Source: Phanerodontia chrysosporium (lineage: Eukaryota > Basidiomycota > Agaricomycetes > Polyporales > Phanerochaetaceae). Taken from it: a stretch of DNA of 64,000 nucleotides. The notes below the pieces were generated by a model. The model was not told the origin of the DNA. It ran no database searches and was given only the letters and a program-made list of their open reading frames with translations. The position numbers and the translations under genes are program-made. Every line of letters begins with the position of its first letter. Positions within the stretch are counted from its first letter, which is position 1. The stretch covers positions 1-64,000 of the forward strand of contig MJGA01000040.1 of NCBI GenBank assembly GCA_001910725.1, written 5' to 3'. Shown here piece by piece: positions 1-64,000 of this stretch.

Positions 1-680
1 GTGTATGCAGCCATGGGTCTGAAAAGGACACGGTCAGGACACCTCTTCTAGGAGAAACAGAGTATGCGCACACCGCGACCGTCTCATTCGTGAACAAGCT
101 CGTGATGGTGGCACCGCCGATGCTGAGAAACGCAGAGCCACAGAAGCCTTGCAAGAAGCGAAATACGAGGTGCACCGCTAGCCTGCGCGTCAGCATCGGC
201 CCTCCCTCGAATCCAGCCAGAGCACTCACCGATGCTCTTCCCAAACGCAACCGGCCACGTGAAGCACCACAGCAGGAAGAAGCTCACGAGGTAGAGTGCC
301 TGCTGGCCGACGACCTCCGCGAGCGGGCCCGTCAGGATGGGTCCTGTGCCGAGGCCGACGACGAAGAGCGTCACCGCAAGAATCGCCACCTCGCCCGATA
401 CATGAATGTCGCGCTTATCCCGGGCTCGGCAGTCGCAGCCTGTGCGCGTCGTCAGCCATGCTCGAGCGGACGTGAGGCGAGGGGGAACACACCATCGCCG
501 AGGCGCCTGTCACGCAGATCGCGCCTGCGTCAACGATGAGCGCAGCCAGCCAGCGCCGCATGCGGGATATGCGAATGCGGGGTCGTCTGCAGGCTCGAGG
601 ACGACCTCGAATGGGTCGAGTGTGTCGGGCGTGCGCGGGGCGTCGACGCTTGGGCGCGCCTTCTCTGCGTCTGTATCCAT
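1..680 (-). CDS. MFS transporter (DHA1-like), N-terminal part only, with one frameshift
   Basis: Membrane transporter of the major facilitator superfamily, probably a drug:proton antiporter-type permease. The gene runs off the left edge, so only the N-terminal region up to about the fourth helix is present. Exons at about 680-493, 409-230, 177-72 and 18-1 are joined by GT-AG introns. They encode an acidic N-terminus, a helix starting RRWLAALIVDAGAI, then AILAVTLFVVGLGTGP, VGQQALYLVSFFLL, FRFLQGFCGSAFLSIGG and PMAAY, the usual order for this family. The start MDTDAEK at 680 follows a TATA box about 95 bp upstream. In exon 1, near 560, the frame slips by one base between the acidic leader (ending FAYPA) and RRWLAAL. 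A single missing G would explain it, so this is either a sequence error or an early null mutation. Family call is firm; substrate unknown. Confidence 0.75.
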
Positions 681-770
681 GACGGGGTGTTTGTCTCCGC
701 CGCGTGCGGTGTGTCGTGAGGTCGATGGTTCGTGAACAGGGGGTTTCGGAGGAAAATGCCTTGCGCGGGG

Positions 771-780
771 ACTTATATAC
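771..780 (-). promoter_or_regulatory. TATA box of the MFS gene
   Basis: On the minus strand this reads GTATATAAGT, about 95 bp before the MFS start codon. It is a good TATA match in a GC-rich upstream region. Confidence 0.5.
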
Positions 781-1657
781 CGCGCGGCTGTGTGCGGGGA
801 GGCGAGAGGGGCAGGGCCGTACCGAGATCACACATGCTCATTGTGTGGTGCTGACGCGGACGAGGCCAGGCTTTGTCGCGTCGAGCGTGGTTGCGCGCAC
901 GGTCAGCACCGGCGAGTGCGTGACTGGCCCAGGACAAACTCGTCGCCTGCCTTTTGCGGCAGGACACCTCCCAGGCTGGCGCCCGCGTGTCAGCTGGTAT
1001 GACGAAGCGCATGCAGCCGCCCTCGCGCCCAACGTCGATATCGACGCTGCTTAGGCATGTATGCATATTACAGACTGCAAGGTATTCTTGGGCACTCGTG
1101 TCTGCCGACACCATCAGCACGTCGATAGCATTTGCAGAAAGTTTGACTTATTGATGTCGGAATCCACCACTAGAGCGAAGCAGGGAAAGAGCCAGCGACT
1201 GTGTCAGAGGTGGAGGTGAGATGAGGGGAGATGGTGGGGGAAAGGGAGACGGGGGAGACAGACCAGAAGATGTTCGGGGTATATATACTGTCGTGATATG
1301 CGGTGATCCACTGCGCAAATGTGCGTCGGAGATATGCGGTCACATGACTGGACGCGGGCCAGCCTTGGGTCTGGGATGCACTCGCGCGTCGCGCCCCACG
1401 TTGAGACACATCTAGTTCTGTCTAGTTGCGCTGCGGTACACAGCAGGTATACAGTTCTGGCGCATGCGCGACGCTGCTTAGGCAATGTGTCATTAGATTC
1501 GTTGGTCCCTTGAAGCAAACTGCCGACAGCGGATGAGTGGTCTCGTGCTGCGCTACAGACTGGATCACCCGACTGCATATACCGTCAATTAATATTACAA
1601 GACTCCAAACGTTCCGTCTGCGCCACGTATATCACTTGGCTGACGGCGCACATGGGT
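781..1657. other. Intergenic region, no gene recognised
   Basis: No reading frame here has recognisable protein similarity or a convincing exon structure. The 16-mer CGACGCTGCTTAGGCA occurs at 1042-1057 and again at 1469-1484. A TATA-like GTATATATACT lies near 1278-1290 without an obvious gene beyond it. Confidence 0.5.
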
Positions 1658-2902
1658 CTATACGCCCTTTACCTGCGACTCGAGCCACGCCCACAGCTCC
1701 TTCGCGATCTCAGGGTCGTTCGTCTCCTTCTTTGCTTCGCCGAGCCTGGCCCATGGGATCATGTACTGTCCACAGACTTCATCAGCACAGACGCTACAGT
1801 CCTACGCGGGAGCGCGCGTACCTTGCCGCCCCACTCTGCAGCCTGAGGCATCGTCCCGGCGTACAGCTGCGTCAGCGCGCCCATTGGCGCGGGGTACAGA
1901 AGCGGATTCTGCGAGCGTAAATGAGCGAGGGCACGAGACGGGGCGCCGGCAGCGGCATACCGTGATGCACCTTTCGATCTTCGACACGTGGCGCTGGAGG
2001 TCGGTCTTGAGGTTGCCCGGGTGGAGGGCAATGGAGACGATGCCCTGGTCGGCGTACATGCGGTGCAGCTCGTTCGAGACCACGACGTTCCCCTGCCACA
2101 GCCTCTCAGTCCGCGCACCCAAGAACGGCACGTAGAACGGCACGCACAAACTTGCTCTGCGAATAGAGCCACATCGTGCCCTTCTTGCGGCGCCGCTCGC
2201 CGTCCACGAGCGTGTCGTAGTCAATGTGGTCCGCGCCGAGGTGGCCCATCGACGACGTGTGGACGATGCGCACGGTCCCCGTGGGCGCCGCGGACGCCGT
2301 CTGAAGCAGCAGCGGCATGAGCTGGCGCGTCAGGTAGAAGTGCCCTGCGTGACTGTCAAGGTCGGCGGGCAGGAAGGTCGGCGGGCACACGCACCGAGGA
2401 CGTTCGTCCCGAACTGCAGGTCGTACCCGTCCCTCGTCACGAGCGCGACGTCGGGGTACATCACGCCCGCGCTGTTGAACAGCACGTGCAGCTGCGTCTC
2501 CTTGCTGGTCCCGGCGTCAGCACGCCGTTGCGCACGCGCCTGGGCTGGACGCACGTCTGAAAGTCCGCCGCGGCAGCACGGATCGACGCGAGGTCCGCGA
2601 GGTCGACGATGAGCGGGTGCGCCGCGCGACCTGTCTCGGCTTGGAGCTCCGCGATGGCGGCCTGCACCTTGTCGGGGCTGCGCCCGGCGATGTACACCTT
2701 GGCGTTGTGTGCCAGGAGCGCCTGCGCGGCGCGGTCAGCGCGCAGCCGCGATGTTGCCTCGGAGGCGGCGCACCTTTGCGGTCTCCCTGCCGATGCCTGT
2801 GTTCCCCCCGGTGACGAGCATGACCTTGCCGCTCTGGTCGGGCATCTCGTCGACGGTCCACGTCGGCTTCGGCGGGAACATGTTTGTGCATATGCCAGAC
2901 AT
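1658..2902 (-). CDS. Short-chain dehydrogenase/reductase (SDR, retinol-dehydrogenase-like)
   Basis: NAD(P)-dependent oxidoreductase of the classical SDR fold; substrate cannot be told. Six or seven exons splice to a protein of about 310 residues. It starts MSGICTNMFPPKPTW at 2902, carries the cofactor motif VTGGNTGIGRETAK, the LFNSAGVM motif, the catalytic serine in IVHTSSMGHL and the catalytic pair in YSQSK, followed by LHPGNLKTDL. It ends WLESQVKGV at 1658. All introns are 50-60 nt with GTGCGT- or GTAxG-type donors and join in frame, for example TNVLG/GHFYLTRQL. Length and motif order match the family's retinol dehydrogenase/WWOX-like branch. No break is visible, in contrast with both neighbouring genes. 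The 5' region has only a weak TATA-like CATACATAAG near 2980. Confidence 0.9.
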
Positions 2903-3549
2903 TGCTGTAGCGGGATCTGGAGGTGAGAGAGCTGGAGAGACCTGGGAGTGAAAGTTGTGATGCCCCCGCGAGCCTCCTTATGTATGCGCGCGCCCTCCGG
3001 GAGGAGCGACATTGACGATATGTCGTGAGGACCCACTGCCGTGCGCGCGTCATCTTGTCGGCGCTCGATCGAGCGCGCAGCAAGCACCCGCCGCAGCGAA
3101 TTCACCGACACCCTGGGAGAGGGCTGCTGCTGCGACAGATGGCGGGAGAGGCTGCGAGCACATGCACACCAGGACGCGCAATCGTCGCGGCAGGAGGCCA
3201 GTGATTAGCGGGAGGACATGAAGATCGCGAATACAATCGGGCCGAGCTTACTGCGATGCTCTAAGGGTAGCTCGGCGAGGACGAGCGTCCGGCATCATCT
3301 CTAAACTACGTGCATGGGTCAGCCCTCACTCGAACGAGAATGTTAACCAAGCGTGATCAGCGTTATGGAGAGCAGAGCTATGATGACAGCATTGGGAAGG
3401 ACGACGAGCATGTGGTAGCACAGCATTTGCGGGAGGCATGCGGAGCCTAGTATGCGACATGATCTTTCGGCTAGCGAAATCTGCTCTTACGCTCATGAGC
3501 ACCTGGGAGCTAGGGATTCAAACGAAGTACGTACCGCGACAACGCTCAC
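2903..3549. other. Intergenic region
   Basis: Contains the SDR upstream region and the 3' flank of the nucleoplasmin-like gene. I looked here for a missing FKBP catalytic domain on the minus strand and saw none. Confidence 0.5.
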
Positions 3550-4617
3550 TTAGAGCTTCGACTTGTCACCCTTGTTCTTGTTCTTGTTTTTCTTCTTCTT
3601 CTTCTTGCTCTCGCCCTGCTCACCCTCACCACCCTTCTCCTGTTCCTGCTGCTTCGGCTCAGGCTGCTTCTCCTGCTTCTTGGGGGCCTGCTTCTCGGGC
3701 GTAGGCTGGGCGGCGGCAGCGCCACCCTCGGCCTTCTGCTTGTTCTGCTTCTTTTTCTGCTTCTTGGAGAGCTGCTCGGAGGCGGGCTCCGCGTCTTCTT
3801 CGCGCGGACGCTTGTTGGACTCGTGGTTCTTGCCCTTCGCCTTGGGCGGCGACGATGGCGGGAGGAGCTCGGGCGCGCTGATCGATGGGTTAGCGGTTAT
3901 TCCGCAGACGGGCAAAAGCGGTGCGCACTCTTTGTCGTCTTCATCCATTCCGTCGACCGCAACGTCCGAGCTCACGTCCTCGAGGCGGAAGGCCTCCTCT
4001 TCCTCGTCGTCCAGGATCTCGTCTTCGTCGGGTGGCAGATCCGAGGGGGTTTGCTCTGCCCAGAGGTCAGCAAGAACATAGCGTACAGTACTTGAGCTCC
4101 GCACCGATGTAGTTTCCAGAGATGTAGAGCGTGCTGCAGGTAATGTGAGCAGAGAAGAACACACAACGCGAGCGGCACACGCACTTCTTCCCAACGACGT
4201 CAAACACATACGCCTGGTTCGCCTCCAACACCAGGTCTATCTTCGCTTGCTCAACCTGTGTCGCGTGTCAAACAATTTCTCCAGGCAACGTGCGCCCAAC
4301 GCACCTTGCCCGGCGTGAGCGAGCAGAGGACCGTCGCGATCGGCTCGCCGGGTGCTCCTCCTCGTCCTCGTCCTCGCTCTCCTCATCGGTCTCCGGCTCA
4401 GCCGGGATGCCGCTGTACACGAGCTTGAGCGTCGTGCGCGCGTGCTCGTCCTCGAGATCTGCGCCGAGCGCGACGTTCGTGATGCGCAGGTCCGCTGGCG
4501 GCGCGAACTCGATGGGCTCGTCCGCCGAGACGGCCATGCTCCTGTGCGCGTGTCAAACAGTCGGGTCCAGATGGGATCAAAGCACGAGACGCACCACAGG
4601 GCGATTGAGACAGCCAT
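3550..4617 (-). pseudogene. FKBP-type nucleoplasmin-like (NPL) domain gene lacking the FKBP domain, frameshifted
   Basis: Related to the N-terminal half of fungal nuclear FKBP prolyl isomerases (Fpr3/Fpr4, insect FKBP39), histone-chaperone proteins of the nucleolus. Exons 4617-4595, 4541-4305, 4255-4185, 4133-4105 and 4055-3550 give the diagnostic start MAVSIALWS, then ADLRITNVALGADLEDE, an acidic tract, TVLCSLTPGK, VEQAKIDLVLE, TLYISGNYIEQTPSDLPPDE and a long Lys/Glu/Gln-rich tail ending GDKSKL. The usual C-terminal FKBP catalytic domain is absent. In exon 2 near 4350 the acidic GAG repeat is one base out of phase with the following EPIATVLCSLTPGK. As written, translation therefore leaves the conserved frame and stops early. 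All other splice joins keep frame. It is either a decayed gene, a sequencing slip in the GAG run, or an NPL-only paralogue. Confidence 0.75.
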
Positions 4618-4775
4618 GGTTTGCAGGTTGGGTGTGGGAGGTGAGGCGAAGGGCAGAGACGCGCGAAGTCGAAGATGGTTTGTGCGCTTGCAGGTCCCGC
4701 CATCAATGCATCAATCCCGACGCTTTCCGCATCCGGACCATACGCATCTCGTCCGTCTCGACTGGGGCATGACTA

Positions 4776-4830
4776 CAGTGCCTTGCATAAAAACCCGCAC
4801 TCTGCTGATTTCCGTGCGATGTTTGTTCTA
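4776..4830 (+). repeat. Left terminal inverted repeat of the transposon
   Basis: Starts CAGTGCCTTGCATAAAAACC directly after the TA at 4774-4775. It matches the reverse complement of 8961-9015 with only a few mismatches over about 55 bp. Weaker similarity continues inward to the GTGACC motif near 4870. Confidence 0.92.
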
Positions 4831-4995
4831 CGCAAATATTACCTTCTTTGGTAGTACCTGGTCACCAATGGTCACAGAAGGTCACACGCCTCTTGCGGAG
4901 TGTGCGCGCGCCGTGCGCGAAGGCAGAGTAATGCAGGCTGCCGTACGTCGACTGCCGAAAGTACCATGCATTTAGAGAGGGAATTACAGTTGTTA

Positions 4996-6055
4996 TCACT
5001 CATAGCCACAGTGTTCAATGAATGCAAGCGCAAGGTCAGGGGTAATACTGTTTGCGGCTTGGTGAATGAGCCATGGGCGGATATCAGCATCGACGGCTTC
5101 GTTTTCGTGGCGGCGAAGCCATGCCTTGATGCTATGAAAGGCTTGCTCGATGGGGTTGAAGTCTGGAGAGTACGGGGGCAGATAGACCAACTTCGCACCT
5201 GAATGTAGTGAGTGGAAAGCCCTGATATATACAACCCTGATACACACCACAGTCATCCACGATAATTCTGCGAACATCCTCGTCATGGTGTATGGCACAG
5301 TTATCCAAGACCACCACGCTATTGCGACCAGGGTACGGGTTGAGTATAGGGGCCTATGAACGCAGTCAGAGCTGACTATTGCACACTTAATAGGGACGCA
5401 CCAGCTGCTCCTTAACGAAAGCTATGAACTTCTCTTTGTTCACGGCACCCTCTATGATATCCAAGGCTATGATGCCGTCTACGGTGAGTGCCGGGAGAAT
5501 GGAGTACCGCTGACCACGGAGGAAGAGTGCACGGCTGACGCATGCACGACCGAGGAAGCTCCAGCCAGCGGTGCGCTGGTTGGTGATGTTATCGACACTT
5601 GCCTCGTCCACCCAGACCTGATATTCCTTTGGAATGGACGCATGTGCTGCCTGCCAAGTCGCACGCAGCAGCTCATTCCGTTCCAACGCCTCGCGGGTGA
5701 GAGACTTATGGGACAGAGCAAGCCGCCGCAGAGCCCGAGAGAGTGTGGCAATCGACACGTTGATGCTACGGTGGCGCAAAACGCGCTCTTGCACCTCGTC
5801 TAGGTAAAGCGTCGGTTGATGCTGTATGAGGTTAGAGATATACGCCAAGTCATCGGCCTTGAGAAGGCGGGGGCGTCCGCGCGGCCGGGCGAGAGGGTTG
5901 GAGACAGTGCCATGCTTCCGGTAGAGTGCGAGAACATCCCAGACGGCGCGCTTTGAGCATTCCGCGAGACGAGCAATCTCAGTCACCGAGTAGTTGTGAA
6001 CTTCGTGCCAGGTGACGATGCTTTGTCGCGTCTGGAGAGAGAGATGTCGCGGCAT
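4996..6055 (-). CDS. Tc1/mariner-superfamily transposase (DDE)
   Basis: Cut-and-paste transposase that would act in the nucleus on the repeats at 4776 and 9015. Exons 6055-5402, 5353-5248 and 5198-4996, with introns of 48 and 49 nt, give 320 residues without a break. Residues 1-60 form a helix-turn-helix (LQTRQSIVTWHEV, VTEIARLAECSKRAVWDVL). An AT-hook-like RGRPR follows near residue 60. The DDE_3-type catalytic core has Asp150 in VWVDEAS, Asp235 in VVVLDNCAIHHDEDV and Glu271 in YSPDFNPIEQAF, with 35 residues between the last two. The last exon ends FIEHCGYE. Length is usual for fungal members. Exact sub-family is not assigned. All catalytic residues are present, so it may be active. Confidence 0.92.
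5199..5247 (-). other. Second intron of the transposase gene
   Basis: GTGTGTATC donor and CATTCAG acceptor, 49 nt. Its removal joins VDDCG to AKLVYLPPYSP. It separates the second catalytic Asp from the catalytic Glu, so correct splicing is needed for activity. Confidence 0.75.
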
Positions 6056-6683
6056 GGCGTCTGCGCAGGCTTACGGTGAGCGTTGCGCAGAAGCGCCCAA
6101 CTGCGTGTTGACTCTCATTGCTCACCTTGCTCGCCTCGTCGTCCCTCGTCGACAACAAGACTCGACGTTCTTCGTGTCTTCAAGGCTGCAGGTCGCACTC
6201 AGCAAGCCCTGCCTAGGTTGGGGCCAGCAAAATCGTACGTTTTTTACTCGAAATATTGCACGATTGCGCTCATGTCGATGCTATGCCGTTTGCAGGCCCC
6301 GCCGTCCACCAGCATCAGTCAAACAACAGCTCTGAGCCCTCGTTGATACGGGACGTGGATACCGCTCCCCCATGGCAGTGCCTCGTGTCTCAAAAACCCG
6401 CTATTTCCTGCATTCTGTGGGGCGGCGGTCGTGCCGTATCGACATCGTCGACACGAATTCACCTTGGCCGGTATCCCCAAAGCTCCGATGTGTACGAGTA
6501 CGTGTTGGTGTGCATGTTCACCGGTGAACTAACAAGTCTGAGCTTCTCACGTAGGCGATTTCCTCGCCGTTGCCCATGGTTGCTCGACCTTGTATAAAAG
6601 CATGCAAGCTGCAGGTGGGTTTTCTGCAGGCTCACTCTGTTGCGCCCTCCAATTTTGACCTCGCTTTCAGTACAACATACAAG
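6056..6683. promoter_or_regulatory. Divergent upstream region shared by transposase and passenger gene
   Basis: A 628-bp region between the two head-to-head genes. TATAAA at 6593-6598, about 90 bp before the passenger start at 6684, fits a TATA box for that gene. I see no clear TATA for the transposase. No third coding region is supported here. Confidence 0.55.
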
Positions 6684-8810
6684 ATGTACAACTCTGCTCA
6701 TAGCCCCTCTCGTTCCCCTTCCCCGCCTTCGTCAATGCTTCAGACGAGGACCAAGCGCTGGGTTCCGTACGCGCCGCCTTCAACTGGTCGTGTGTCGCGT
6801 GAGCCAGGCAGCCGCTCGCCATCGGGGCTCTCCTCCAATGGCCCACAGTCTTCTCAGGCTTCTGGAGGACCGCCTCCCAGTAACAGCACCCACAGAGGTT
6901 GGGTGTATCGCCGCCCTGCATCTGAAGCCTGGCTTCGTCAGCCGGCGTGGATTGGTAAGTCCACTTGGGACCTCACAAGCATGAGTCTGCTGAATTTGGT
7001 TGCAGATGGTGGCGTTGAACCACCCCAGTTCTATGTGTCGCACGAGGAGATCAACGAGACCCTCGTTGCATACGAGCTGCCACCGCTCCCACTTCCTCGT
7101 GGTGCCCCAGCTATGAACGACATCCGCCGGGCTGGACCAAGCATTCAAGTACGCGCACCGACTTCTCCAGCAGCTCCCCCGCACCTGCCTCCGAGTCACC
7201 TCACCGGTGTATTTGGACCTGCGCGCGCCAACAGTGTTGCGCTCGACCCGCACGTTCATGGAGCTGGACATGCACTCCCGGCTGAAGAAGCACCTCATGG
7301 CGACATGCAAGCGTTCAACAATGCTCCGCCTGTCGATGTCGCCCGCCCGACGAATGCTGCCTTGCCGGTTGACGCAGCACCAGTCCCAGCGGCTGCTAAC
7401 GATGATGCGAACACTGCGCAGCCTATCAATGAACCTGTCGGTGAGTGGACTATCCTTCTGTGAGAATTGCCATGGCTGACGTCTCTCGAAGGTGCAGTGA
7501 CTGGACCCGTGGAGGATTTGTACCCTGTGTCCGTTGGCATCTCATACATGAGAGCAAGCTCCGCCAAGCCTGCGTCTCGTGGCAAGCCTGCACCCATGGC
7601 GAAGATGGATGTGAACAAAGTCACTCATATCGCCTTAAACGAGACAACCACTCGTAGTGACTTCATCCGCGCATGCCTGAAGGTCCACGGGCTCGATAAG
7701 AAGTACGCGCTGGATACCGATCTTGGTCCCCGGTTCAGATTCTCGTGGAAAGGTTCAGCGTAAGTGCACGATCTCTGTACAAGTACTATTGACTAACTAA
7801 GTGACAGGGGTGGACGCAGCCGTGCTGCTGCTATCGATACCGACGAGAATTGGAGGGCTACACTTCCCGGCGCTCTCCGTAAGAAGGCTGATATCTTGGT
7901 TGAGTTCGATCTCAAGGATCTCCAGGCCGCCAAGGCAATGCAGGTACGCTCTTTTACTAACTGTGTGTATACATTCTAATCTCGTTTCAGCACCCTATAG
8001 GTGAAGACGAGGAGGGGGACTACGAGCTCCTCTGCGGAACCCAAGTTCCTGCGGTTGAGCAATTCTCAGAGGCCGATCAGCTACACGGGGCAATCATTCT
8101 CAAGCTCAAAAAGCAGTGGAAGTGCATGGATCATTCTGGGGAGCACGGCGAGGACGGCTACTGCTACGTGATCAAGGACACGGACGGTGCCGCTTCGAAT
8201 GTGCACTATGCGCTGAATCCGCGTCGGCTGCGGGACTGGGCTGCCGGCATCGTAAGTGTAGCTTTATTATGTCTGCCAATATGCTAACTGTGTTGTATAG
8301 GCTGCGCACAAGGATACACTGTATATGCCGCCAGCCTCGATTCTCGATGGCGGCCCGCGCAATGTCCAGGGGCCCGATGGCGCCAAGCCGCGTGGGCGCA
8401 CTGGTCCCCGGCCCCCGCCGCTGGGCGCTGCTTCGCCTGCTGTCGATCCGTCAACCCTCATGGCGACAGCTATGGTCCCTCTCGCACTCATGGCCATGGA
8501 ACGCATGAGTGGCATGATGGGCTCTGGAGCCAATCAAGTCACTGGCGCCGCGGGCGCGCCTGCCAATGGTGTACCGGTGTATCCCCGCCCGCGCCCTGGT
8601 CAAGAGCTGCGCTACTGCCTTGTTGCTCTTCACGATACGAAAGGCATAGACTTACTTGCTGCGGAGGGCAAGCTCGCCGAGCATGACTTCACCCCAGATG
8701 TCATCCCTGATGTTCCAGTTGCCCAGCTTGCGGCATTGCTCGGCGTCACCGAGGGTAAGGTTCTCAAGCTTCGTCAATTCTGTGTCCAGTGGCTTGCTCA
8801 GATGAACTGA
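6684..8810 (+). CDS. Transposon passenger gene, 626-aa protein of unknown function
   Basis: Six exons (6684-6954, 7006-7440, 7492-7759, 7808-7943, 7991-8251, 8301-8810) with 47-51-nt GT-AG introns give an unbroken 626-residue product. MYNSAHSPSRSPSP at 6684 is chosen because the TATAAA lies at 6593; an in-frame ATG at 6570 lies upstream of it. The first 230 residues are Ser/Pro/Ala-rich and probably disordered. The middle part includes VTHIALNETTTRSDFIRACL, RFRFSWKG, ENWRATLPGALRKKADILVE and LKLKKQWKC. The last spans C415, H418, H422 and C428 (KCMDHSGEHGEDGYCYV), a possible metal site, followed by LNPRRLRDWAAGIA. The C-terminus is a compact region ending VLKLRQFCVQWLAQMN. I know similar C..H..GYCYV..L..WA stretches only as uncharacterised agaricomycete proteins; that recollection cannot be checked here. 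No transposase or helicase motif is visible. Confidence 0.85.
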
Positions 8811-8960
8811 GGCTTTCTTTACTCTGTACGCCTTCTTGGTACTGTCGAATATGACCTTGTATCTGCAATCCTTCACCTGCGTGACTTGGCGTGACATTAT
8901 CGGCCTCTGCCGCAATCGCCACTGTGACCTGTATTTTTACTGGAAATGGCAATATTTGTA

Positions 8961-9015
8961 CAGAACAAACATCGGACGCAAATCAGCCGAGTGCGGGTTT
9001 TTATGCAAGGCACTG
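8961..9015 (-). repeat. Right terminal inverted repeat of the transposon
   Basis: Ends ...GTTTTTATGCAAGGCACTG immediately before the TA at 9016-9017 and mirrors the left repeat at 4776-4830. Weaker similarity extends inward to about 8924 (GTGACC). Confidence 0.92.
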
Positions 9016-9017
9016 TA

Positions 9018-10168
9018 AGACGGCCGCGGCTGCCATGTCTCCTTGGGCTCTACGGGCTATAACAGGGCCCCGCCCTCCATCACCTGAGCCAGTGTTGGAA
9101 TGCAGTTCTCATTCCGATTCAGCTACAATAGCTTTCGAAGACTTTTCCGGTGGCCATCGAACGCAGGACCGACTCGGCTTCCAAGAGGACGAGATAGAAG
9201 TACTCTTGGACAGCCCTTTCTGCTATCTTCTACCGAATATTGACAATTTTGCAGACCTAGTCGTACACGCTGTTATGCAAGAAAACCGGTGAACGGCCGA
9301 CGAACCTTCCTTCCACAGCGTAGTCTGCCGATCTATGCGACCCAAAGGATGCCATCAGTGCGAGAGTCCCGCACGGTGACAACCTCGAGGCTGCTTCTAC
9401 CGTTTAAGAGGTGTGTCATCACAGAGGTGTACCTCTGGTTTGTCCTTCAACGTAGCCCGTTTGGGGCCGCAGTCGGCTTGCAGTCTCTGTCATTCATCTA
9501 GATCAGACGCATGCGACATGTGCATCATTGCGGATACTGGACAAGACATAGCACTTTAGTGCGCATCGGCGGAATGTTACCGTGGATTAGACACGTGCTC
9601 GGGCAGTAACTCAGGGTTGATTCATTTTGTGTAGAACGCATACTGGCGTGGCCTTGAGGTAGAGAACCATACCACGCGATGACCTTAAGATGGTTGTATG
9701 CCGTATGATTGAGCTTGATGGCCTTGGCCACATTATGAAGGGAGTGAAAGCATGTTCATGTGTTGTACGGGCTGAGATGGGCGTTAACTAACGTGGCGTA
9801 GCGTGGCGTCCAATGTACTGACTGTCAAACTAGGCCACTAAAGTTCAGAGTCGCGCCCATGATGACGTTCCATCATGTATCGATTGTGTTCATAATTTAA
9901 ACATTCTCTTCGAACTGAAGACCTCGCCGTTACCCGCGGCGACTTGGATATGAATTAAACGCTGGGCGTCCTTTTTGGCCTTTACCATATTCGGTTGTTC
10001 AGTCCCGCCACGACCACACCGCCAGTCACACTGTCGCTATCCTTCCTTTGTACACCTTGGCCACCTTCATTTACACCTTTACAAGATGCCTTCGTCATAT
10101 TTGGCTGCAACAGAACCCATATATACAGTAGCTTCCTGGAGGAAGTACGATGCACCCCCACGCTCAGT
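9018..10168. other. Intergenic region upstream of FunK1 kinase 1
   Basis: About 1.15 kb with no recognisable coding exon. TATATA at 10120-10125 lies 44-49 nt before the kinase start at 10169 and is the likely TATA box. An in-frame upstream methionine at 9995 lies before that TATA box and is not used as the start. Confidence 0.55.
10120..10125 (+). promoter_or_regulatory. TATA box of FunK1 kinase gene 1
   Basis: CATATATACAG, 44-49 nt before the chosen ATG. The second kinase gene has TATAAA at an equivalent distance. Confidence 0.55.
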
Positions 10169-13100
10169 ATGGCTCTCTCTTTGGATCCCAAACGCCCTCA
10201 TCTCACTCGTACTCTCTCCACTCTCAAGAGAAATGCAATCTCTACCACTGCTGGTAATGCTGACATTGCTCAGCGTCGTTACGCCTTGCTCCAAGACTTC
10301 GAAGAAGTTGTGCCCATTGTATCCGTCAAGTACTTCCAAGACTACCTCCTGCCCGCCCTTCCCGGCAAGTCCGCACTTGCCAAACGTACTCTTAGCAAGC
10401 TGAGGTCCGACGGGATCGTAACACCGGCACATCGCTGGGTACACTGGCCCAACAACCCCTGCGACATGAACGGTGTCGACCAATTCGGTGGCCGCCTTCT
10501 CGAAGACAAAGTATTCGCGCCGTTCGCAACCATGGCACAGGACATCAAGGACGCGGCTCTCGCTCTAGGGAACACTCTATCTGCAAAGGACTGCTTGTCT
10601 CACTTCCTGTGCAACCCGGCTTGCGTGCCGATCTCGAAGAGCAGGCGCGAACCTTCTATGACCAGGCCTGACGCGTACGCCCTGCTCACGAACTACAAGA
10701 CTCCGATACAGTGGTCCGACGTCACTATCCCCGGCGAGTTCAAAAAGCGGGACAGCCAGGAAGATAAGCTTGACGTAAGTCCCCTACCGTTCGTATGCTA
10801 TGGCGGGCATTGGCGCTGATACGAGACGCGTTCCAGAATTACGAGAAAATCCTATGGTCCATGAGCTACATTATGCAAGAGGATGCGCGGCGCAGATTTG
10901 TCTTCGGCTTTACCGTCGAGAACGTATCTATGCGTTTCTGGTTCCTGAGCCGCTCGGAGGTTCTCGTGAGCGAGGAATTCAACTTCATGGCGGTGAGTAC
11001 TCGATTTATTGGATCAGCTACTTGCATGGGCTGATGATGAGTTAGGATCACAGCACAACGATTGACTTCTTCATAAGGATCACATTTGCCAAGTACTCCG
11101 ATCTCGGGTTCGACAACACCATGAAGAGGCTCGCAGAACCCTCTACCAAGGACGGCTCAGTGCGCTACGAGATCGAGGTTCGGGATCCCAAGCAAGAGCC
11201 GCTTGTGAAGACATACCGTACAACGAAGCTCATCTCAGAATTGGGCGCGTTGTCTCCGCGCGGACGTGGGACGCGTGTCTGGGAGGTGTACGAGATCGAC
11301 GAGGGCGGCAGGGAGGTGGGCCCAGCGAAGGTGCTCAAAGAAACTTGGAGCGACGCCGACCGCCCGATCGAAGGCGATAACCTTGCCAACCTATCTGCCA
11401 GGGCTTCCGAAATGGGCGAAGCAGACGAGTTCAAGAAGTACTTCATGTCGATGAGTCGGTATGGCCATGTGTACGTCGGCGAAGGGAAATCTGCGCGCCC
11501 GGATACCACCGCTACGTTTCGAGTGCCCAGACGAGGGCGTCGCCCCGACGTACCCTCAGATTGCTCTGTCCTCCGAGTCGTCAACCCGGAGCGACGTCCG
11601 TCTGTCCTGACTCGGCAAGGGCTTATACAAACGGACGCGGGCGAAGAGAAGGACTGCAAATACTCGCGATACCCCACGAAGATCCATCATCGCATCATAT
11701 ATAATGAGGTCGGAGTGCCCGTATTCCAAGCCAAATCCCTCTGCGTGGCCTTCATGTGCCTGTATCACGTCCTACGAGGTGCGATGCATCCATTTCATCC
11801 GTTCGCAGCTAATCATGGATATATGCAGGTTTGGCTCTTATGCACAAGCTTGGATGGGTCCATCGTGACATAAGCTACGGAAATGCGCTTCTTGTCGGCA
11901 ACGGAGGCAAGGTTACGGACCTTGAGTATGCTAAGGAGGAGACAGACACGTCTGTACACGGCATTCGCACGGTAAGCGAAACACCTCATATCTGTATGCG
12001 TCCTCATTTTTACAAATATGATTGCGTAGGGCACAGTATATTTCATGTCTACGGAAGTGGACGCCGGAAAGTACAAGCATGTCCCAGCACAGAAGACTGT
12101 CATCGGACTGGAAGAACTCGACGATATCAAGAAACTCGATCAAATATGTCCTACCACAGACGCGGCCGTGGGCGAGGTACCAGCGCCCACCATTCGCGTC
12201 CAATCTCAGGCCGAGACTATTTCATTCCTCTATAATCCCTTTCACGACCTAGAATCGGTCGTTTGGCTTGGTTTTTATCTTATCTTAGCCTCCCGATTTC
12301 GGAAGTCTGACGCCGAGACGCCACCAGAGACTAAAGAGTACTATCGCATCCAGGAAGACCTTTTTCAGAAGTTATTCACCACTCGTGAAGAACGTAACGA
12401 CCTTATGAACTCAATGATTGCGGACTCGGACGTTTCTAACACCTTCTCCGGGCTTCATCCCAAAGTCAAGCCCGTGATCGACTATCTCCTCACCATGCGT
12501 AAAATCCTGCTCGAGGAATTCGCCTTGGCCGAAGCACAAATGACTCCCAAATCCCCCATCCCATTCTTCGCCGCGCAGAGAGCCACAATCAAGATGGCGC
12601 AGATTGCACTTCTGGGGATCGTTGAATACCTCAAGAACAATGACATGGTGATTCTCACTGAAGACGACTACAAACCTCGACGTCCTCTCTGGAAGCAGCT
12701 TACCCCCAAGGACAAAGACCCCGAACGACCTGGCCCAGATGCTGCGGGTGCTACTCCTGGTGACGAGCAGACTGTGTCTTCGCCCGACGTGACCGCCCAA
12801 TCTTGCGCCACGATGCCAGAGACCGCACCCCAGACTAGCCGGACTCGCCGCGCAGACAGGCCGGCGCGTGGAAATCCTATGCCGGCGACCAGAACCCTTC
12901 GTTCCGTGACGCGTAGCACTCAGAGTGCATCTAACGTCCCCGTCGCTCCGACTCCTGAGGCGGGTCCCTCTCAAAGGAGGATGCTCCGCTCGAGCTCTCG
13001 ACTACTTGAGGCCTCTCGGTCTGCGGACACCAAGGGACCGTCTTCCTCGTCACAGCCTGAGATTAAGGACCAAGGTAAGGGCAAGGCTGCTCCCAAGACC

Positions 13101-13232
13101 CGCGCCGAGTCTGCCCCCGGCACCGCAGAGGGCGCGACGCCGGACACAGATAGCAAGAAGGGCCCCAGGAAGAACGCCGGGAAGTCTCGCGGCACGACCA
13201 GCAAGCCAAGTCGGGGACGTGCGGGTCAGTGA
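10169..13232 (+). CDS. FunK1 fungal-specific protein kinase 1
   Basis: Serine/threonine-type kinase of the FunK1 family, expanded in multicellular basidiomycetes. Exons 10169-10774, 10837-10992, 11046-11778, 11829-11971 and 12030-13232 give 946 residues with every join in frame. The N-terminal third carries the family's FGFTVEN/FWFLSRSEVL region. The likely ATP-site lysine is in VLKETW near residue 352. The catalytic loop is WVHRDISYGN near residue 510. The metal-binding motif is VTDLEYAKE, with DLE in place of DFG, as usual for the family. The activation region GTVYFMSTE and YNPFHDLESVVWLGFY follow. The last 200 residues are a Pro/Ser/Lys/Arg-rich tail with TRTLRSVTRS-type basic repeats. The start at 10169 aligns with that of kinase 2. 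It looks functional; substrates are unknown. Confidence 0.92.
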
Positions 13233-13524
13233 TGTGTTCGAGTTCAGATTGTAATTATGTCTCCTGTATTGTCTCTCAGAATGTGCTTGCATTAGAGCGG
13301 TGCTCAGTATTACATGTATGTATACTTTACGCTGTGGGTGGTGCGAAGGCTTTAACCGTTATTGAAGATATTGCCCCGGTTGATCTTTGGGGCTTCAGTC
13401 GAACTGGGCGAGCTTTAGGATTTGGTGAAGTGTGCAGTTGAGGCGAGCGGACGCAGAGGCAGTGTGAAGGAAAACCGGCACGCCGATTGGTTTGAAGCAA
13501 GCGCGCGCATGCATCGTTGCAAGG

Positions 13525-14413
13525 TCTCCCGCCTTTTGTGTCCGCACGCACCTCGTCAGCGACCTCCATCAGGAAGTGTTCCTGCGTGCTGGTTATGTGC
13601 TCGAGACTTAGCTCATTGAAGCTAAGTGAGCAGTCGGAGACGCATTAGTCGTCTTACGACGGGGAGACGCACGTAGGCCCAAGATTGTCCGAATTGGACA
13701 CGAAGAGGTACTGCTTGCCCTGCCCAAGTAGCCTATCGAGCATGCTGGAGTGGGCTAGTGCATAGTACAGGTCGCCATGGCGGACGGGTACCAGCAATCG
13801 TGGTCGTCGCGCACGACGCGCGCAGTGTCGTCGTGCGTGTGGAAGGACGTCATCAGCAGCAGCGGCACGTCGGCGTGCTCCGCGGCGTTCAGCGACGCGA
13901 TCTGCCGCACGGTCAGGTCGAGGAAGGTCATGCCGCTCTTGACCTCCAGCGCACTCTTTGCGCCAGGCATGCCTGCGGCACACCGTTCAGTAAACAACAG
14001 AGGGGCGCAGAACGAGACGCACCCATCGACGTTCCCAGACCGCCATTCACTTTCAATACCGCCAGTTTTCGCAGGTTCTTCGGGTTCCCGGTGGCTGGTA
14101 GGCTGTCGTACGAAACGATCTGGTCTTCGGCAACAGGCTGTACACGATCCCAGATCCTGCAACGCCAGTCAATCAGGGTCAACAGCTGGAGCATAGCCAA
14201 CCTACAAGGCCTCGCGTGCTCGTTTCCGCTTGATATAACTCGCGAAGAGGCGCAGGAACGCTTGCATCTCTTCGCCGAACTCGGCCTGTAAAGCCCCGTT
14301 AGCCTGCAGATCGAGTGACATGAAACCTATGGCACACTTTGCGTGATCCAGACCCCTTCTCGGACTCGACCAGCTTGTCCAACGCGGCCTTCATCTCCAA
14401 TACCTCGACATCT
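13525..14413 (-). pseudogene. UTP-glucose-1-phosphate uridylyltransferase (UGPase) relic
   Basis: Remains of the enzyme that makes UDP-glucose from UTP and glucose-1-phosphate. Recognisable segments in order are EMKAALDKLVESE, GEEMQAFLRLFASYI, WDRVQPVAEDQIVSYDSLP, the nucleotide-binding loop KLAVLKVNGGLGTSMG, AKSALEVKSGMTFLDLTVRQI, VPLLLMTSFHTHDDT, HGDLYYALAHSSMLDRLLGQG and QYLFVSNSDNLGPT, then TQEHFLMEVADEVRADTKGG. Several splice joins still work. Near 13795 roughly 50 residues that should carry the FNQSRYPR/LLP region are missing and the frame shifts into the HGD motif. Everything after ADTKGG (the C-terminal half) is gone. The piece cannot encode an active enzyme. It lies antisense between kinase 1 and the SPRY-F-box relic, out of metabolic context. 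Confidence 0.82.
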
Positions 14414-15689
14414 GCAAGACCGTGAGGTGTCTGGCCAAGCTCGACGCGACAAAGACGTGCCTGTCAGCTCAACGTTCAGGGGCTTCCTCCGTCGACCAGA
14501 TAATCCGCAGAGCAAGACGGAGAGGGGACGCATGGTGAGCAGGTACAGAAACTACACGAGACATCATAATGGAGTGCATACCATGGCGGACACGTTGCAG
14601 CTGCGAGGACGGGCTGGCGAATGCACACATCCTGACAAGGCTGGATTTATCGGTGCCGCCGAGGATCACGCTACGATCGCAGAAGTTGGCATGGCCCCCT
14701 CGCCGGAGTCTTGGCTGGCTCTAGACGAGTATCTGACCCAGGCCGTATGTTTCGGCACGCTCAGGCGACCTCGAAGATCTGGTCTGGATCTGTGAGGTCA
14801 CCTGAGGTGCTAAACGAGGCTGAAAGGCAATTCTGAATCTGGCTGGGCTGTTTATTCGTGCAGTAAGGCGAGGCTGAGAGATACTGCTGAGAACGGTCGA
14901 GGACGAGGCTAGATGAGAGCAGGCGTGCGGGACGCTCCCACATGCCGGTGATGCGCCATCATTGATGCGCTGGACACCCTCCGACGATAGACGCCGACGA
15001 CCATAACCTCGCTCAAATCACCGCGTTTCGACCATGTGCAAGTAAATCGTAAGGATCTCCCTCAATGGCTTACGTATACGTACTCTAACGTCAAAGTTCA
15101 GGATGTCTAGTAGCGGCGCAATTGTAGACTTTAGTTCGAATCGAGGACGCGGCTCTGAAAAAGTCGAAAAGTCTGTCACGGAGATGAAGATGAAGACATC
15201 CCTCCGACAGACCTAGACCGCACTATACCTCTCACATGCAAGAGCAATTCAGTGGCCCTGGCCATCCGAGTGTGTTCTGGTGAACTCGATGCGCAATTGT
15301 CGCGGCGGCGGCGGTGCGCTTGTCCGGAAATTCGTGCGTGGTCTTTGGACCTCAGCGCCTTCTTTTGTTTCACTTTTTGCGCAGGGGAGAGAGTCAAGTA
15401 CTTCTCAGCTCGCCATAGGTTTTATGTGTCTCTACTGAGAACAGGACGCTAGCTGTTGGCCGCTACGCCGGGTCACTCGCCGCGACGTCCCGTGGATCAC
15501 CTAACCCGTCGTCAGGCAAATGTCAGCCCTTTCCTCCTTCCCTCCATCCATTCCCGACTGCTATGCAGTGTCAACCTTGGACGATGGTCTTCCAGAATCA
15601 TCACTTTACTTGCGTCCGCTTCCAGCGTGGCAGACGATGAGATCCGACAACTGCGACCTCCCGCGCCTGATGCTTGTAAACCAGTGTCG
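14414..15689. other. Intergenic region, no gene recognised
   Basis: About 1.3 kb. Possible 5' remnants of the UGPase gene may extend up to about 14660 on the minus strand (FASPSSQLQRVRHG), but I cannot anchor them. Nothing else here can be supported. Confidence 0.4.
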
Positions 15690-17678
15690 ACCCAGTTTAC
15701 CCGTAGCATTACTTCGAGTTGGATATTGAGCCTTTCCAGCCTTCCCGTACGTCTCTGAATTTGTACAACCCGGATAGTGTTCCGTCTGACTATCATGCAC
15801 AGGATAGACCTCGCCATCGGGAACGCAAACAAGGCTCTAGCTCAGTATAGTCGGTCTCTCTGACATGGCACTTGGCAGCATGATGGTTGGATCGAGGGCT
15901 GGCAGCCCTTCATGGCCCTTCCCGAACGAGCCTCAACGTCTACAGTGCAGAGCTCGTCGCACACAGGTCTTGCGGAGGCCCGGTGCTCCCTGGGATGACC
16001 TCCTGGAAAGGTATGTCCCAATAGTACCTTCCTCAGTCGTTCTTCACTCATGAAATGTGACATCTGAAGCCGGTGATACCGTCGCATGTGGGTTCTCACC
16101 CGTTGACGGGTGCATCTTTGCACGAAAAACGGTGAGATGACAGGTGAGTCTTGTCAGTATCTACGTTAAGATAATATATTTACCGAAGATCTTAGGTTGT
16201 AAACATGGACTACTCGGTATCGAAATAGAAGAGCTGCGCCCCGTTTCAGGGCCAGAGTTCGGAAGGCAGAAAGCGAAGGGATCGAGGACGAGGAGCCGTA
16301 CCTATCTATCAGGCCCAACTTTGGCGAACTCGTGCTTGCTTTCGCCATGATTCGTTTCATGGCGGGCTACGTACAGAGCAGGAAGTGCAAGTTCTCACTG
16401 AATGCCAAGTCACTACCTGAAGAGATAAGGACGATGGTTGGTACCTTTGCTGTGGCGAAGTCGATGAAGCAAGTGGCACCTTGCGATCCGACTCTCGCCC
16501 AGCACTGATCCTGATCTCCGAATAGCGATCTAGTCACGTTGAGTCGGCTCTCGACGGTCTGCCGAGCATGGGACGAGATATGTTGTCCAGCTATGCCCGA
16601 GCACATCCACCTCAGCTCGGTGGTCCGACTTCACCAGCTCCGCACTCTTCTCCACTCCGCCATTGTCATGCATTGTTTGCGCACCGTCAGGCTCTGCGGA
16701 ATAGTCGACAAGGCACTCGACGCCCCAAGCCTTATGCTGCTACTCTCCACATTAGGACGTCGTCTCACCGAGGCGACATCTAGTATCAAATGGTGCAGCA
16801 CCTCTTGGGCGAATATCGCTGCGCGTCATCGCCAGGCCCCGCCGCGTGTCGAAGCCGCGCTCTCTGATCTCCCCTGTCCTCTGCGGCATCTCAGGACCGT
16901 GTCCATCGACTCTGTCGAGCTTGTGTCGCTGTCTGTGCTCTCGCGCGTCCTGCGTGGTCTGCCCCGCGTGCGTGACGTATCCCTCACATCCGTATCCATG
17001 CTTCAGGCTTCAGAACGCTACTTCTGGCCTCCATCGCTACGGCTAATGGGACTCGGCACCTTCAAGATGGACCTCTGCAGGCTTCCCATGCCCGCCATAC
17101 CCATCCTCATGTCGACGACCCCTCGTATCCCGCCCTACCACCCTACTCTGAGAGGTTGTGCGGCGTTTGGCTTCATCCCACTGACGAGTTCGTCGTGTGG
17201 AGAATTGCAGACATTCTGGGTCGTATGCCGCAGATTCAGGGTGGGGGTACCAAGAAGATGCTCATTGCATGGACCTTCGTGATACGTGGCGAGAAGAAGG
17301 TCGCGATGTCGAGAGGTGAGAGCTCGTGCGACCCTGTATCCCAGGATCTTACAGCTTCCCTGTGCAGTTCACGATTCCGATTTCGCTGTTGCAATTGAAT
17401 TCGAGAAGACGTGTGGCTCGCGAGACGCTCCTGCACGCACCTATACCATACGCATCTCGCTGCTTCACCAGTACGTTCGGCTAGCTAGCGAGCGCCTCTC
17501 TGTTCTCAATACGGCTCTTGCCGACGTTTTGCGCGGTGCAAACTCCCCGCTTAGCTTCCGGTGCCAGATACATATGCGTCCCAAAGTGGTTCGTCAGATT
17601 CGGACAGCTGTCGCTATATCGGAGACGAAGATGCCCCTGCTACGCGCTGTGCATGGCGGAGCATTTTTTGATGACTGA
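15690..17678 (+). pseudogene. SPRY-F-box gene A, decayed
   Basis: Paralogue of the minus-strand gene at 21164-23470. Upstream pieces resemble a SPRY domain: YFELDIEPFQPS near 15710, IDLAIGNANKALAQ near 15805, WLDRGLAALHG near 15890 (with a TGA just before the W), and GDTVACGFSPVDGCIFARK near 16080. A SPRY-like end, YLSIRPNFGELVLAF, leads into an F-box: KSLPEEIRTMV, intron 16441-16533, VTLSRLSTVCRAWDEICCP. A leucine-rich region follows, then a C-terminal domain (HPTDEFVVWRIADILGRM; DFAVAIEFEKTCGS; LRAVHGGAFFDD). The frame changes without a splice site near 17090-17150. The SPRY exons do not join cleanly. I infer an inactive copy, although the F-box half could still be transcribed. F-box proteins link substrates to SCF ubiquitin ligases. 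Confidence 0.62.
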
Positions 17679-18073
17679 TGTCAACCGCTCTCGCAATGTG
17701 TCCTTTCAACACCTACATTGACGGGGACGCAGGAACTTGTGGTTCGGTTCAAGTTGAAAGGTACTTCTGGCTGTCAGTGGCCACACACGCCACATCGATC
17801 AAATATTCGCTCATATTAGCGGTTTATTAATCGGTAAATGCTTTATCGTTTTCAATGAACGCATCATGGAGCGTTGTGTTCAATGAAAGGATGCGCAGGC
17901 GGACGATTCGGGCACTAGCGCCCACACGCCGGAGGCCAACCTCCAATTCGGGAAAGCGAGGTTATTCGCGAACCACCACTCGCCACATTCCTTTGTCCTC
18001 ACACCATAACACGCCCCTGGAGGCCACTTCAGCTATGCAGCACTCAGTTTGGAAAACGCTCTCAGAACCGTCA

Positions 18074-18079
18074 TATAAA
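18074..18079 (+). promoter_or_regulatory. TATA box of FunK1 kinase gene 2
   Basis: TATAAA 39-44 nt before the chosen ATG at 18118. The sequence around the start (CACTCGGTATGGCTCAC) resembles that of kinase 1 (CGCTCAGTATGGCTCTC). Confidence 0.6.
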
Positions 18080-18117
18080 GGCCAACGGGTATGCATCGTT
18101 GCGCCCCACCACTCGGT

Positions 18118-20965
18118 ATGGCTCACTCCTGCGATCCTACTATCCGCACTCATTCCATTCATCCCACCCCTTTGCGCTCCAATAATGCGCAGTCTGTTCC
18201 TAGCAATGCTCGGGTTGAGCAGGCTCGCGATGCGATCTGCCTCGACCTCAACGAGACCGTTGGCGTCGTATCTACGGACGACTTCCGCAAATATCTACTT
18301 CCGGACTTGCACTCAGGCATCGACCTCGACGCTGTCCTGAAAAAACTGCGCGAGAACAAGGCTATAGAAGATGGCCGGTGGACCCTCTTTTCTGTGGATC
18401 CCCGCGACATGGTCAAGCCGTCCGACCCACTCACACTGGGACCGGACGGGAAACCTCGGACAGAGCCCATGAATGAGGACGCGGTTTTCAAGAATTTCGA
18501 AGAGCTCGCGAAGTATATTCAAGATGCCTGCACTTCTGTCTCTAGCCTGTCCTCCTCCGACCGACTCTGCGAGTTCCGGTGCAACCCTGCGTCAATACCG
18601 AAATCCGAAATACGGAACAGTTTGCTCTCTCGGCCCGATAGTTATGCCGTCCGGTGTACCTCGAAAGCGATTAAGACTCAGAAGGCGAGAGTAAACTGGG
18701 TGGACGTAGTGGCACCAGGAGAGTTCAAGAAGCGTGAGGACGATGATGACAAATTAGATGTAAGGCCTTACCCACTATAGCTCCTGCTGCAGCTCTGACA
18801 GCGCTTCTAGAACCGGAGAAAAATCCTATGGTCGCTCTACCATATCATGCGGGAGGATGTACGAAGACGTTTTGTCTTCGGTTACACTATCGAGAACCGA
18901 ATGATGCGGTGGTGGTACTGCAGTCGGTCAGAGGTACTCGCCTCGACCCCATTTGATTTCATTGCAGTACGTTACCGCATACTCTTCTATGGCTGAACAG
19001 GTGTAACCCTGCCTATAGAACCACGACATGGTCGTCGACTTTGTACTATCCATGACGTTTGCGAACGAAGTCCAACTTGGCTGGGATCCGACTATCAAGC
19101 TCCTGCGCAGAAGCAGACTTATGGCGCTCCCGCGATACGAAATACTCGTTCGAGATATCTCTAGCGGTCAGGTAGTCGAGCGAACATTTCGTACGAAGGA
19201 CCTCCTTTGGAATCACGGGGCCGATGCTTTCAGAGGCCGTGGCACAAGAGTTTGGTCGGTAGTGGAAGTAGACGAGCGCGGCATAGAAGGAACAGACCTG
19301 CTGGCTCTCAAAGAAGGCTGGGCAGATGTCGATCGAGAACGAGAGGGCAAACTCTTCCATGACATCAAGCATCGGGTCGACATGTGTTGCGAAGACTTCC
19401 TCAAAGAAGCCTTCGACGAACTGTTTATGCAGCCCCGCGCGTTTGGCGATGTCTGGATCGAGTCACGGGCCGACCGAACCGACGACTTCAAGACCGGCAG
19501 AGATGGCCGGAAACTAGCGATTATCAGTACCCTTGACATTACGGTTGGGATGCCTAATTTCGACGCCGTTCACCCACAAGAAGCGAAGCTTCCCCGCCGT
19601 CGTATGCCAGAAGCCCGCTCCGTTCGCTCCACCGCCATGACCCAGGCGGCAGCACCGGAATACTCTCCGAAAGTTCATCAGCGTACGGTTTTCAAGAACG
19701 CGGGAAAGGAGCTTCTGACCCTGCATACGCTTGCCGCGGTCTTCGAGATGATATCGGAAGTGTTTCGCGGTGAGTCTTCAGTGCAGACGTACCTCGATAT
19801 TATGCTCATCGCCCGATAGGGCTTTACATCCTGCACCTTGTGAACTGGGTACATCGTGATATTAGCTATGGCAACGTCCTCGTACACAAGTCTGCCAAGA
19901 TCAGCGATCTCGAGTATGCAAAAGAGTTGTCCGATGATAGTACGCACCATGGCGTTCGGACGGTGAGTCGTTTCGTCTTCCGTAAGCCTGTCGCGAGCTC
20001 ACGCTGGCTCGTAGGGGACTCCCTATTTCATGGCGGAAGAGGTTCGTGTGGGACAATATCTGTTCAAACAAAAGGAAGTCCGCGAGAAACAGGCGGCTGC
20101 CCCCACCGCGGACTGGTTCTTGTCTCGCAAATTGAAGCATGCCTCGATAGATGAGATCGACACTGGAAAGCCTACGACGTCTGCAAATGCCAACGTTGCT
20201 CCTACAACTACCTTGAACCCCACGACAGAGTCGAACCGGAAAATCTCCTTCCGGCACAATCCCCTCCACGACATGGAGTCACTCCTCTGGCTGTCTATGT
20301 TCGTCCTTTTGATCTCAGACTATGAGAACAATGAGCGCGACGGGAACGGAAAACTCATATACGACTCCAAAGTATTCGAGGGCTTCCTGAAGGCACAGCA
20401 AGAATTGGCCAGTTTACTGTTCAACGACCTACTCTGTCGGCATATCTTCATCACGCAGGATGGCTTTCTCTCCGACAAGACGGCTGGTCTCCACCCCACG
20501 GTGCGGAAGGTTCTCCTGGAGTTGGACGAGATGCGCAAGAGCCTGGTTAGCCTCTACGTCGAAGCGGAGAAGGGCATCAAGTCCAAAGGGCATGAAGAGA
20601 TCAACATGGACTGGGCAGAAGCCGACAAGCAGCTGGATACCCATGTTCAAAACATACTCAAGATACTCGAAGACAACCCCCTTCCCTTCGTGAAGGACGT
20701 TTCCAGGCGCAATATCAGACCAAGAGCCCCGAAGCCTCCCGCAGCCACGAAACGCGCCGCTGTAGACGAGATTGACGCGGACGACAAGGACGGCCAGGCT
20801 CAGGGCCAGGATGGCATCACTTCCGACGAAGACCCGTCCCGCCGACATGCGAAGCGTATCAAGACCCAGAAGGAGAGCGACGTGTCCGCGTCAAGGCCTC
20901 AGAAGAAGCTCCCCTCCCTGGTCAGTTATATGGCCGTACAGGAAGGCTCTCAGGACGCCACCTAG
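18118..20965 (+). CDS. FunK1 fungal-specific protein kinase 2
   Basis: Paralogue of kinase 1 with the same five-exon plan: 18118-18759, 18811-18966, 19019-19769, 19820-19962, 20015-20965. Exons 2 and 4 are 156 and 143 nt in both genes. The product is 880 residues. It has FGYTIEN, the lysine motif ALKEGW near residue 364, the catalytic loop WVHRDISYGN near 525, ISDLEYAKE in place of DFG, GTPYFMAEE, and HNPLHDMESLLWLSMF. The C-terminal tail is Lys/Arg/Asp-rich, with a nuclear-localisation-like RRHAKRIKTQK. An in-frame ATG at 18091 is 27 nt upstream but lies only about 12 nt after the TATA box, so 18118 is preferred. No inactivating change is seen. Sequence divergence from kinase 1 is large, so the duplication is old. 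Confidence 0.92.
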
Positions 20966-21163
20966 TGGGGCAACTGCCTGTTCCCCCCTGTGTTCGTTTT
21001 GATTAGTCCCCAGGCTCTGCGAATATATATTGTGTAACACTCTCAAGTTTGCCGCGCGCTGAGCTTCCTGTCGAATGTGGCAACTGGTTGATCATGGACG
21101 GCACCAATATTCGGTGATATAATATAGCAAATAACGATTCAAGCATGCGAACGGGGCTCTGCC
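20966..21163. other. Short convergent intergenic spacer
   Basis: 198 bp between the stop of kinase 2 and the stop of the minus-strand SPRY-F-box gene B. It must hold both 3' ends. Confidence 0.5.
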
Positions 21164-23470
21164 TCATTTGCCTTCCGCCACGCCCGCATACTCCACGCAA
21201 ACCATATCCCTTGCGTGCGGCATACAGCTCCCCACACGATTTCGCAGCTCCTCAGCCGCATTCGCGAGCGCGGGGAGCCACGGCTCGTCCCACGTCGGGT
21301 AGTCGCGCACGCGGAGTGCGACGGCATCACAGCACGGCAGACGCGCGACGAGGCCGTCGACGGTGTGCAGCACGCGCTCGAACGCCGGCCAGTGCGTCAC
21401 GGGCCGCGGCTTGTAGCAGTTGTAGACGTCGAGCGCGGCGCGGCGCGCGGTGGCCGGTGCGCCGTCTGCGCAGGCGAACGCAACGGAGAGGCGCAGGACC
21501 GCGCGCCGCGCCGCGGGTGCCGGCCAGCTCGTCGGGACGCGGTCGAGCAGCGACATGTCCCAACAGGCTGGAAGGAGAGCAGACGCCAGCCGTCAGCGGG
21601 GGCTCGGCGCGGGATGACGCGGGCGACTCACTGCTCCCTGTGCCTGCGGCGTCGCCGAGCTTCGCGCGCAGCGCGATGGCCCCGCAGAAGTGCTCGACGT
21701 CGGACCTGTAGTACGACCCGAGGAGCGTCTCGGCGATGCCGACAGCCGCTTCCGCGTCCCCAGGGTCGATCGGCATCCTCGTCTCCCCTGCATCCTTGAG
21801 CTTTAGCCCGCTCTGCATTGGCGCCGCACAACCGGTAAGGCTGGTCCGCAATAGCATAGAGACTTGTTCGAGCGAGAGGATACAGCCCTCGATGACGAGT
21901 TCATGCAGACCACTGAGAGGTGGCGGCCGCCGTGCCGGGGCTGCTGTGCGCGGGGCACACCGCAGGTTTTCCAGGTGGATCAACCGGAGAGAACTGACAG
22001 CGCAAACTACACGCAAGAGTCCGTCCAGGGAGCGCAGCGTCCGGTTGCGGATGCGCAGCTCGGTGAGGCTGTGGACGGACGCGCGGAACAGGCTGGGGAG
22101 CGCGGCCTGCACGCGCGGAGGGACAAGGCACGGAGGGACCAGCTCGTCCCACACGAGCTTGCGCACATCAGGACAGTGCCGGATAGCGTTTGACGAGAGG
22201 ACGACCGCCATTGCTGGCGTCGAACCGGCGGACGCCTGCGTCGGGCGGTCCTCGCAGGGGCCTACGTACACGGTATCGATCGAAGGACCCCGTGCGGCGA
22301 TGTGCTTGAGCATGTCAGAGGCCCGACGGAGGTGCGCATCCCGGAGGAGCACAAGCGTGGAGAAGCGTGCCGACAGACAGATCTTCCTCCAGGAACGGCA
22401 CACCATCGCAAGCCTGCGGCGCTGGACCATGTGCGCGCGCAACAGTGCCGGTGACTTCTCGGACCCGGAGAGACCGGCCTGCTCGGCATCGTGCAGCTCC
22501 TTCGCGGCGAATGTGGCGATCATGGTGAGGACCTCAGATGGCAGGCGCGCAGCGGCCTGGGTAAACCTCTCCATGCGAGCTTGGCGCAGCGGCTGTAGCC
22601 AAGAGCAGACGTCGAACGCGAAAGGCTCCTGCCCGAAGTTCGCTCGGGTACGAACGCGGGTCGGGGCACACATTTTGGACGTCGTGATCGTCAGCAGCGG
22701 CCTGAAGGATGTCGCCGTCCGTAGGTCTGCTATCTGGCGTCCTACCAATAGACATGTGAGTCATTTGGAAGTGAGTACAAACGTGAGAGTGTGCATACCT
22801 GTGTACTTTCCGTTTCTCGTGAAGAAGATCATACCCTCCTGTGGACAGACTCCACAGCCGATGGTATCCCCGTCCTGGCCTACACAGCAAAAGTTGAAAG
22901 CGGGAGGTGAGGAAGAAGATTGACCAGCTTACAGCAATGGGTGCTCATGGTCCGCGATAACCGAGTAGTTTGACAGTTTGCGTTCGGTTTCGAAGAATCC
23001 TCGATACACTGGCGCGTGATTCTGAGCCTTTGTCAACGACTGATTCCAGGCTCAGATATTGCTACACACCCAAGTTTTACACTGGAGGAAGATACGGTTA
23101 GTGCCCAGACGCCGTGAATTGAAGACTGCAGCTTACCAGACATTTTCGATATCTGTCGCATGTACGACAACTTCAAAATAGTACAGAGGGTAATGCACAG
23201 AGATACCGCGAGCGGACGTAAACTCTGTGACGACCGTCTCTCCTTGTTGCTCTAGGAAGACGGAAGTCGTCACCAGCCCGGAAGGCCCTTCAATACACGA
23301 CTGGAGCGAAGTCTCGGTCACTGTTGTGCCATGCCGGACGTAGGAGGTGACAGCGCCCCATGCCGTGGGGGGCAATGGCAAGTCGGGGGAGAGAGTCCAT
23401 CGTCCAGCGAGGACTGTTGAAGGTATTCGCGCATGAACCGGGGAGCTTGGGTACGGGCGTGCATGGTCGG
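21164..23470 (-). CDS. SPRY-F-box fusion protein B
   Basis: Probable SCF substrate receptor combining an N-terminal SPRY-like domain with an F-box and a leucine-rich repeat-like region. Reading leftwards: an exon ending 23144 or so with LYYFEVVVHATDIEN; a doubtful middle part; exon 22879-22799 with GDTIGCGVCPQEGMIFFTRN; exon 22741-21632 with the SPRY end TRANFGQEPFAF, F-box AARLPSEVLTMIATFA, MVCRSWRKICLSARF and leucine-rich sequence; and exon 21567-21164 ending MVCVEYAGVAEGK. Joins at 22742-22798 and 21568-21631 are clean. The GW...DDG core of a typical SPRY was not found between 22880 and 23130. The start codon is uncertain: TATAAG lies at about 23496, but no in-frame ATG follows closely. 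The F-box half is intact; the N-terminal half is tentative. Confidence 0.65.
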
Positions 23471-24748
23471 TGAGCCGAGATGCGCGAGCAGGTGACTTAT
23501 AGGCAGCGTTGGTACTGGAACCTTCGCGATGCCCAGCCTGCTTTATGTCGGATGCGAGGATGCGGCGTGACTTCAATAGCTGCTGGGCAAAAAATACGCG
23601 AAGTCAACTGCCACTCCAGCGGACATAGTGAAGTGATGCGGCGAGAGGTGGGCCGGCATCGCCGCGACGGCCTGCGGACGCGCATTCCGTTCCGCGGCTG
23701 TGGAGCAGCGGACCGACCTCCAGAGGGAGCGGAGATGAATGCTGGTTGCAACGGTGGGATGCTGGATGCCGTGCGAACCGGGACAAGCTACCGAACGTTC
23801 CTACCGGGCCGCAACATCACAGCCCTTCTTCAAGCACAGTACCAGCACCAGACGCTCCCATCAATGTGGCATGCGGGATGGGGAAGCCAGACATGCCTAT
23901 GCAGCCGTATTCAAGTTGAGCTCGGGATTGTGCTTTGGATGACCCCTGAGATTCCAGATTGGTGCTGGATGTCGAGTTCGGCCCCGGTTTCCGGTTGGCA
24001 ACAGCTGCATTGCACGGAGGGTTACGGCTCGGATGTATCAACTTAGCGATTTGTAGAGCCGGCTGGCATCCGTGCGTCGGTGTTATGAGCAAGTGCAGGA
24101 AAGAGAGCGGCGCGCGGTGGGCAGCTTACGTACGGGGCGGCTTTCACTGCCAGCTCATGGTATCCGGCACGCTCGGTACGGCGGGAGGCGTTCCATGTTG
24201 GAAGCTCGGGCCGTACGTGTAGTGCTCGACGCATAGCATTGCGCGCGGAGGGCGGACGAGAGCGGCGCTGCACGGATGGGTCGGTTTCAAAGCCCGCGTG
24301 ATGGCGCATCAGTCCCATTTAGGTAGCGATGCGCATCACAGAGGCGCCCAAAGTTAGCTTTGCATCCTGACACGAAGCCAGGCACACGCCCACGTCGTGA
24401 TATCCAGGAAAACACGGCGACGCTCTCTCCCTCAAAATTAGGAAAACATTTCACACCTTGAAGTCTCGAGACACTCAGCTTGTGGGCGTGGTGCTCGGGC
24501 TAAACTGACTTTTTCACCATCTCCATTTTCAGGCCAACAAACCAAGCAATATCGTCGACTTTAATGGCCTCAGGGACGCCCATGTTTCCATCGATAAAGC
24601 GCCTCTCCTGCATGGACCGGCCTGATAGAGAACAAGGTTCCGTGTCTGTGCAGTGCGTGGACAATCACCGCCACTTTGCTTCCAGCCACCTCCTACACAT
24701 ACACCTCTTGCACCACCATCCCCAGACTTTCCATATACCTTATAGCAC
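23471..24748. other. Intergenic region between divergent genes
   Basis: About 1.28 kb between SPRY-F-box gene B (leftward) and F-box gene 1 (rightward). A TATAAG on the minus strand near 23496 may serve gene B. No coding exon is supported. Confidence 0.45.
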
Positions 24749-25993
24749 ATGAACGTCAACGCGATAGTCCTACCCAGGACCGAACGGCTCCCTCAAGAGC
24801 TCGCAGACTTGGTCATCGACCACATCGAACTCGACGTCGACCTGCACCACGCCACCCTCGTCTGCCGCGCCTGGCTCCCCCGCAGCTCCCTCCACCTCCT
24901 GCGCATAGTCTCCGTGAACTATTTCTGCCGGCCGGACTGGTGGGCGGGCCCCATCGGAGGCGCGGTCGCCTGGCATGCATGCACGCACTTCCTCGACACG
25001 CTCGCGCGCTCGGCGCGCCTGCAGCACCACGTCCGCGAGGTCGTCGTCATCCACGCAGCAACATGCGCGCCGCCCGTGCTCGCGCGCATCGTGCGCAGCG
25101 TCCCGCACCTCGAGCGCGTGCTGCTCCGTGGCGAGTTTGACGTGACGGTGCCAGTGGGCCTGCGGCGTGTATGCTTCGGCGGGACGCTGCACCTACACAG
25201 GTGCCACGCGGCGGCGCTCGTGCATGCACTGCGTGCGTTCGATGGGTTGCGCCATCTTTGCCTATCTCCCGCCGTATCCTACCAAAACCAGCCGCCTGAG
25301 CTCAAGCTCGACCTACGGGCTCTGCGTATCGAAGAGATCACGCTGGAATACATAGACGCGTACACATTGCGTGTACTCGAGGCTTATCTGGACCCTTCCT
25401 CAACGCTCAAGTTTTCACTCTATCGCAATTCCCCTGAAAATTACGACAATTCTCGAAACTTGGCGGTGGCCGTATTGGAGCAGAGTCTCCCGAAATTTGG
25501 GCGAAGCTTGAAGTCCCTCACCGTAGACAGCAGATATTTCCGTCTCGGTACGTCCTAAAGTAGCTATGAACAAACCAGGCCACTCATACTTTTCCGGTCC
25601 GCAGCCAGCTGCAAGTTCTCCGCACTCAAACACCTGCATAGGCTCCAACACTTGACACTCGTCATCACACCTAGTGACAAGTGCGCCAGCGACCTTCCGT
25701 ACATATTCGGACAGAGAGACATCACCGAGTCCATCCGCAAGCTCTCCTTCGTGACCACGCCGTCGACGTTCCAGTCCATCGTCGGCGACCCCGAGTTCAA
25801 CCTGTCCACTGTCGTGCAATACCTGGAACAAAATCGCGCGGTCCAAAGCGTGACGTGGACACTCATCACGAGGCCGACCACCACGACTGAGAGGGCAGCG
25901 TTTATACCCCAGGTCCGACAACGGCTGCAACTAGTGTTGCCAGACCATCTCAGGGACTGCATCCTCGTGGCCTCTCGAGAAAGTTGGCGCTAA
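24749..25993 (+). CDS. F-box protein 1 (tandem array)
   Basis: Predicted substrate receptor of an SCF ubiquitin ligase. Two exons, 24749-25547 and 25605-25993, give 395 residues. The F-box lies at residues 12-45: RLPQELADLVIDHIELDVD, then LVCRAWLPRSSLHLLR. The rest is a leucine-rich region typical of basidiomycete F-box proteins (LDLRALRIEEITLEYIDAY, LKHLHRLQHLTLVITPS), ending DCILVASRESWR. The intron (GTACGTCC...CCGCAG) joins RL to ASCKF in frame. It is the first of four same-strand F-box genes and shares layout, but little sequence, with the next. No defect is visible. Confidence 0.85.
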
Positions 25994-26484
25994 GACAAAG
26001 GGACATCTGGGCTTCCAATTGCAGCAATCATTCTTATTGGAAAAGTTGTCGAAACACCGCCACGCCACCCTGACGACGATTATCGGCCAAATGATATACT
26101 ACAAAGAATACTAGCACGCTGGAGGTTGGGGTTAACAGGAGGACGCCCGCTCGGTTGGTTTGAGACCACGAGACCCAGATCAGAGATATTTCCCAATATT
26201 CGGTGTATACTCAGAGCTGAACTGCGCTCGAGCCGGGCGCAGACAGACTATGAGCGAATTATCTGCGTGAAGGCTTCGTTGAAACCTTGACTTTTTATCG
26301 TCAGGACGGTGAGTTAATCTAGGGAACACATGTAGTTCAGCTTGGGTATCTTTTCGCACTTTGTCGTCTTGCCGAGTCATGTCGAGAGCGCCACGAAGGC
26401 TTTGCGGGCGCCTGCGGCGGCACGTTTGATGGGATCACTTGCCGCCAACCGCCACGTCACTCGCGCCGTCGCCGTCGGCCAGAG
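25994..26484. other. Intergenic spacer
   Basis: About 490 bp between F-box genes 1 and 2. Nothing recognisable in it. Confidence 0.45.
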
Positions 26485-27750
26485 ATGCAGTGTCTCGCCC
26501 AGGAGCTCGTCGACCGCATCATCGACATCCTCGCCGACGCGCCCGCCCGCCGCGCCGCCGCCAAACGCACCCTCGCGGCCTGCACGCTCGTCGCGCGCGC
26601 ATGGCTCCCGCGCAGCTCGACGCACCTCTTCGAGCGCGTCGCCGTGCGCGCCGAGGACGCCCCGCGGTTCCTCGCGGAGCTGCGTGCGTGTCCGCGCCTC
26701 GTCGCGAACGTCGCAGAGCTCGTGCTGACCGCGGGGCCTGCGGTCGGCCTCGAGGGCGTCGCGGCGTTCCTGCGCCTCGGCCCGCCACGCCTGCGCCGCA
26801 TCGACTACCAGGACCAGCTCCTGCTCTCCGGGAGCCCCGGGGCGCCCGACGTGAAGCGGTTCGGCGCGCCAGAGGTGGGCCACCATCGCCTGGCACGCCT
26901 AGAGCTGTTCGCGGTGGACGCGTTCACGCTCTCGGAACTCCTCGCCAACTTCGACGTCGTCGACACGCTCGTGCTCGACCCGCAATACCGGTACCCGTTC
27001 TACAGGGCGCGCGCAGAAAGCCCCTGGCCAATACCGAAACACCTCCGCATAGGACGGCTCGTCCTCGCGGATGTTGCGGCGGCTTCCGCGCTCGGCTACA
27101 CCCGCGTCCTGCGAACCTACCTCCTGCCATCTGCGCTCAAGGAGGTAGCCTTCACAGGCTTCTGCGCTGACAAGGATGTTCCACATGTGAATGACGCCCT
27201 TGTGGACCTGTGTAGTGGCATCGAGACCCTCTCGCTATGCTTCTATGATAAGGATATCACAATCGATCCGGAGCAGACGCTGTCCAGAAGTGAGTGCTCC
27301 AATGCGTCCCTTTCAGCTCTCACTCACTGTGCGCAGAATATTATCTCTCCGCATTGGCCCGCTGTACCCATCTCCGCACTCTCTCCATTAGCTTCGTCGA
27401 CTGCCGACAGGTGCGCGGAGCCACCTCCCCGAGGATGCCAGCGCTGACCGGAGCCCCAGCAGTTCCCCTGGGCCTGCACGAGCATCCTGCCGTGCCTCCC
27501 TCCGTCGCTGCGCCAGCTCACGCTCGTGCTCAGCGGGCCCGCAGACCTGCGGCGGCTCGTGCACGCGCGGCTCGACGCCTTCGAGCGCTGTCTCGCGGCG
27601 TGTCCTCAGCTCGGAGCGCTCCACGTGCGCGTCGCCGGTGCTGCGATGTGGGCGGGACCCGAACGCAAGCTCTTTGACGAGATGCGTTTGGCCCTGCCCA
27701 AGGTTCTCTCTGGACGCCTGGCGGCCCTGACGTCGGTCGTCTTGCTCTGA
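26485..27750 (+). CDS. F-box protein 2 (tandem array)
   Basis: Three exons, 26485-27289, 27337-27410 and 27463-27750, give 388 residues with both joins in frame. The F-box begins almost at the start: MQCLAQELVDRIIDILADAP, then LVARAWLPRSSTHLFERV. Leucine-rich segments follow (LRRIDYQDQLLL, HRLARLELFAVDAFTLSELL, LARCTHLRTLSISFVDCRQ, LPPSLRQLTLVLSGP) and the protein ends RLAALTSVVLL. The canonical Pro of the F-box LP motif is replaced (CLAQEL). GC content is very high in exon 1, which produces long antisense frames that are not genes. Same likely role as gene 1. The start at 26485 is the only ATG that keeps the F-box in frame. Confidence 0.82.
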
Positions 27751-28296
27751 AGGGGTTGCGCTCGGGTTGCTTTGTGCGTGGCTCGTCCCTGTTTCAATTA
27801 CAATGATTTTGTGAGCAGTTACTGGAACTAAGGCTTGTATTCGTTCTGATGGGGCTTCACAGATCCATAGACTCGCTCTACTCGCTACTCATTCGCATAC
27901 TACTGTATCCCTAGATGCCATCAAGCACTTCTGACACGATGCAGCCCTAGATATACTTTTGCATGCTTGCGCAAGCGCTTATTCCAATAATCCGGCTTCT
28001 CAAGTGACAACACGCCCCCAAGCTATGGAGTTGGCGTGATTGACTGTCTCGATACCGCCCAGTGAGGCCAGACGATCCACGTCACCTTCCATATTCAGTC
28101 CATCAGGCACCACCGGTGATTGCCGGAGGCTTCATTGGTGAGCATCTACAGATGCACGGATGTTCATCGACTTTCATCTTGGGCCAACCCCGCGCCATGC
28201 ATCCGTCCTCTGAGAGCGGTCAGTCTGTACAAACTCTTGATATGTTATCTTCCATCTGAGCTACTGCGATAGCGTCATTCAATTCTCCGCATAACC
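27751..28296. other. Intergenic spacer, possibly containing the first exon of F-box gene 3
   Basis: About 545 bp. The F-box 3 frame has no ATG upstream of its F-box, so a short leader exon should lie here, but I could not find one that splices in phase. Confidence 0.35.
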
Positions 28297-29478
28297 ACCG
28301 AACGAAACCATGTAGCCCATGCCGACTGCCTCAGGAGCTCCTGGACACTATCGTCGACAAACTCGCGGGCGACATCGACACTCTGAAAAGTTGCACGCTG
28401 GCAAGTCCTCTCCTGCACTCGCGCAGCACGGCAAACCTATTCGCTGCCCGCCCGGTACACATCCCGCGTTGGGACATTGAACGACTGAGCACTGTGCGGG
28501 CATCGCCACGCATACGCGAGCACATCGTCAGTCTCGGACTGGAGCTTCTGTGCTTCGAGCAGTGGCGTATCGTGAAGGACCTCCCGCGCCTGCGCGAGCT
28601 CACGATCACGCACTGTGAGCCCACCGACGGCGGAGCAGCCGCGTCGCCACCGCCCCCGGAGCCCACTGGACGTGCGATCGGGTACCTGAAGCTATACCGC
28701 ATTCCGCTGTACTGTGCAGACTGGGTCCTCCGCCTTTTCGCCTCCATCGGCCGCCTGTGTTTCCACTACGTCCATGCAGACCCCGTGGTGCCGCTCGCGC
28801 CTGCGCGCCACATCGTCAGACAACTCCAGACCAACTACCTCGACGCTGCCGCGCTGCGGTATCTGTCGTCCGCAGTGGACCCTGCGGCGCTCGAGACGCT
28901 TGAAACGAACGTCTCTGGCCCGTTTTACACGGGCGACGGCCACGAGACGGTGGTGCACGAGTTTGTCCAAGTGCTCGGGCGACACATCTGGAACTACCGC
29001 TTCGCCACGCTCATGTCATCCTACTTCCATCGTGCGTGCTATGGTTGTTTTTTCTGCTCTCCCCGTTGCGCTTACAGAGCTCTCAGCTGACCCCCCAAAC
29101 CTCACGGCTCTCGGAAGCATCACGCATGTGACCCTGCGCACAGACAGCTTCGACCGCGCGCGATACCCTCGGCAGTGGGAGCTCGATCTCGCATTCTTGG
29201 CGTCTCTCCCGCCCAGAGTATGTCACCTCACACTTCTGTGGGACAACTGCGGACATCTCGACGGCGACAACGAGCTTGTGGAGGGCATACAAGCAGTGGA
29301 CTGGAATGCGGTATCGCGCGCACTCGACTGCTATGCGGATCTTACACGCCTGAGGATTGGTGCAGTCACGGACGGGCCGTGGGTTCCCTTTAGACCGCTG
29401 AAGGATAACGAAGCCGCCCAGGTCGCCATACTTGCGGGATTTTCTGCCCGACTGAGGTACATCATCAGGTTTGTCTGA
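28297..29478 (+). CDS. F-box protein 3 (founder of the array's C-terminal family); start not found
   Basis: Codes RLPQELLDTIVDKLAGDID and LKSCTLASPLLHSRSTANLF (F-box), then ADWVLRLFASIGRLCFHYV, HIVRQLQTNYLDAAALRYL and, after an intron at 29032-29077, LTALGSITHVTLRTDSFDRA, LAFLASLPPRVCHLTLLWDN, VDWNAVSRALDCYADLTRLR and the family end PLKDNEAAQVAI...RYIIRFV. This C-terminal pattern is the yardstick for the many relics further right. The frame is open from about 28260 but lacks an ATG before the F-box. A leader exon is expected by analogy with gene 4 (3-codon first exon); otherwise the gene has lost its start. No internal break is seen. Confidence 0.72.
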
Positions 29479-29724
29479 TGCATGTCCTGTATAGTCGAAA
29501 GAGCGGCTCAGGAATGTTGTCAAGGGCCAGGCAATGCTGCGGCGACCAGGGATGGCTTAGATGTGCCTAGTATCTAAGAGACCTGCCTAAAACGGAACAT
29601 CAGTTCCACCCGGCAATTCCCGGAAGCCATTAATTGGATTCGCCGTGTTCGTCCCCCCTCAACGTTGTTGTTCACCGACGCCATCTATCATATCTCATGC
29701 ACACACCACCTGAGTGGAGGACTG

Positions 29725-31039
29725 ATGCTCGACGTAAGATCATATTCAACTGTTTTTGCGCTCTATGACGGGGTAACGGCGGTTTTGGGGCGCAGTGTTT
29801 ACTCTGGGCGCGCGGTGGCCTTTGTACGCTTACCAGCCCTGTGCGGCTTGGACGGCCGTAGTCAGCCCCATCCACCGCCTACCACGGGAACTCATAGACG
29901 AAATCGTAGACCAACTGAGCACGGACGTCGAAGCCCTCAAAAGCTGCTCGCTGACGTGCCGCACATGGGTAGCTCGGAGCTCGGCCCACCTCTTCAGGAG
30001 AATCTGGGCGCCGGCACCGGGCCACGACGCTGACTTCATCCTCGCCGTGCAGAACAGCAGGCGCCTCTCTGACAGTATAGTCCGGCTGGACCTCCGTTTC
30101 ACATCGTTCGACCACTTCGGGCTCATCAGGGCCCTTCCGCGGCTCCGGAGGCTGTCCGTTTCCGGTGGTGATCTCGCGCGGCGCGAACTTCTCGCTCTTA
30201 CCTATTCGACCATGCAGCCTCTACGCCCAATGGGACGCGGTCTCGAACGCCTCGACGCGGCCTCCATGCCTGCATTTCTTCTGGAGTGGCTCCTGCAGCT
30301 CTTCAGCTCCGTTGACACGCTCGACATATTCGGCTTTCGCTCTCAAGATGGCGACCCGCTGCGCGCTGCGCACCACGTCGTCCGGCACCTCGAGCTTCCC
30401 CGTGCTCACGCTGAGTTGTTTGCCGTACTGCCCCAGATTATAGATTGTGCCAGCCTCATCGGGCTCGCTCTGGACGGCCTGGACGCCCACCGCGGCGTCC
30501 ACCAAGAGGCGCGGGACGAATTCATAAAGCAATACTGTAGCAACGTACGCACCGTGAGCTTCGACGACAGGAGATTATGGGGTACTTATTCACCTCCTTG
30601 TGAGTTACGTATCCGCTACACGCTGTGCTCCACTGACCGCAGCATTTGATCAGCTATTCCACCCTTGTTGTCGACCTGCACCAAGACGTGCACCGTAAAG
30701 CTCACCTCAGACGCTCTCAGACGCGATAATAATGAAGAACGATGGCAACTTGTTCTTGCATTCCTCGGCTCCATGCCGCCTGCCGTGCACCATGTGAAGA
30801 TCCAGTATCACGAATGCTGGGCCAACAGCGAGGCAGTCGTGAGAGCAGTTCGGAAAGTCGATTGGGCCATCCTTGGTCGCGTTCTGTTACCCTACGTGTC
30901 GCTGGCGTCGCTAGAGATCATCGTCGTACCAAAACGATCCGTGCCCGAGCGTCAAGTGTCTATCGACCGCCATGCCTTGGGCACCATCATACTGGCGTCG
31001 CTTCCGAGGTCGCTGCAGGACATTACGACTATTGTTTAG
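29725..31039 (+). CDS. F-box protein 4 (tandem array)
   Basis: Three exons give 379 residues: a 9-nt first exon MLD at 29725-29733, then 29837-30581 and 30654-31039. The first intron (GTAAGATC...TTACCAG) removes a region without a usable ATG and joins MLD to PCAAWTAVV, so the short exon is favoured. The F-box is RLPRELIDEIVDQLSTDVE with LKSCSLTCRTWVARSSAHLF. A leucine-rich part follows: LPRLRRLSVSGGDL, LEWLLQLFSSVDTLDIFGF. The C-terminus LVLAFLGSMPPAVHHVKIQ...VDWAILGRVLLPYVSLASLE...LQDITTIV parallels F-box 3. The gene appears complete and belongs to the same subfamily as gene 3 and the relics at 31, 37, 39, 58, 61 and 62 kb. Confidence 0.82.
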
Positions 31040-31178
31040 TGTCGCTACCGTATGTTTTTTTTTGGACTACATAGCTTATTAGATCATAATGGCAGGTATT
31101 TTTTCGAGCCCTCTGTCGGCTTCAGAACCGCCGTCAGGCATCATCGAAGCGCACTACAGTGTCCCCTCAAGAGCCTCG

Positions 31179-31865
31179 ATGCACTACACCTTCCTATTAC
31201 GGTCCGATCAAGTAACTTCGGTGATATCCGGAGCCCTCATGGACGAGCGGCATGGGACGTTTACCAACACCCACCCAGGTGCGCCGCGGGTCTTAACGCA
31301 TGTGGACTTCGAAGGTTGTGAGTTTGTATAACCTCTTTGCGCCTTATATTTGTGTAATCCTGGCTCCTGTTACAGCGTCGTCTCCGTTCTCAGACGGCCA
31401 GGTCGGGGAACCTCGTAGCCTTGGACAACTCCCGCAGGAGCTCATAGATGCGATCATCGACCACCTCACGGACGACATCGCCAACCTGGAAACGCTGCAC
31501 GCTCGCAGGCCGCCTGCTGCATGCGCGAGCTACCGAAAATCTGTTCGCCGCTCGCCCAGCTCCTCTCACGTTGGGCTCTCGGCCGCATCGGCACGCTGCA
31601 CGCGTCTGCGCGGATACGGAAACACCTCGTCGATTTGACTCTGGACGAGCTGCTCCTCGAGGACTGGTTTGATAGCCACGGAGCTTCCGCGCCTGCGCGG
31701 GCTCATGCTCTTTCGAAGTGAGCTGCTCCTACATCGCCAGCCCGATGGCATGGCTCGTACCGCGTAGCGCACAGTTGGTCCGCTAGGAAGCAATGAAGCA
31801 GCCAAGGCGGCCGTGGCAGCGGCCCTTCCGACATGGATTAGAAGAATCGCACATCCTTATCTGAA
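31179..31865 (+). pseudogene. F-box gene 5, internally deleted and frameshifted
   Basis: Starts with a leader exon MHYTFLLRSDQVTSVISG at 31179. An intron (GTGAGTTTG...GTTACAG) splices to SSSPFSDGQVGEPRSLG and the F-box QLPQELIDAIIDHLTDDIAN. The frame then shifts to CTLAGRLLHARATENLFAAR, again to RIGTLHASARIRKHLVDLTL, and then jumps to the family's C-terminal signature GPLGSNEAAKAAVAAALP. The central leucine-rich part is missing. Frame changes are not at splice sites, so the copy is dead. The same leader exon recurs at 62119 and, as a stub, at 40295. Confidence 0.75.
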
Positions 31866-33379
31866 ATTCATGTTACGCAGCACACACATGAATGAAACGA
31901 GGCCATCACATTGGTTGTTTATTGGACGACTTACTGCCTGTATTAATCTCGGTTTTCCGCTGTACCAGGTCCTTGTATGGCTAGATGAAGCGAATGGTCT
32001 GGTGGACTTATGTACACGAAGTACGTCTGAAGAGTGAGCGACAGTACTACGGGTAGCCGGTAGCACAGAATATGCCCATGCGATGAAGTGAGATACGTTT
32101 TATGGCCTGACACGTTGAAGACGAGGAGCATGAAAGGTACGGTCGAGGCGGCGAGGGTGTCTTCCTGCCGGCGCTTGGTGTGGTGATGCGACCTTCCTAT
32201 TACAGCATTCTGTCCCGCCGGCCCTACCGACCCTTCATGCTTCAAAGCTGTCAAGCCGGACAGAGCGCTGCCATGTCAGTTCGGTTGGTCCTCATACTCC
32301 CGACGAAGTAGCTTCCAACCACCACCATCGCCCAGCCTGAGCGAGCCGCTGCACCCGAGTCTGCCATGCCATAGTGATTTGCGCGACACCCGACGAAAGG
32401 GGTCAAGGTGCCTTCGCGGTACGCCGAGCATCCAGGATGACGCTCATGGCTGATATGCACAGGAGAATTATAGCTATTTTTGCCCCAGACTCCACGGGAG
32501 AGCTAGTGAGTGGCTCGAGAACGTAAGTACATCACGCCCTTCATCACTTCACGGCTTGAAAGTTCTGGGCGCATTCAACGCAGATGGGCACCGCGGCTTG
32601 GTTTCAGGCCATGCCGCTCGTAGTCGACGGCAGAAGGCCACATGCCAACAGATGGCCTCCGAAGAGGGGAAGGCGTCCCGCTCGTGGCCAGAGGCGCACA
32701 GCGGCAGTGAACATGCTCCCGCCCGCCAAGTCGCAGGAGTGCCCTCCGGAATGGGGCCAAGTTCCTAGGACGCCCATTTTACGTAGCTCGAGACTAGGCC
32801 GGCCCACAGCCCCACACACCAGTGTTGGCGTCAGTCGAGCGGTAGCAGCCGTACGATCTCACTGAGACTCGATGAACCCGCAAATGCAAATGGAGACAGA
32901 GCCTCTGAAGGTGCACCGAATGGACGGCGATTGCAGGGGAGGAGGAACACGCCAGAGTCGTATCATGGTTTCCGAAGACTGAGGGCACATCTCACCACGT
33001 GGACTACGCCAGAAAACAACGGCGATTGGACCGAGGCGCTCCTTCTTCGAGTCGACCGTATCCCACGAACGCTGGATTATCGCGAGAAACGATTCTCGTG
33101 CTCGAACACGACCTGTCGCAAACGTGGGCGGCAGCACAGACTCGTCGTCGCGCGCGCAGCGCCCCACGCAGATGCAATCTGTCCACGGACGTCGTCGGCG
33201 CTGATTCGCCCCGACACGGGTGCCTACAGCCCGGACAGCCTACACCAAACGTAGAATCGCCAGCCAAGTCGTCGAATGGAAGACGCAAGAAGATGAGATG
33301 GCCGCCTCCTGATATATAACACATGTCCTCGCCTGCCTTCCAGACTTCCCACAGGCCAGCTCTCCATCTTTTGCGAGCC
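31866..33379. other. Non-coding stretch inside block X
   Basis: About 1.5 kb with no supported gene. It is well conserved with 62445-63951 although neither copy keeps shared long reading frames. It ends in the DUF2235 promoter. Confidence 0.5.
33313..33319 (+). promoter_or_regulatory. TATA box of the DUF2235 gene
   Basis: TATATAA, about 60 bp before the start at 33380. It is present in both copies of block X (also 63885-63891). The in-frame ATG at 33323 lies immediately after it and would precede the transcription start. Confidence 0.6.
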
Positions 33380-35432
33380 ATGTCGTTGCCCCCGCCCGTC
33401 GTGACGACCCTCCCGAGTATCATACCCCCGGCAGACCCGCTCAAGCCGCAGCCCAGGACCCTCGTCCTCTGCTTTGACGGCACGGGCGACCAGTTCGACG
33501 CCGATGTGAGTCTGCTCGCCGATGATGCCACTCCTGTGCAGGCACTCACCGAACGCAGAATTCGAACGTCATCCAGTTCTTCACGCTTCTCCAAAAGGAT
33601 GACCACACCCAGCAGATGGTCTACTATCAGGTGCGCGCGCTCCATGTGTCTAGCCCCTGAGGTTCCTGAGTCTCAACTCCACACGTCCAGGCCGGCATCG
33701 GCACCTACACCATCCCTCAAATCGCCACGCCGCTCTGGGCGAAGCTGAACCAGACCGTTGACGCGGCGATCGCATGGAACCTGCACGCCCATGTGATGCG
33801 TACGTCTCCTCGACAGCTGGGTCCACAGCTCAGGCTAAACGTCGTCGCTTCTTCACAGAGGGCTATGAATTCCTCATGCAGAACTGTGAGCCAGACGCTT
33901 CGCGTGCCTGAGCACCCATGCTGATCCCCGCTGCAGACCAGGCCGGCGACAAGATCTGCATCTTCGGGTTCTCGCGCGGTGCGTACACCGCGCGGTCGCT
34001 CGCCGGGATGATACACAAGGTCGGGCTGCTTCCGACGTGCAACGCGCAGCAGGTGCCCTTTGCGTACAAGATGTTCACGCGCACCGACGAGACGGGCTGG
34101 AAGCAGAGCGTCGCCTTCAAGAAGGCGTTCTCGATTGACGTTGACATCGAGTTCGTCGGTGTATGGTGGGTGCTGCTCTTCAAACGCATCCGGACCCAGC
34201 ATGCTGATGTGCCGCTTTGCTGCCTCAGGGACACCGTCTGCTCCGTCGGACTTGTTCCGCGGCGCCTACCATTTGTCTCGTCAAACACCGCAATCCACTA
34301 CTTCCGCCACGCCGTCTCACTGGACGAGCGCCGCGCCAAGTTCAAGGCCAACCTGTACAACCGTCCGACGAAGGAGGAGGCGCAGCTCGGCGTGCAGCCC
34401 GGAGAGATGCCGAAGCCACAGGCGCAGACCGCCGTCGCGGCCACGGAGACGAGCGTCGCCGCAAAGATGCGCAAGATGTACGACTCGTGGAACGCGACGA
34501 TGAAGCGCAGGCGCGAGGACGGCAGCGTCAGCAGCGACGACGAAGACCTGCACGACTGGCAGCACGACCGCCAGGACTACGCGGCAGCGGCTGGCGGCGC
34601 CGTGCAGGAGACGGACGTGCTCGAGGTCTGGTTCGCGGGGTGCCACTGCGACGTCGGCGGCGGGTCCGTGCCGAACGACAGCCGGCACAACCTCGCGCGC
34701 ATCCCGCTGCGGTGGATGATCCGCCAGTGCTTCCTCGCGGGCACCGGGATCCGCTTCCACACTGAGCTCCTCCGGAACGTCGGCCTCGACCCCGCGACGC
34801 TCTTCCCCGTCGTGCAGCCGCGCCCCGCGCCGCTGCAGCCCGCGGACATCGTCAGCGACGAGGCGTACGCTGCGGTGATGGCCGCGTACACCGCCAGCCT
34901 CTCCGCCACCGCGCCGCCGATGCACGCGCGCACCGACTCGGGCAAGACGCTGGTGGACGAGCCGACGCTCTGCGGGAGCAAGGCGCCTCCGCCGCCCTGT
35001 GCGCCGGCGGAGGCCCCGCGGGTGACGACGATGGCGCGGCTGCGGGGAGCGGCGCCGGGCGTGCTGAGCGAGGCGGAGGAGGACCTCGCGGACGCGCTGT
35101 GTCCGCTGTACGACCAGCTCGTGCTCGCGCCGGCGTGGTGGCTCCTCGAGGTCGTGCGGCTGACGCAGCGCACGCAGGCGGCGGACAACACGTGGCAGAG
35201 TGCGCCGGTCGCGAACTGGGGCCGCGGACGCGACGTGCCGGTGCCCGTGGGCGCGGGCGCGGGAGAGCGTGTGCACGTGCACCAGAGCGTCGCCGTGCGC
35301 ATGGACGCGCGGCGCGAGGTCGATTGGGAGCATGACAGGGTCGTCGAGCGGACGTACGTCCCGAAGGCGCGGTATCGCGGGAGGCCGTTCAGCGACGAGG
35401 CGGTGCGGAAGGAGATTGACTGGGTCCTGTGA
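33380..35432 (+). CDS. DUF2235 alpha/beta hydrolase
   Basis: Uncharacterised hydrolase of the DUF2235 family, related to bacterial type VI phospholipase effectors and common in basidiomycetes. Introns at 33506-33558, 33631-33690, 33800-33858, 33886-33936 and 34166-34228 all keep frame. Motifs: LVLCFDGTGDQFDAD near residue 30; NSNVIQFFTLL; GYEFLMQN; the nucleophile elbow ICIFGFSRGAYTARSLAGMI; IEFVGVWDTVCSVG; SSNTAIHYFRHAVSLDERR; and WFAGCHCDVGGGSV with the likely catalytic Asp. A C-terminal extension of about 200 residues (Ala/Pro-rich linker, LYDQLVLAPAWWLLEVVR) ends KEIDWVL. The start at 33380 is downstream of the TATA box and conserved in the second copy. It looks functional; substrate unknown (ester or lipid likely by family). 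Confidence 0.88.
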
Positions 35433-35773
35433 AGGCGTTGCGCACTTGCATAATTTATATTTTATGTGTCTCTGTATGTCCCGTCGTGCTCTGCTTTTGC
35501 GCTTGTTCTTGCTTTCATATGATAGTTGCTTTTCGCTTCGTGCAACCTAATCCAGTGTCTGTATGTACGCCGCCATAAATTGAAACAGTTTTCCGTTAAT
35601 TCAAGCTGCTTGCCCACGCTGTGTCAATGGTCCTTCGATTCACCGTCCGTATGTCTCAGTGGGATTGACTCAGCGGGTGAAGATTCTACGCATGCGCAAT
35701 GTATACATAGCAAAAGTGACCATATGGATAGATATAACGAAGTCTATGAACTCAACCATAATCGATCTGTGTA
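35433..35773. other. Convergent intergenic spacer
   Basis: About 340 bp of lower GC content between the DUF2235 stop and the stop of the truncated kinase. No gene is seen. Confidence 0.5.
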
Positions 35774-37285
35774 TTATTCGGAATCCTCCTGCGCGACAGC
35801 CATGTGGTCCATGAAGGAGCGAAGCTGACCCAGAGGTCTCGAAGTGGATACGTCATCGCCATCTTCGGTCTTCATAATCTTCTTGTGTCGGTGCGAGTCG
35901 CCGTCATTGTCCTCCTTGGGCTCGTCAGCGACTCCGTCCTGGGCGCCGCGCTTTCGCCCGGCGTTGGGGAGGATCTTCGGCACTCGCACTTGCTGCTTTC
36001 GCTTCTCTGGATCCTCTACAAAGGTGAGAGGCTCCTTTTCGAGGATAGCGATGATCTTTTGTAGACGCGTCGTCAGCTTCTTGTCGATCTCGGTCCAGCT
36101 GATTGGGGTGAGTTCTTCGTAGCCCTTCTGCCTGATATTCTTCTCAACCTTTCTGTACGCGCGTGCCAGGGTCGTCCGCATCTTGTATAGCTCGGATAGG
36201 ACAGTTTGAACAGTGGGATGGAGGTCAGGTGGTGGGGTTGCGAGGACTCCACCCGTGAGCATCACATAGAGACGAGCCTCGTCGCTGTGGAACAAGGTCC
36301 AGGCGAAGCCTTGCTGCGCCTCCGAGAATCGCTTCACCGTCTCTGGATAGCATAGACCCTCCTTGTGTAAACCGCGCTCACTGTTCTCGCACTTGGCAGT
36401 CAGGATAACGAAGAGCGACAGCCAGAGGACGGACTCCATGTCGTGCAGAGGGTTGTACCGGAAGTTGACTTGCTGAGCCGTCTTGGATTTGGGCAGAGTG
36501 CCAGCTGTCTCAGCCCTCAATGGTCCACACGAGACATCATACTGATCCTTGGGCCCTGCGTAACGGATGGCATCAGCATCAGAGTCAGAGTCGTCACCGG
36601 GGCTCGGTCTGAAGATGTAGTCCAGCTTGCGAACCTCTTCAGCGATAAAGTACGAGGATCGCTAGCGGTCAACCAAGTCATCCTCTCAAGCTATCACCAA
36701 TAACAATGTCGACGTACCGTATGCAGATTACGATGATCGCTATTCGAGATGACCGACAACTGCTTCGCATGCTCTAGATCGGTAATTGCGGCAGTTTGTC
36801 CGCATACTAGGACGTTTTTGTAGCATATGTCGCCGTGTACACAATTGACTGAATGCAATGCATGTAGGCCTACTACCGATGATGAGGATTTTGGAGACAG
36901 CACATGCACGTGTTGATGACTGACCTTCAACCACATTTAGGATCATTTTGAAAGCTTCTTGGATGTTAGATGATGTGGACAATTTCATACCAGTGCTCCT
37001 GTACATAGTTCTGCGACTGATCTTGGCCATGCGAGAAAACGTAGCCGGGCCACGTTAGCCAGGGGAGCGTGATTGCGAGAGCGACCCCGTACCGAGCGCT
37101 GATAAGCTTGTTCGTTCATCGTCGACATCTCAGATACAAGCTTAGAGACAGGCACTTGGCGTGGCGTCGTTTTGGAAGGAGAGGGCGAGAGGACGTGGCT
37201 GGTGGTTGGTAGCACTTCGTGGTATCCCGGTTCAGACGGCGTAGAATCGGGGCTTTCAACTCTTGCGTTTGAACAGCACCTAGAA
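35774..37285 (-). pseudogene. FunK1 kinase 3, 5'-truncated
   Basis: C-terminal half of a FunK1 kinase. Exons at 36869-36718 and 36661-35774 encode LHSVNCVHGDICYKNVLV, AAITDLEHAKQLS, SSYFIAEEVRKLDYIF, NFRYNPLHDMESVLWLSLF and a tail ending HMAVAQEDSE. The preceding piece (AKISRRTMYRSTGMKLSTS, before the intron 36870-36924) aligns with the part before the catalytic loop in kinases 1 and 2. Upstream of about 37050 a stop and frame change occur and the N-lobe, including the ATP-site lysine, is missing; a few possible remnants reach 37285. The catalytic loop reads HGDICYKN instead of HRDISYGN. It is presumably dead, although the long final exon (888 nt) is still fully open, which suggests recent loss. 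Confidence 0.78.
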
Positions 37286-37604
37286 AACGCAAGCCTCTGG
37301 CTCAGTAGAACGAAGTTGGGTGGTGTATGAGTAGAATGTATGATGAAGAATATCAAGACAGACAAACCAGTTGGCATCGGCGCAACGTCCGGACAGCACA
37401 GTCGTGGCGGCCAGGGCGTGTGCCAAACAAGGAAGCGCGCCTCACAGATGCGATCTCAAGCGCCTATCAAACCAGTCATTGCCATACAGTCCCCCCTTCC
37501 GGCCGATATTCGATATAAATACGAACACGGTTACATTCTTTGGCAACATAACTCCGTGTAATGGTTTTGTTATCCTCAAACGGGGGCTACGTATGATAGG
37601 CCCT
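37286..37604. other. Intergenic, nothing recognised
   Basis: About 320 bp between the truncated kinase and F-box relics. Confidence 0.4.
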
Positions 37605-37805
37605 TCAGACAAACTGGGTGATTTTTCTAAGCCACGTCGGAAGGACCGCTGCCACGGTCGCCTTAGTTGCTACATTGCTTTCTAGCGGACCAAATGTGCG
37701 CCACGCGGGGCGGGACACGACCCCGAGCTCGAGCTCGACGCGCGCAAGACATGGACAGCGTCCGAGGGCGCAGGTGACTACGTTCCAGTCTACTGTACGT
37801 TTCAC
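37605..37805 (-). pseudogene. F-box C-terminal fragment
   Basis: Open frame VDWNVVTCALGRCPCLARVE, then FGPLESNVATKATVAAVLPT and LRKITQFV. It matches only the C-terminal 60 residues of F-box 3. There is no F-box or start upstream. Confidence 0.7.
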
Positions 37806-37922
37806 ACACTCCTCGCAACACTCTATTTACAAGCCTATAGGTCCGACGTGCACTATTTTGCGTCCACAAAAGAGACTGTATAGTCTATATCTTAAACGCA
37901 CAAAGCCCACCATCCCTGGACA

Positions 37923-38120
37923 TCAGATAAACCTGACAATCTTCCTCCGGCGAAGAGGAAACCGCTCGAGAACGACAGCCTGCGCGGCCTCATTGACCTT
38001 CAGCAGCTGGTGCTCGCGCCACTTGTCGAGGAGCACGCCGATCTCGACGCAGGCGAGGTGCGCACAGCGCTCGAGCGCACGCCGGCGGGGAGCGCCGCGA
38101 GGAACGCGACTGTGACTCAC
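37923..38120 (-). pseudogene. Second F-box C-terminal fragment
   Basis: Encodes ALERCAHLACVEIGVLLDKW, LLKVNEAAQAVVLERF and RRKIVRFI, the same C-terminal region as in F-box 3 but closer to the block Y relics. It is a free-standing fragment, inverted relative to them. Confidence 0.7.
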
Positions 38121-38158
38121 TTTTGCATCTCCCAGTTCATCGTGTGCCGAGAACGCCG

Positions 38159-38245
38159 ATGGCAGACAGATTACCGGAGATTGTGGTGGAAACCATGGCT
38201 ATGTTTGTGCCGCTCCCTGCTTGGTTTTTCAAGTCTGTCAAGTGA
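38159..38245 (+). other. 28-codon open frame with F-box-like start
   Basis: ATG to TGA encoding MADRLPEIVVETMAMFVPLP and eight more residues. The block Y copy at 59893-59979 has the same length and 19 of 28 residues the same, with most differences in the second half. The RLPEIVVE run looks like the start of an F-box. It could be the orphaned first part of the gene whose tail lies 1.2 kb downstream. Confidence 0.4.
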
Positions 38246-39385
38246 CCTTGCCCTTCCAAGTGCAGAATTCGTTATGTGCAGCCGTTGTAGCCGTTTCTTC
38301 TCGCGGTTGTCTGACATTCACGCGGGGGCCAAGGCGGTGCGTTGTCATTCTCGATGCAGCCGACGTCTTGCTGGGGTAGCGACTGGCTGGCGCAGCCCAA
38401 AGGACGCGCATACACCCACCTCTCGGCTCGGCCAGCATGTGCACTGTGGCGACACCACACGATAGCGCGCAGCTGGAGGCGGCCTTTGCCCGCAAATGGC
38501 ACTGCGGCTGCCCTGGCTGCCGACGGGAAGCGCCTGGGCGGACAGGCGTGCCTGGGACAGCTGCTCCGCACGACGTCTCGGCGGGGATGTGTCATGCGCG
38601 CCTCGTCACGGCATCGCCGCGTCGCGGGCTGGGCGCAGGCCCACGGCGCGTCCAGGCGCGTTCGAGCCTCTGGCCATCCAGGGCAGTCGCCTTACCGTGT
38701 CACGCCGCCCTGCGATTGGCTGGCACGCGTCGGCCACCGCGAGCAGTCGTCGTTTTGTCGTCCGCGCCACCTTCGTTCGGGACGCATATAAGCGTCGCGT
38801 GCAAGCACCCAGGACGAGACACCCACTCGCCCGACGCCCACCCTCTGCGCCTGCGCCCGCGCGGGGCAGCGCCGGCGACCCCAAGGCCTGCGGGCCACGC
38901 TCCCGTGCATGCTCTGCAGCCCGCCGCGCTCGCGCCGGGTGCGGCTGCCGAGATGTGGCGGCCGCAAGGATTAGGGTCGACGACGCTGCCCCGCAACGCC
39001 GGCGTGGGTTGGACTAGCCGTTTGTGGCTCTGGTGTGCCTCCGAAGCAACCGCGGGGCGCGAGCCAGCGTGCCGTGCACGCGCAGCCCATGCCGTAGACG
39101 GCGCACCAGCCGACTGATCCACCGTGTCGCAACGGTTTCTAGCGGCTGCCTTCCGTGCTTGCTGCATAGAGCGAGGGCGGCGCGCGGTACGTCTCCTCAT
39201 GCCGACTCCCAGTGAATATCCGTTCCGCGCTGAGTCACAGCCAGGCTTCACGTGTGCTGCACATACCGGCAGCCATTCTGTGGCGGTGGATAGGCGCTCA
39301 GAAAGGCCTCTTCCTCTCCGTTTCGCCGTGGCTGACATGACCAGGTTGTCACGCGGCGCGACGCCACGAGGAGTGCAATGTTATT
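38246..39385. other. Non-coding part of block Y copy 1
   Basis: GC-rich and open in several frames on both strands, but none is conserved as protein with copy 2. It includes a TATA-like CATATAAGC near 38785. Confidence 0.45.
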
Positions 39386-40160
39386 GTGATGGCGCGGACT
39401 GGGTGCTGCGGCTTTTCGCCTCCGTCGGCCGCCTGCACGTCCAATCCCTGCGCCCAGACCCGCCGCTGCCGCTTGCGCCCGCGCGCCACACCGTGGCACA
39501 CCTCGAGGCGCACTACACCGGGACGGCGGCGCTGCAGTACCTTGCGCGCACACTGGCCGCCGGCGTGGCACTCGAGACGCTCAGCATGGCCTTCGCCGGC
39601 GGCGGGCAGGACGAGGATGCCGTGCACGACATCGTGCGCGCGGTCGGGCAGAACCTGCGGAGCGTCCGCGTCGTCGCGATCGTGCCGAGTTTCCTGATGT
39701 GTGCGTCTTTTCCCCCCGCGCCCCCGGCGCCGAAGACCTTTGCGCCCACAGAACCTGCCAGCGGACGCGCCCCCGCCGATCGCGCTGCCGGACCTCACGG
39801 CGTGCGCGCGGCTCACGCACGTCGCGCTGCACACGAACCACTTCTTCCGCGCAGCGCGCGCGCGCAAGCTCGCGTTCCTCGCGGCGCTCCCCGCCGGCGT
39901 GCGCCGCGTCGCGCTCGTGTGGAACAGCTGCGCGCAGGTCGCGGGCTGCCTTCGAGCTCGCGGACGTCCTGCGCGGCGTCGCCTGGGGGGACGTCGGCCG
40001 TGCGCTCGCGCGCTGTGCGCACCTCCGCCTGCGACGAGATCGGCCGTGCTCCTCGACAAGTGGCGCGAGCCACCAGCTGCTGAAGGACAATGGGGCCGCG
40101 CAGGATGTTGTTCTCGCGCGGTTTTCTCCTCGCCTCAGGAAGATCGTCAGGTTTGTTTGA
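39386..40160 (+). pseudogene. F-box-family C-terminal relic, copy 1
   Basis: Encodes ADWVLRLFASVGRLHVQSLR, RHTVAHLEAHYTGTAALQYL, an intron near 39700, LPDLTACARLTHVALHTNHF and LAFLAALPAGVRRVALVWNS. It then shifts frame near 39945 to FELADVLRGVAWGDVGRALA, again near 40025, and ends LLKDNGAAQD...LRKIVRFV. It corresponds to the C-terminal two thirds of F-box 3 without the F-box. Confidence 0.75.
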
Positions 40161-40595
40161 TGTCGGGGGATGGAGTTGGTCGCGTGCGTCCTAGGGCTGG
40201 ACTCGCCCTTCTCTTCCGTGGATGCAGACTAGTTCATGTCGGACCTGTAGGCTTGGGAGGAGTGTGCGAAATGCAAGTAGTTGACTCTCGCGCAATGTAT
40301 TATACCTTCCTATTACGGACCATCAGACACGCGGCGTTAGCCGAAGCCTCGCTGAGGGGACGCGTGTAAGTGCAAACTAGAAACGCCTCTTAGGCCATGT
40401 TCGAGAGTCGTACGTCCTTAAGTACAACCTACACGACGCCTCTCGTTCTCAGCCGACTGGACCAGCCTCACCAGTCCCTCGGACGCCCACTTCCTAGAAC
40501 CAAGCAGCACATGTTAGGTGCCCAAGGGGCTCATCGACGCTACCGAGCAAATACACGACCTGAACTAGACGCTGCTGGCATACCAACCCACGCCA
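40161..40595. other. Spacer between block Y and the inverted F-box gene
   Basis: Contains the broken end of the leader-exon homology (40295-40327) and the 3' flank of the minus-strand F-box gene. No gene is supported. Confidence 0.45.
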
Positions 40596-41918
40596 CTAGT
40601 CAAGCACACGAGTGATCCTAAGAATCCGCCCGAATCGCGCAGAACACCCGGCGAGGAACCCCGCGGGCGGGGCGCCGTGCTCGAACGGCGCGACGACCTC
40701 GACGACGTGGAGGCCCGCGTACGGCGCAGTGGTGCGGTCGAGGAGCTGCCAGACGGGCGCAAGGGCTGTGTTGGCGAACGTGAGGCGGTACGGCGCCCGC
40801 CGAGAGGGCGGGACGAGCAGCTCGAGGCGGACGCGGCGTATCGACGGTGGCAGGGCCGCGAAGAAAACGGCGCACACCCGCGGGAGGTTCTCCTGCGTGC
40901 ACATGAGCTCATGCATTCCGCTCGCCGCCCACGACGCACCTGCCAGCTCCTGCACGAGATGCGGAGTTCGCGCAGCCGCGGACAGACGTCCAGCGGGATT
41001 CCCAGGCGCAGGTCGACTGCGAACAGACCGGTCAGCTGGTACACTGCGTGGACGGGCTTGTGTAGGCGCACCGCCTGCGGCCCAACGCGACGACGAGACG
41101 ACGCTCGGGACGGCGAGCTCCAGCCTCTCGATACCCGCGCCCACGGCCATCAGGAACGGGTGCAGCGCCGCATACTCGCGTCCGCCGGGCCAGCAGCACA
41201 TGTCCTGGACGGAGACGGACGCGAGCACGCCGGGGACAAGGATCCTGGCGAGCGGCGCGAGCAGCGGAAGGTCGTGTGCGTCCAGTGTGAGCTCGCGCAC
41301 TGCGAGGTGAGGCGCGGACGCTAGCAGGAGCGCATCTTCTGTGTCGTCCGTACGGTCGATCCGGAGCAGAGCCAGGTGGTCGATGCGGCCGAAGAGACAC
41401 AGAGAGCGGAGAACGGAGCTGCCCTTCTGGTGGCAGAGTGCGAACCGCTCGAGCGTGTGCCGCTGGGGGGTTCTGGTAAGCTCGGGAGACAAGTCAGTCG
41501 CGATGTCGGTGTCGATGGTGTGCTCAGGAAAGAATGAGAGCCCGGACAGGGCGGGCAGAGCGTCGAGGACGGCCGTGATAGTTCGGTCCTCGGGGCGCCA
41601 AGGGACAATAAGAGTGCGGACGTGTTGCCTGAGTCTCGGAGACCCACGAGTCGCAGTGATGAAGATATTTAGGAAAGCGGGGCAGAAGTCCTTTCGCCTT
41701 GTGAAGTCGACAAATTGGAGGAGATTTAGAGAACTCCGATGCAGCCAAGACCGACACACCAGCGTGCAGGCAGAGAGGGAAGTAACGTGTTCTTGTGCAA
41801 TAGAGTCAGGGGTTAAATAGTCCAAGATATGTTCGATTACTTCCAATGGCAGATGGGGGATAGTATGTCTAGGCGAGAACGTCGGTTCGGAAGTGAGAGG
41901 TAGTATATGGGCGTTCAT
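40555..41918 (-). repeat. Inverted duplication Z, copy 1
   Basis: Whole-gene duplicate of 56608-57970 in opposite orientation, extending about 40 bp past the stop codon. The upstream flanks differ. Confidence 0.85.
40596..41918 (-). CDS. F-box protein, inverted pair copy 1
   Basis: Three exons splice to about 400 residues. It starts MNAHILPLTSEPTF at 41918 and has the F-box HLPLEVIEHILDYLTPDSI with LVCRSWLHRSSLNLLQFVDF. Leucine-rich segments follow (VLDALPALSGLSFFPEHTI, LRSLCLFGRIDHLALLRI, LAVRELTLDAHDLPLLAPL) and the end is RILRITRVLD. Two introns (GTGCGCCTAC...TTCGCAG and GTGCGTCGTG...CACGCAG) must be removed. Reading through the first also stays open, but the 2-nt length difference from copy 2 falls inside it, which supports a real intron. 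Nearly identical to 56608-57913. A 55-codon open extension upstream of 41918 is not shared with copy 2 and is not used. It appears functional. Confidence 0.82.
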   Translation of the reverse strand: MNAHILPLTSEPTFSPRHTIPHLPLEVIEHILDYLTPDSIAQEHVTSLSACTLVCRSWLHRSSLNLLQFVDFTRRKDFCPAFLNIFITATRGSPRLRQHVRTLIVPWRPEDRTITAVLDALPALSGLSFFPEHTIDTDIATDLSPELTRTPQRHTLERFALCHQKGSSVLRSLCLFGRIDHLALLRIDRTDDTEDALLLASAPHLAVRELTLDAHDLPLLAPLARILVPGVLASVSVQDMCCWPGGREYAALHPFLMAVGAGIERLELAVPSVVSSSRWAAGGAPTQARPRSVPADRSVRSRPAPGNPAGRLSAAARTPHLVQELAGASWAASGMHELMCTQENLPRVCAVFFAALPPSIRRVRLELLVPPSRRAPYRLTFANTALAPVWQLLDRTTAPYAGLHVVEVVAPFEHGAPPAGFLAGCSARFGRILRITRVLD

Positions 41919-42424
41919 CCTGGTCCAGGAGACGTGAGTTGGATTATGAGGATCCTGAAGACCTGTATTATGAGTGCAAGAATTGTGCAAGCTCGGCTCT
42001 AGCGTAGTTTGAAGCCCCTGGAGTCCAATAGGCGACCCAGGCTTGCAGATGGCAGTCGAGGTGTGACATCGGTGAGCTAACATATTGACGAGCGGTCTGG
42101 CTTACTGATGCTCTAAAAAGTGCTCTGTAGTGGTCTATTGACTCGATAATATGGTTTAGGCGCCTTGTAAGAAATGCAAGCTTATCGTGTTCAATATCGC
42201 TTCAACTGGTTTCCCGTTAGGTTACAGCAGCATTCCAAACTGGATACTTACTGTATACACCTCTACTCCATCCTCCGAGCACCAAATACGCGGTTCTAAC
42301 ATCCTCGTGCCTGCGTGCCGCAAATCACATTCCCTAGCACTGCAGCATCACGTTACGAGTAACGAGCGAAGCAGGGTAACAAGCGATCAGGTTGTCGGGG
42401 AGACAGTGGTAGACAACGCTGGAT
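41919..42424. other. Divergent intergenic region
   Basis: About 500 bp between the minus-strand F-box gene and the WD40 gene. It presumably holds both promoters; no clear TATA box is seen. Confidence 0.45.
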
Positions 42425-43917
42425 ATGACACAGTCAACCGTCCTTCAGTATGAAGCCCCATGTATGTGACATATCGTTCATCGTTGCATCTGATCTCACC
42501 GCTCTACTAGGGCCTGTATATGCCCTTGACTGGTGCAAATCTCCTCCCCCAGGACAGCAACATCGACCGCGCTCGTCCTTCCGTCTCGGTCTTGGCTCCC
42601 TCACAGAAGACTACCGTAACCGTATAGCAATCGTTGGGCTGCAAGACGAGCGCGTGCTGGTTGAAGACGACTATGCCGCAGACTTTGGCGATTCGTACTA
42701 CCCCGACTTCGTGACCCTCGTCGAAGCGCACCACGGCTATCCCGCCACGAGCCTTCAATGGCAGCCTGCTTCGGCCAACTCCTTTTCCTGGAGTCAGAAG
42801 CCTTCGCAAACAGAACTGTTGGCAACCACGGGCGACGCGTTGAGGGTCTGGGAGTATGCAAGTGATCAGGCGTCTGGGGGTAGCGGGGGTGGGGGCTATG
42901 TCGGGAAAGCGCAGAGCTCGCCGCAGTCTGGTGGGCATAGATTGACATTACGGGCTGCACTGTCTGGGGTACGTCTTCTCTTCTCTCTGCATCGGGCGGC
43001 TCTTCTCTCTCATCCCGAACACCAAGTCTTGCGAGCTGACCATGTCTGTATAGCAATCGAAAGTCCAGAATCACTCTACCGGCGCGCCACTAACCAACTT
43101 TTCGTGGAATGAGAAGTCGCCAAATCTCATCGTCACGGCCTCAATAGATACAACATGCACAGTCTGGAACATCGATACTTCCACCGCGATAACGCAGCTC
43201 ATCGCTCACGACCGCGAGGTCTACGACGTCGCCTGGCTACCGCAATCGACAGACATCTTCGTATCCGTCGGGGCAGACGGCTCTTTACGAGCCTTCGACC
43301 TGCGCTCGCTCGAACACAGTACCATACTGTACGAGACACCTCCGCCCAAGAACGTGCCTCCGCCCTCCTCGTCGAACGGCAGCTCGGCGCCAGGCTCTCC
43401 AGGCACCTCCGCCCGCCCGCACACCTCCCCGCTGCTGCGCATTGCGTTCAACCCATCAGACTCAAACTACATGGCGACGTTCCACCAGGACGGCCGCGAC
43501 ATCCAGATCCTCGACATGCGGAGCCCGGGGTCACCAGTGATGGAGCTGCACGCGCACCAGGCGGCAGTGAACGCACTCTCGTGGTCCGCGGGAAGCGGCA
43601 CCGAGCCGCCGCTGCTCGCGACGGCCGGCGACGACTGCCAGCTCCTCCTGTGGGACCTCGCGGGGCAGACGTCGGCGAGCCCTGCGCCGCGAAGCGGGCA
43701 CACGCACGGGCCAGGAAGCACCGCGGGCCTCAGCGCGAGTCCGCGGCCCGAGACGAAGAAGCGAATTGTGCAGGACCCTGTGATGGCGTACACGGGCCCG
43801 GCGGAGGTCGTGAACGTCGCGTGGAGCCCCAGGATCGGAGGCGTCGCGGGGCACGTTGCGCCCGGCGAGTGGGTTGCGATCGCGATGGGAAAGAGCATAC
43901 GCGCGCTCAAGGTGTAG
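42425..43917 (+). CDS. DCAF7/WDR68-type WD40 protein
   Basis: Conserved WD40 scaffold, orthologous in type to animal DCAF7/WDR68 and plant TTG1/LWD, which bind DYRK kinases and Cul4 ligases. Exons 42425-42461, 42511-42968 and 43054-43917 join in frame. The start MTQSTVLQYEAPW at 42425 splices to PVYALDWCKSPPPGQ, then SSFRLGLGSLTEDYRNRIAI. WD repeats follow: LLATTGDALRVWEY; LTNFSWNEKSPNLIVTASID with TCTVWNIDT; EVYDVAWLPQSTDIFVSVGA with SLRAFDLRSLEHST; LLRIAFNPSDSNYMATF; VNALSWS...LLATAGDDCQLLLWDLA. The end is WVAIAMGKSIRALKV. Ser/Pro/Gly-rich inserts lengthen two loops. This is the most conserved gene of the right half and marks it as ordinary chromosome despite the repeats. Confidence 0.92.
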
Positions 43918-44430
43918 GAGGATGTTCGGGTATGGCCTTGCTTCGGGACATTTACTTTCGGAAATTCGCTGTAATTTGCTCCTTGGCGTGACTTGTCTGC
44001 AATCATGTATTATCTTCGCAATAAACTGAAAGTTGGTCTTGGATGGGACATGGACGGCGATACCCGTGTATCTGCGCAGTCGAACAGCCTCTCGCCGCGA
44101 GCTTCGTGCATGCACCGCCTGCCTTCAGCTGATACTACATACTTTTATCAAGACCGCTGACAGCAAGCAAGAGTGGTACAGCATATGGATGATAGTATCA
44201 GGAGTAGCACTTCCGACTGGCGTGCTTGAAAAGAGTGCACCAGGCGAATAATATTATATAGCCAATAAAGTAATAATACAGCCCAAGGGCGAAAATATGA
44301 CAGCAGCGCTGCTGCGGCGTAGCTGTGAAGACATCCGGTGCTTCGCCAGAATGCTATCAAAGCAAGAATCCATCCATCCAGTGGAGGCTCTGTGTCGATG
44401 CGGTGTTAATTCATGAACCATATGGCAGCG
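43918..44430. other. Convergent intergenic spacer
   Basis: About 510 bp, lower GC, between the WD40 stop and the 3' end of the interrupted family gene. Nothing recognised. Confidence 0.45.
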
Positions 44431-44684
44431 TCATGAGCGTACCTGGATATCAGGTTCAACGTCGGCGGGCACGTAGCCCAGCACTGGAATCAGCGTCTTG
44501 CCGTAACGATAGAGCTCAAGGAGATAAAGGTCCTCGAGTCGGACACCGCCAGGGCCAAACACGACGCTGCCGTTATGGCTTGCTGTAGTCGAGAGCTAGA
44601 ATGCGTCATTAGTCCATGACGATGGGTCGAGACAGGCAGTGAGCTCGATCGCACCTGCCTGAGAAAGAGTACAACGGCCTCAGC

Positions 44685-44689
44685 GATGC
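44685..44689. repeat. Target-site duplication GATGC, left copy
   Basis: Same five bases as 45691-45695, on either side of the 1,001-bp element. On the minus strand it encodes part of ECI in the interrupted exon. Confidence 0.85.
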
Positions 44690-45690
44690 TACGGTTGCCG
44701 AACAGGCTCAGGTCAGGAGTGAAAAGCGCGTTGCGCATCGGCAAACCGGTGATGGCGCCATGGGTAGCTAGGCGCCCGTAATATCGAAGCGCCGCGGCCT
44801 TGCCCAACGCAATTCGGTCTACGACAGGGTTGTGTGGCATGCACATGGCTACCAGGATGTTAGCTTGTGTGCCCAAGCTGTCCACAATCGTTCCAAGCGA
44901 AAGGCGATGGGACATCTGCACAAGCGCTGCGGCGCCTAGCAGAAGGTAGGGCTGAGACCCCGGGACGCTGACAGTCCGCAAGCTACATTTCGCGTCGGAA
45001 ATCGTTGCTAGAATAGACAGGTTAGAAGCAGCCAACAGTATATGACGTTCAGAAGCTGAAGGATCCGGTGTCTTCACATGGCCGTCAATCAGCATAGATT
45101 TATACACTCTGCATAGACATCCTTGTATATACATGTATCCTTGCATTGTGATCCCGCAGGCAGACAATAAGTGCTGTCAGTCTCCTAAGGTGGCTTAACA
45201 AGTTTGGACTCTGTATAGATGCGTCGGAGGGAGCACAAGCAAGCAACACACTCTCAAGTTTAGACAACCTGAAGCTGCTGAAGAGTTGATGGTCCGAGGC
45301 ATTTCTACACGGGCCCTCAATTATCAGTCTATGTCATGGTGCATATAAGTAACATGTCCTTGGAAAGTCTACGAAAGGAGCTGTCGTGTTGCATGGCAAA
45401 AGGCATCGTCCACGCTGCGCAGTGCTCCAGGGTCCCAGCTCGGCGCTTCTTGAGTCCCCGCCTCGTCACCTCACGGATTCTTCGTCATTTGAGTTCTGAG
45501 ACTTCCAACCCTTCATACGTGCATGGTTTTGCTGCAGACCATACCTAAGACGTCCCAGCAGGGCAAATTTCCTCAGATATCGCGATTTGAGCGTTGAAGG
45601 CGGATTCCGTAGCCGCCCGTGATGGCATCACCGGTTTGCCGGCGTGGAATGCGCTTTTCACTCCTGACCTGAGCCTGTTCGGCAACCGTA
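44690..45690. mobile_element. 1,001-bp element with long terminal inverted repeats, non-autonomous
   Basis: Inserted in exon 2 of the unknown-family gene. The ends are inverted repeats starting TACGGTTGCCGAACAGGCTC, identical over the first 40 bp and again over a 16-bp stretch (CGGCAAACCGGTGATG) after a 9-bp mismatch. The 5-bp sequence GATGC flanks both sides (44685-44689 and 45691-45695). Removing the element and one GATGC restores the 129-nt exon and the VVECI/AEAVV reading seen in the paralogues. No transposase is recognisable inside, so it needs one in trans. A 5-bp duplication with long repeats does not fit Tc1/mariner (TA) or hAT (8 bp); the superfamily is not assigned. Confidence 0.88.
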
Positions 45691-45695
45691 GATGC
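45691..45695. repeat. Target-site duplication GATGC, right copy
   Basis: Right-hand copy of the 5-bp duplication. The exon frame continues from here into SRVVECI on the minus strand. Confidence 0.85.
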
Positions 45696-46058
45696 ACTCA
45701 ACGACCCGGCTCCGGGCCGTAGGCAATGCAATGCCGCCGCGAGTGCGCTGCACGTTCTTGATGCGGCGATACTTTGCGTAGCCGCGCACCTAAAGCACGA
45801 TCAGGAACGGAAGAAGGGGAGAGTAGATGGACGCACCGCAATGACGATCGAGACTTTGACGAAATCGGCGGGGAAGAGCTCTTCGTCGGCGTCGTCAAGC
45901 GCAGTAAGCCGCCTCTCGTACGCTTCGAACAACGAGGCGCCTTCGACGCCGCCGGAGGAGAACTTCCAGAAGTTCTGCTCGCCCCTTCGCATCACGGCGC
46001 GCCGCGGATGGTGATAGTCCTGATTCTGGATGGACTGGAGGTTCTCCCGGAAGCTCAT

Positions 46059-48603
46059 GACGAAGGGCGGGGCAGGGGTGCAGCTAAAATGTTGGTCAGA
46101 TTAGGTATGACGGCGGGGGTGGGTACAGTTTAGCAGAAGCTAAGCTCCTGTGCTCTATATACCTGCCTTTGGGCCTCCACGCCAAAAGGTGCAGGGGGAT
46201 GGACAAGTCGCCACGCATGGAAGCCCGACAGCCATCTGGACCAAGGCATCACTAGGGTTGTCGACAAGACACGAGAAAACCTAACGGGAGGCCGCGCCAT
46301 CATCGTGACCAGATAGAGGCGTGCGGATTCAACGCCCCTCTTCACACTAGACGAGCGTTCCGCTATGTGAAGCTCGCGCGTCGCTGCACCGGATGGAATA
46401 AGGCACGGGAGACGACATCGAGCGAAGCTGCGTCAACCGTCCAACGCTGAACGGGTGTGCTACGAGGCCACAACACATAGTAAGCTACATCAACTCCGCG
46501 CAGAGAAGACGCACAATATGTAAATTTGCAATGATGGAACGAGGTCAGATACCACCTCCAGACTTATGGCTCCAATTGGGTGCTGTGGAACCGAAGTAAG
46601 GGGATGACAGAGAACATGATTTTGCCCGTATTAACGCAGGTCACTCTCGAAGGAGTCCCTGGTGCCCGCGGGACCGTCAACATGGACTTGTGTCGCATAT
46701 TCATAGGACTAGACGCACCGCGGAGGCGTGATTTTGAAGCTGTGGGGAAAGAAGCAAAGTCAGTTGTGTTATCTCATATGGACTCAAGACAATAGAGGCT
46801 CTCATTTCCGCTTTCATTAGAGCCAAACGTCCGGCCCGGTCTGGAACCTGCACAGAGGTATCTGCACGTCGTGCGCAGTTTCCTTGCCGAATGTGACCGG
46901 ACAGCAGAAGGAGCCGATGCATCGCGTTTGTATCGAATGATGGTCACCGCGAGGGACTGCTGGTGTGCCGAAAACACCACTTAGGCACAGCGGCACCCTT
47001 CGAAAAAAAAATCCGAGACTGGCGTAGGGAGACTTGGTATCACAGATAGAGCTGCGCGAGTTCTTCGACAATCGGGGATCTGCATCGTACGGTAGAACTT
47101 GCAGGACCATTGTTGTATGATCAAACATACTTAAACAGGTGGTCAAAGCACACCTTTTGCATGATAGGCGGTCTACGGACTAGACGTCGTCGTGGTTCCT
47201 CCAATACGTCTCCCACAAGGAGTTTTCTGGATGCTGGAGGCACGGGTGCCGAGTCTGCAGGCAGAATCGTGTACCGGTTCTAGATAGACCGATAGAAGCG
47301 TGTGAGACGGGGAGCATGTCGCCCATGAGACCAATTGGGCTAGAAAGACGAATAACGCGACCATAGAGCGGGCGCCGCGTGGACCGCGTAGAAAGAGGGT
47401 CAAAGTAGCCGGGCTGGGGCAGCATAGGCGTCGCTCCGCACCCGAAGGCGAAGGCAGACAGCAAGGATGTCGGACAGACCATAGGACGCCTCGGTGGAGT
47501 GGGAACTAGAGCTACAAATGGCGCTGTGGGGTGGCTCTACGGCATCCCCAGCAGTATACCGTAAAGAAGAGGGTGAAGAGTGAGCCTTGCTCTGCACATG
47601 AGTCGTCAATATCAGATCCATATCTGTAGTAAACAGACCGACCTAATTGGGGAGCCTAACACTATCGATAGACATCTAGAGGTGGTTCAAAAATACGTAA
47701 TTCCTGAAGTGGGGTTTGGAATACATGGGTATGAGCTGCGTAGCTTGGGTCGGAGTCGAGACCTGCGCTGAGTGGGTCCAGTAGGATGGTGGTTGGGGCG
47801 AGAGCGCGTACGTCAATTTGGCGCGGAGCCTCTCCCGAGCAAGGACCCCGGACACTTCGAACCGCCTTGCACAGGCTCTTTTTCCATGGCATGCAACGAC
47901 CAATGGGATGAGCACAGGCCTTCCAGCTACACATATTCTGTGAGGAAGGTCACATTTATTAAAGTGAAACAGAAGCCACATGATGTTGGATACTGTGCTA
48001 TTATAACGCTGAAGCCCCTGATACACAGGCATAGTCTTTCGGTACCGGTACCGTTGGGAAACCTAGAACATGGCCCTCAGTGAGACGTATATGAACTGCT
48101 ACATATATCCCCTCCTGTATGCTGTCCGCCCACATCCCATGGTCCGGCCAAATGATCCCTCGTGTCCGCAGAACATCGTCAACCTAACTCAGACGGACAC
48201 CGTGCAAAAGGGGGAAAATCTACAAGGCAAGCTAGCAATACAAGCTAGAGGGTCCAAGAAAACATGTCAGGCCATGGAAACTCTATGTTATCCATTCTAC
48301 GGAAAAAGAAAGCCACGTCAACTCTACCTGGGGACAGTGCGGGTATGTAATGGGTCTCTACTATTCTTTTCTCGTCAGGTCTTCATTTTGTGGTCGTATA
48401 TTTCTAGAGGGGTTGACGGGATACGAGAAGTAGCGAGGGAAAATTCAGGAATGGTGAGCATACTGAGCATCGTTGCAAATGACTGCAACATACCTATTCA
48501 AAGCCTTGAGGGATGGGAGATCCGCGACTTCTACCCCCAATTTCCCCAGAGCGTGCCCGCCAGGTCCATGAGCAGATGAAGCTGCGCCCGGGCGAGCAAG
48601 TCG
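46059..48603. other. Long intergenic region
   Basis: About 2.5 kb of lower GC than its neighbours. The only long frame is 48070-48579 on the plus strand (169 codons, MALSETYMNCYIYPLL...), which resembles nothing I know and could be chance. No transposon ends were found by eye. Confidence 0.4.
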
Positions 48604-49287
48604 TCAGCTTAGGACCTTCACATGCGGGTGTGCACCTACCTCCAGAGGGGGAGCGGCCTCGTAGGTCATCGGCACGTAGCCAAGCACCGGGACCAGCGTG
48701 CGGCCGTACTGGTGAAGCGCGAGCAGGTAGAGAGCACGGAGTTCGGTGACGACCGGACCGGAGGCCGCGGCAGGGTCGGAGGTGGGCAGGGCCTGAGCCT
48801 GAGCCTGGTGAGACGGTCGTGAGCAGGACGATAGCGGACCGTGAACAGCGCTCGTACCTGTCTGATGTACATCATCGCGGCTTCGGCGACGCACTCGACC
48901 ACGCGCCGCCGGCGCGTGGGAAGGCGCGCGCCGCGTCGCACGCGCTGGAGGTTCTTGGTGCGGCGGAATCTCCGCTGTCCGATAGGCTGCGGGCAGTCAG
49001 CGGGACGGGGGCGAGAGGTCGGCCAGGAACGGGCGTACGTGTATGATGATCGTGGCCTTGCGAAAGTCGTCCGAAAGGAGAACGTCCTCGGGGCCGTCGA
49101 GGTCCTGCCGGCGTCCCTCGAACGCGTCGGCGAGGTTCACACCATCGACGCCTGAGCATGAGAAGGTCCAGTAGCGTATTTCGGAAGCGCGCATGACGCC
49201 CTGGCGTGGGTGGGTGTAGGGGACCTGGACGAGAGGCAGGAGACCGGGTCTAGGGAACAACGGCACGGATAGGTCCTGGTATGCCAT
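48604..49287 (-). CDS. Unknown-family protein 2
   Basis: Three exons, 49287-49039, 48986-48858 and 48804-48604, give 192 residues. It starts MAYQDLSVPLFPRPG and reads YTHPRQGVMRASEIRYWTFS, GVDGVNLADAFEGRRQDL, DVLLSDDFRKATIIIH. The 129-nt middle exon encodes RRFRRTKNLQRVRRGARLP and RRRVVECVAEAAMMYIRQ. The last exon encodes VVTELRALYLLALHQYGRTL and VPVLGYVPMTYEAAP. No signal peptide, membrane helix or known domain is seen. Conserved blocks shared with genes 1 and 3 are a Trp/Tyr-phenyl-Ser-Gly turn (TFSCSG), ADAFEGR, an Arg-rich stretch before VVECVAEA, and a YLL.L.RYG.TLVPVLGY tail. Complete and apparently functional; role unknown. Confidence 0.8.
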
Positions 49288-51163
49288 TGATGGAGGTAAT
49301 GTCCCGCTGGCGCAGGAAATGAATGTGGGTATGGAGCCTGAGCATACCTAACGAACCAGCTATATACCGTCGAGTGTTTGCTCCTGTGTGCGAACCGAAA
49401 GACAACTCACTGGCATTTGAGAAGCTCGGGGTATGTGCAGTCAGGCGTGAAGTATAGCCGGTAGTGGGCAGAGGGTATGCCAGTGACATATGCAACGCTG
49501 ATCACCTGTACAGGTAACGGTGAACGCACGATAGCAATAGACAGCAGAGTCATGGCTCAAGAAGTGCCATGACGGCGGGCAGAACTGCACCGTTGAGGCT
49601 AGCATTTCCGCTCTACTGGTATGCGCTGTTGTGGACGGCATCCGCATCGAGCTCACTATTCATGCAGATTGAGGTCCTGTGCTGCGATTGGTATCATCAG
49701 ATGCATCATGAGAACTCAGTGTGCGCCGACAAGATGTGTTCACGACTCACGGGCGTTCACCGAGAACGACCTCTTGAGAACCCGTTTCCTCCGGTGGTCG
49801 TCGTGCGTGTACATTTACGTATCCTCCCAGCTTCCTGGCGATTTTATCTGAAATTGACGTCTGGAAAGATGTTCGAGCACGGCCTCCGCGGCGAGGAATG
49901 CCCCGATGCCTCGACAAGAAGCTACGGCTTGCTGTGATTTTGGGGGTCTAGAGTCCACAGCGCCACCGTGCTTCGAGAGCAGGTAGGGAGAGGCAGTGTC
50001 GACAGTTCGCCCTCCTGAGCATCCGTGTCTACCGTCGAGTGTCTTAGGCTTTTGCGGTGCTCCTCCGCTGACAAGGGTCCTACCATCCAGCAACGCCCCA
50101 GAGCACTTTGGAACTATGCGGTTGGCGAGATGGCGCCACAGTCGACGTGCTCGTATGTTCGTTAGAGTCGAAACCTCCGTTAAGAGAGTCCGACACGAAC
50201 ATTGAACGGCACTGGCATTCGGACGAACTTCCACGGTACAACCCGGTGTGAGCTCGTTTCCCTTTGTGGATGACGGGCGTAAACAAAGTCAAACAGCTGT
50301 CGGGATTTGCTGTGCCTACATCTCCACCTCGACGCCGGTTTCCTCTACTAGAGCGAAACAGACATGGTCTTCGAAGGTGAGCTGGCTGTGCGGGCTGCGC
50401 GGGATCTCCAGCGCATGCATAACATCGATAGGAACCGGCTGCCCGTGCTACAGGCTTCGAAGGCTGCACCTAGTCATCGCTGTGGGATGACATGGAAGAC
50501 GAGAAGACCACCGAGCGTGTGCTGCACACGAGGTGCACGCAGAGGCTATACGTCCGTATGTGCCTGCATGGCCCCTTGCAAAATCTAGAGAGAAGCACAG
50601 GCGTGTATCGACTCTGTTTGTACGCACCCGAATAAGGGACGAAACACTATTCTCGAATACTGGACAGTATTGTTGAAGCTAATCGCCGAGACAGGTGCCT
50701 AAATCTCACGCGACAGAGCTTTAAAGTAAGCAGCCACTGTGATTTGCTCATGTGGCTGACATACTAGTCAGCTGAGCTGCACGTCACCGTACCCAGCGTC
50801 CCCGGAAATCCCGCGGTTGTGCGTGGTTCATGGCGGCTAACGGGCATGACTAGGGCGTTGCAATTGCTGCATATAACCTCGAGAACTACTGATATAGTAC
50901 CTACGTGTCCTGGTGGGTGATACCAAAGATTGATCGTAAAGCGTTGCCTAGCCAAGGCAAAACCGCCCTACTCACTCTCCGAGATGGCGGACAAGGAGAC
51001 CTATACAGGAAATCAAGAATCTCGCGCATACAGTCCGAGATTAATCGGCAGGACGGGCCGGGGGGCTGGATTAATGATCTTCACTGAGACTGCGTGTAGA
51101 GCGTGAACGCATCCCACGTCGTGATAGAGGAATTCTGGCTTCCGCCCTGCCAACCCAGGCACA
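49288..51163. other. Intergenic region
   Basis: About 1.9 kb. Short frames only; none shows recognisable similarity or exon structure. Confidence 0.4.
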
Positions 51164-51894
51164 TCAGCATCGCACGATCACGGGCCCTGGGCCACGCACC
51201 TCCGCGGGCAGAGCGACCTGGTCGCTCCATGGCATGTAGCCAAAGACCGGGACGAGCGTCCGGCCGTAGCGGTCCAGCGCGAGCAGGTACATGTCGCGCA
51301 GCTCGATGGCACCCACGCCAAACATCGCCGCGGGCCCGAGCGCAAGCTCGGGGGCCTGGAGCACACCGTCAGCCTTGAACTCCACGTGGCGCGCACAGGC
51401 GCGCACGCGCCAGCTCACCTGCGCGACAAACAGCCTCGCGGCCTCCGCGACGCACTGCACCACGCGGCGGCGCGGCACCGGGACGGGCACGCCGCGGCAC
51501 ACGTGCTGGATGTTCTTCGTGCGGCGGAACAGCGCGTGGCCCTCCATCTGCGGCGCGGCGCGTCAGCGGGACACGGGGGAGAAACGGGCAACAATGTGGC
51601 GCGGGGGGGACGTACGTGGATGCGCGTCGTGACCTTGCGCGCGTCCGCCGGGAGCAGCAGCTCGTCGGGCGCGTCGAGCGCCGCGAGGCGCCCCTCGAAC
51701 GCGTCGGCCAGGTTCGCGCCGGGGACGCCCCCGCACGAGAACGTGTAGTGGGCGATCTCACCGGGGCGCAGGACGGCGTGGCGCGGGTGCCGGTACGGCA
51801 TCTGCACGAGCTCCTGCAGGTGGGGCGGCGCGTACACGGGGCTGGAAGCCACGTCGTATATCGGAAGGAAGTCGAGCGAGGACATGAACTCCAT
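51164..51894 (-). CDS. Unknown-family protein 3
   Basis: Three exons, 51894-51616, 51547-51419 (129 nt) and 51355-51164, give 199 residues. It starts MEFMSSLDFLPIYDVASSPV, then LQELVQMPYRHPRHAVLRPG, YTFSCGGVPGANLADAFEGR, DELLLPADARKVTTRIH, ALFRRTKNIQHVCRGVPVPV, RRRVVQCVAEAARLFVAQ, IELRDMYLLALDRYGRTLVP and VFGYMPWSDQ. Intron positions match gene 2 exactly. The second intron could also be read through in frame, so a variant with about 21 extra residues is possible. No known domain is recognised. GC content is much higher than in the interrupted copy. Confidence 0.8.
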
Positions 51895-53982
51895 GTTTCG
51901 AGCGCAGAGGGGAGGACAGTAAGCGGCGTGCGGCCTATATGTACCCAACCCACTGCATGTATGCACCTGTGTACAGACTGACCTACAGTCGGATCCAGGC
52001 GAGTCAAAGGTACCGTCCGCATCTGCTCTTAACGTGCTGCTCGCGTCGTAGAGCGAACCGCTTTCGTCTGTGTGGCTCGGTGGTTCACCGCGGCTTTCTG
52101 TGCGGCCCGCGCCGGGAACAAGCGCCTGTTGACCGGGACCCCACAGCCAATCGGGCCTTGTTCCGCTTCACCCGCAGCTGGCCGATGGACGATCTAGAGT
52201 CTACGGACCAGACGGGCCAGTACACAAGCTCAATGCCTAACAGCTGTAGGACCTCGCACGGGTAGCTGGTACGTCACTTGCGTAGTCAGGCCTGGACAAA
52301 CATCCCCGCATGACCGCCGAGATGCTCCCGAAATGACAGTCGACACGTGTAGGTCCCGGTGGGCAGCAGCAGGAACTCCGGTAGGCTGCTGGAGAGCACG
52401 AAGCGAGACCGATGCTCGCTTCGCACGCCGCGGGCTCTGAGTATGAACTCGGAGCGACGCCCAGCCGCGGCGGGCGAGTTTTGTAAACGTCCAAACCCCG
52501 AGAGTCAGATCCGCACAAGAAGCTGCACGGAGAACTGCCGCCGGTATTGGAACTAAACGACTGTTGACATGGGCAATTTACGATAGACCCTACATTAGTC
52601 ATATGATTGCTATGACTGGCATGGCGGTTACAATACTGAGTCCTACGCGGCCATTAGAGGCCAACACAGAATCGTCCATCCGTCTTACGGTGCTTGAGCA
52701 GGAACAATGAGCAGTCGTCATTTGTAATTCGAGTTGCACCCGACAAGAGGCAGTGAGATGTGGTGCTCGAAAGTCATGATGGTCAGCAAGAGCATAGTTA
52801 TCGCAGGGCCGGGAACGACCTTGGTCTCGAAAATGATGTCTGAGGGCATAATGATCTCGGCCAGGATTTGACTTGGAGGGTGGTTGGTTTGGGTGGTGCA
52901 TGTATACGCCATCTCTTCGCGGTGTTATTCCAGGTCGCGAGGGCGGGCATGAGCAATGACAGTTTTCCCACATGCAGACGCAGGAGACATACAGCACGCC
53001 GCGATGTGCTTGTAAAGATTTATCAAGAGCGCGGAACCCTATCGCAAGGGGCTGTCAGACAGCGTGCTTGGCTGCGCGCAGATGTTGTCATGCTATGCAG
53101 CCTGGAGATAACTTACCGAAGATAACGGGTAAGACCTCCCTGGCCCATGCGGGGCATGCGTCGCGAGTTGGTTCCCAGCGCACCCGTTATATTAGCCAAG
53201 TACCTCCGGCGACAGGACGTTGCGAGGTGTGCACACGAGCTGGACGACGTTCGCATGGTCAAAGCGACGTACCAACCGCCACGCTTTGAACGCTCCGCTG
53301 GTAAGATCAGGGCAGTATCAGACCAGAGATTGGCGTGCAGGAGGCACAGAGAGCATGCCACGGACCCGGAGAGGAACGCAGTGTGGGACCGGCGCGGAGG
53401 CAGGACGCAGCCGTGCGGGGTCGGAGCGTGGGAACGGGAGCGCCACGAGCCCGCCGCGCCGACAGGCCCAACATGTTTCCTAAATGGACAACCGTCGGCG
53501 GGGGGCGGGCGCCTGCAATCTGCCGGCGGGTGGATCTCGATGATCGCGCTGTGCATTTTCTTTCTTCCCGCCACGTCGATTTTCGCGCCCCTCCATTGGC
53601 TCCGGGTGCTGTCTCGCTCGGCGACGAGGACGACGCTCTGCTCGCCGCCCACGACGGCGCCGACGGTCTCGGGGGCCAGCGGGGACGATAAGGCCGGCGC
53701 CGCGATCAGGCACGGCCGTGATAGACATCGCGCTGCCCCTTGTGTGTGGAGGTGACAGCGGAGGGAGAGGCGGCGTGATGGAGAGCCCATATGCCTCGGG
53801 GAGCACATGGTCCGGGCTGATAACAGGGCTCCGTCGCCGAATATACATATAGCCCCCGCCCCGCCCAAAAAATGCTCGTGTGCAGGGATCCCTCCAGCTC
53901 CATCTGCCCCCCGACGGCTTAGGTCGCTCGCGCCGCCTCCGTGCCCCCCTCACCACTCTTTTTTTCTCTTCCTTCGAGGGAC
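51895..53982. other. Intergenic region upstream of the CNT transporter
   Basis: About 2.1 kb. Long overlapping frames on both strands near 53113-53868 reflect GC-rich composition and lack similarity or splice evidence. A TATA-like ATATACATATAG at 53841-53852 may serve the transporter. Confidence 0.45.
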
Positions 53983-56174
53983 ATGTCGCCCGCCACGGAC
54001 ATCACGGACGTGCCTCAGTCCACGCTCGCACGCTCGGCGTCGCGCTCGAGCAGCGCATCGCTCGCCAAGGAAAAAGTCGTCGACCCCGAGATGCAGGTCG
54101 CAAAGGACGCCGCCAGCGACGCCTTCCTCTCCGCCCAGGACCCGGACGAGGAGCCCTCGCTGCTCGACAGCCTTTACGCCCGCTTCCGCATCCCCATCCT
54201 CGCCGCGCTCACCCTCGCCATCCTCGGCTGGTGGATCTGCTCGACCGTCCTCACCGCGACCCGGCACAGATGGTGCGCATCCCTGCCCTGACGCAGCGAG
54301 TCCGTAGCTGAACCTCCCCCCTCAAGGATCGTGCAGACCTTCTGGGCGTGGTTCTTCATCATCACCATCGCCTTCCGCTTCATCCCAAACCGCGTCGTCA
54401 CCCGTCCCGTCGAAGCCGTATGGATCCCTTGCGTGCAAGCGCCCTTCATGCGCCTCCCGTACATAGTTCGCCTCGGCATGGGCTGGCTCGCGCTGCTGGG
54501 CATCGTCTTTGGTAGCGCGTTCGGTTTCCCCCTGACAGCTGTACGTCCCGCACGCTTTTCACCTTCATTCACAAAGAGTTGATATACGGCTTCTGCTCTG
54601 TCCCCTTTTACACCGCCCCATCTCACGCTCTCGCCATCACGCAATGCCCATATCGCCACTATATCTCTCGCACACAGAACTCTGGCTACGGTGACCGCGC
54701 CATCTCCGTCCTCGGTCTCTTCGTCTTCCAGTGCGGCTTCTGGCTCACCAGTGCCAGCAGGAAGGAAATCCCTTGGTGAGTTTTTTGCCCCACGATTCCG
54801 CTTTCCTGCCCCGCATTCTCCTCGTTCTTGGCACGTGAAGCGGATCCGAGACATCCCAGTGCTCGGGCTGCTCATGTGACCCGCATATACCCACCTCCAT
54901 GTGCACGTTTACTTTTTAGCTCGCATTTTCGGACCTTGCTTTGAGCCTGGTGACTGACCTTTCCATGCGACAGGCCCACCGTCATCGTCGGTCTCTTCAT
55001 GCAGCAGGCGATCGCCATGTTCGTGCTCAAGTCCGGTGCCGGTTTCTCCATCTTCAAGTGGATCGCCTACCTCGCCTCGGACTTCCTCGCGCAGGCACTC
55101 CAGGGTGCCGCCTTCTTCTTCGACCAGGCCACCGTCGACAAGCACTGGTTCTTCGTCAACACCCTCTCGTCCATCATCTTCTTCATCGCTTTTGTGCAGA
55201 TGATGTACTACCTCGGCGTCATGCAGTGGCTCATCAAGTCCTTCGCGTGGTTCTTCTTCAAGATCATGAACATCTCCGGTGCCGAGGCCGTCGTCGCTGC
55301 TGCGTCTCCGTTCATCGGCCAGGGCGAGAGCGCCTGTCTCGTCAAGCCCTACGTCGACTATATGACCGCAAGCGAGCTCCACCTCACGATGACGTCCGGG
55401 TTCTCGACCATCGCCGGCTCCGTGCTCTCCGCGTACATCGGCCTCGGCGTGCCGCCGCAGAACCTCGTGACCGCGTCGGTGATGAGTATCCCGGCGAGTA
55501 TCGCGATCAGCAAGATGCGCATGCCCGAGCGCGAGGAGCCCGTCACGCGCGGCCGCGTCGTCGTCGACCGTGGCGACCAGGACAAGAACAAGCCCGCGAA
55601 CGCGCTCCACGCGTTCAGCAAGGGCGCCGTCTTTGGCCTCATCGTCGCCGGTCAGATCCTGTAAGTCGTCGCCCTACCTCTCACCGAACTGGTGTTGACA
55701 CCCACGGGCAGGACAAACGTGCTCACCGTCGTCTCGCTCGTCGCAACGATCAACGGCCTGCTCACGTGGATCGGCAAGGGCTTCGGGATCCACGCGCTGA
55801 CGCTGCAGGTCATCCTGCGCTACGTCTTCTACCCGGTCACGTTCTTCCTCTCGGTGCCGCGGCACGAGATCCTGACGGTGAGCGAGCTGCTCGCGACGAA
55901 GCTCGTCGCGAACGAGTTCGTCGCATACACGCAGCTGCAGGGCATCATGCACGGCCAAGGCCCGTTCCCCGTCCTCAGCGAGCGCGGGTACACGATCGCG
56001 AGCTACGCGCTCTGCGGGTTCGCCAACCTCGGCTCGCTCGGCATCCAGGTCGGCGTGCTCAGCGCGCTCGCGCCGTCCCGCGCACGCATCATCGCGCGCA
56101 TCGCCGCGAGCGCGATGATCTGCGGCTTCATCTCGACGCTGCAGGCCGCCGGCATTGCGGGCATGCTTGTATAG
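53983..56174 (+). CDS. Concentrative nucleoside transporter (CNT/SLC28 family)
   Basis: Ion-coupled nucleoside uptake carrier of the plasma membrane. Introns 54273-54326, 54541-54677, 54776-54973 and 55661-55711 join in frame. A cytosolic Ser-rich N-terminus ([20 protein letters not shown]) of about 65 residues precedes the first helix [20 protein letters not shown]. Family motifs: [60 protein letters not shown] with the nucleoside-binding Gln-x-Glu; [52 protein letters not shown]; and [20 protein letters not shown]. It ends [11 protein letters not shown]. An acidic/basic loop ([20 protein letters not shown]) lies between the two conserved halves. Length is typical and no defect is seen. Between the duplicated F-box blocks it is an ordinary single-copy gene. 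Confidence 0.93.
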
Positions 56175-56607
56175 CGCCTCGTGGCTCCGACGACCTACAT
56201 GTACCAAGGCGATGCACCTCCCCTCCCTACCTTATGCGCCTAGCCTACCCCCAAGAAACCTGTCATGCTCGCAACGTGCTTGTCGATGTACTTTTTCCCC
56301 CTGTGCTGTATGGGTAATATAATTGAACTGAACACCGGGAAACCGAAGTGGCGATCTACGTCGCCTTTCAAATGTAGACCGTCGGGTACATCCGAAGCGT
56401 GTTGCATTTTCTCACGCGTCTCGGTGAACGTTGAGGTTAAGGTTCGTCCCTAGCACCGTCCCCCCTCTCAGTGCACGGCTCTCTTCGCCCTACCATCTAC
56501 AGCCTGCTGTCTACTGCGGCCCAGCGACTTGATTACGCTAGGGCCAGACCTGGATGACTCCTGAGTCACGCTTCAACGTCCTTATGTCTCTTGGATAGCC
56601 TCCCCCT
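56175..56607. other. Intergenic spacer
   Basis: About 430 bp between the CNT stop and the second F-box of the inverted pair. Nothing recognised. Confidence 0.45.
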
Positions 56608-57913
56608 ATGGATTCACACTCGCCGCCTGGCACTTCCGGCCCACGCACTATTCCTCATATACCCCTCGAGATAATGGAATACATCATCGACTACCTAGCG
56701 AACAGCTCAGATGGACAAGAGCGCGTTACTTCCCTCTCTGCCTGCACGCTGGTCTGTCGGTCTTGGCTGCATCGGAGTTCTCTAAATCTCCTCCCATTTG
56801 TCGACTTCACCAGGCGAAAGGACTTCTGCCCCGCTTTCCTAAATATCTTCATCACTGCGACTCGGGGGTCTCCGCGACTCAGGCAACACGTCCGCACTCT
56901 TATTGTCCCCTGGCGCCCCGAGGACCGAACGATCACGGCCATCCTCGACGCTCTGCCCGCCCTGTCCGGGCTCTCATTCTTTCCTGAGCACACCATCGAT
57001 ACCAACATCGCGACCGACCTGTCCTTCGAGCTTGCCAAAACTACCCAGCGGCACACGCTCGAGCGGTTCGCACTCTGCCACCAGAAGGGCAGCTCGGTTC
57101 TCCGCTCTCTGTGTCTCTTCGGCCGCATCGACCACCTGGCTCTGCTCCGGATCGACTGTACAGACGACACAGAAGATGCGCTCCTGCTAGCGTCCGCGCC
57201 TCACCTCGCAGTGCGCGACCTCACACTGGACGCACACGACCTTCCGCTGCTCGCGCCGCTCGCCAGGATCCTTGTCCCCGGCGTGCTCGCGTCCGTCTCC
57301 GTCCAGGACATGTGCTGCTGGCCCGGGGGACGCGAGTATGCGGCGCTGCACCCGTTCTTGATGGCCGTGGGCGCGGGTATCGAGAGGCTGGAGCTCGCCG
57401 TCCCGAATGTCGTCTCGTCGTCGCGGTGGGCCGCAGGCGGTGCGCCTACAAGCCCGTCCACGCAGTGTACCAGCTGACCGGTCTGTTCGCAGTCGACCTG
57501 CGTCTGGGAATCCCGCTGGACGTCTGTCCGCGGCTGCGCGAACTCCGCATCTCGTGTAGGAGCTGGCAGGTGCGTCGTGGGCGGCGAGCGGAATGCATGA
57601 GCTCATGTGCACGCAGGAGAACCTCCCGCGGGTGTGCGCCGTTTTCCTCGCGGCCTTGCCACCGTCGATACGCCGCGTCCGCCTCGAGCTGCTCGTCCCG
57701 CTCTCTCGGCGGGCGCCGTACCGCCTCGCGTTCGCCAACACCGCCCTTGCGCCCGTCTGGCAGCTCCTCGACCGCGCCACTGCGCCGTACGCGGACCTCC
57801 ACGTCGTCGAGGTCGTCGCGCCGTTCGAGCACGGCGCCCCTCCCGAGGGGTTCCTCGCTGGTTGTTCAGCGCGCTTCGGGCGGGTGCTCAGGCTCACTCG
57901 TGTGCTTGACTAG
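56608..57913 (+). CDS. F-box protein, inverted pair copy 2
   Basis: Three exons, 56608-57439, 57493-57569 and 57617-57913, give 401 residues with both joins in frame. The F-box HIPLEIMEYIIDYLANSSD and LVCRSWLHRSSLNLLPFVDF are followed by the same leucine-rich body as copy 1. It ends GRVLRLTRVLD. Differences from copy 1 are mostly single substitutions (for example DTDIATDLS to DTNIATDLS). The first intron is 2 nt shorter. The N-terminus (MDSHSPPGTSGPRTIPH) differs from copy 1. Both copies are open, so they either duplicated recently or are both used. Confidence 0.85.
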
Positions 57914-57970
57914 TGGCGGAGGTTGGCGAGAGGTATGCCAGCAGCGTCTGGTTCGGGGCGTGTATCTGAA
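56608..57970 (+). repeat. Inverted duplication Z, copy 2
   Basis: Counterpart of 40555-41918 in opposite orientation, about 15 kb away. Similarity continues past the stop codon to about 57970. Confidence 0.85.
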
Positions 57971-58379
57971 GTTGTGTCAATGGTGCGCCGCTATGTCTGG
58001 ATGCTTGTCATGTAGCAACGTATAGACATTCGCAAAAGGTGTCCTCCATGGCTGCTGTTGAGTGTGCAGGCATTCTGCCCCACGTCTGCTGGGTAGTTGG
58101 TTGAAGGTCAATCACTTTGAGCAATCCCGGCTGTGGCTGTCTCATGACACGTATTTAGTCCACACGGTCGTGGCACTCGCCGCTCAAACCTCGTTAGACA
58201 ATGTGGTGAGGTATAACCATTGAGTTGGGTAAACCAGTATAACGAAAGAACTGACTTAAACCCAATGCTTGCGATGGTGGCCTGTGACGCCCAAACTCCA
58301 GTGCATGAGCTGTAAAGGAGTGCAGGGACTACAGTGGACAACTTGGACTAACATACAGCAGGCCTCAAGACTGCCTCAT
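57971..58379. other. Intergenic spacer
   Basis: About 410 bp. No coding or structural feature is seen. Confidence 0.4.
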
Positions 58380-58800
58380 GGGTACAGCAATCCCTGCTCT
58401 CTTAGAAACCTGATCATTTCTCTCATTCGCGCAGGGCAGCGCCGCAAGGATAGCAGCTTTAGCACCCTCGCCACCATCCTGGTGCGTGATCGCACGACAC
58501 GTACCTTCGACGATCAGACCGACCTCGACGCACGCAAGGCCTGCATACAGAGCGAGTGCGTGGCCAACCGCATCCAGAGCTGCCTCTTTGGTGCCACCTC
58601 CAAGCATGTAGAAGGAGCGTGACGCGGCGCACGCCCGACGGCAGCGCCGCCAGAAACGCCAGCTCCCGCTCAAGGGCCAACCGCTCCAGTACATTTCCTT
58701 GAAGCTTGAAGAACGCATCGGTGTGCAGGGTGCTGTGTGCGACTTGCGTGAGGGCAGAGAGGTCGGGAGGCTCATCTGCACGGCTGGTGCCATGCTACCA
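58380..58800 (-). pseudogene. F-box-family C-terminal relic, minus strand
   Basis: Encodes PDLSALTQVAHSTLHTDAFF, then ELAFLAALPSGVRRVTLLLH. It shifts frame to EAALDAVGHALALYAGLACV and continues GGEGAKAAILAALP. This is the C-terminal half of the F-box 3 subfamily with a frameshift near 58625 and no F-box. Confidence 0.7.
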
Positions 58801-59590
58801 CTACGCATTCCATATATGGGTCCATCACGCATGCTCGGTGATTGCCGCGCCCTGATGCCGAATATTCGACTTTCGCCAGCGCGTCATAGCGCCACGAGTT
58901 AGGGTGAGCGACATGACTCTCTCTCGAGTGTGTTGTGCACATAGCTAAGATCACGGCCAGGCATCCCCGGGCAGTCTCACAGGGACAAAATCTGCGGGCT
59001 TTCCCGCCCTCACGGCTCCCGCCGCAGGCACTCCTGGACGTGGCCGACGAACGCGAAAACGAAAAAAAGAAAACAACAGCGTTGAAAGCTGCGGCTCGGT
59101 CGCAGCGCCCTTGCAGCCGCGCCGCATGGGACGTTGCTGGGGTGCGAGCTGCAGGGGTTCGCCCGGGGGAGCCAGAACGCCCCAGGAACTTTCCACTGTC
59201 TCAGCGGGTGCGGGTCCCGCCCCGCAACGTCCGGAGGCCAACCACTTCCTCGTGGCCCTTGGCGACACATCCAACCGCAAGCCTCCTCACTATGCGCACT
59301 GCCGTGCTACCAACCCCACGCATATGTGCCTGCGCTATCGGCGGTCGTCTTTGGACGCGCTTGTGCAGCCATCTCTGGCGAGCATCGGCGGACGCTGGCA
59401 CCTCGTCGTTGTGCGGTAGAACCACACGGCCTGAACTACAACGGCTCGGAGTAGTCTCGTGTGGAGACTCGGGGCGTACCTGCCGACGGTGCGCGCGCTT
59501 TGTGCAGACGTGGCAGTTGGGCGGCAGCTTCCACAGCGTGGTAGCCCCGATTTTGTAATCCGAATACTACATAAAAATCAGCCAAATAAA
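58801..59590. other. Intergenic region
   Basis: About 790 bp, GC-rich, with frames on both strands but no recognisable gene. Confidence 0.4.
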
Positions 59591-59591
59591 A

Positions 59592-59750
59592 TGACGGTTT
59601 TCTTCCAGTTTATGAGAAAGGAATACAAAGGGTTCTTACGAATGGCTGCCTGCCTTGAAGCCAATTTTCCTGCGATTCTCCTTGATTTGTGACTGTCACA
59701 TAAACTGCAAGAAAACCTGCATGCAGTCATCAGTTTATTGACCGGTTTTC
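59592..59750. repeat. AT-rich island with inverted repeats (hairpin or MITE-like)
   Basis: An arm near 59593-59613 (GACGGTTTTCTTCCAGTTTAT) and the segment 59699-59721 are inverted repeats of about 21 bp with two or three mismatches, about 85 bp apart. A third partial copy, CAGTTTATTGACCGGTTTTC, follows at 59731-59750. The stretch is far richer in A and T than its surroundings. No target duplication could be fixed. Confidence 0.45.
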
Positions 59751-59892
59751 TTTTTATTTTACGTGGTAGAAAATCGCGCTTACCACGCTGTGTTCGGCTT
59801 TCCTGTCAGCCACTGCTCGCCCAGCTCGGCTTCCATTTGCCGTGGCAAGTTTGCTTTCAAACCTGTTAGCGCGCCGCATGCTGAGGACGCCG

Positions 59893-59979
59893 ATGCCAGA
59901 CAGATTCACGGAGATTGTGGTAGAAAACATGGCTATGTTTGTGCCGTTCCCTGCTTGGCTGTTAAGCTCTACAAATTGA
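59893..59979 (+). other. 28-codon open frame with F-box-like start, copy 2
   Basis: Encodes MPDRFTEIVVENMAMFVPFP and eight more residues, the same length as at 38159-38245. Most changes are in the last eight codons. Confidence 0.4.
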
Positions 59980-61190
59980 CCCTGCCCTTCGAAGCGCAGA
60001 ATTCGTTATGTGCAACCGTTGTAGCTGTTTATTCTCGCGGTTGTCTGACATTCACGCGGTGGCCAAGGAGGTGAGCGGTCATTTACATATTCCCTCTCGA
60101 TGCAGCTGACGTCTCCCTGGGGCAGTGACTAGCTGGCGCAGCCCAAAGGACGCGCATATACCCACCTCTCGGCTCAGCCAGCATGTGCACCGTGGCGACA
60201 CCACACGACGGCGCGGTGGAGCCCCCAGCTGGAGGGGGCCATTGCCCGCAAATGGCACTGCGGCTGCCCTGGCTGCCGACGGGAAGCCAGGCGCCTGTCA
60301 CGAGCGGACACATGAATCGGACAGGCGTGCCTGGATCTACTCCCTACGACGGCCACTCCGCGCGACGTCTCGGCGGGGATGTGTCATGCGCGCCTCGTCA
60401 CGGCATCGCGTCGCGGGCTGGGCGCAGGCCCACGGCGCGTCCAGGCGCGTTCGAGCCTCTGCCCATCCAGGGCAGTCGCCTTACCGTGTTACGTCGCCCT
60501 GCGATTGGCTGGTACGCGTCGGCCACCGCGAGCAGTCGTCGTTTTGTCGTCCGCGCCACCTTCGTTCGGACGCATATAAGCGGCGCGTGCGAGCCCCCAG
60601 GACGAGACACCCACTAGCCCGACGCCCACCCTCTGCGCCAGCGCCCGCGCGGGGCAGCGCCGGCGACCCCAAGGCCTGCGGGCCACGCTCCCGTGCATGC
60701 TCTGCAGCCCGCCGCGCTCGCGCCGGGTGCGGCTGCCGAGATGTGGCGGCCGCAAGGATTAGGGTCGACGACGCTGCCCCGCAACGCCGGCATGGGCCTG
60801 TGTGTCGTCTTAGACGAGCCGTCCGCGGCCCTGGTGCGCCGTCCCAAACGCACTGTGGGGCGTGGGCCGGCGTGTCGTGCACGCACAGCTCATGCCGTAG
60901 ACGACGCACCAGCCGTGCCTGCCCACTGATCCACCGTGTCGCAACGGTAACGAGCGGCTGCCTTCCGTGCTTGCTGCATCGTGCGAGGGCGGCGCGCGGT
61001 ACGTCTCCTCATTCCGACTACCAGTGAATATCCGTGCCGCGCTGAGTCCCAGCCAGGCATCATGTGTGCTGCACATACCGGCAGCCATTCTGTGGCGGTC
61101 GGTAGGCGCTCAGGAAGGCCTCTTCCTCTCCGTCTCTCCGCGGGTGACATGACCAAGTTGTCCTCGAGACGCGGCGCGACGCCACCAGGA
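59980..61190. other. Non-coding part of block Y copy 2
   Basis: About 1.2 kb, GC-rich, with a TATA-like CATATAAGC near 60573 as in copy 1. No frame is conserved between the copies as a protein. Confidence 0.45.
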
Positions 61191-61197
61191 GTGCAAT

Positions 61198-61978
61198 GTT
61201 ATTGTGATGGCGCGGACTGATTGCTGCGGCTCTTCGCCTCCGTCGGCCGCCTGCACGTCCAATCCCTGCGCCCAGACCCGCCGCTGCCGCTTGCGGCCGC
61301 GCGCCACACCGTGGCACACCTCGAGGCGCACTACACCGGCACGGCGGCGCTGCAGTACCTTGCGCGCACACTGGCCGCCGGCGTGGCACTCGAGACGCTC
61401 AGCATGGCCTTCGCCGGCGCCGCGCAGAACGAGGATGCCGTGCACGACGTCGTGCGCGCGGTCGCGCAGCATCTGCGGAGCGTCTGCGTCGTCGCAATCG
61501 TGCCGAGTTTCCTGATGTGTGCGTCTTTCCCCTTCGCACCCCCGGCGCCGACGACCTTTGCGCTCGCAGAACCCGCCAGCGGACGCGCCCCCGCCGATCG
61601 CCCTGCCGGACCTCGCGGCGTGCGCGCAGCTCACGCACGTCGCGCTGCACACGAACCACTTCTTCCGCGCAGCGCGCGCGCGCGCGAGCTCGCGTTCCTC
61701 GCGGCGCTCCCCGCCGGCGTGCTCCGCGTCGCGCTCATGTGGGACAGCTGCGCGCAGGTCGCGGGCTGCCTTCGAGCTCGCGGACGACCTGCGCGGCGTC
61801 GCCTGGGCGGACGTCGGCCGCGCGCTCGCGCGCTGTGCGCACCTCGCGTGCGTCGAGATCGGCGTGCTCCTCGACAAGTGGCGCGAGCCACCAGCTGCTG
61901 AAGGACAATGGGGCCGCGCAGGCTGTCGTTCGCGTGGGGTTTGCTCCTCGCCTCAGGAAGATCGTCAGGTTTGTTTGA
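61198..61978 (+). pseudogene. F-box-family C-terminal relic, copy 2
   Basis: Same content as 39386-40160. The Trp of ADWVLRLF has become a TGA stop here (GCG GAC TGA). HTVAHLEAHYTGTAALQYL, LPDLAACAQLTHVALHTNHF and a frameshift near 61755 follow, then FELADDLRGVAWADVGRALA. One frame keeps RCAHLACVEIGVLLDKWREP, lost in copy 1, before shifting to LLKDNGAAQAVV and LRKIVRFV. It is inactive. Confidence 0.75.
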
Positions 61979-62118
61979 TGTCGGGGGATGGTTGGTCGCG
62001 TGCGTTCTAGGGTTGGACTCGCCTTTCCCGTCTGTGGACGCAAACCAGTGCATGTCGGACCCGTAGGCTTGCGAGGAGTGTAGCGAAGAGTGTGCGAAAC
62101 GTATTTGACTCTTCCGCG

Positions 62119-62444
62119 ATGTATTACACCTTCCTATTACGGCCCGATCAGGTACCCTCGGTGATATCCGGAACCCTCATGGACGAGCGTTTACCGACAC
62201 CCACCCAGGCGCGCCACAGGCCTTTGCGCATGTCGACTTTGCAAGTCGTGAGCTCGTATAATCTATTTGCGCCTTGTATTTGTGTATTTTTGGCTTCTGT
62301 CACAGCCTCGTCCACGTTAGGTTGGAAAACCTCGTAGCCTTGGGCACATATGGTCCGCTAGAAAGCAATGAAGCAGCCAAGGCGGCCGTGACAGCGGCCC
62401 TTCCGACGTGGCTTGGAAAAATCACCCATTTTCTTTTGATCTGA
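62119..62444 (+). pseudogene. F-box gene stub (leader exon fused to C-terminal tail)
   Basis: Leader exon MYYTFLLRPDQVPSVISGTL at 62119, an intron-like GTGAGC...CACAG, then directly GPLESNEAAKAAVTAALPTW. The F-box and leucine-rich parts seen or partly seen at 31.4-31.8 kb are deleted here. Confidence 0.65.
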
Positions 62445-63951
62445 AGTCCATCTTATGTAGCACACAAAACAATGCAACAAGGCCATCACATGGGGTTGTT
62501 TATTGGACAACTTCCTGCCTGTATTGATATCGGTTTCCCGCTGTACCAGGGCCTGTATGGCTAGAGGAAACCAATGGTATGGTGGACATGTGTATGCGAA
62601 GTCTGTCTGAAGAGTGAGCGGCAGTACTACAGGTAGTCAGAAGCACAGGATATGCCCATGTGGTGCAGTGAGATAGGTGTTATGGCCTGACACGTTGAAG
62701 ATGAGGAGCGTGCAAGGCGCGGTCGAAATTCGAACGGTGAGGGTGCCTTCCTGCTGGCGCTTGGTGTGGTGATGCGACCTTCCTGTTCTAGCATTCTGCC
62801 CCGCCGGCCCTACCGACCCTTCATGCTTCAAAGCTGTCAAGCCGGACAGAGCGCTGCCATATCAGTGCGGTTGGTCCTCATACTCACGGCGAAATCACTT
62901 TTCAACCACCACCATCCCTCTCCGCCCAGCGAGCCGCTGCACCCCATGCCGCAGTGTTCTGCGCAACACAGGACGACAGGGGTCAAGCCGCCTTCGCGGT
63001 GCAGGCTCATCAATGATATGCAGAGGAGAATGAAAGCTATTTCTGCCCAGACCCCACGGGAGAGCTAGTGAGTGGCTCGCGAACGTAAGCACATCACGCC
63101 CATCGTCACTGCACGGCTTGAATTCCTCTGGGCGCATTCAACGCAGATGGGCACTCCGGCTTGGTTTCAGGCCATGCCGCTCGTAAGTCGACGGCAGAAG
63201 GCCACACGCCGACCGATGGCCTCCGAAGGGAGGAAAGGCGTCCCGCTCGTAGCCAGGAGCGCACAGCGGCAGTGAACATGCTCCCGCCCGCCAAGTCGCA
63301 GGATTGTCCTCCGGAATGGGGCCAAGCTCCTAGGACGCCCATTTTACGTAGCTCGAGACTAGGCCTGCCCACAGCCCCACACACCGGTGTTGGCGTCAGT
63401 CGAGCGGTAGCAGCCGTGCGATCTCTGCGAAACTCGATGAACCCGCAAGCGCAATGGAGACGGAGCCTCCGGAGGTGGACCGAATGGACGGCCATTGCAG
63501 GGCAGGAGCAACACGCAAGAGTCGTATCATGGTTTCCGAAGACTGAGGGCACATCTCACCACGTGGACGACGCCAGAAAACAGCGGCGATTGGGCCGAGG
63601 CGCTCCTTCTTCTCGACCGTATCTCACGAACTCTGCATTATCGCGAGAAACGATTCTCGTGCTCGAACACGACCCTGTCGCAACCGTGGGCGGCAGCACA
63701 GGCTGCAACGGACTCGTCGTTGCGCGCGCAGCGCCCCACGCAGATGCAATCTGTCCACGGACGTCGTCGGCGCTGATTCGTCCCGACACGCGTGCCTACA
63801 GCCCGGACAGCCTACACCAAACGTAGAATCGCCAGCCAAGTCGCCGAATGGAAGACGCAAGAAGATGAGATGGCCGCCTCCTGATATATAACACATGTCC
63901 TCGCCTGCCGTCCAGGTTTCCCACCGGCCAGCTCTCCATCTCTTGCGAGCC
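62445..63951. other. Non-coding stretch inside block X copy 2
   Basis: About 1.5 kb, counterpart of 31866-33379. It ends with the TATATAA at 63885-63891 that precedes the second DUF2235 start. Confidence 0.5.
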
Positions 63952-64000
63952 ATGTCGCTGCCCCCGCCCGTCGTGACGACCCTCCCGAGTATCATACCCC
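63952..64000 (+). CDS. Second DUF2235 hydrolase gene, first codons only
   Basis: Encodes MSLPPPVVTTLPSIIP and is cut by the window edge. The 49 bases differ from 33380-33428 at a single silent position, and the TATA box at 63885 is also conserved. Whether the rest of the gene is present and intact cannot be seen. Confidence 0.7.
   Translation, partial: MSLPPPVVTTLPSIIP

Follow-up and report, generated by a model that had tools for sequence, protein, structure and literature searches.

Members of the Tc1/mariner superfamily are simple transposons; in the available sections of PMC7325037, Tc1 is described as carrying a single ORF and averaging about 1300 bp in length, and mariner as carrying a single ORF with a length of about 1200-1300 bp. 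The window analysed here, a stretch of 64,000 nucleotides of Phanerodontia chrysosporium, contains at 4776-9015 an element that resembles them in its ends and in its transposase and carries a second, larger gene. This raises the question of whether the second gene (the passenger) belongs to the transposon, and in what capacity, or is a host gene carried along with it. The explanation preferred here, which we consider probable, is that of an intact two-gene DNA transposon of Tc1/mariner type with an integral accessory gene.

Boundaries and gene content of the element

The interval 4776-9015 is one TA-flanked element of 4240 bp, with terminal inverted repeats enclosing two genes. The TA target-site duplications lie at 4774-4775 (left) and 9016-9017 (right), and TA is found at both ends in the 4/4 elements with these ends, as well as on both sides of the more distant elements C2, C73 and C113. 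The left repeat occupies 4776-4843 on the plus strand and the right one 8948-9015 on the minus strand; including the TA, the arms (4774-4843 and 8948-9017) have 70 nt and are 90% complementary. Thus, the inverted repeats with TA on both sides described in the sequence-only reading are present, with a length of 68 nt instead of the approximately 55 bp given there. The likeness of the left repeat to two short relatives (C1 and C102) extends to about 140 nt.

On the minus strand, at 4996-6055, lies the complete 320-aa DDE transposase already recognised in that reading, encoded by three exons (6055-5402, 5353-5248 and 5198-4996) separated by introns of 48 and 49 nt. The protein matches the Pfam model DDE_3 (9.8e-29), its catalytic residues D150, D235 and E271 have the DD35E spacing, and matches to HTH_38 and HTH_32 fall below the Pfam curated cut-offs. 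The TA duplication, the inverted repeats around the transposase gene and the combination of HTH-like and DDE regions with fixed spacing are Tc1/mariner features, and the placement in this superfamily is drawn only from them and from pairwise comparisons of transposases.

The passenger gene runs on the plus strand from 6684 to 8810 and encodes 626 aa in six exons (6684-6954, 7006-7440, 7492-7759, 7808-7943, 7991-8251 and 8301-8810), with GT-AG borders in all introns. This gene model, proposed earlier as unbroken, is matched by a database protein of 553 aa (P0001), which continues without interruption across all five exon junctions. Besides its start, P0001 differs in one residue from the passenger of C24, a second copy of the element, and it begins at the GTG of codon 74, a start that would fit a bacterial-type gene caller reading a spliced transcript. 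The two genes are divergent and have in common, as had been noticed, an upstream region of 628 bp by coordinates (6056-6683), in which a TATAAA lies towards the passenger, at 6593. Inside this region, 6376-6419 (plus strand) may be a copy of the repeat tip, either a relic or a binding site; against 200 dinucleotide shuffles, its local score of 25 falls exactly at the 95th percentile, which is not significant alone, and no TA precedes the copy.

Copies and diverged relatives in the genome

A search of the 39.0-Mb genome with the 24-mer formed by the TA and the repeat tip, allowing up to 3 mismatches, returned 8 exact matches, which form 4 complete pairs, and none for the reversed pattern. Two of these elements, C81 (the window copy) and C24, carry both genes, and the other two, C1 and C102, carry a passenger remnant (4/4); elements with the same ends and the transposase alone were 0/4 in this genome. 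C24 differs from the window copy at 23 of 4240 positions, has unrelated flanks with TA on both sides and, as in C81, has no stop inside either gene. The element has therefore moved as a unit, with both genes jointly, and the passenger is mobile with it, as had been supposed. The short derivatives moved carrying neither gene intact, from which it follows that the passenger protein can be dispensed with in cis. Between C81 and C24, the passenger has 7 nonsynonymous and 3 synonymous changes and the transposase 1 and 5, respectively, counts that suggest a weaker recent constraint on the passenger; all 6 changed residues of the passenger lie outside its three predicted domains.

When the genome was searched with the transposase, nine loci were obtained, and in 6/6 of those with a near-complete transposase the opposite strand carries a second gene, the gene models of C73, C113 and C57 having been made by eye. 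One of these loci is C2, an element with its own TA-flanked repeats and a transposase 42% identical to that of the window (44% over the first exon). Inside these repeats it holds a passenger homolog, recognised by hmmsearch with 230 bits and by hhalign with a probability of 100% over 316 columns at 30% identity, although this gene is broken by an insertion. The gene order in C2 is tail-to-tail, whereas it is head-to-head in the window element; thus, the pair has survived a change of arrangement.

In the C113/C57 pair, the second gene has a dN/dS of 0.123 (bootstrap 0.082-0.175, 347 codons) and the transposase one of 0.078 (0.050-0.115, 299 codons). Judged by this ratio, purifying selection acts on the second gene of the pair. 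The C57 copy has an in-frame stop, and its far repeat did not come to light in the 9 kb examined. The motifs of the second genes of C113, C57 and C73 had suggested homology to the passenger. For C113 and C57, the profile test of this homology was marginal: hmmsearch gave 7.0 and 5.7 bits against a best score of 6.0 among 3000 shuffles, hhalign gave probabilities of 14% and 20%, and, in the ranking of 3003 sequences, L66 ranked first and L65 third, behind one of the shuffles. For the second gene of C73, the profile test was negative. Taking into account these marginal and negative results, a second gene is claimed at those loci, and not the same gene. In the fragment loci C93, C92 and C139, no convincing passenger was found in 8.0, 7.0 and 9.0 kb, respectively; the sole match with an E-value below 0.05, that of P0033 to L067 (E 0.002, 44 residues), appears to be due to chance. 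The norm of one gene per element, stated in the sequence-only reading, is seen once in this genome, in a Tc1-type element (C60) with 35-nt TA repeats, which spans L069 231-1888 including the TAs and has one 338-aa ORF.

Role and origin of the second gene

At least 48 database clusters make up the protein family of the passenger. A search with profile A1, which scored the 7989 candidates sharing most words, added only P0010, and restricting the region gave 48; in viral_contigs, relatives were found neither with profile A1 nor with P0005. No Pfam model scored above chance among the 52 members scanned. Three domains are predicted in the protein. The first (7518-7910, plus strand, residues about 245-359, with one intron inside) is a predicted PB1-fold domain, with the ubiquitin-like order strand-strand-helix-strand-strand-helix-strand. 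PB1 domains pair head-to-tail by means of an acidic OPCA motif or a lysine of the basic cluster; here, a conserved I-x-x-D-x-x-F is found at the second strand pair, with no acidic loop ahead of it, and conserved lysines precede strand 2. The second is a CHCH knuckle (8069-8303, plus strand, residues about 397-458, with the intron 8252-8300 at its end), whose residues are conserved among the aligned proteins (C 51/52, H 52/52, C 51/52 and H 49/52) and also appear in the structure models. The third (8604-8804, plus strand, residues about 559-625) is a predicted SAM/HhH-like helical domain with pLDDT blocks of 87-98 in the model, whose structure matches include the NusA C-terminal, RAD51/RadA N-terminal and SAM domains. 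The Foldseek E-values for the passenger model are weak, the best being 0.015.

Based on this predicted architecture, it can be proposed, with about even confidence, that the accessory protein is a multimerising cofactor or scaffold acting in trans on the transposase. It would self-associate through the PB1 and SAM/HhH-like domains, bind DNA or chromatin by means of either the knuckle or the SAM/HhH-like domain and, in trans, recruit or organise the transposase at the ends, or tune its activity. Transcription, multimerisation, the binding of zinc and DNA, and the effect on transposition are what we infer here.

An integral gene could instead act on expression and not on the transposition reaction, repressing or de-silencing the element in the manner of the second genes in some plant Mutator and En/Spm elements, which are regulatory or anti-silencing. 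The common upstream region of the divergent genes, with its possible repeat-tip copy, and the dispensability in cis seen in the short derivatives are consistent with this role, and the knuckle and SAM/HhH-like domains, as predicted, would suit a DNA or chromatin protein. However, the genes of C2, C73, C113 and C57 are tail-to-tail and have no common promoter, and the internal copy scores no higher than its shuffles allow at the percentile given above, so a role in expression appears rather unlikely.

Whatever its action, the second gene is very probably an integral accessory gene of the transposon lineage and not a captured host gene. Its recent amino-acid changes are frequent, it is larger than the transposase gene and has six exons, and database records name its relatives only as hypothetical host proteins, all of which would suit cargo picked up from the host and useful to the host or to nobody. 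Against this, when this genome was searched with the passenger tail, 5/5 loci were elements, as were 3/3 when it was searched with a Trametes homolog; these searches score the best candidates only, so that a weak host relative could escape, and within that scope no passenger was found as a host gene outside elements in this genome. Nor did the case named in the sequence-only reading as its refutation, the same ends with only a transposase and the passenger as an ordinary host gene, appear in this genome. Moreover, passenger remnants persist in the old short derivatives, and the diverged C2 element, in its different arrangement, holds a clear homolog inside its own repeats, which makes captured cargo quite improbable. 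Of the two possibilities left side by side in the sequence-only reading, service to the element is thus favoured, by the C2 homolog, the five element loci and the selection in C113/C57, over cargo. That a pair of one-gene elements sharing their ends, inserted side by side or nested, now move as one by chance is the least credible reading, since the possible repeat relic between the genes, which would suit it, is not significant alone and lacks a TA, and C2 has both genes too, arranged differently, so that the pairing is older than the window copy.

Known systems and significance

The element is like a typical Tc1/mariner transposon in its TA target, terminal inverted repeats and DDE_3 transposase with N-terminal HTH-like matches, and unlike it in its 4.24 kb, two genes and DD35E. 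Multi-gene precedents exist in the TBE and Tec elements, Tc1/mariner subfamilies with extra genes, described in the available sections of PMC7325037 as having three ORFs and a DD34E triad and as being restricted to ciliates; TBE encodes a zinc finger protein, with purifying selection reported for its ORFs, and Tec a site-specific recombinase. Compared by described gene content, the window element differs in its fungal host and in its single additional gene, for which PB1, knuckle and SAM/HhH-like domains are predicted. Two genes are likewise found in PIF/Harbinger and the other PHIS transposons, a DDE transposase and a separate element protein whose function is called unknown in the available part of PMC4482050, the second gene carrying Myb/SANT, or YqaJ in ISL2EU. 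In contrast, the window element has a TA target and a DDE_3 transposase, and neither Myb/SANT nor YqaJ is among the Pfam matches of its passenger or of the homologs; no Myb/SANT family appeared up to E 1 for the passenger or up to E 0.1 for the 52 aligned proteins. In the accessible portions of the open-licence literature, including PMC3408717, PMC2836289, PMC5014426 and PMC4457147, no report of a second gene in a Tc1/mariner element of fungi was found, and the words 'mariner' and 'Tc1' are absent from the main text of PMC3411680, on the transposons of Laccaria bicolor. The 'two ORFs' in the part of PMC3562529 available are those of Harbinger.

A second gene kept in diverged members and in two arrangements, with a gene of this kind under purifying selection in one related pair, would mean that the lineage depends on a partner or is governed by it. 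It can tentatively be put forward that an entire lineage of Tc1/mariner transposons in Agaricomycetes is two-component, its autonomous members having a PB1-knuckle-SAM partner that would multimerise on transposon DNA and be needed for transposition, or limit it. If so, this would break with the rule by which a Tc1/mariner transposase works without any partner encoded by its element, and such a protein could account for the small number of copies (four elements with these ends in 39 Mb). Such a finding would also point to a function for the family of at least 48 clusters, whose members are now recorded as hypothetical host proteins, and elements of this type may be mistaken for host genes when mushroom genomes are counted. 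In sum, the presence of the second gene here and in a distant relative suggests that a simple transposon of this type can encode its own protein partner.

Organisation and mobility of the two-gene element

A complete DNA transposon occupies positions 4774-9017 of the window, and comprises, in this order, a TA, a 68-nt terminal repeat, the transposase gene on the reverse strand, a 628-bp upstream region shared by the two genes, a six-exon passenger gene on the forward strand, the second repeat and a TA. The sequence-only reading had the element coordinates, gene lengths and exon count right, and made the terminal repeat too short, at about 55 bp. The 320-aa transposase carries a DD35E triad (D150, D235 and E271) and matches Pfam DDE_3 at 9.8e-29; the 626-aa passenger protein has no Pfam match above the curated cut-off (best E 0.044). 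Within the shared upstream region, positions 6376-6419 align, with gaps, to bases 1-41 of the terminal repeat, scoring at the 95th percentile of 200 shuffles.

In the genome (39.0 Mb in 145 contigs, the window being the beginning of contig C81), the 24-nt tip with its TA occurs eight times, always exactly, as four pairs on contigs C81, C24, C1 and C102. Of these, C24 holds a second full-length copy, which lies between TAs in flanks unrelated to those of the window copy and departs from the latter at 23 of 4240 positions (22 substitutions and one gap); neither gene has an internal stop in either copy. This second intact insertion bears out the earlier proposal that the passenger moves with the element.

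The elements on C1 (847 bp) and C102 (1233 bp) are short. In each, the left end survives over about 140 nt and the right end over 145 nt, at 89-92% identity, and between the two lies a decayed part of the last passenger exon (75-88% at the DNA level); C1 has in addition a 73-nt piece from the tail of the transposase (75%, E 1.2e-5; at the protein level only E 0.29). Judging from what they retain, both arose by internal deletion from a two-gene element. They must have been moved in trans, and the passenger protein is dispensable in cis. Thus, all four elements with the window's ends hold both genes or a passenger remnant, and same-ended copies with the transposase alone, the result that would have spoken against the earlier proposal, are absent from the genome (0/4). 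The C102 derivative (C102:1245698-1246930, extracted as L031) also has about 370 bp missing from the C1 derivative, at element positions of about 607-977, which is perhaps another insertion.

The possibility that the passenger also exists as an ordinary host gene found no backing in this genome, where searches with the passenger tail (11 matches at five loci, C81, C24, C2, C1 and C102) and with a Trametes homolog (six matches at three loci) recovered elements and no copy outside them. An ordinary Tc1-type element is present on contig C60 (L069:231-1888), with 35-nt TA repeats and one open 338-aa ORF; it is the one locus examined beyond the window's clade among the 28 genome-wide DDE_3 matches. 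Those at C93, C59, C131, C91 and C76 have open frames of 272-341 aa and may be relatives of the C60 element.

The gene pair in diverged relatives

Searching the genome with the transposase gave 19 matches at nine loci, near-complete at six (C81, C24, C2, C73, C57 and C113) and fragmentary at three (C93, C92 and C139). In all six near-complete loci the opposite strand carries a second gene, the gene models of C73, C113 and C57 having been built by eye. On C139, an inverted repeat pair starting TACAGTCGTGGACAAGCAAAC (L068:2358-2388 and 2950-2980, separated by 561 nt) probably represents a short Tc1-type element, non-autonomous and from a different family.

The C2 element has its own TA-flanked repeats, with tips TACAGCCGTTTGCATAA and TACTGCCGTTTGCATAA and 66 of the first 80 positions matching, and a transposase sharing 42% identity with the window transposase (query minus one exon; 44% over the first exon). 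By profile comparison, its second gene is unmistakably homologous to the passenger (hmmsearch, 230 bits; hhalign, probability 100%, 316 columns, 30% identity), and it is broken by a 1465-bp insertion bearing its own repeats. This insertion (L062:5422-6886) has 38-nt inverted repeats (CTGTCACGGATGTGACGG...), and a 252-aa open frame on the reverse strand (L062:5355-6110) overlaps it. The genes are head-to-head in the window and tail-to-tail in C2, C73, C113 and C57. Therefore, given the C2 transposase, passenger homolog and gene order, the pair has outlasted deep divergence and rearrangement; its conservation in so diverged an element decides that the passenger belongs to the transposon. The tail-to-tail order in four relatives also argues against a passenger role depending on a promoter common to both genes.

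The second genes of C113 and C57 are 71-76% identical and are under selection in this pair, with a dN/dS of 0.123 (347 codons, bootstrap 0.082-0.175) against 0.078 for the transposases (299 codons, bootstrap 0.050-0.115), ratios that are rough because dS is about 1. The C57 copy has since acquired a stop, and no far repeat of C57 was found within the stretch examined. Comparison of the young C81 and C24 copies counts against selection, with 7 nonsynonymous and 3 synonymous differences in the passenger, and 1 and 5 in the transposase. The six altered passenger residues (56, 114, 129, 166, 391 and 550) all lie outside three predicted domains, a PB1 fold, a CHCH knuckle and a SAM/HhH-like bundle (about 245-359, 397-458 and 559-625).

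By eye, the second genes of C113/C57 and C73 share a C..H..C..H-like segment and a C-terminal helical-looking segment. Comparison with the passenger profile was marginal for C113/C57 and negative for C73, whose second gene matched only itself when used as a query, so the claim for these genes is limited to similar motifs.

Spread of the passenger family and its possible role

Passenger residues 240-626 recovered nine proteins, and a conserved region of a Suillus relative 48, query included. An organism name is attached to 45 of the 48, all of which we take to be Agaricomycetes, Jaapia, Rickenella and Dentipellis being the genera checked. From this spread and from the sequence-only reading, the host would likewise be an agaricomycete. 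Five species (Suillus clintonianus, Paxillus ammoniavirescens, Hygrophoropsis aurantiaca, Mycena leptocephala and Laccaria bicolor) have two or three clusters each, as may be expected of a mobile gene.

One database match, P0001, is a 553-aa protein from a 3245-base contig that differs from the C24 passenger by one residue, its start aside, which is the GTG of codon 74, and spans all five exon junctions. It would derive from intron-free sequence, because a GTG-permitting, intron-blind caller could yield it no other way. The simplest source is a spliced transcript; other possible origins are a processed copy and prediction by a caller that recognises introns.

The window element has the TA, terminal repeats and DDE_3 domain with HTH-like matches of Tc1/mariner elements, and departs from their usual single-gene build. 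Multi-gene Tc1/mariner elements are represented by the ciliate TBE and Tec, with three ORFs (PMC7325037). The two-gene build is also common among PIF/Harbinger elements and their relatives, where the partner is a Myb/SANT protein of a function called unknown in that account (PMC4482050). In the part of the open-licence literature covered here, we found neither a fungal Tc1/mariner element described as having a conserved second gene nor a transposon to which this protein family had been assigned.

PB1 and SAM domains of other proteins are known for self-association, and RAD51-type HhH domains for DNA binding; because of this, the passenger protein, with its predicted domains, would form a multimer bound to DNA or chromatin. 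In this form it would organise the transposase at the element ends, or control the amount of transposase, and the cofactor and regulator roles would both fit the present data.
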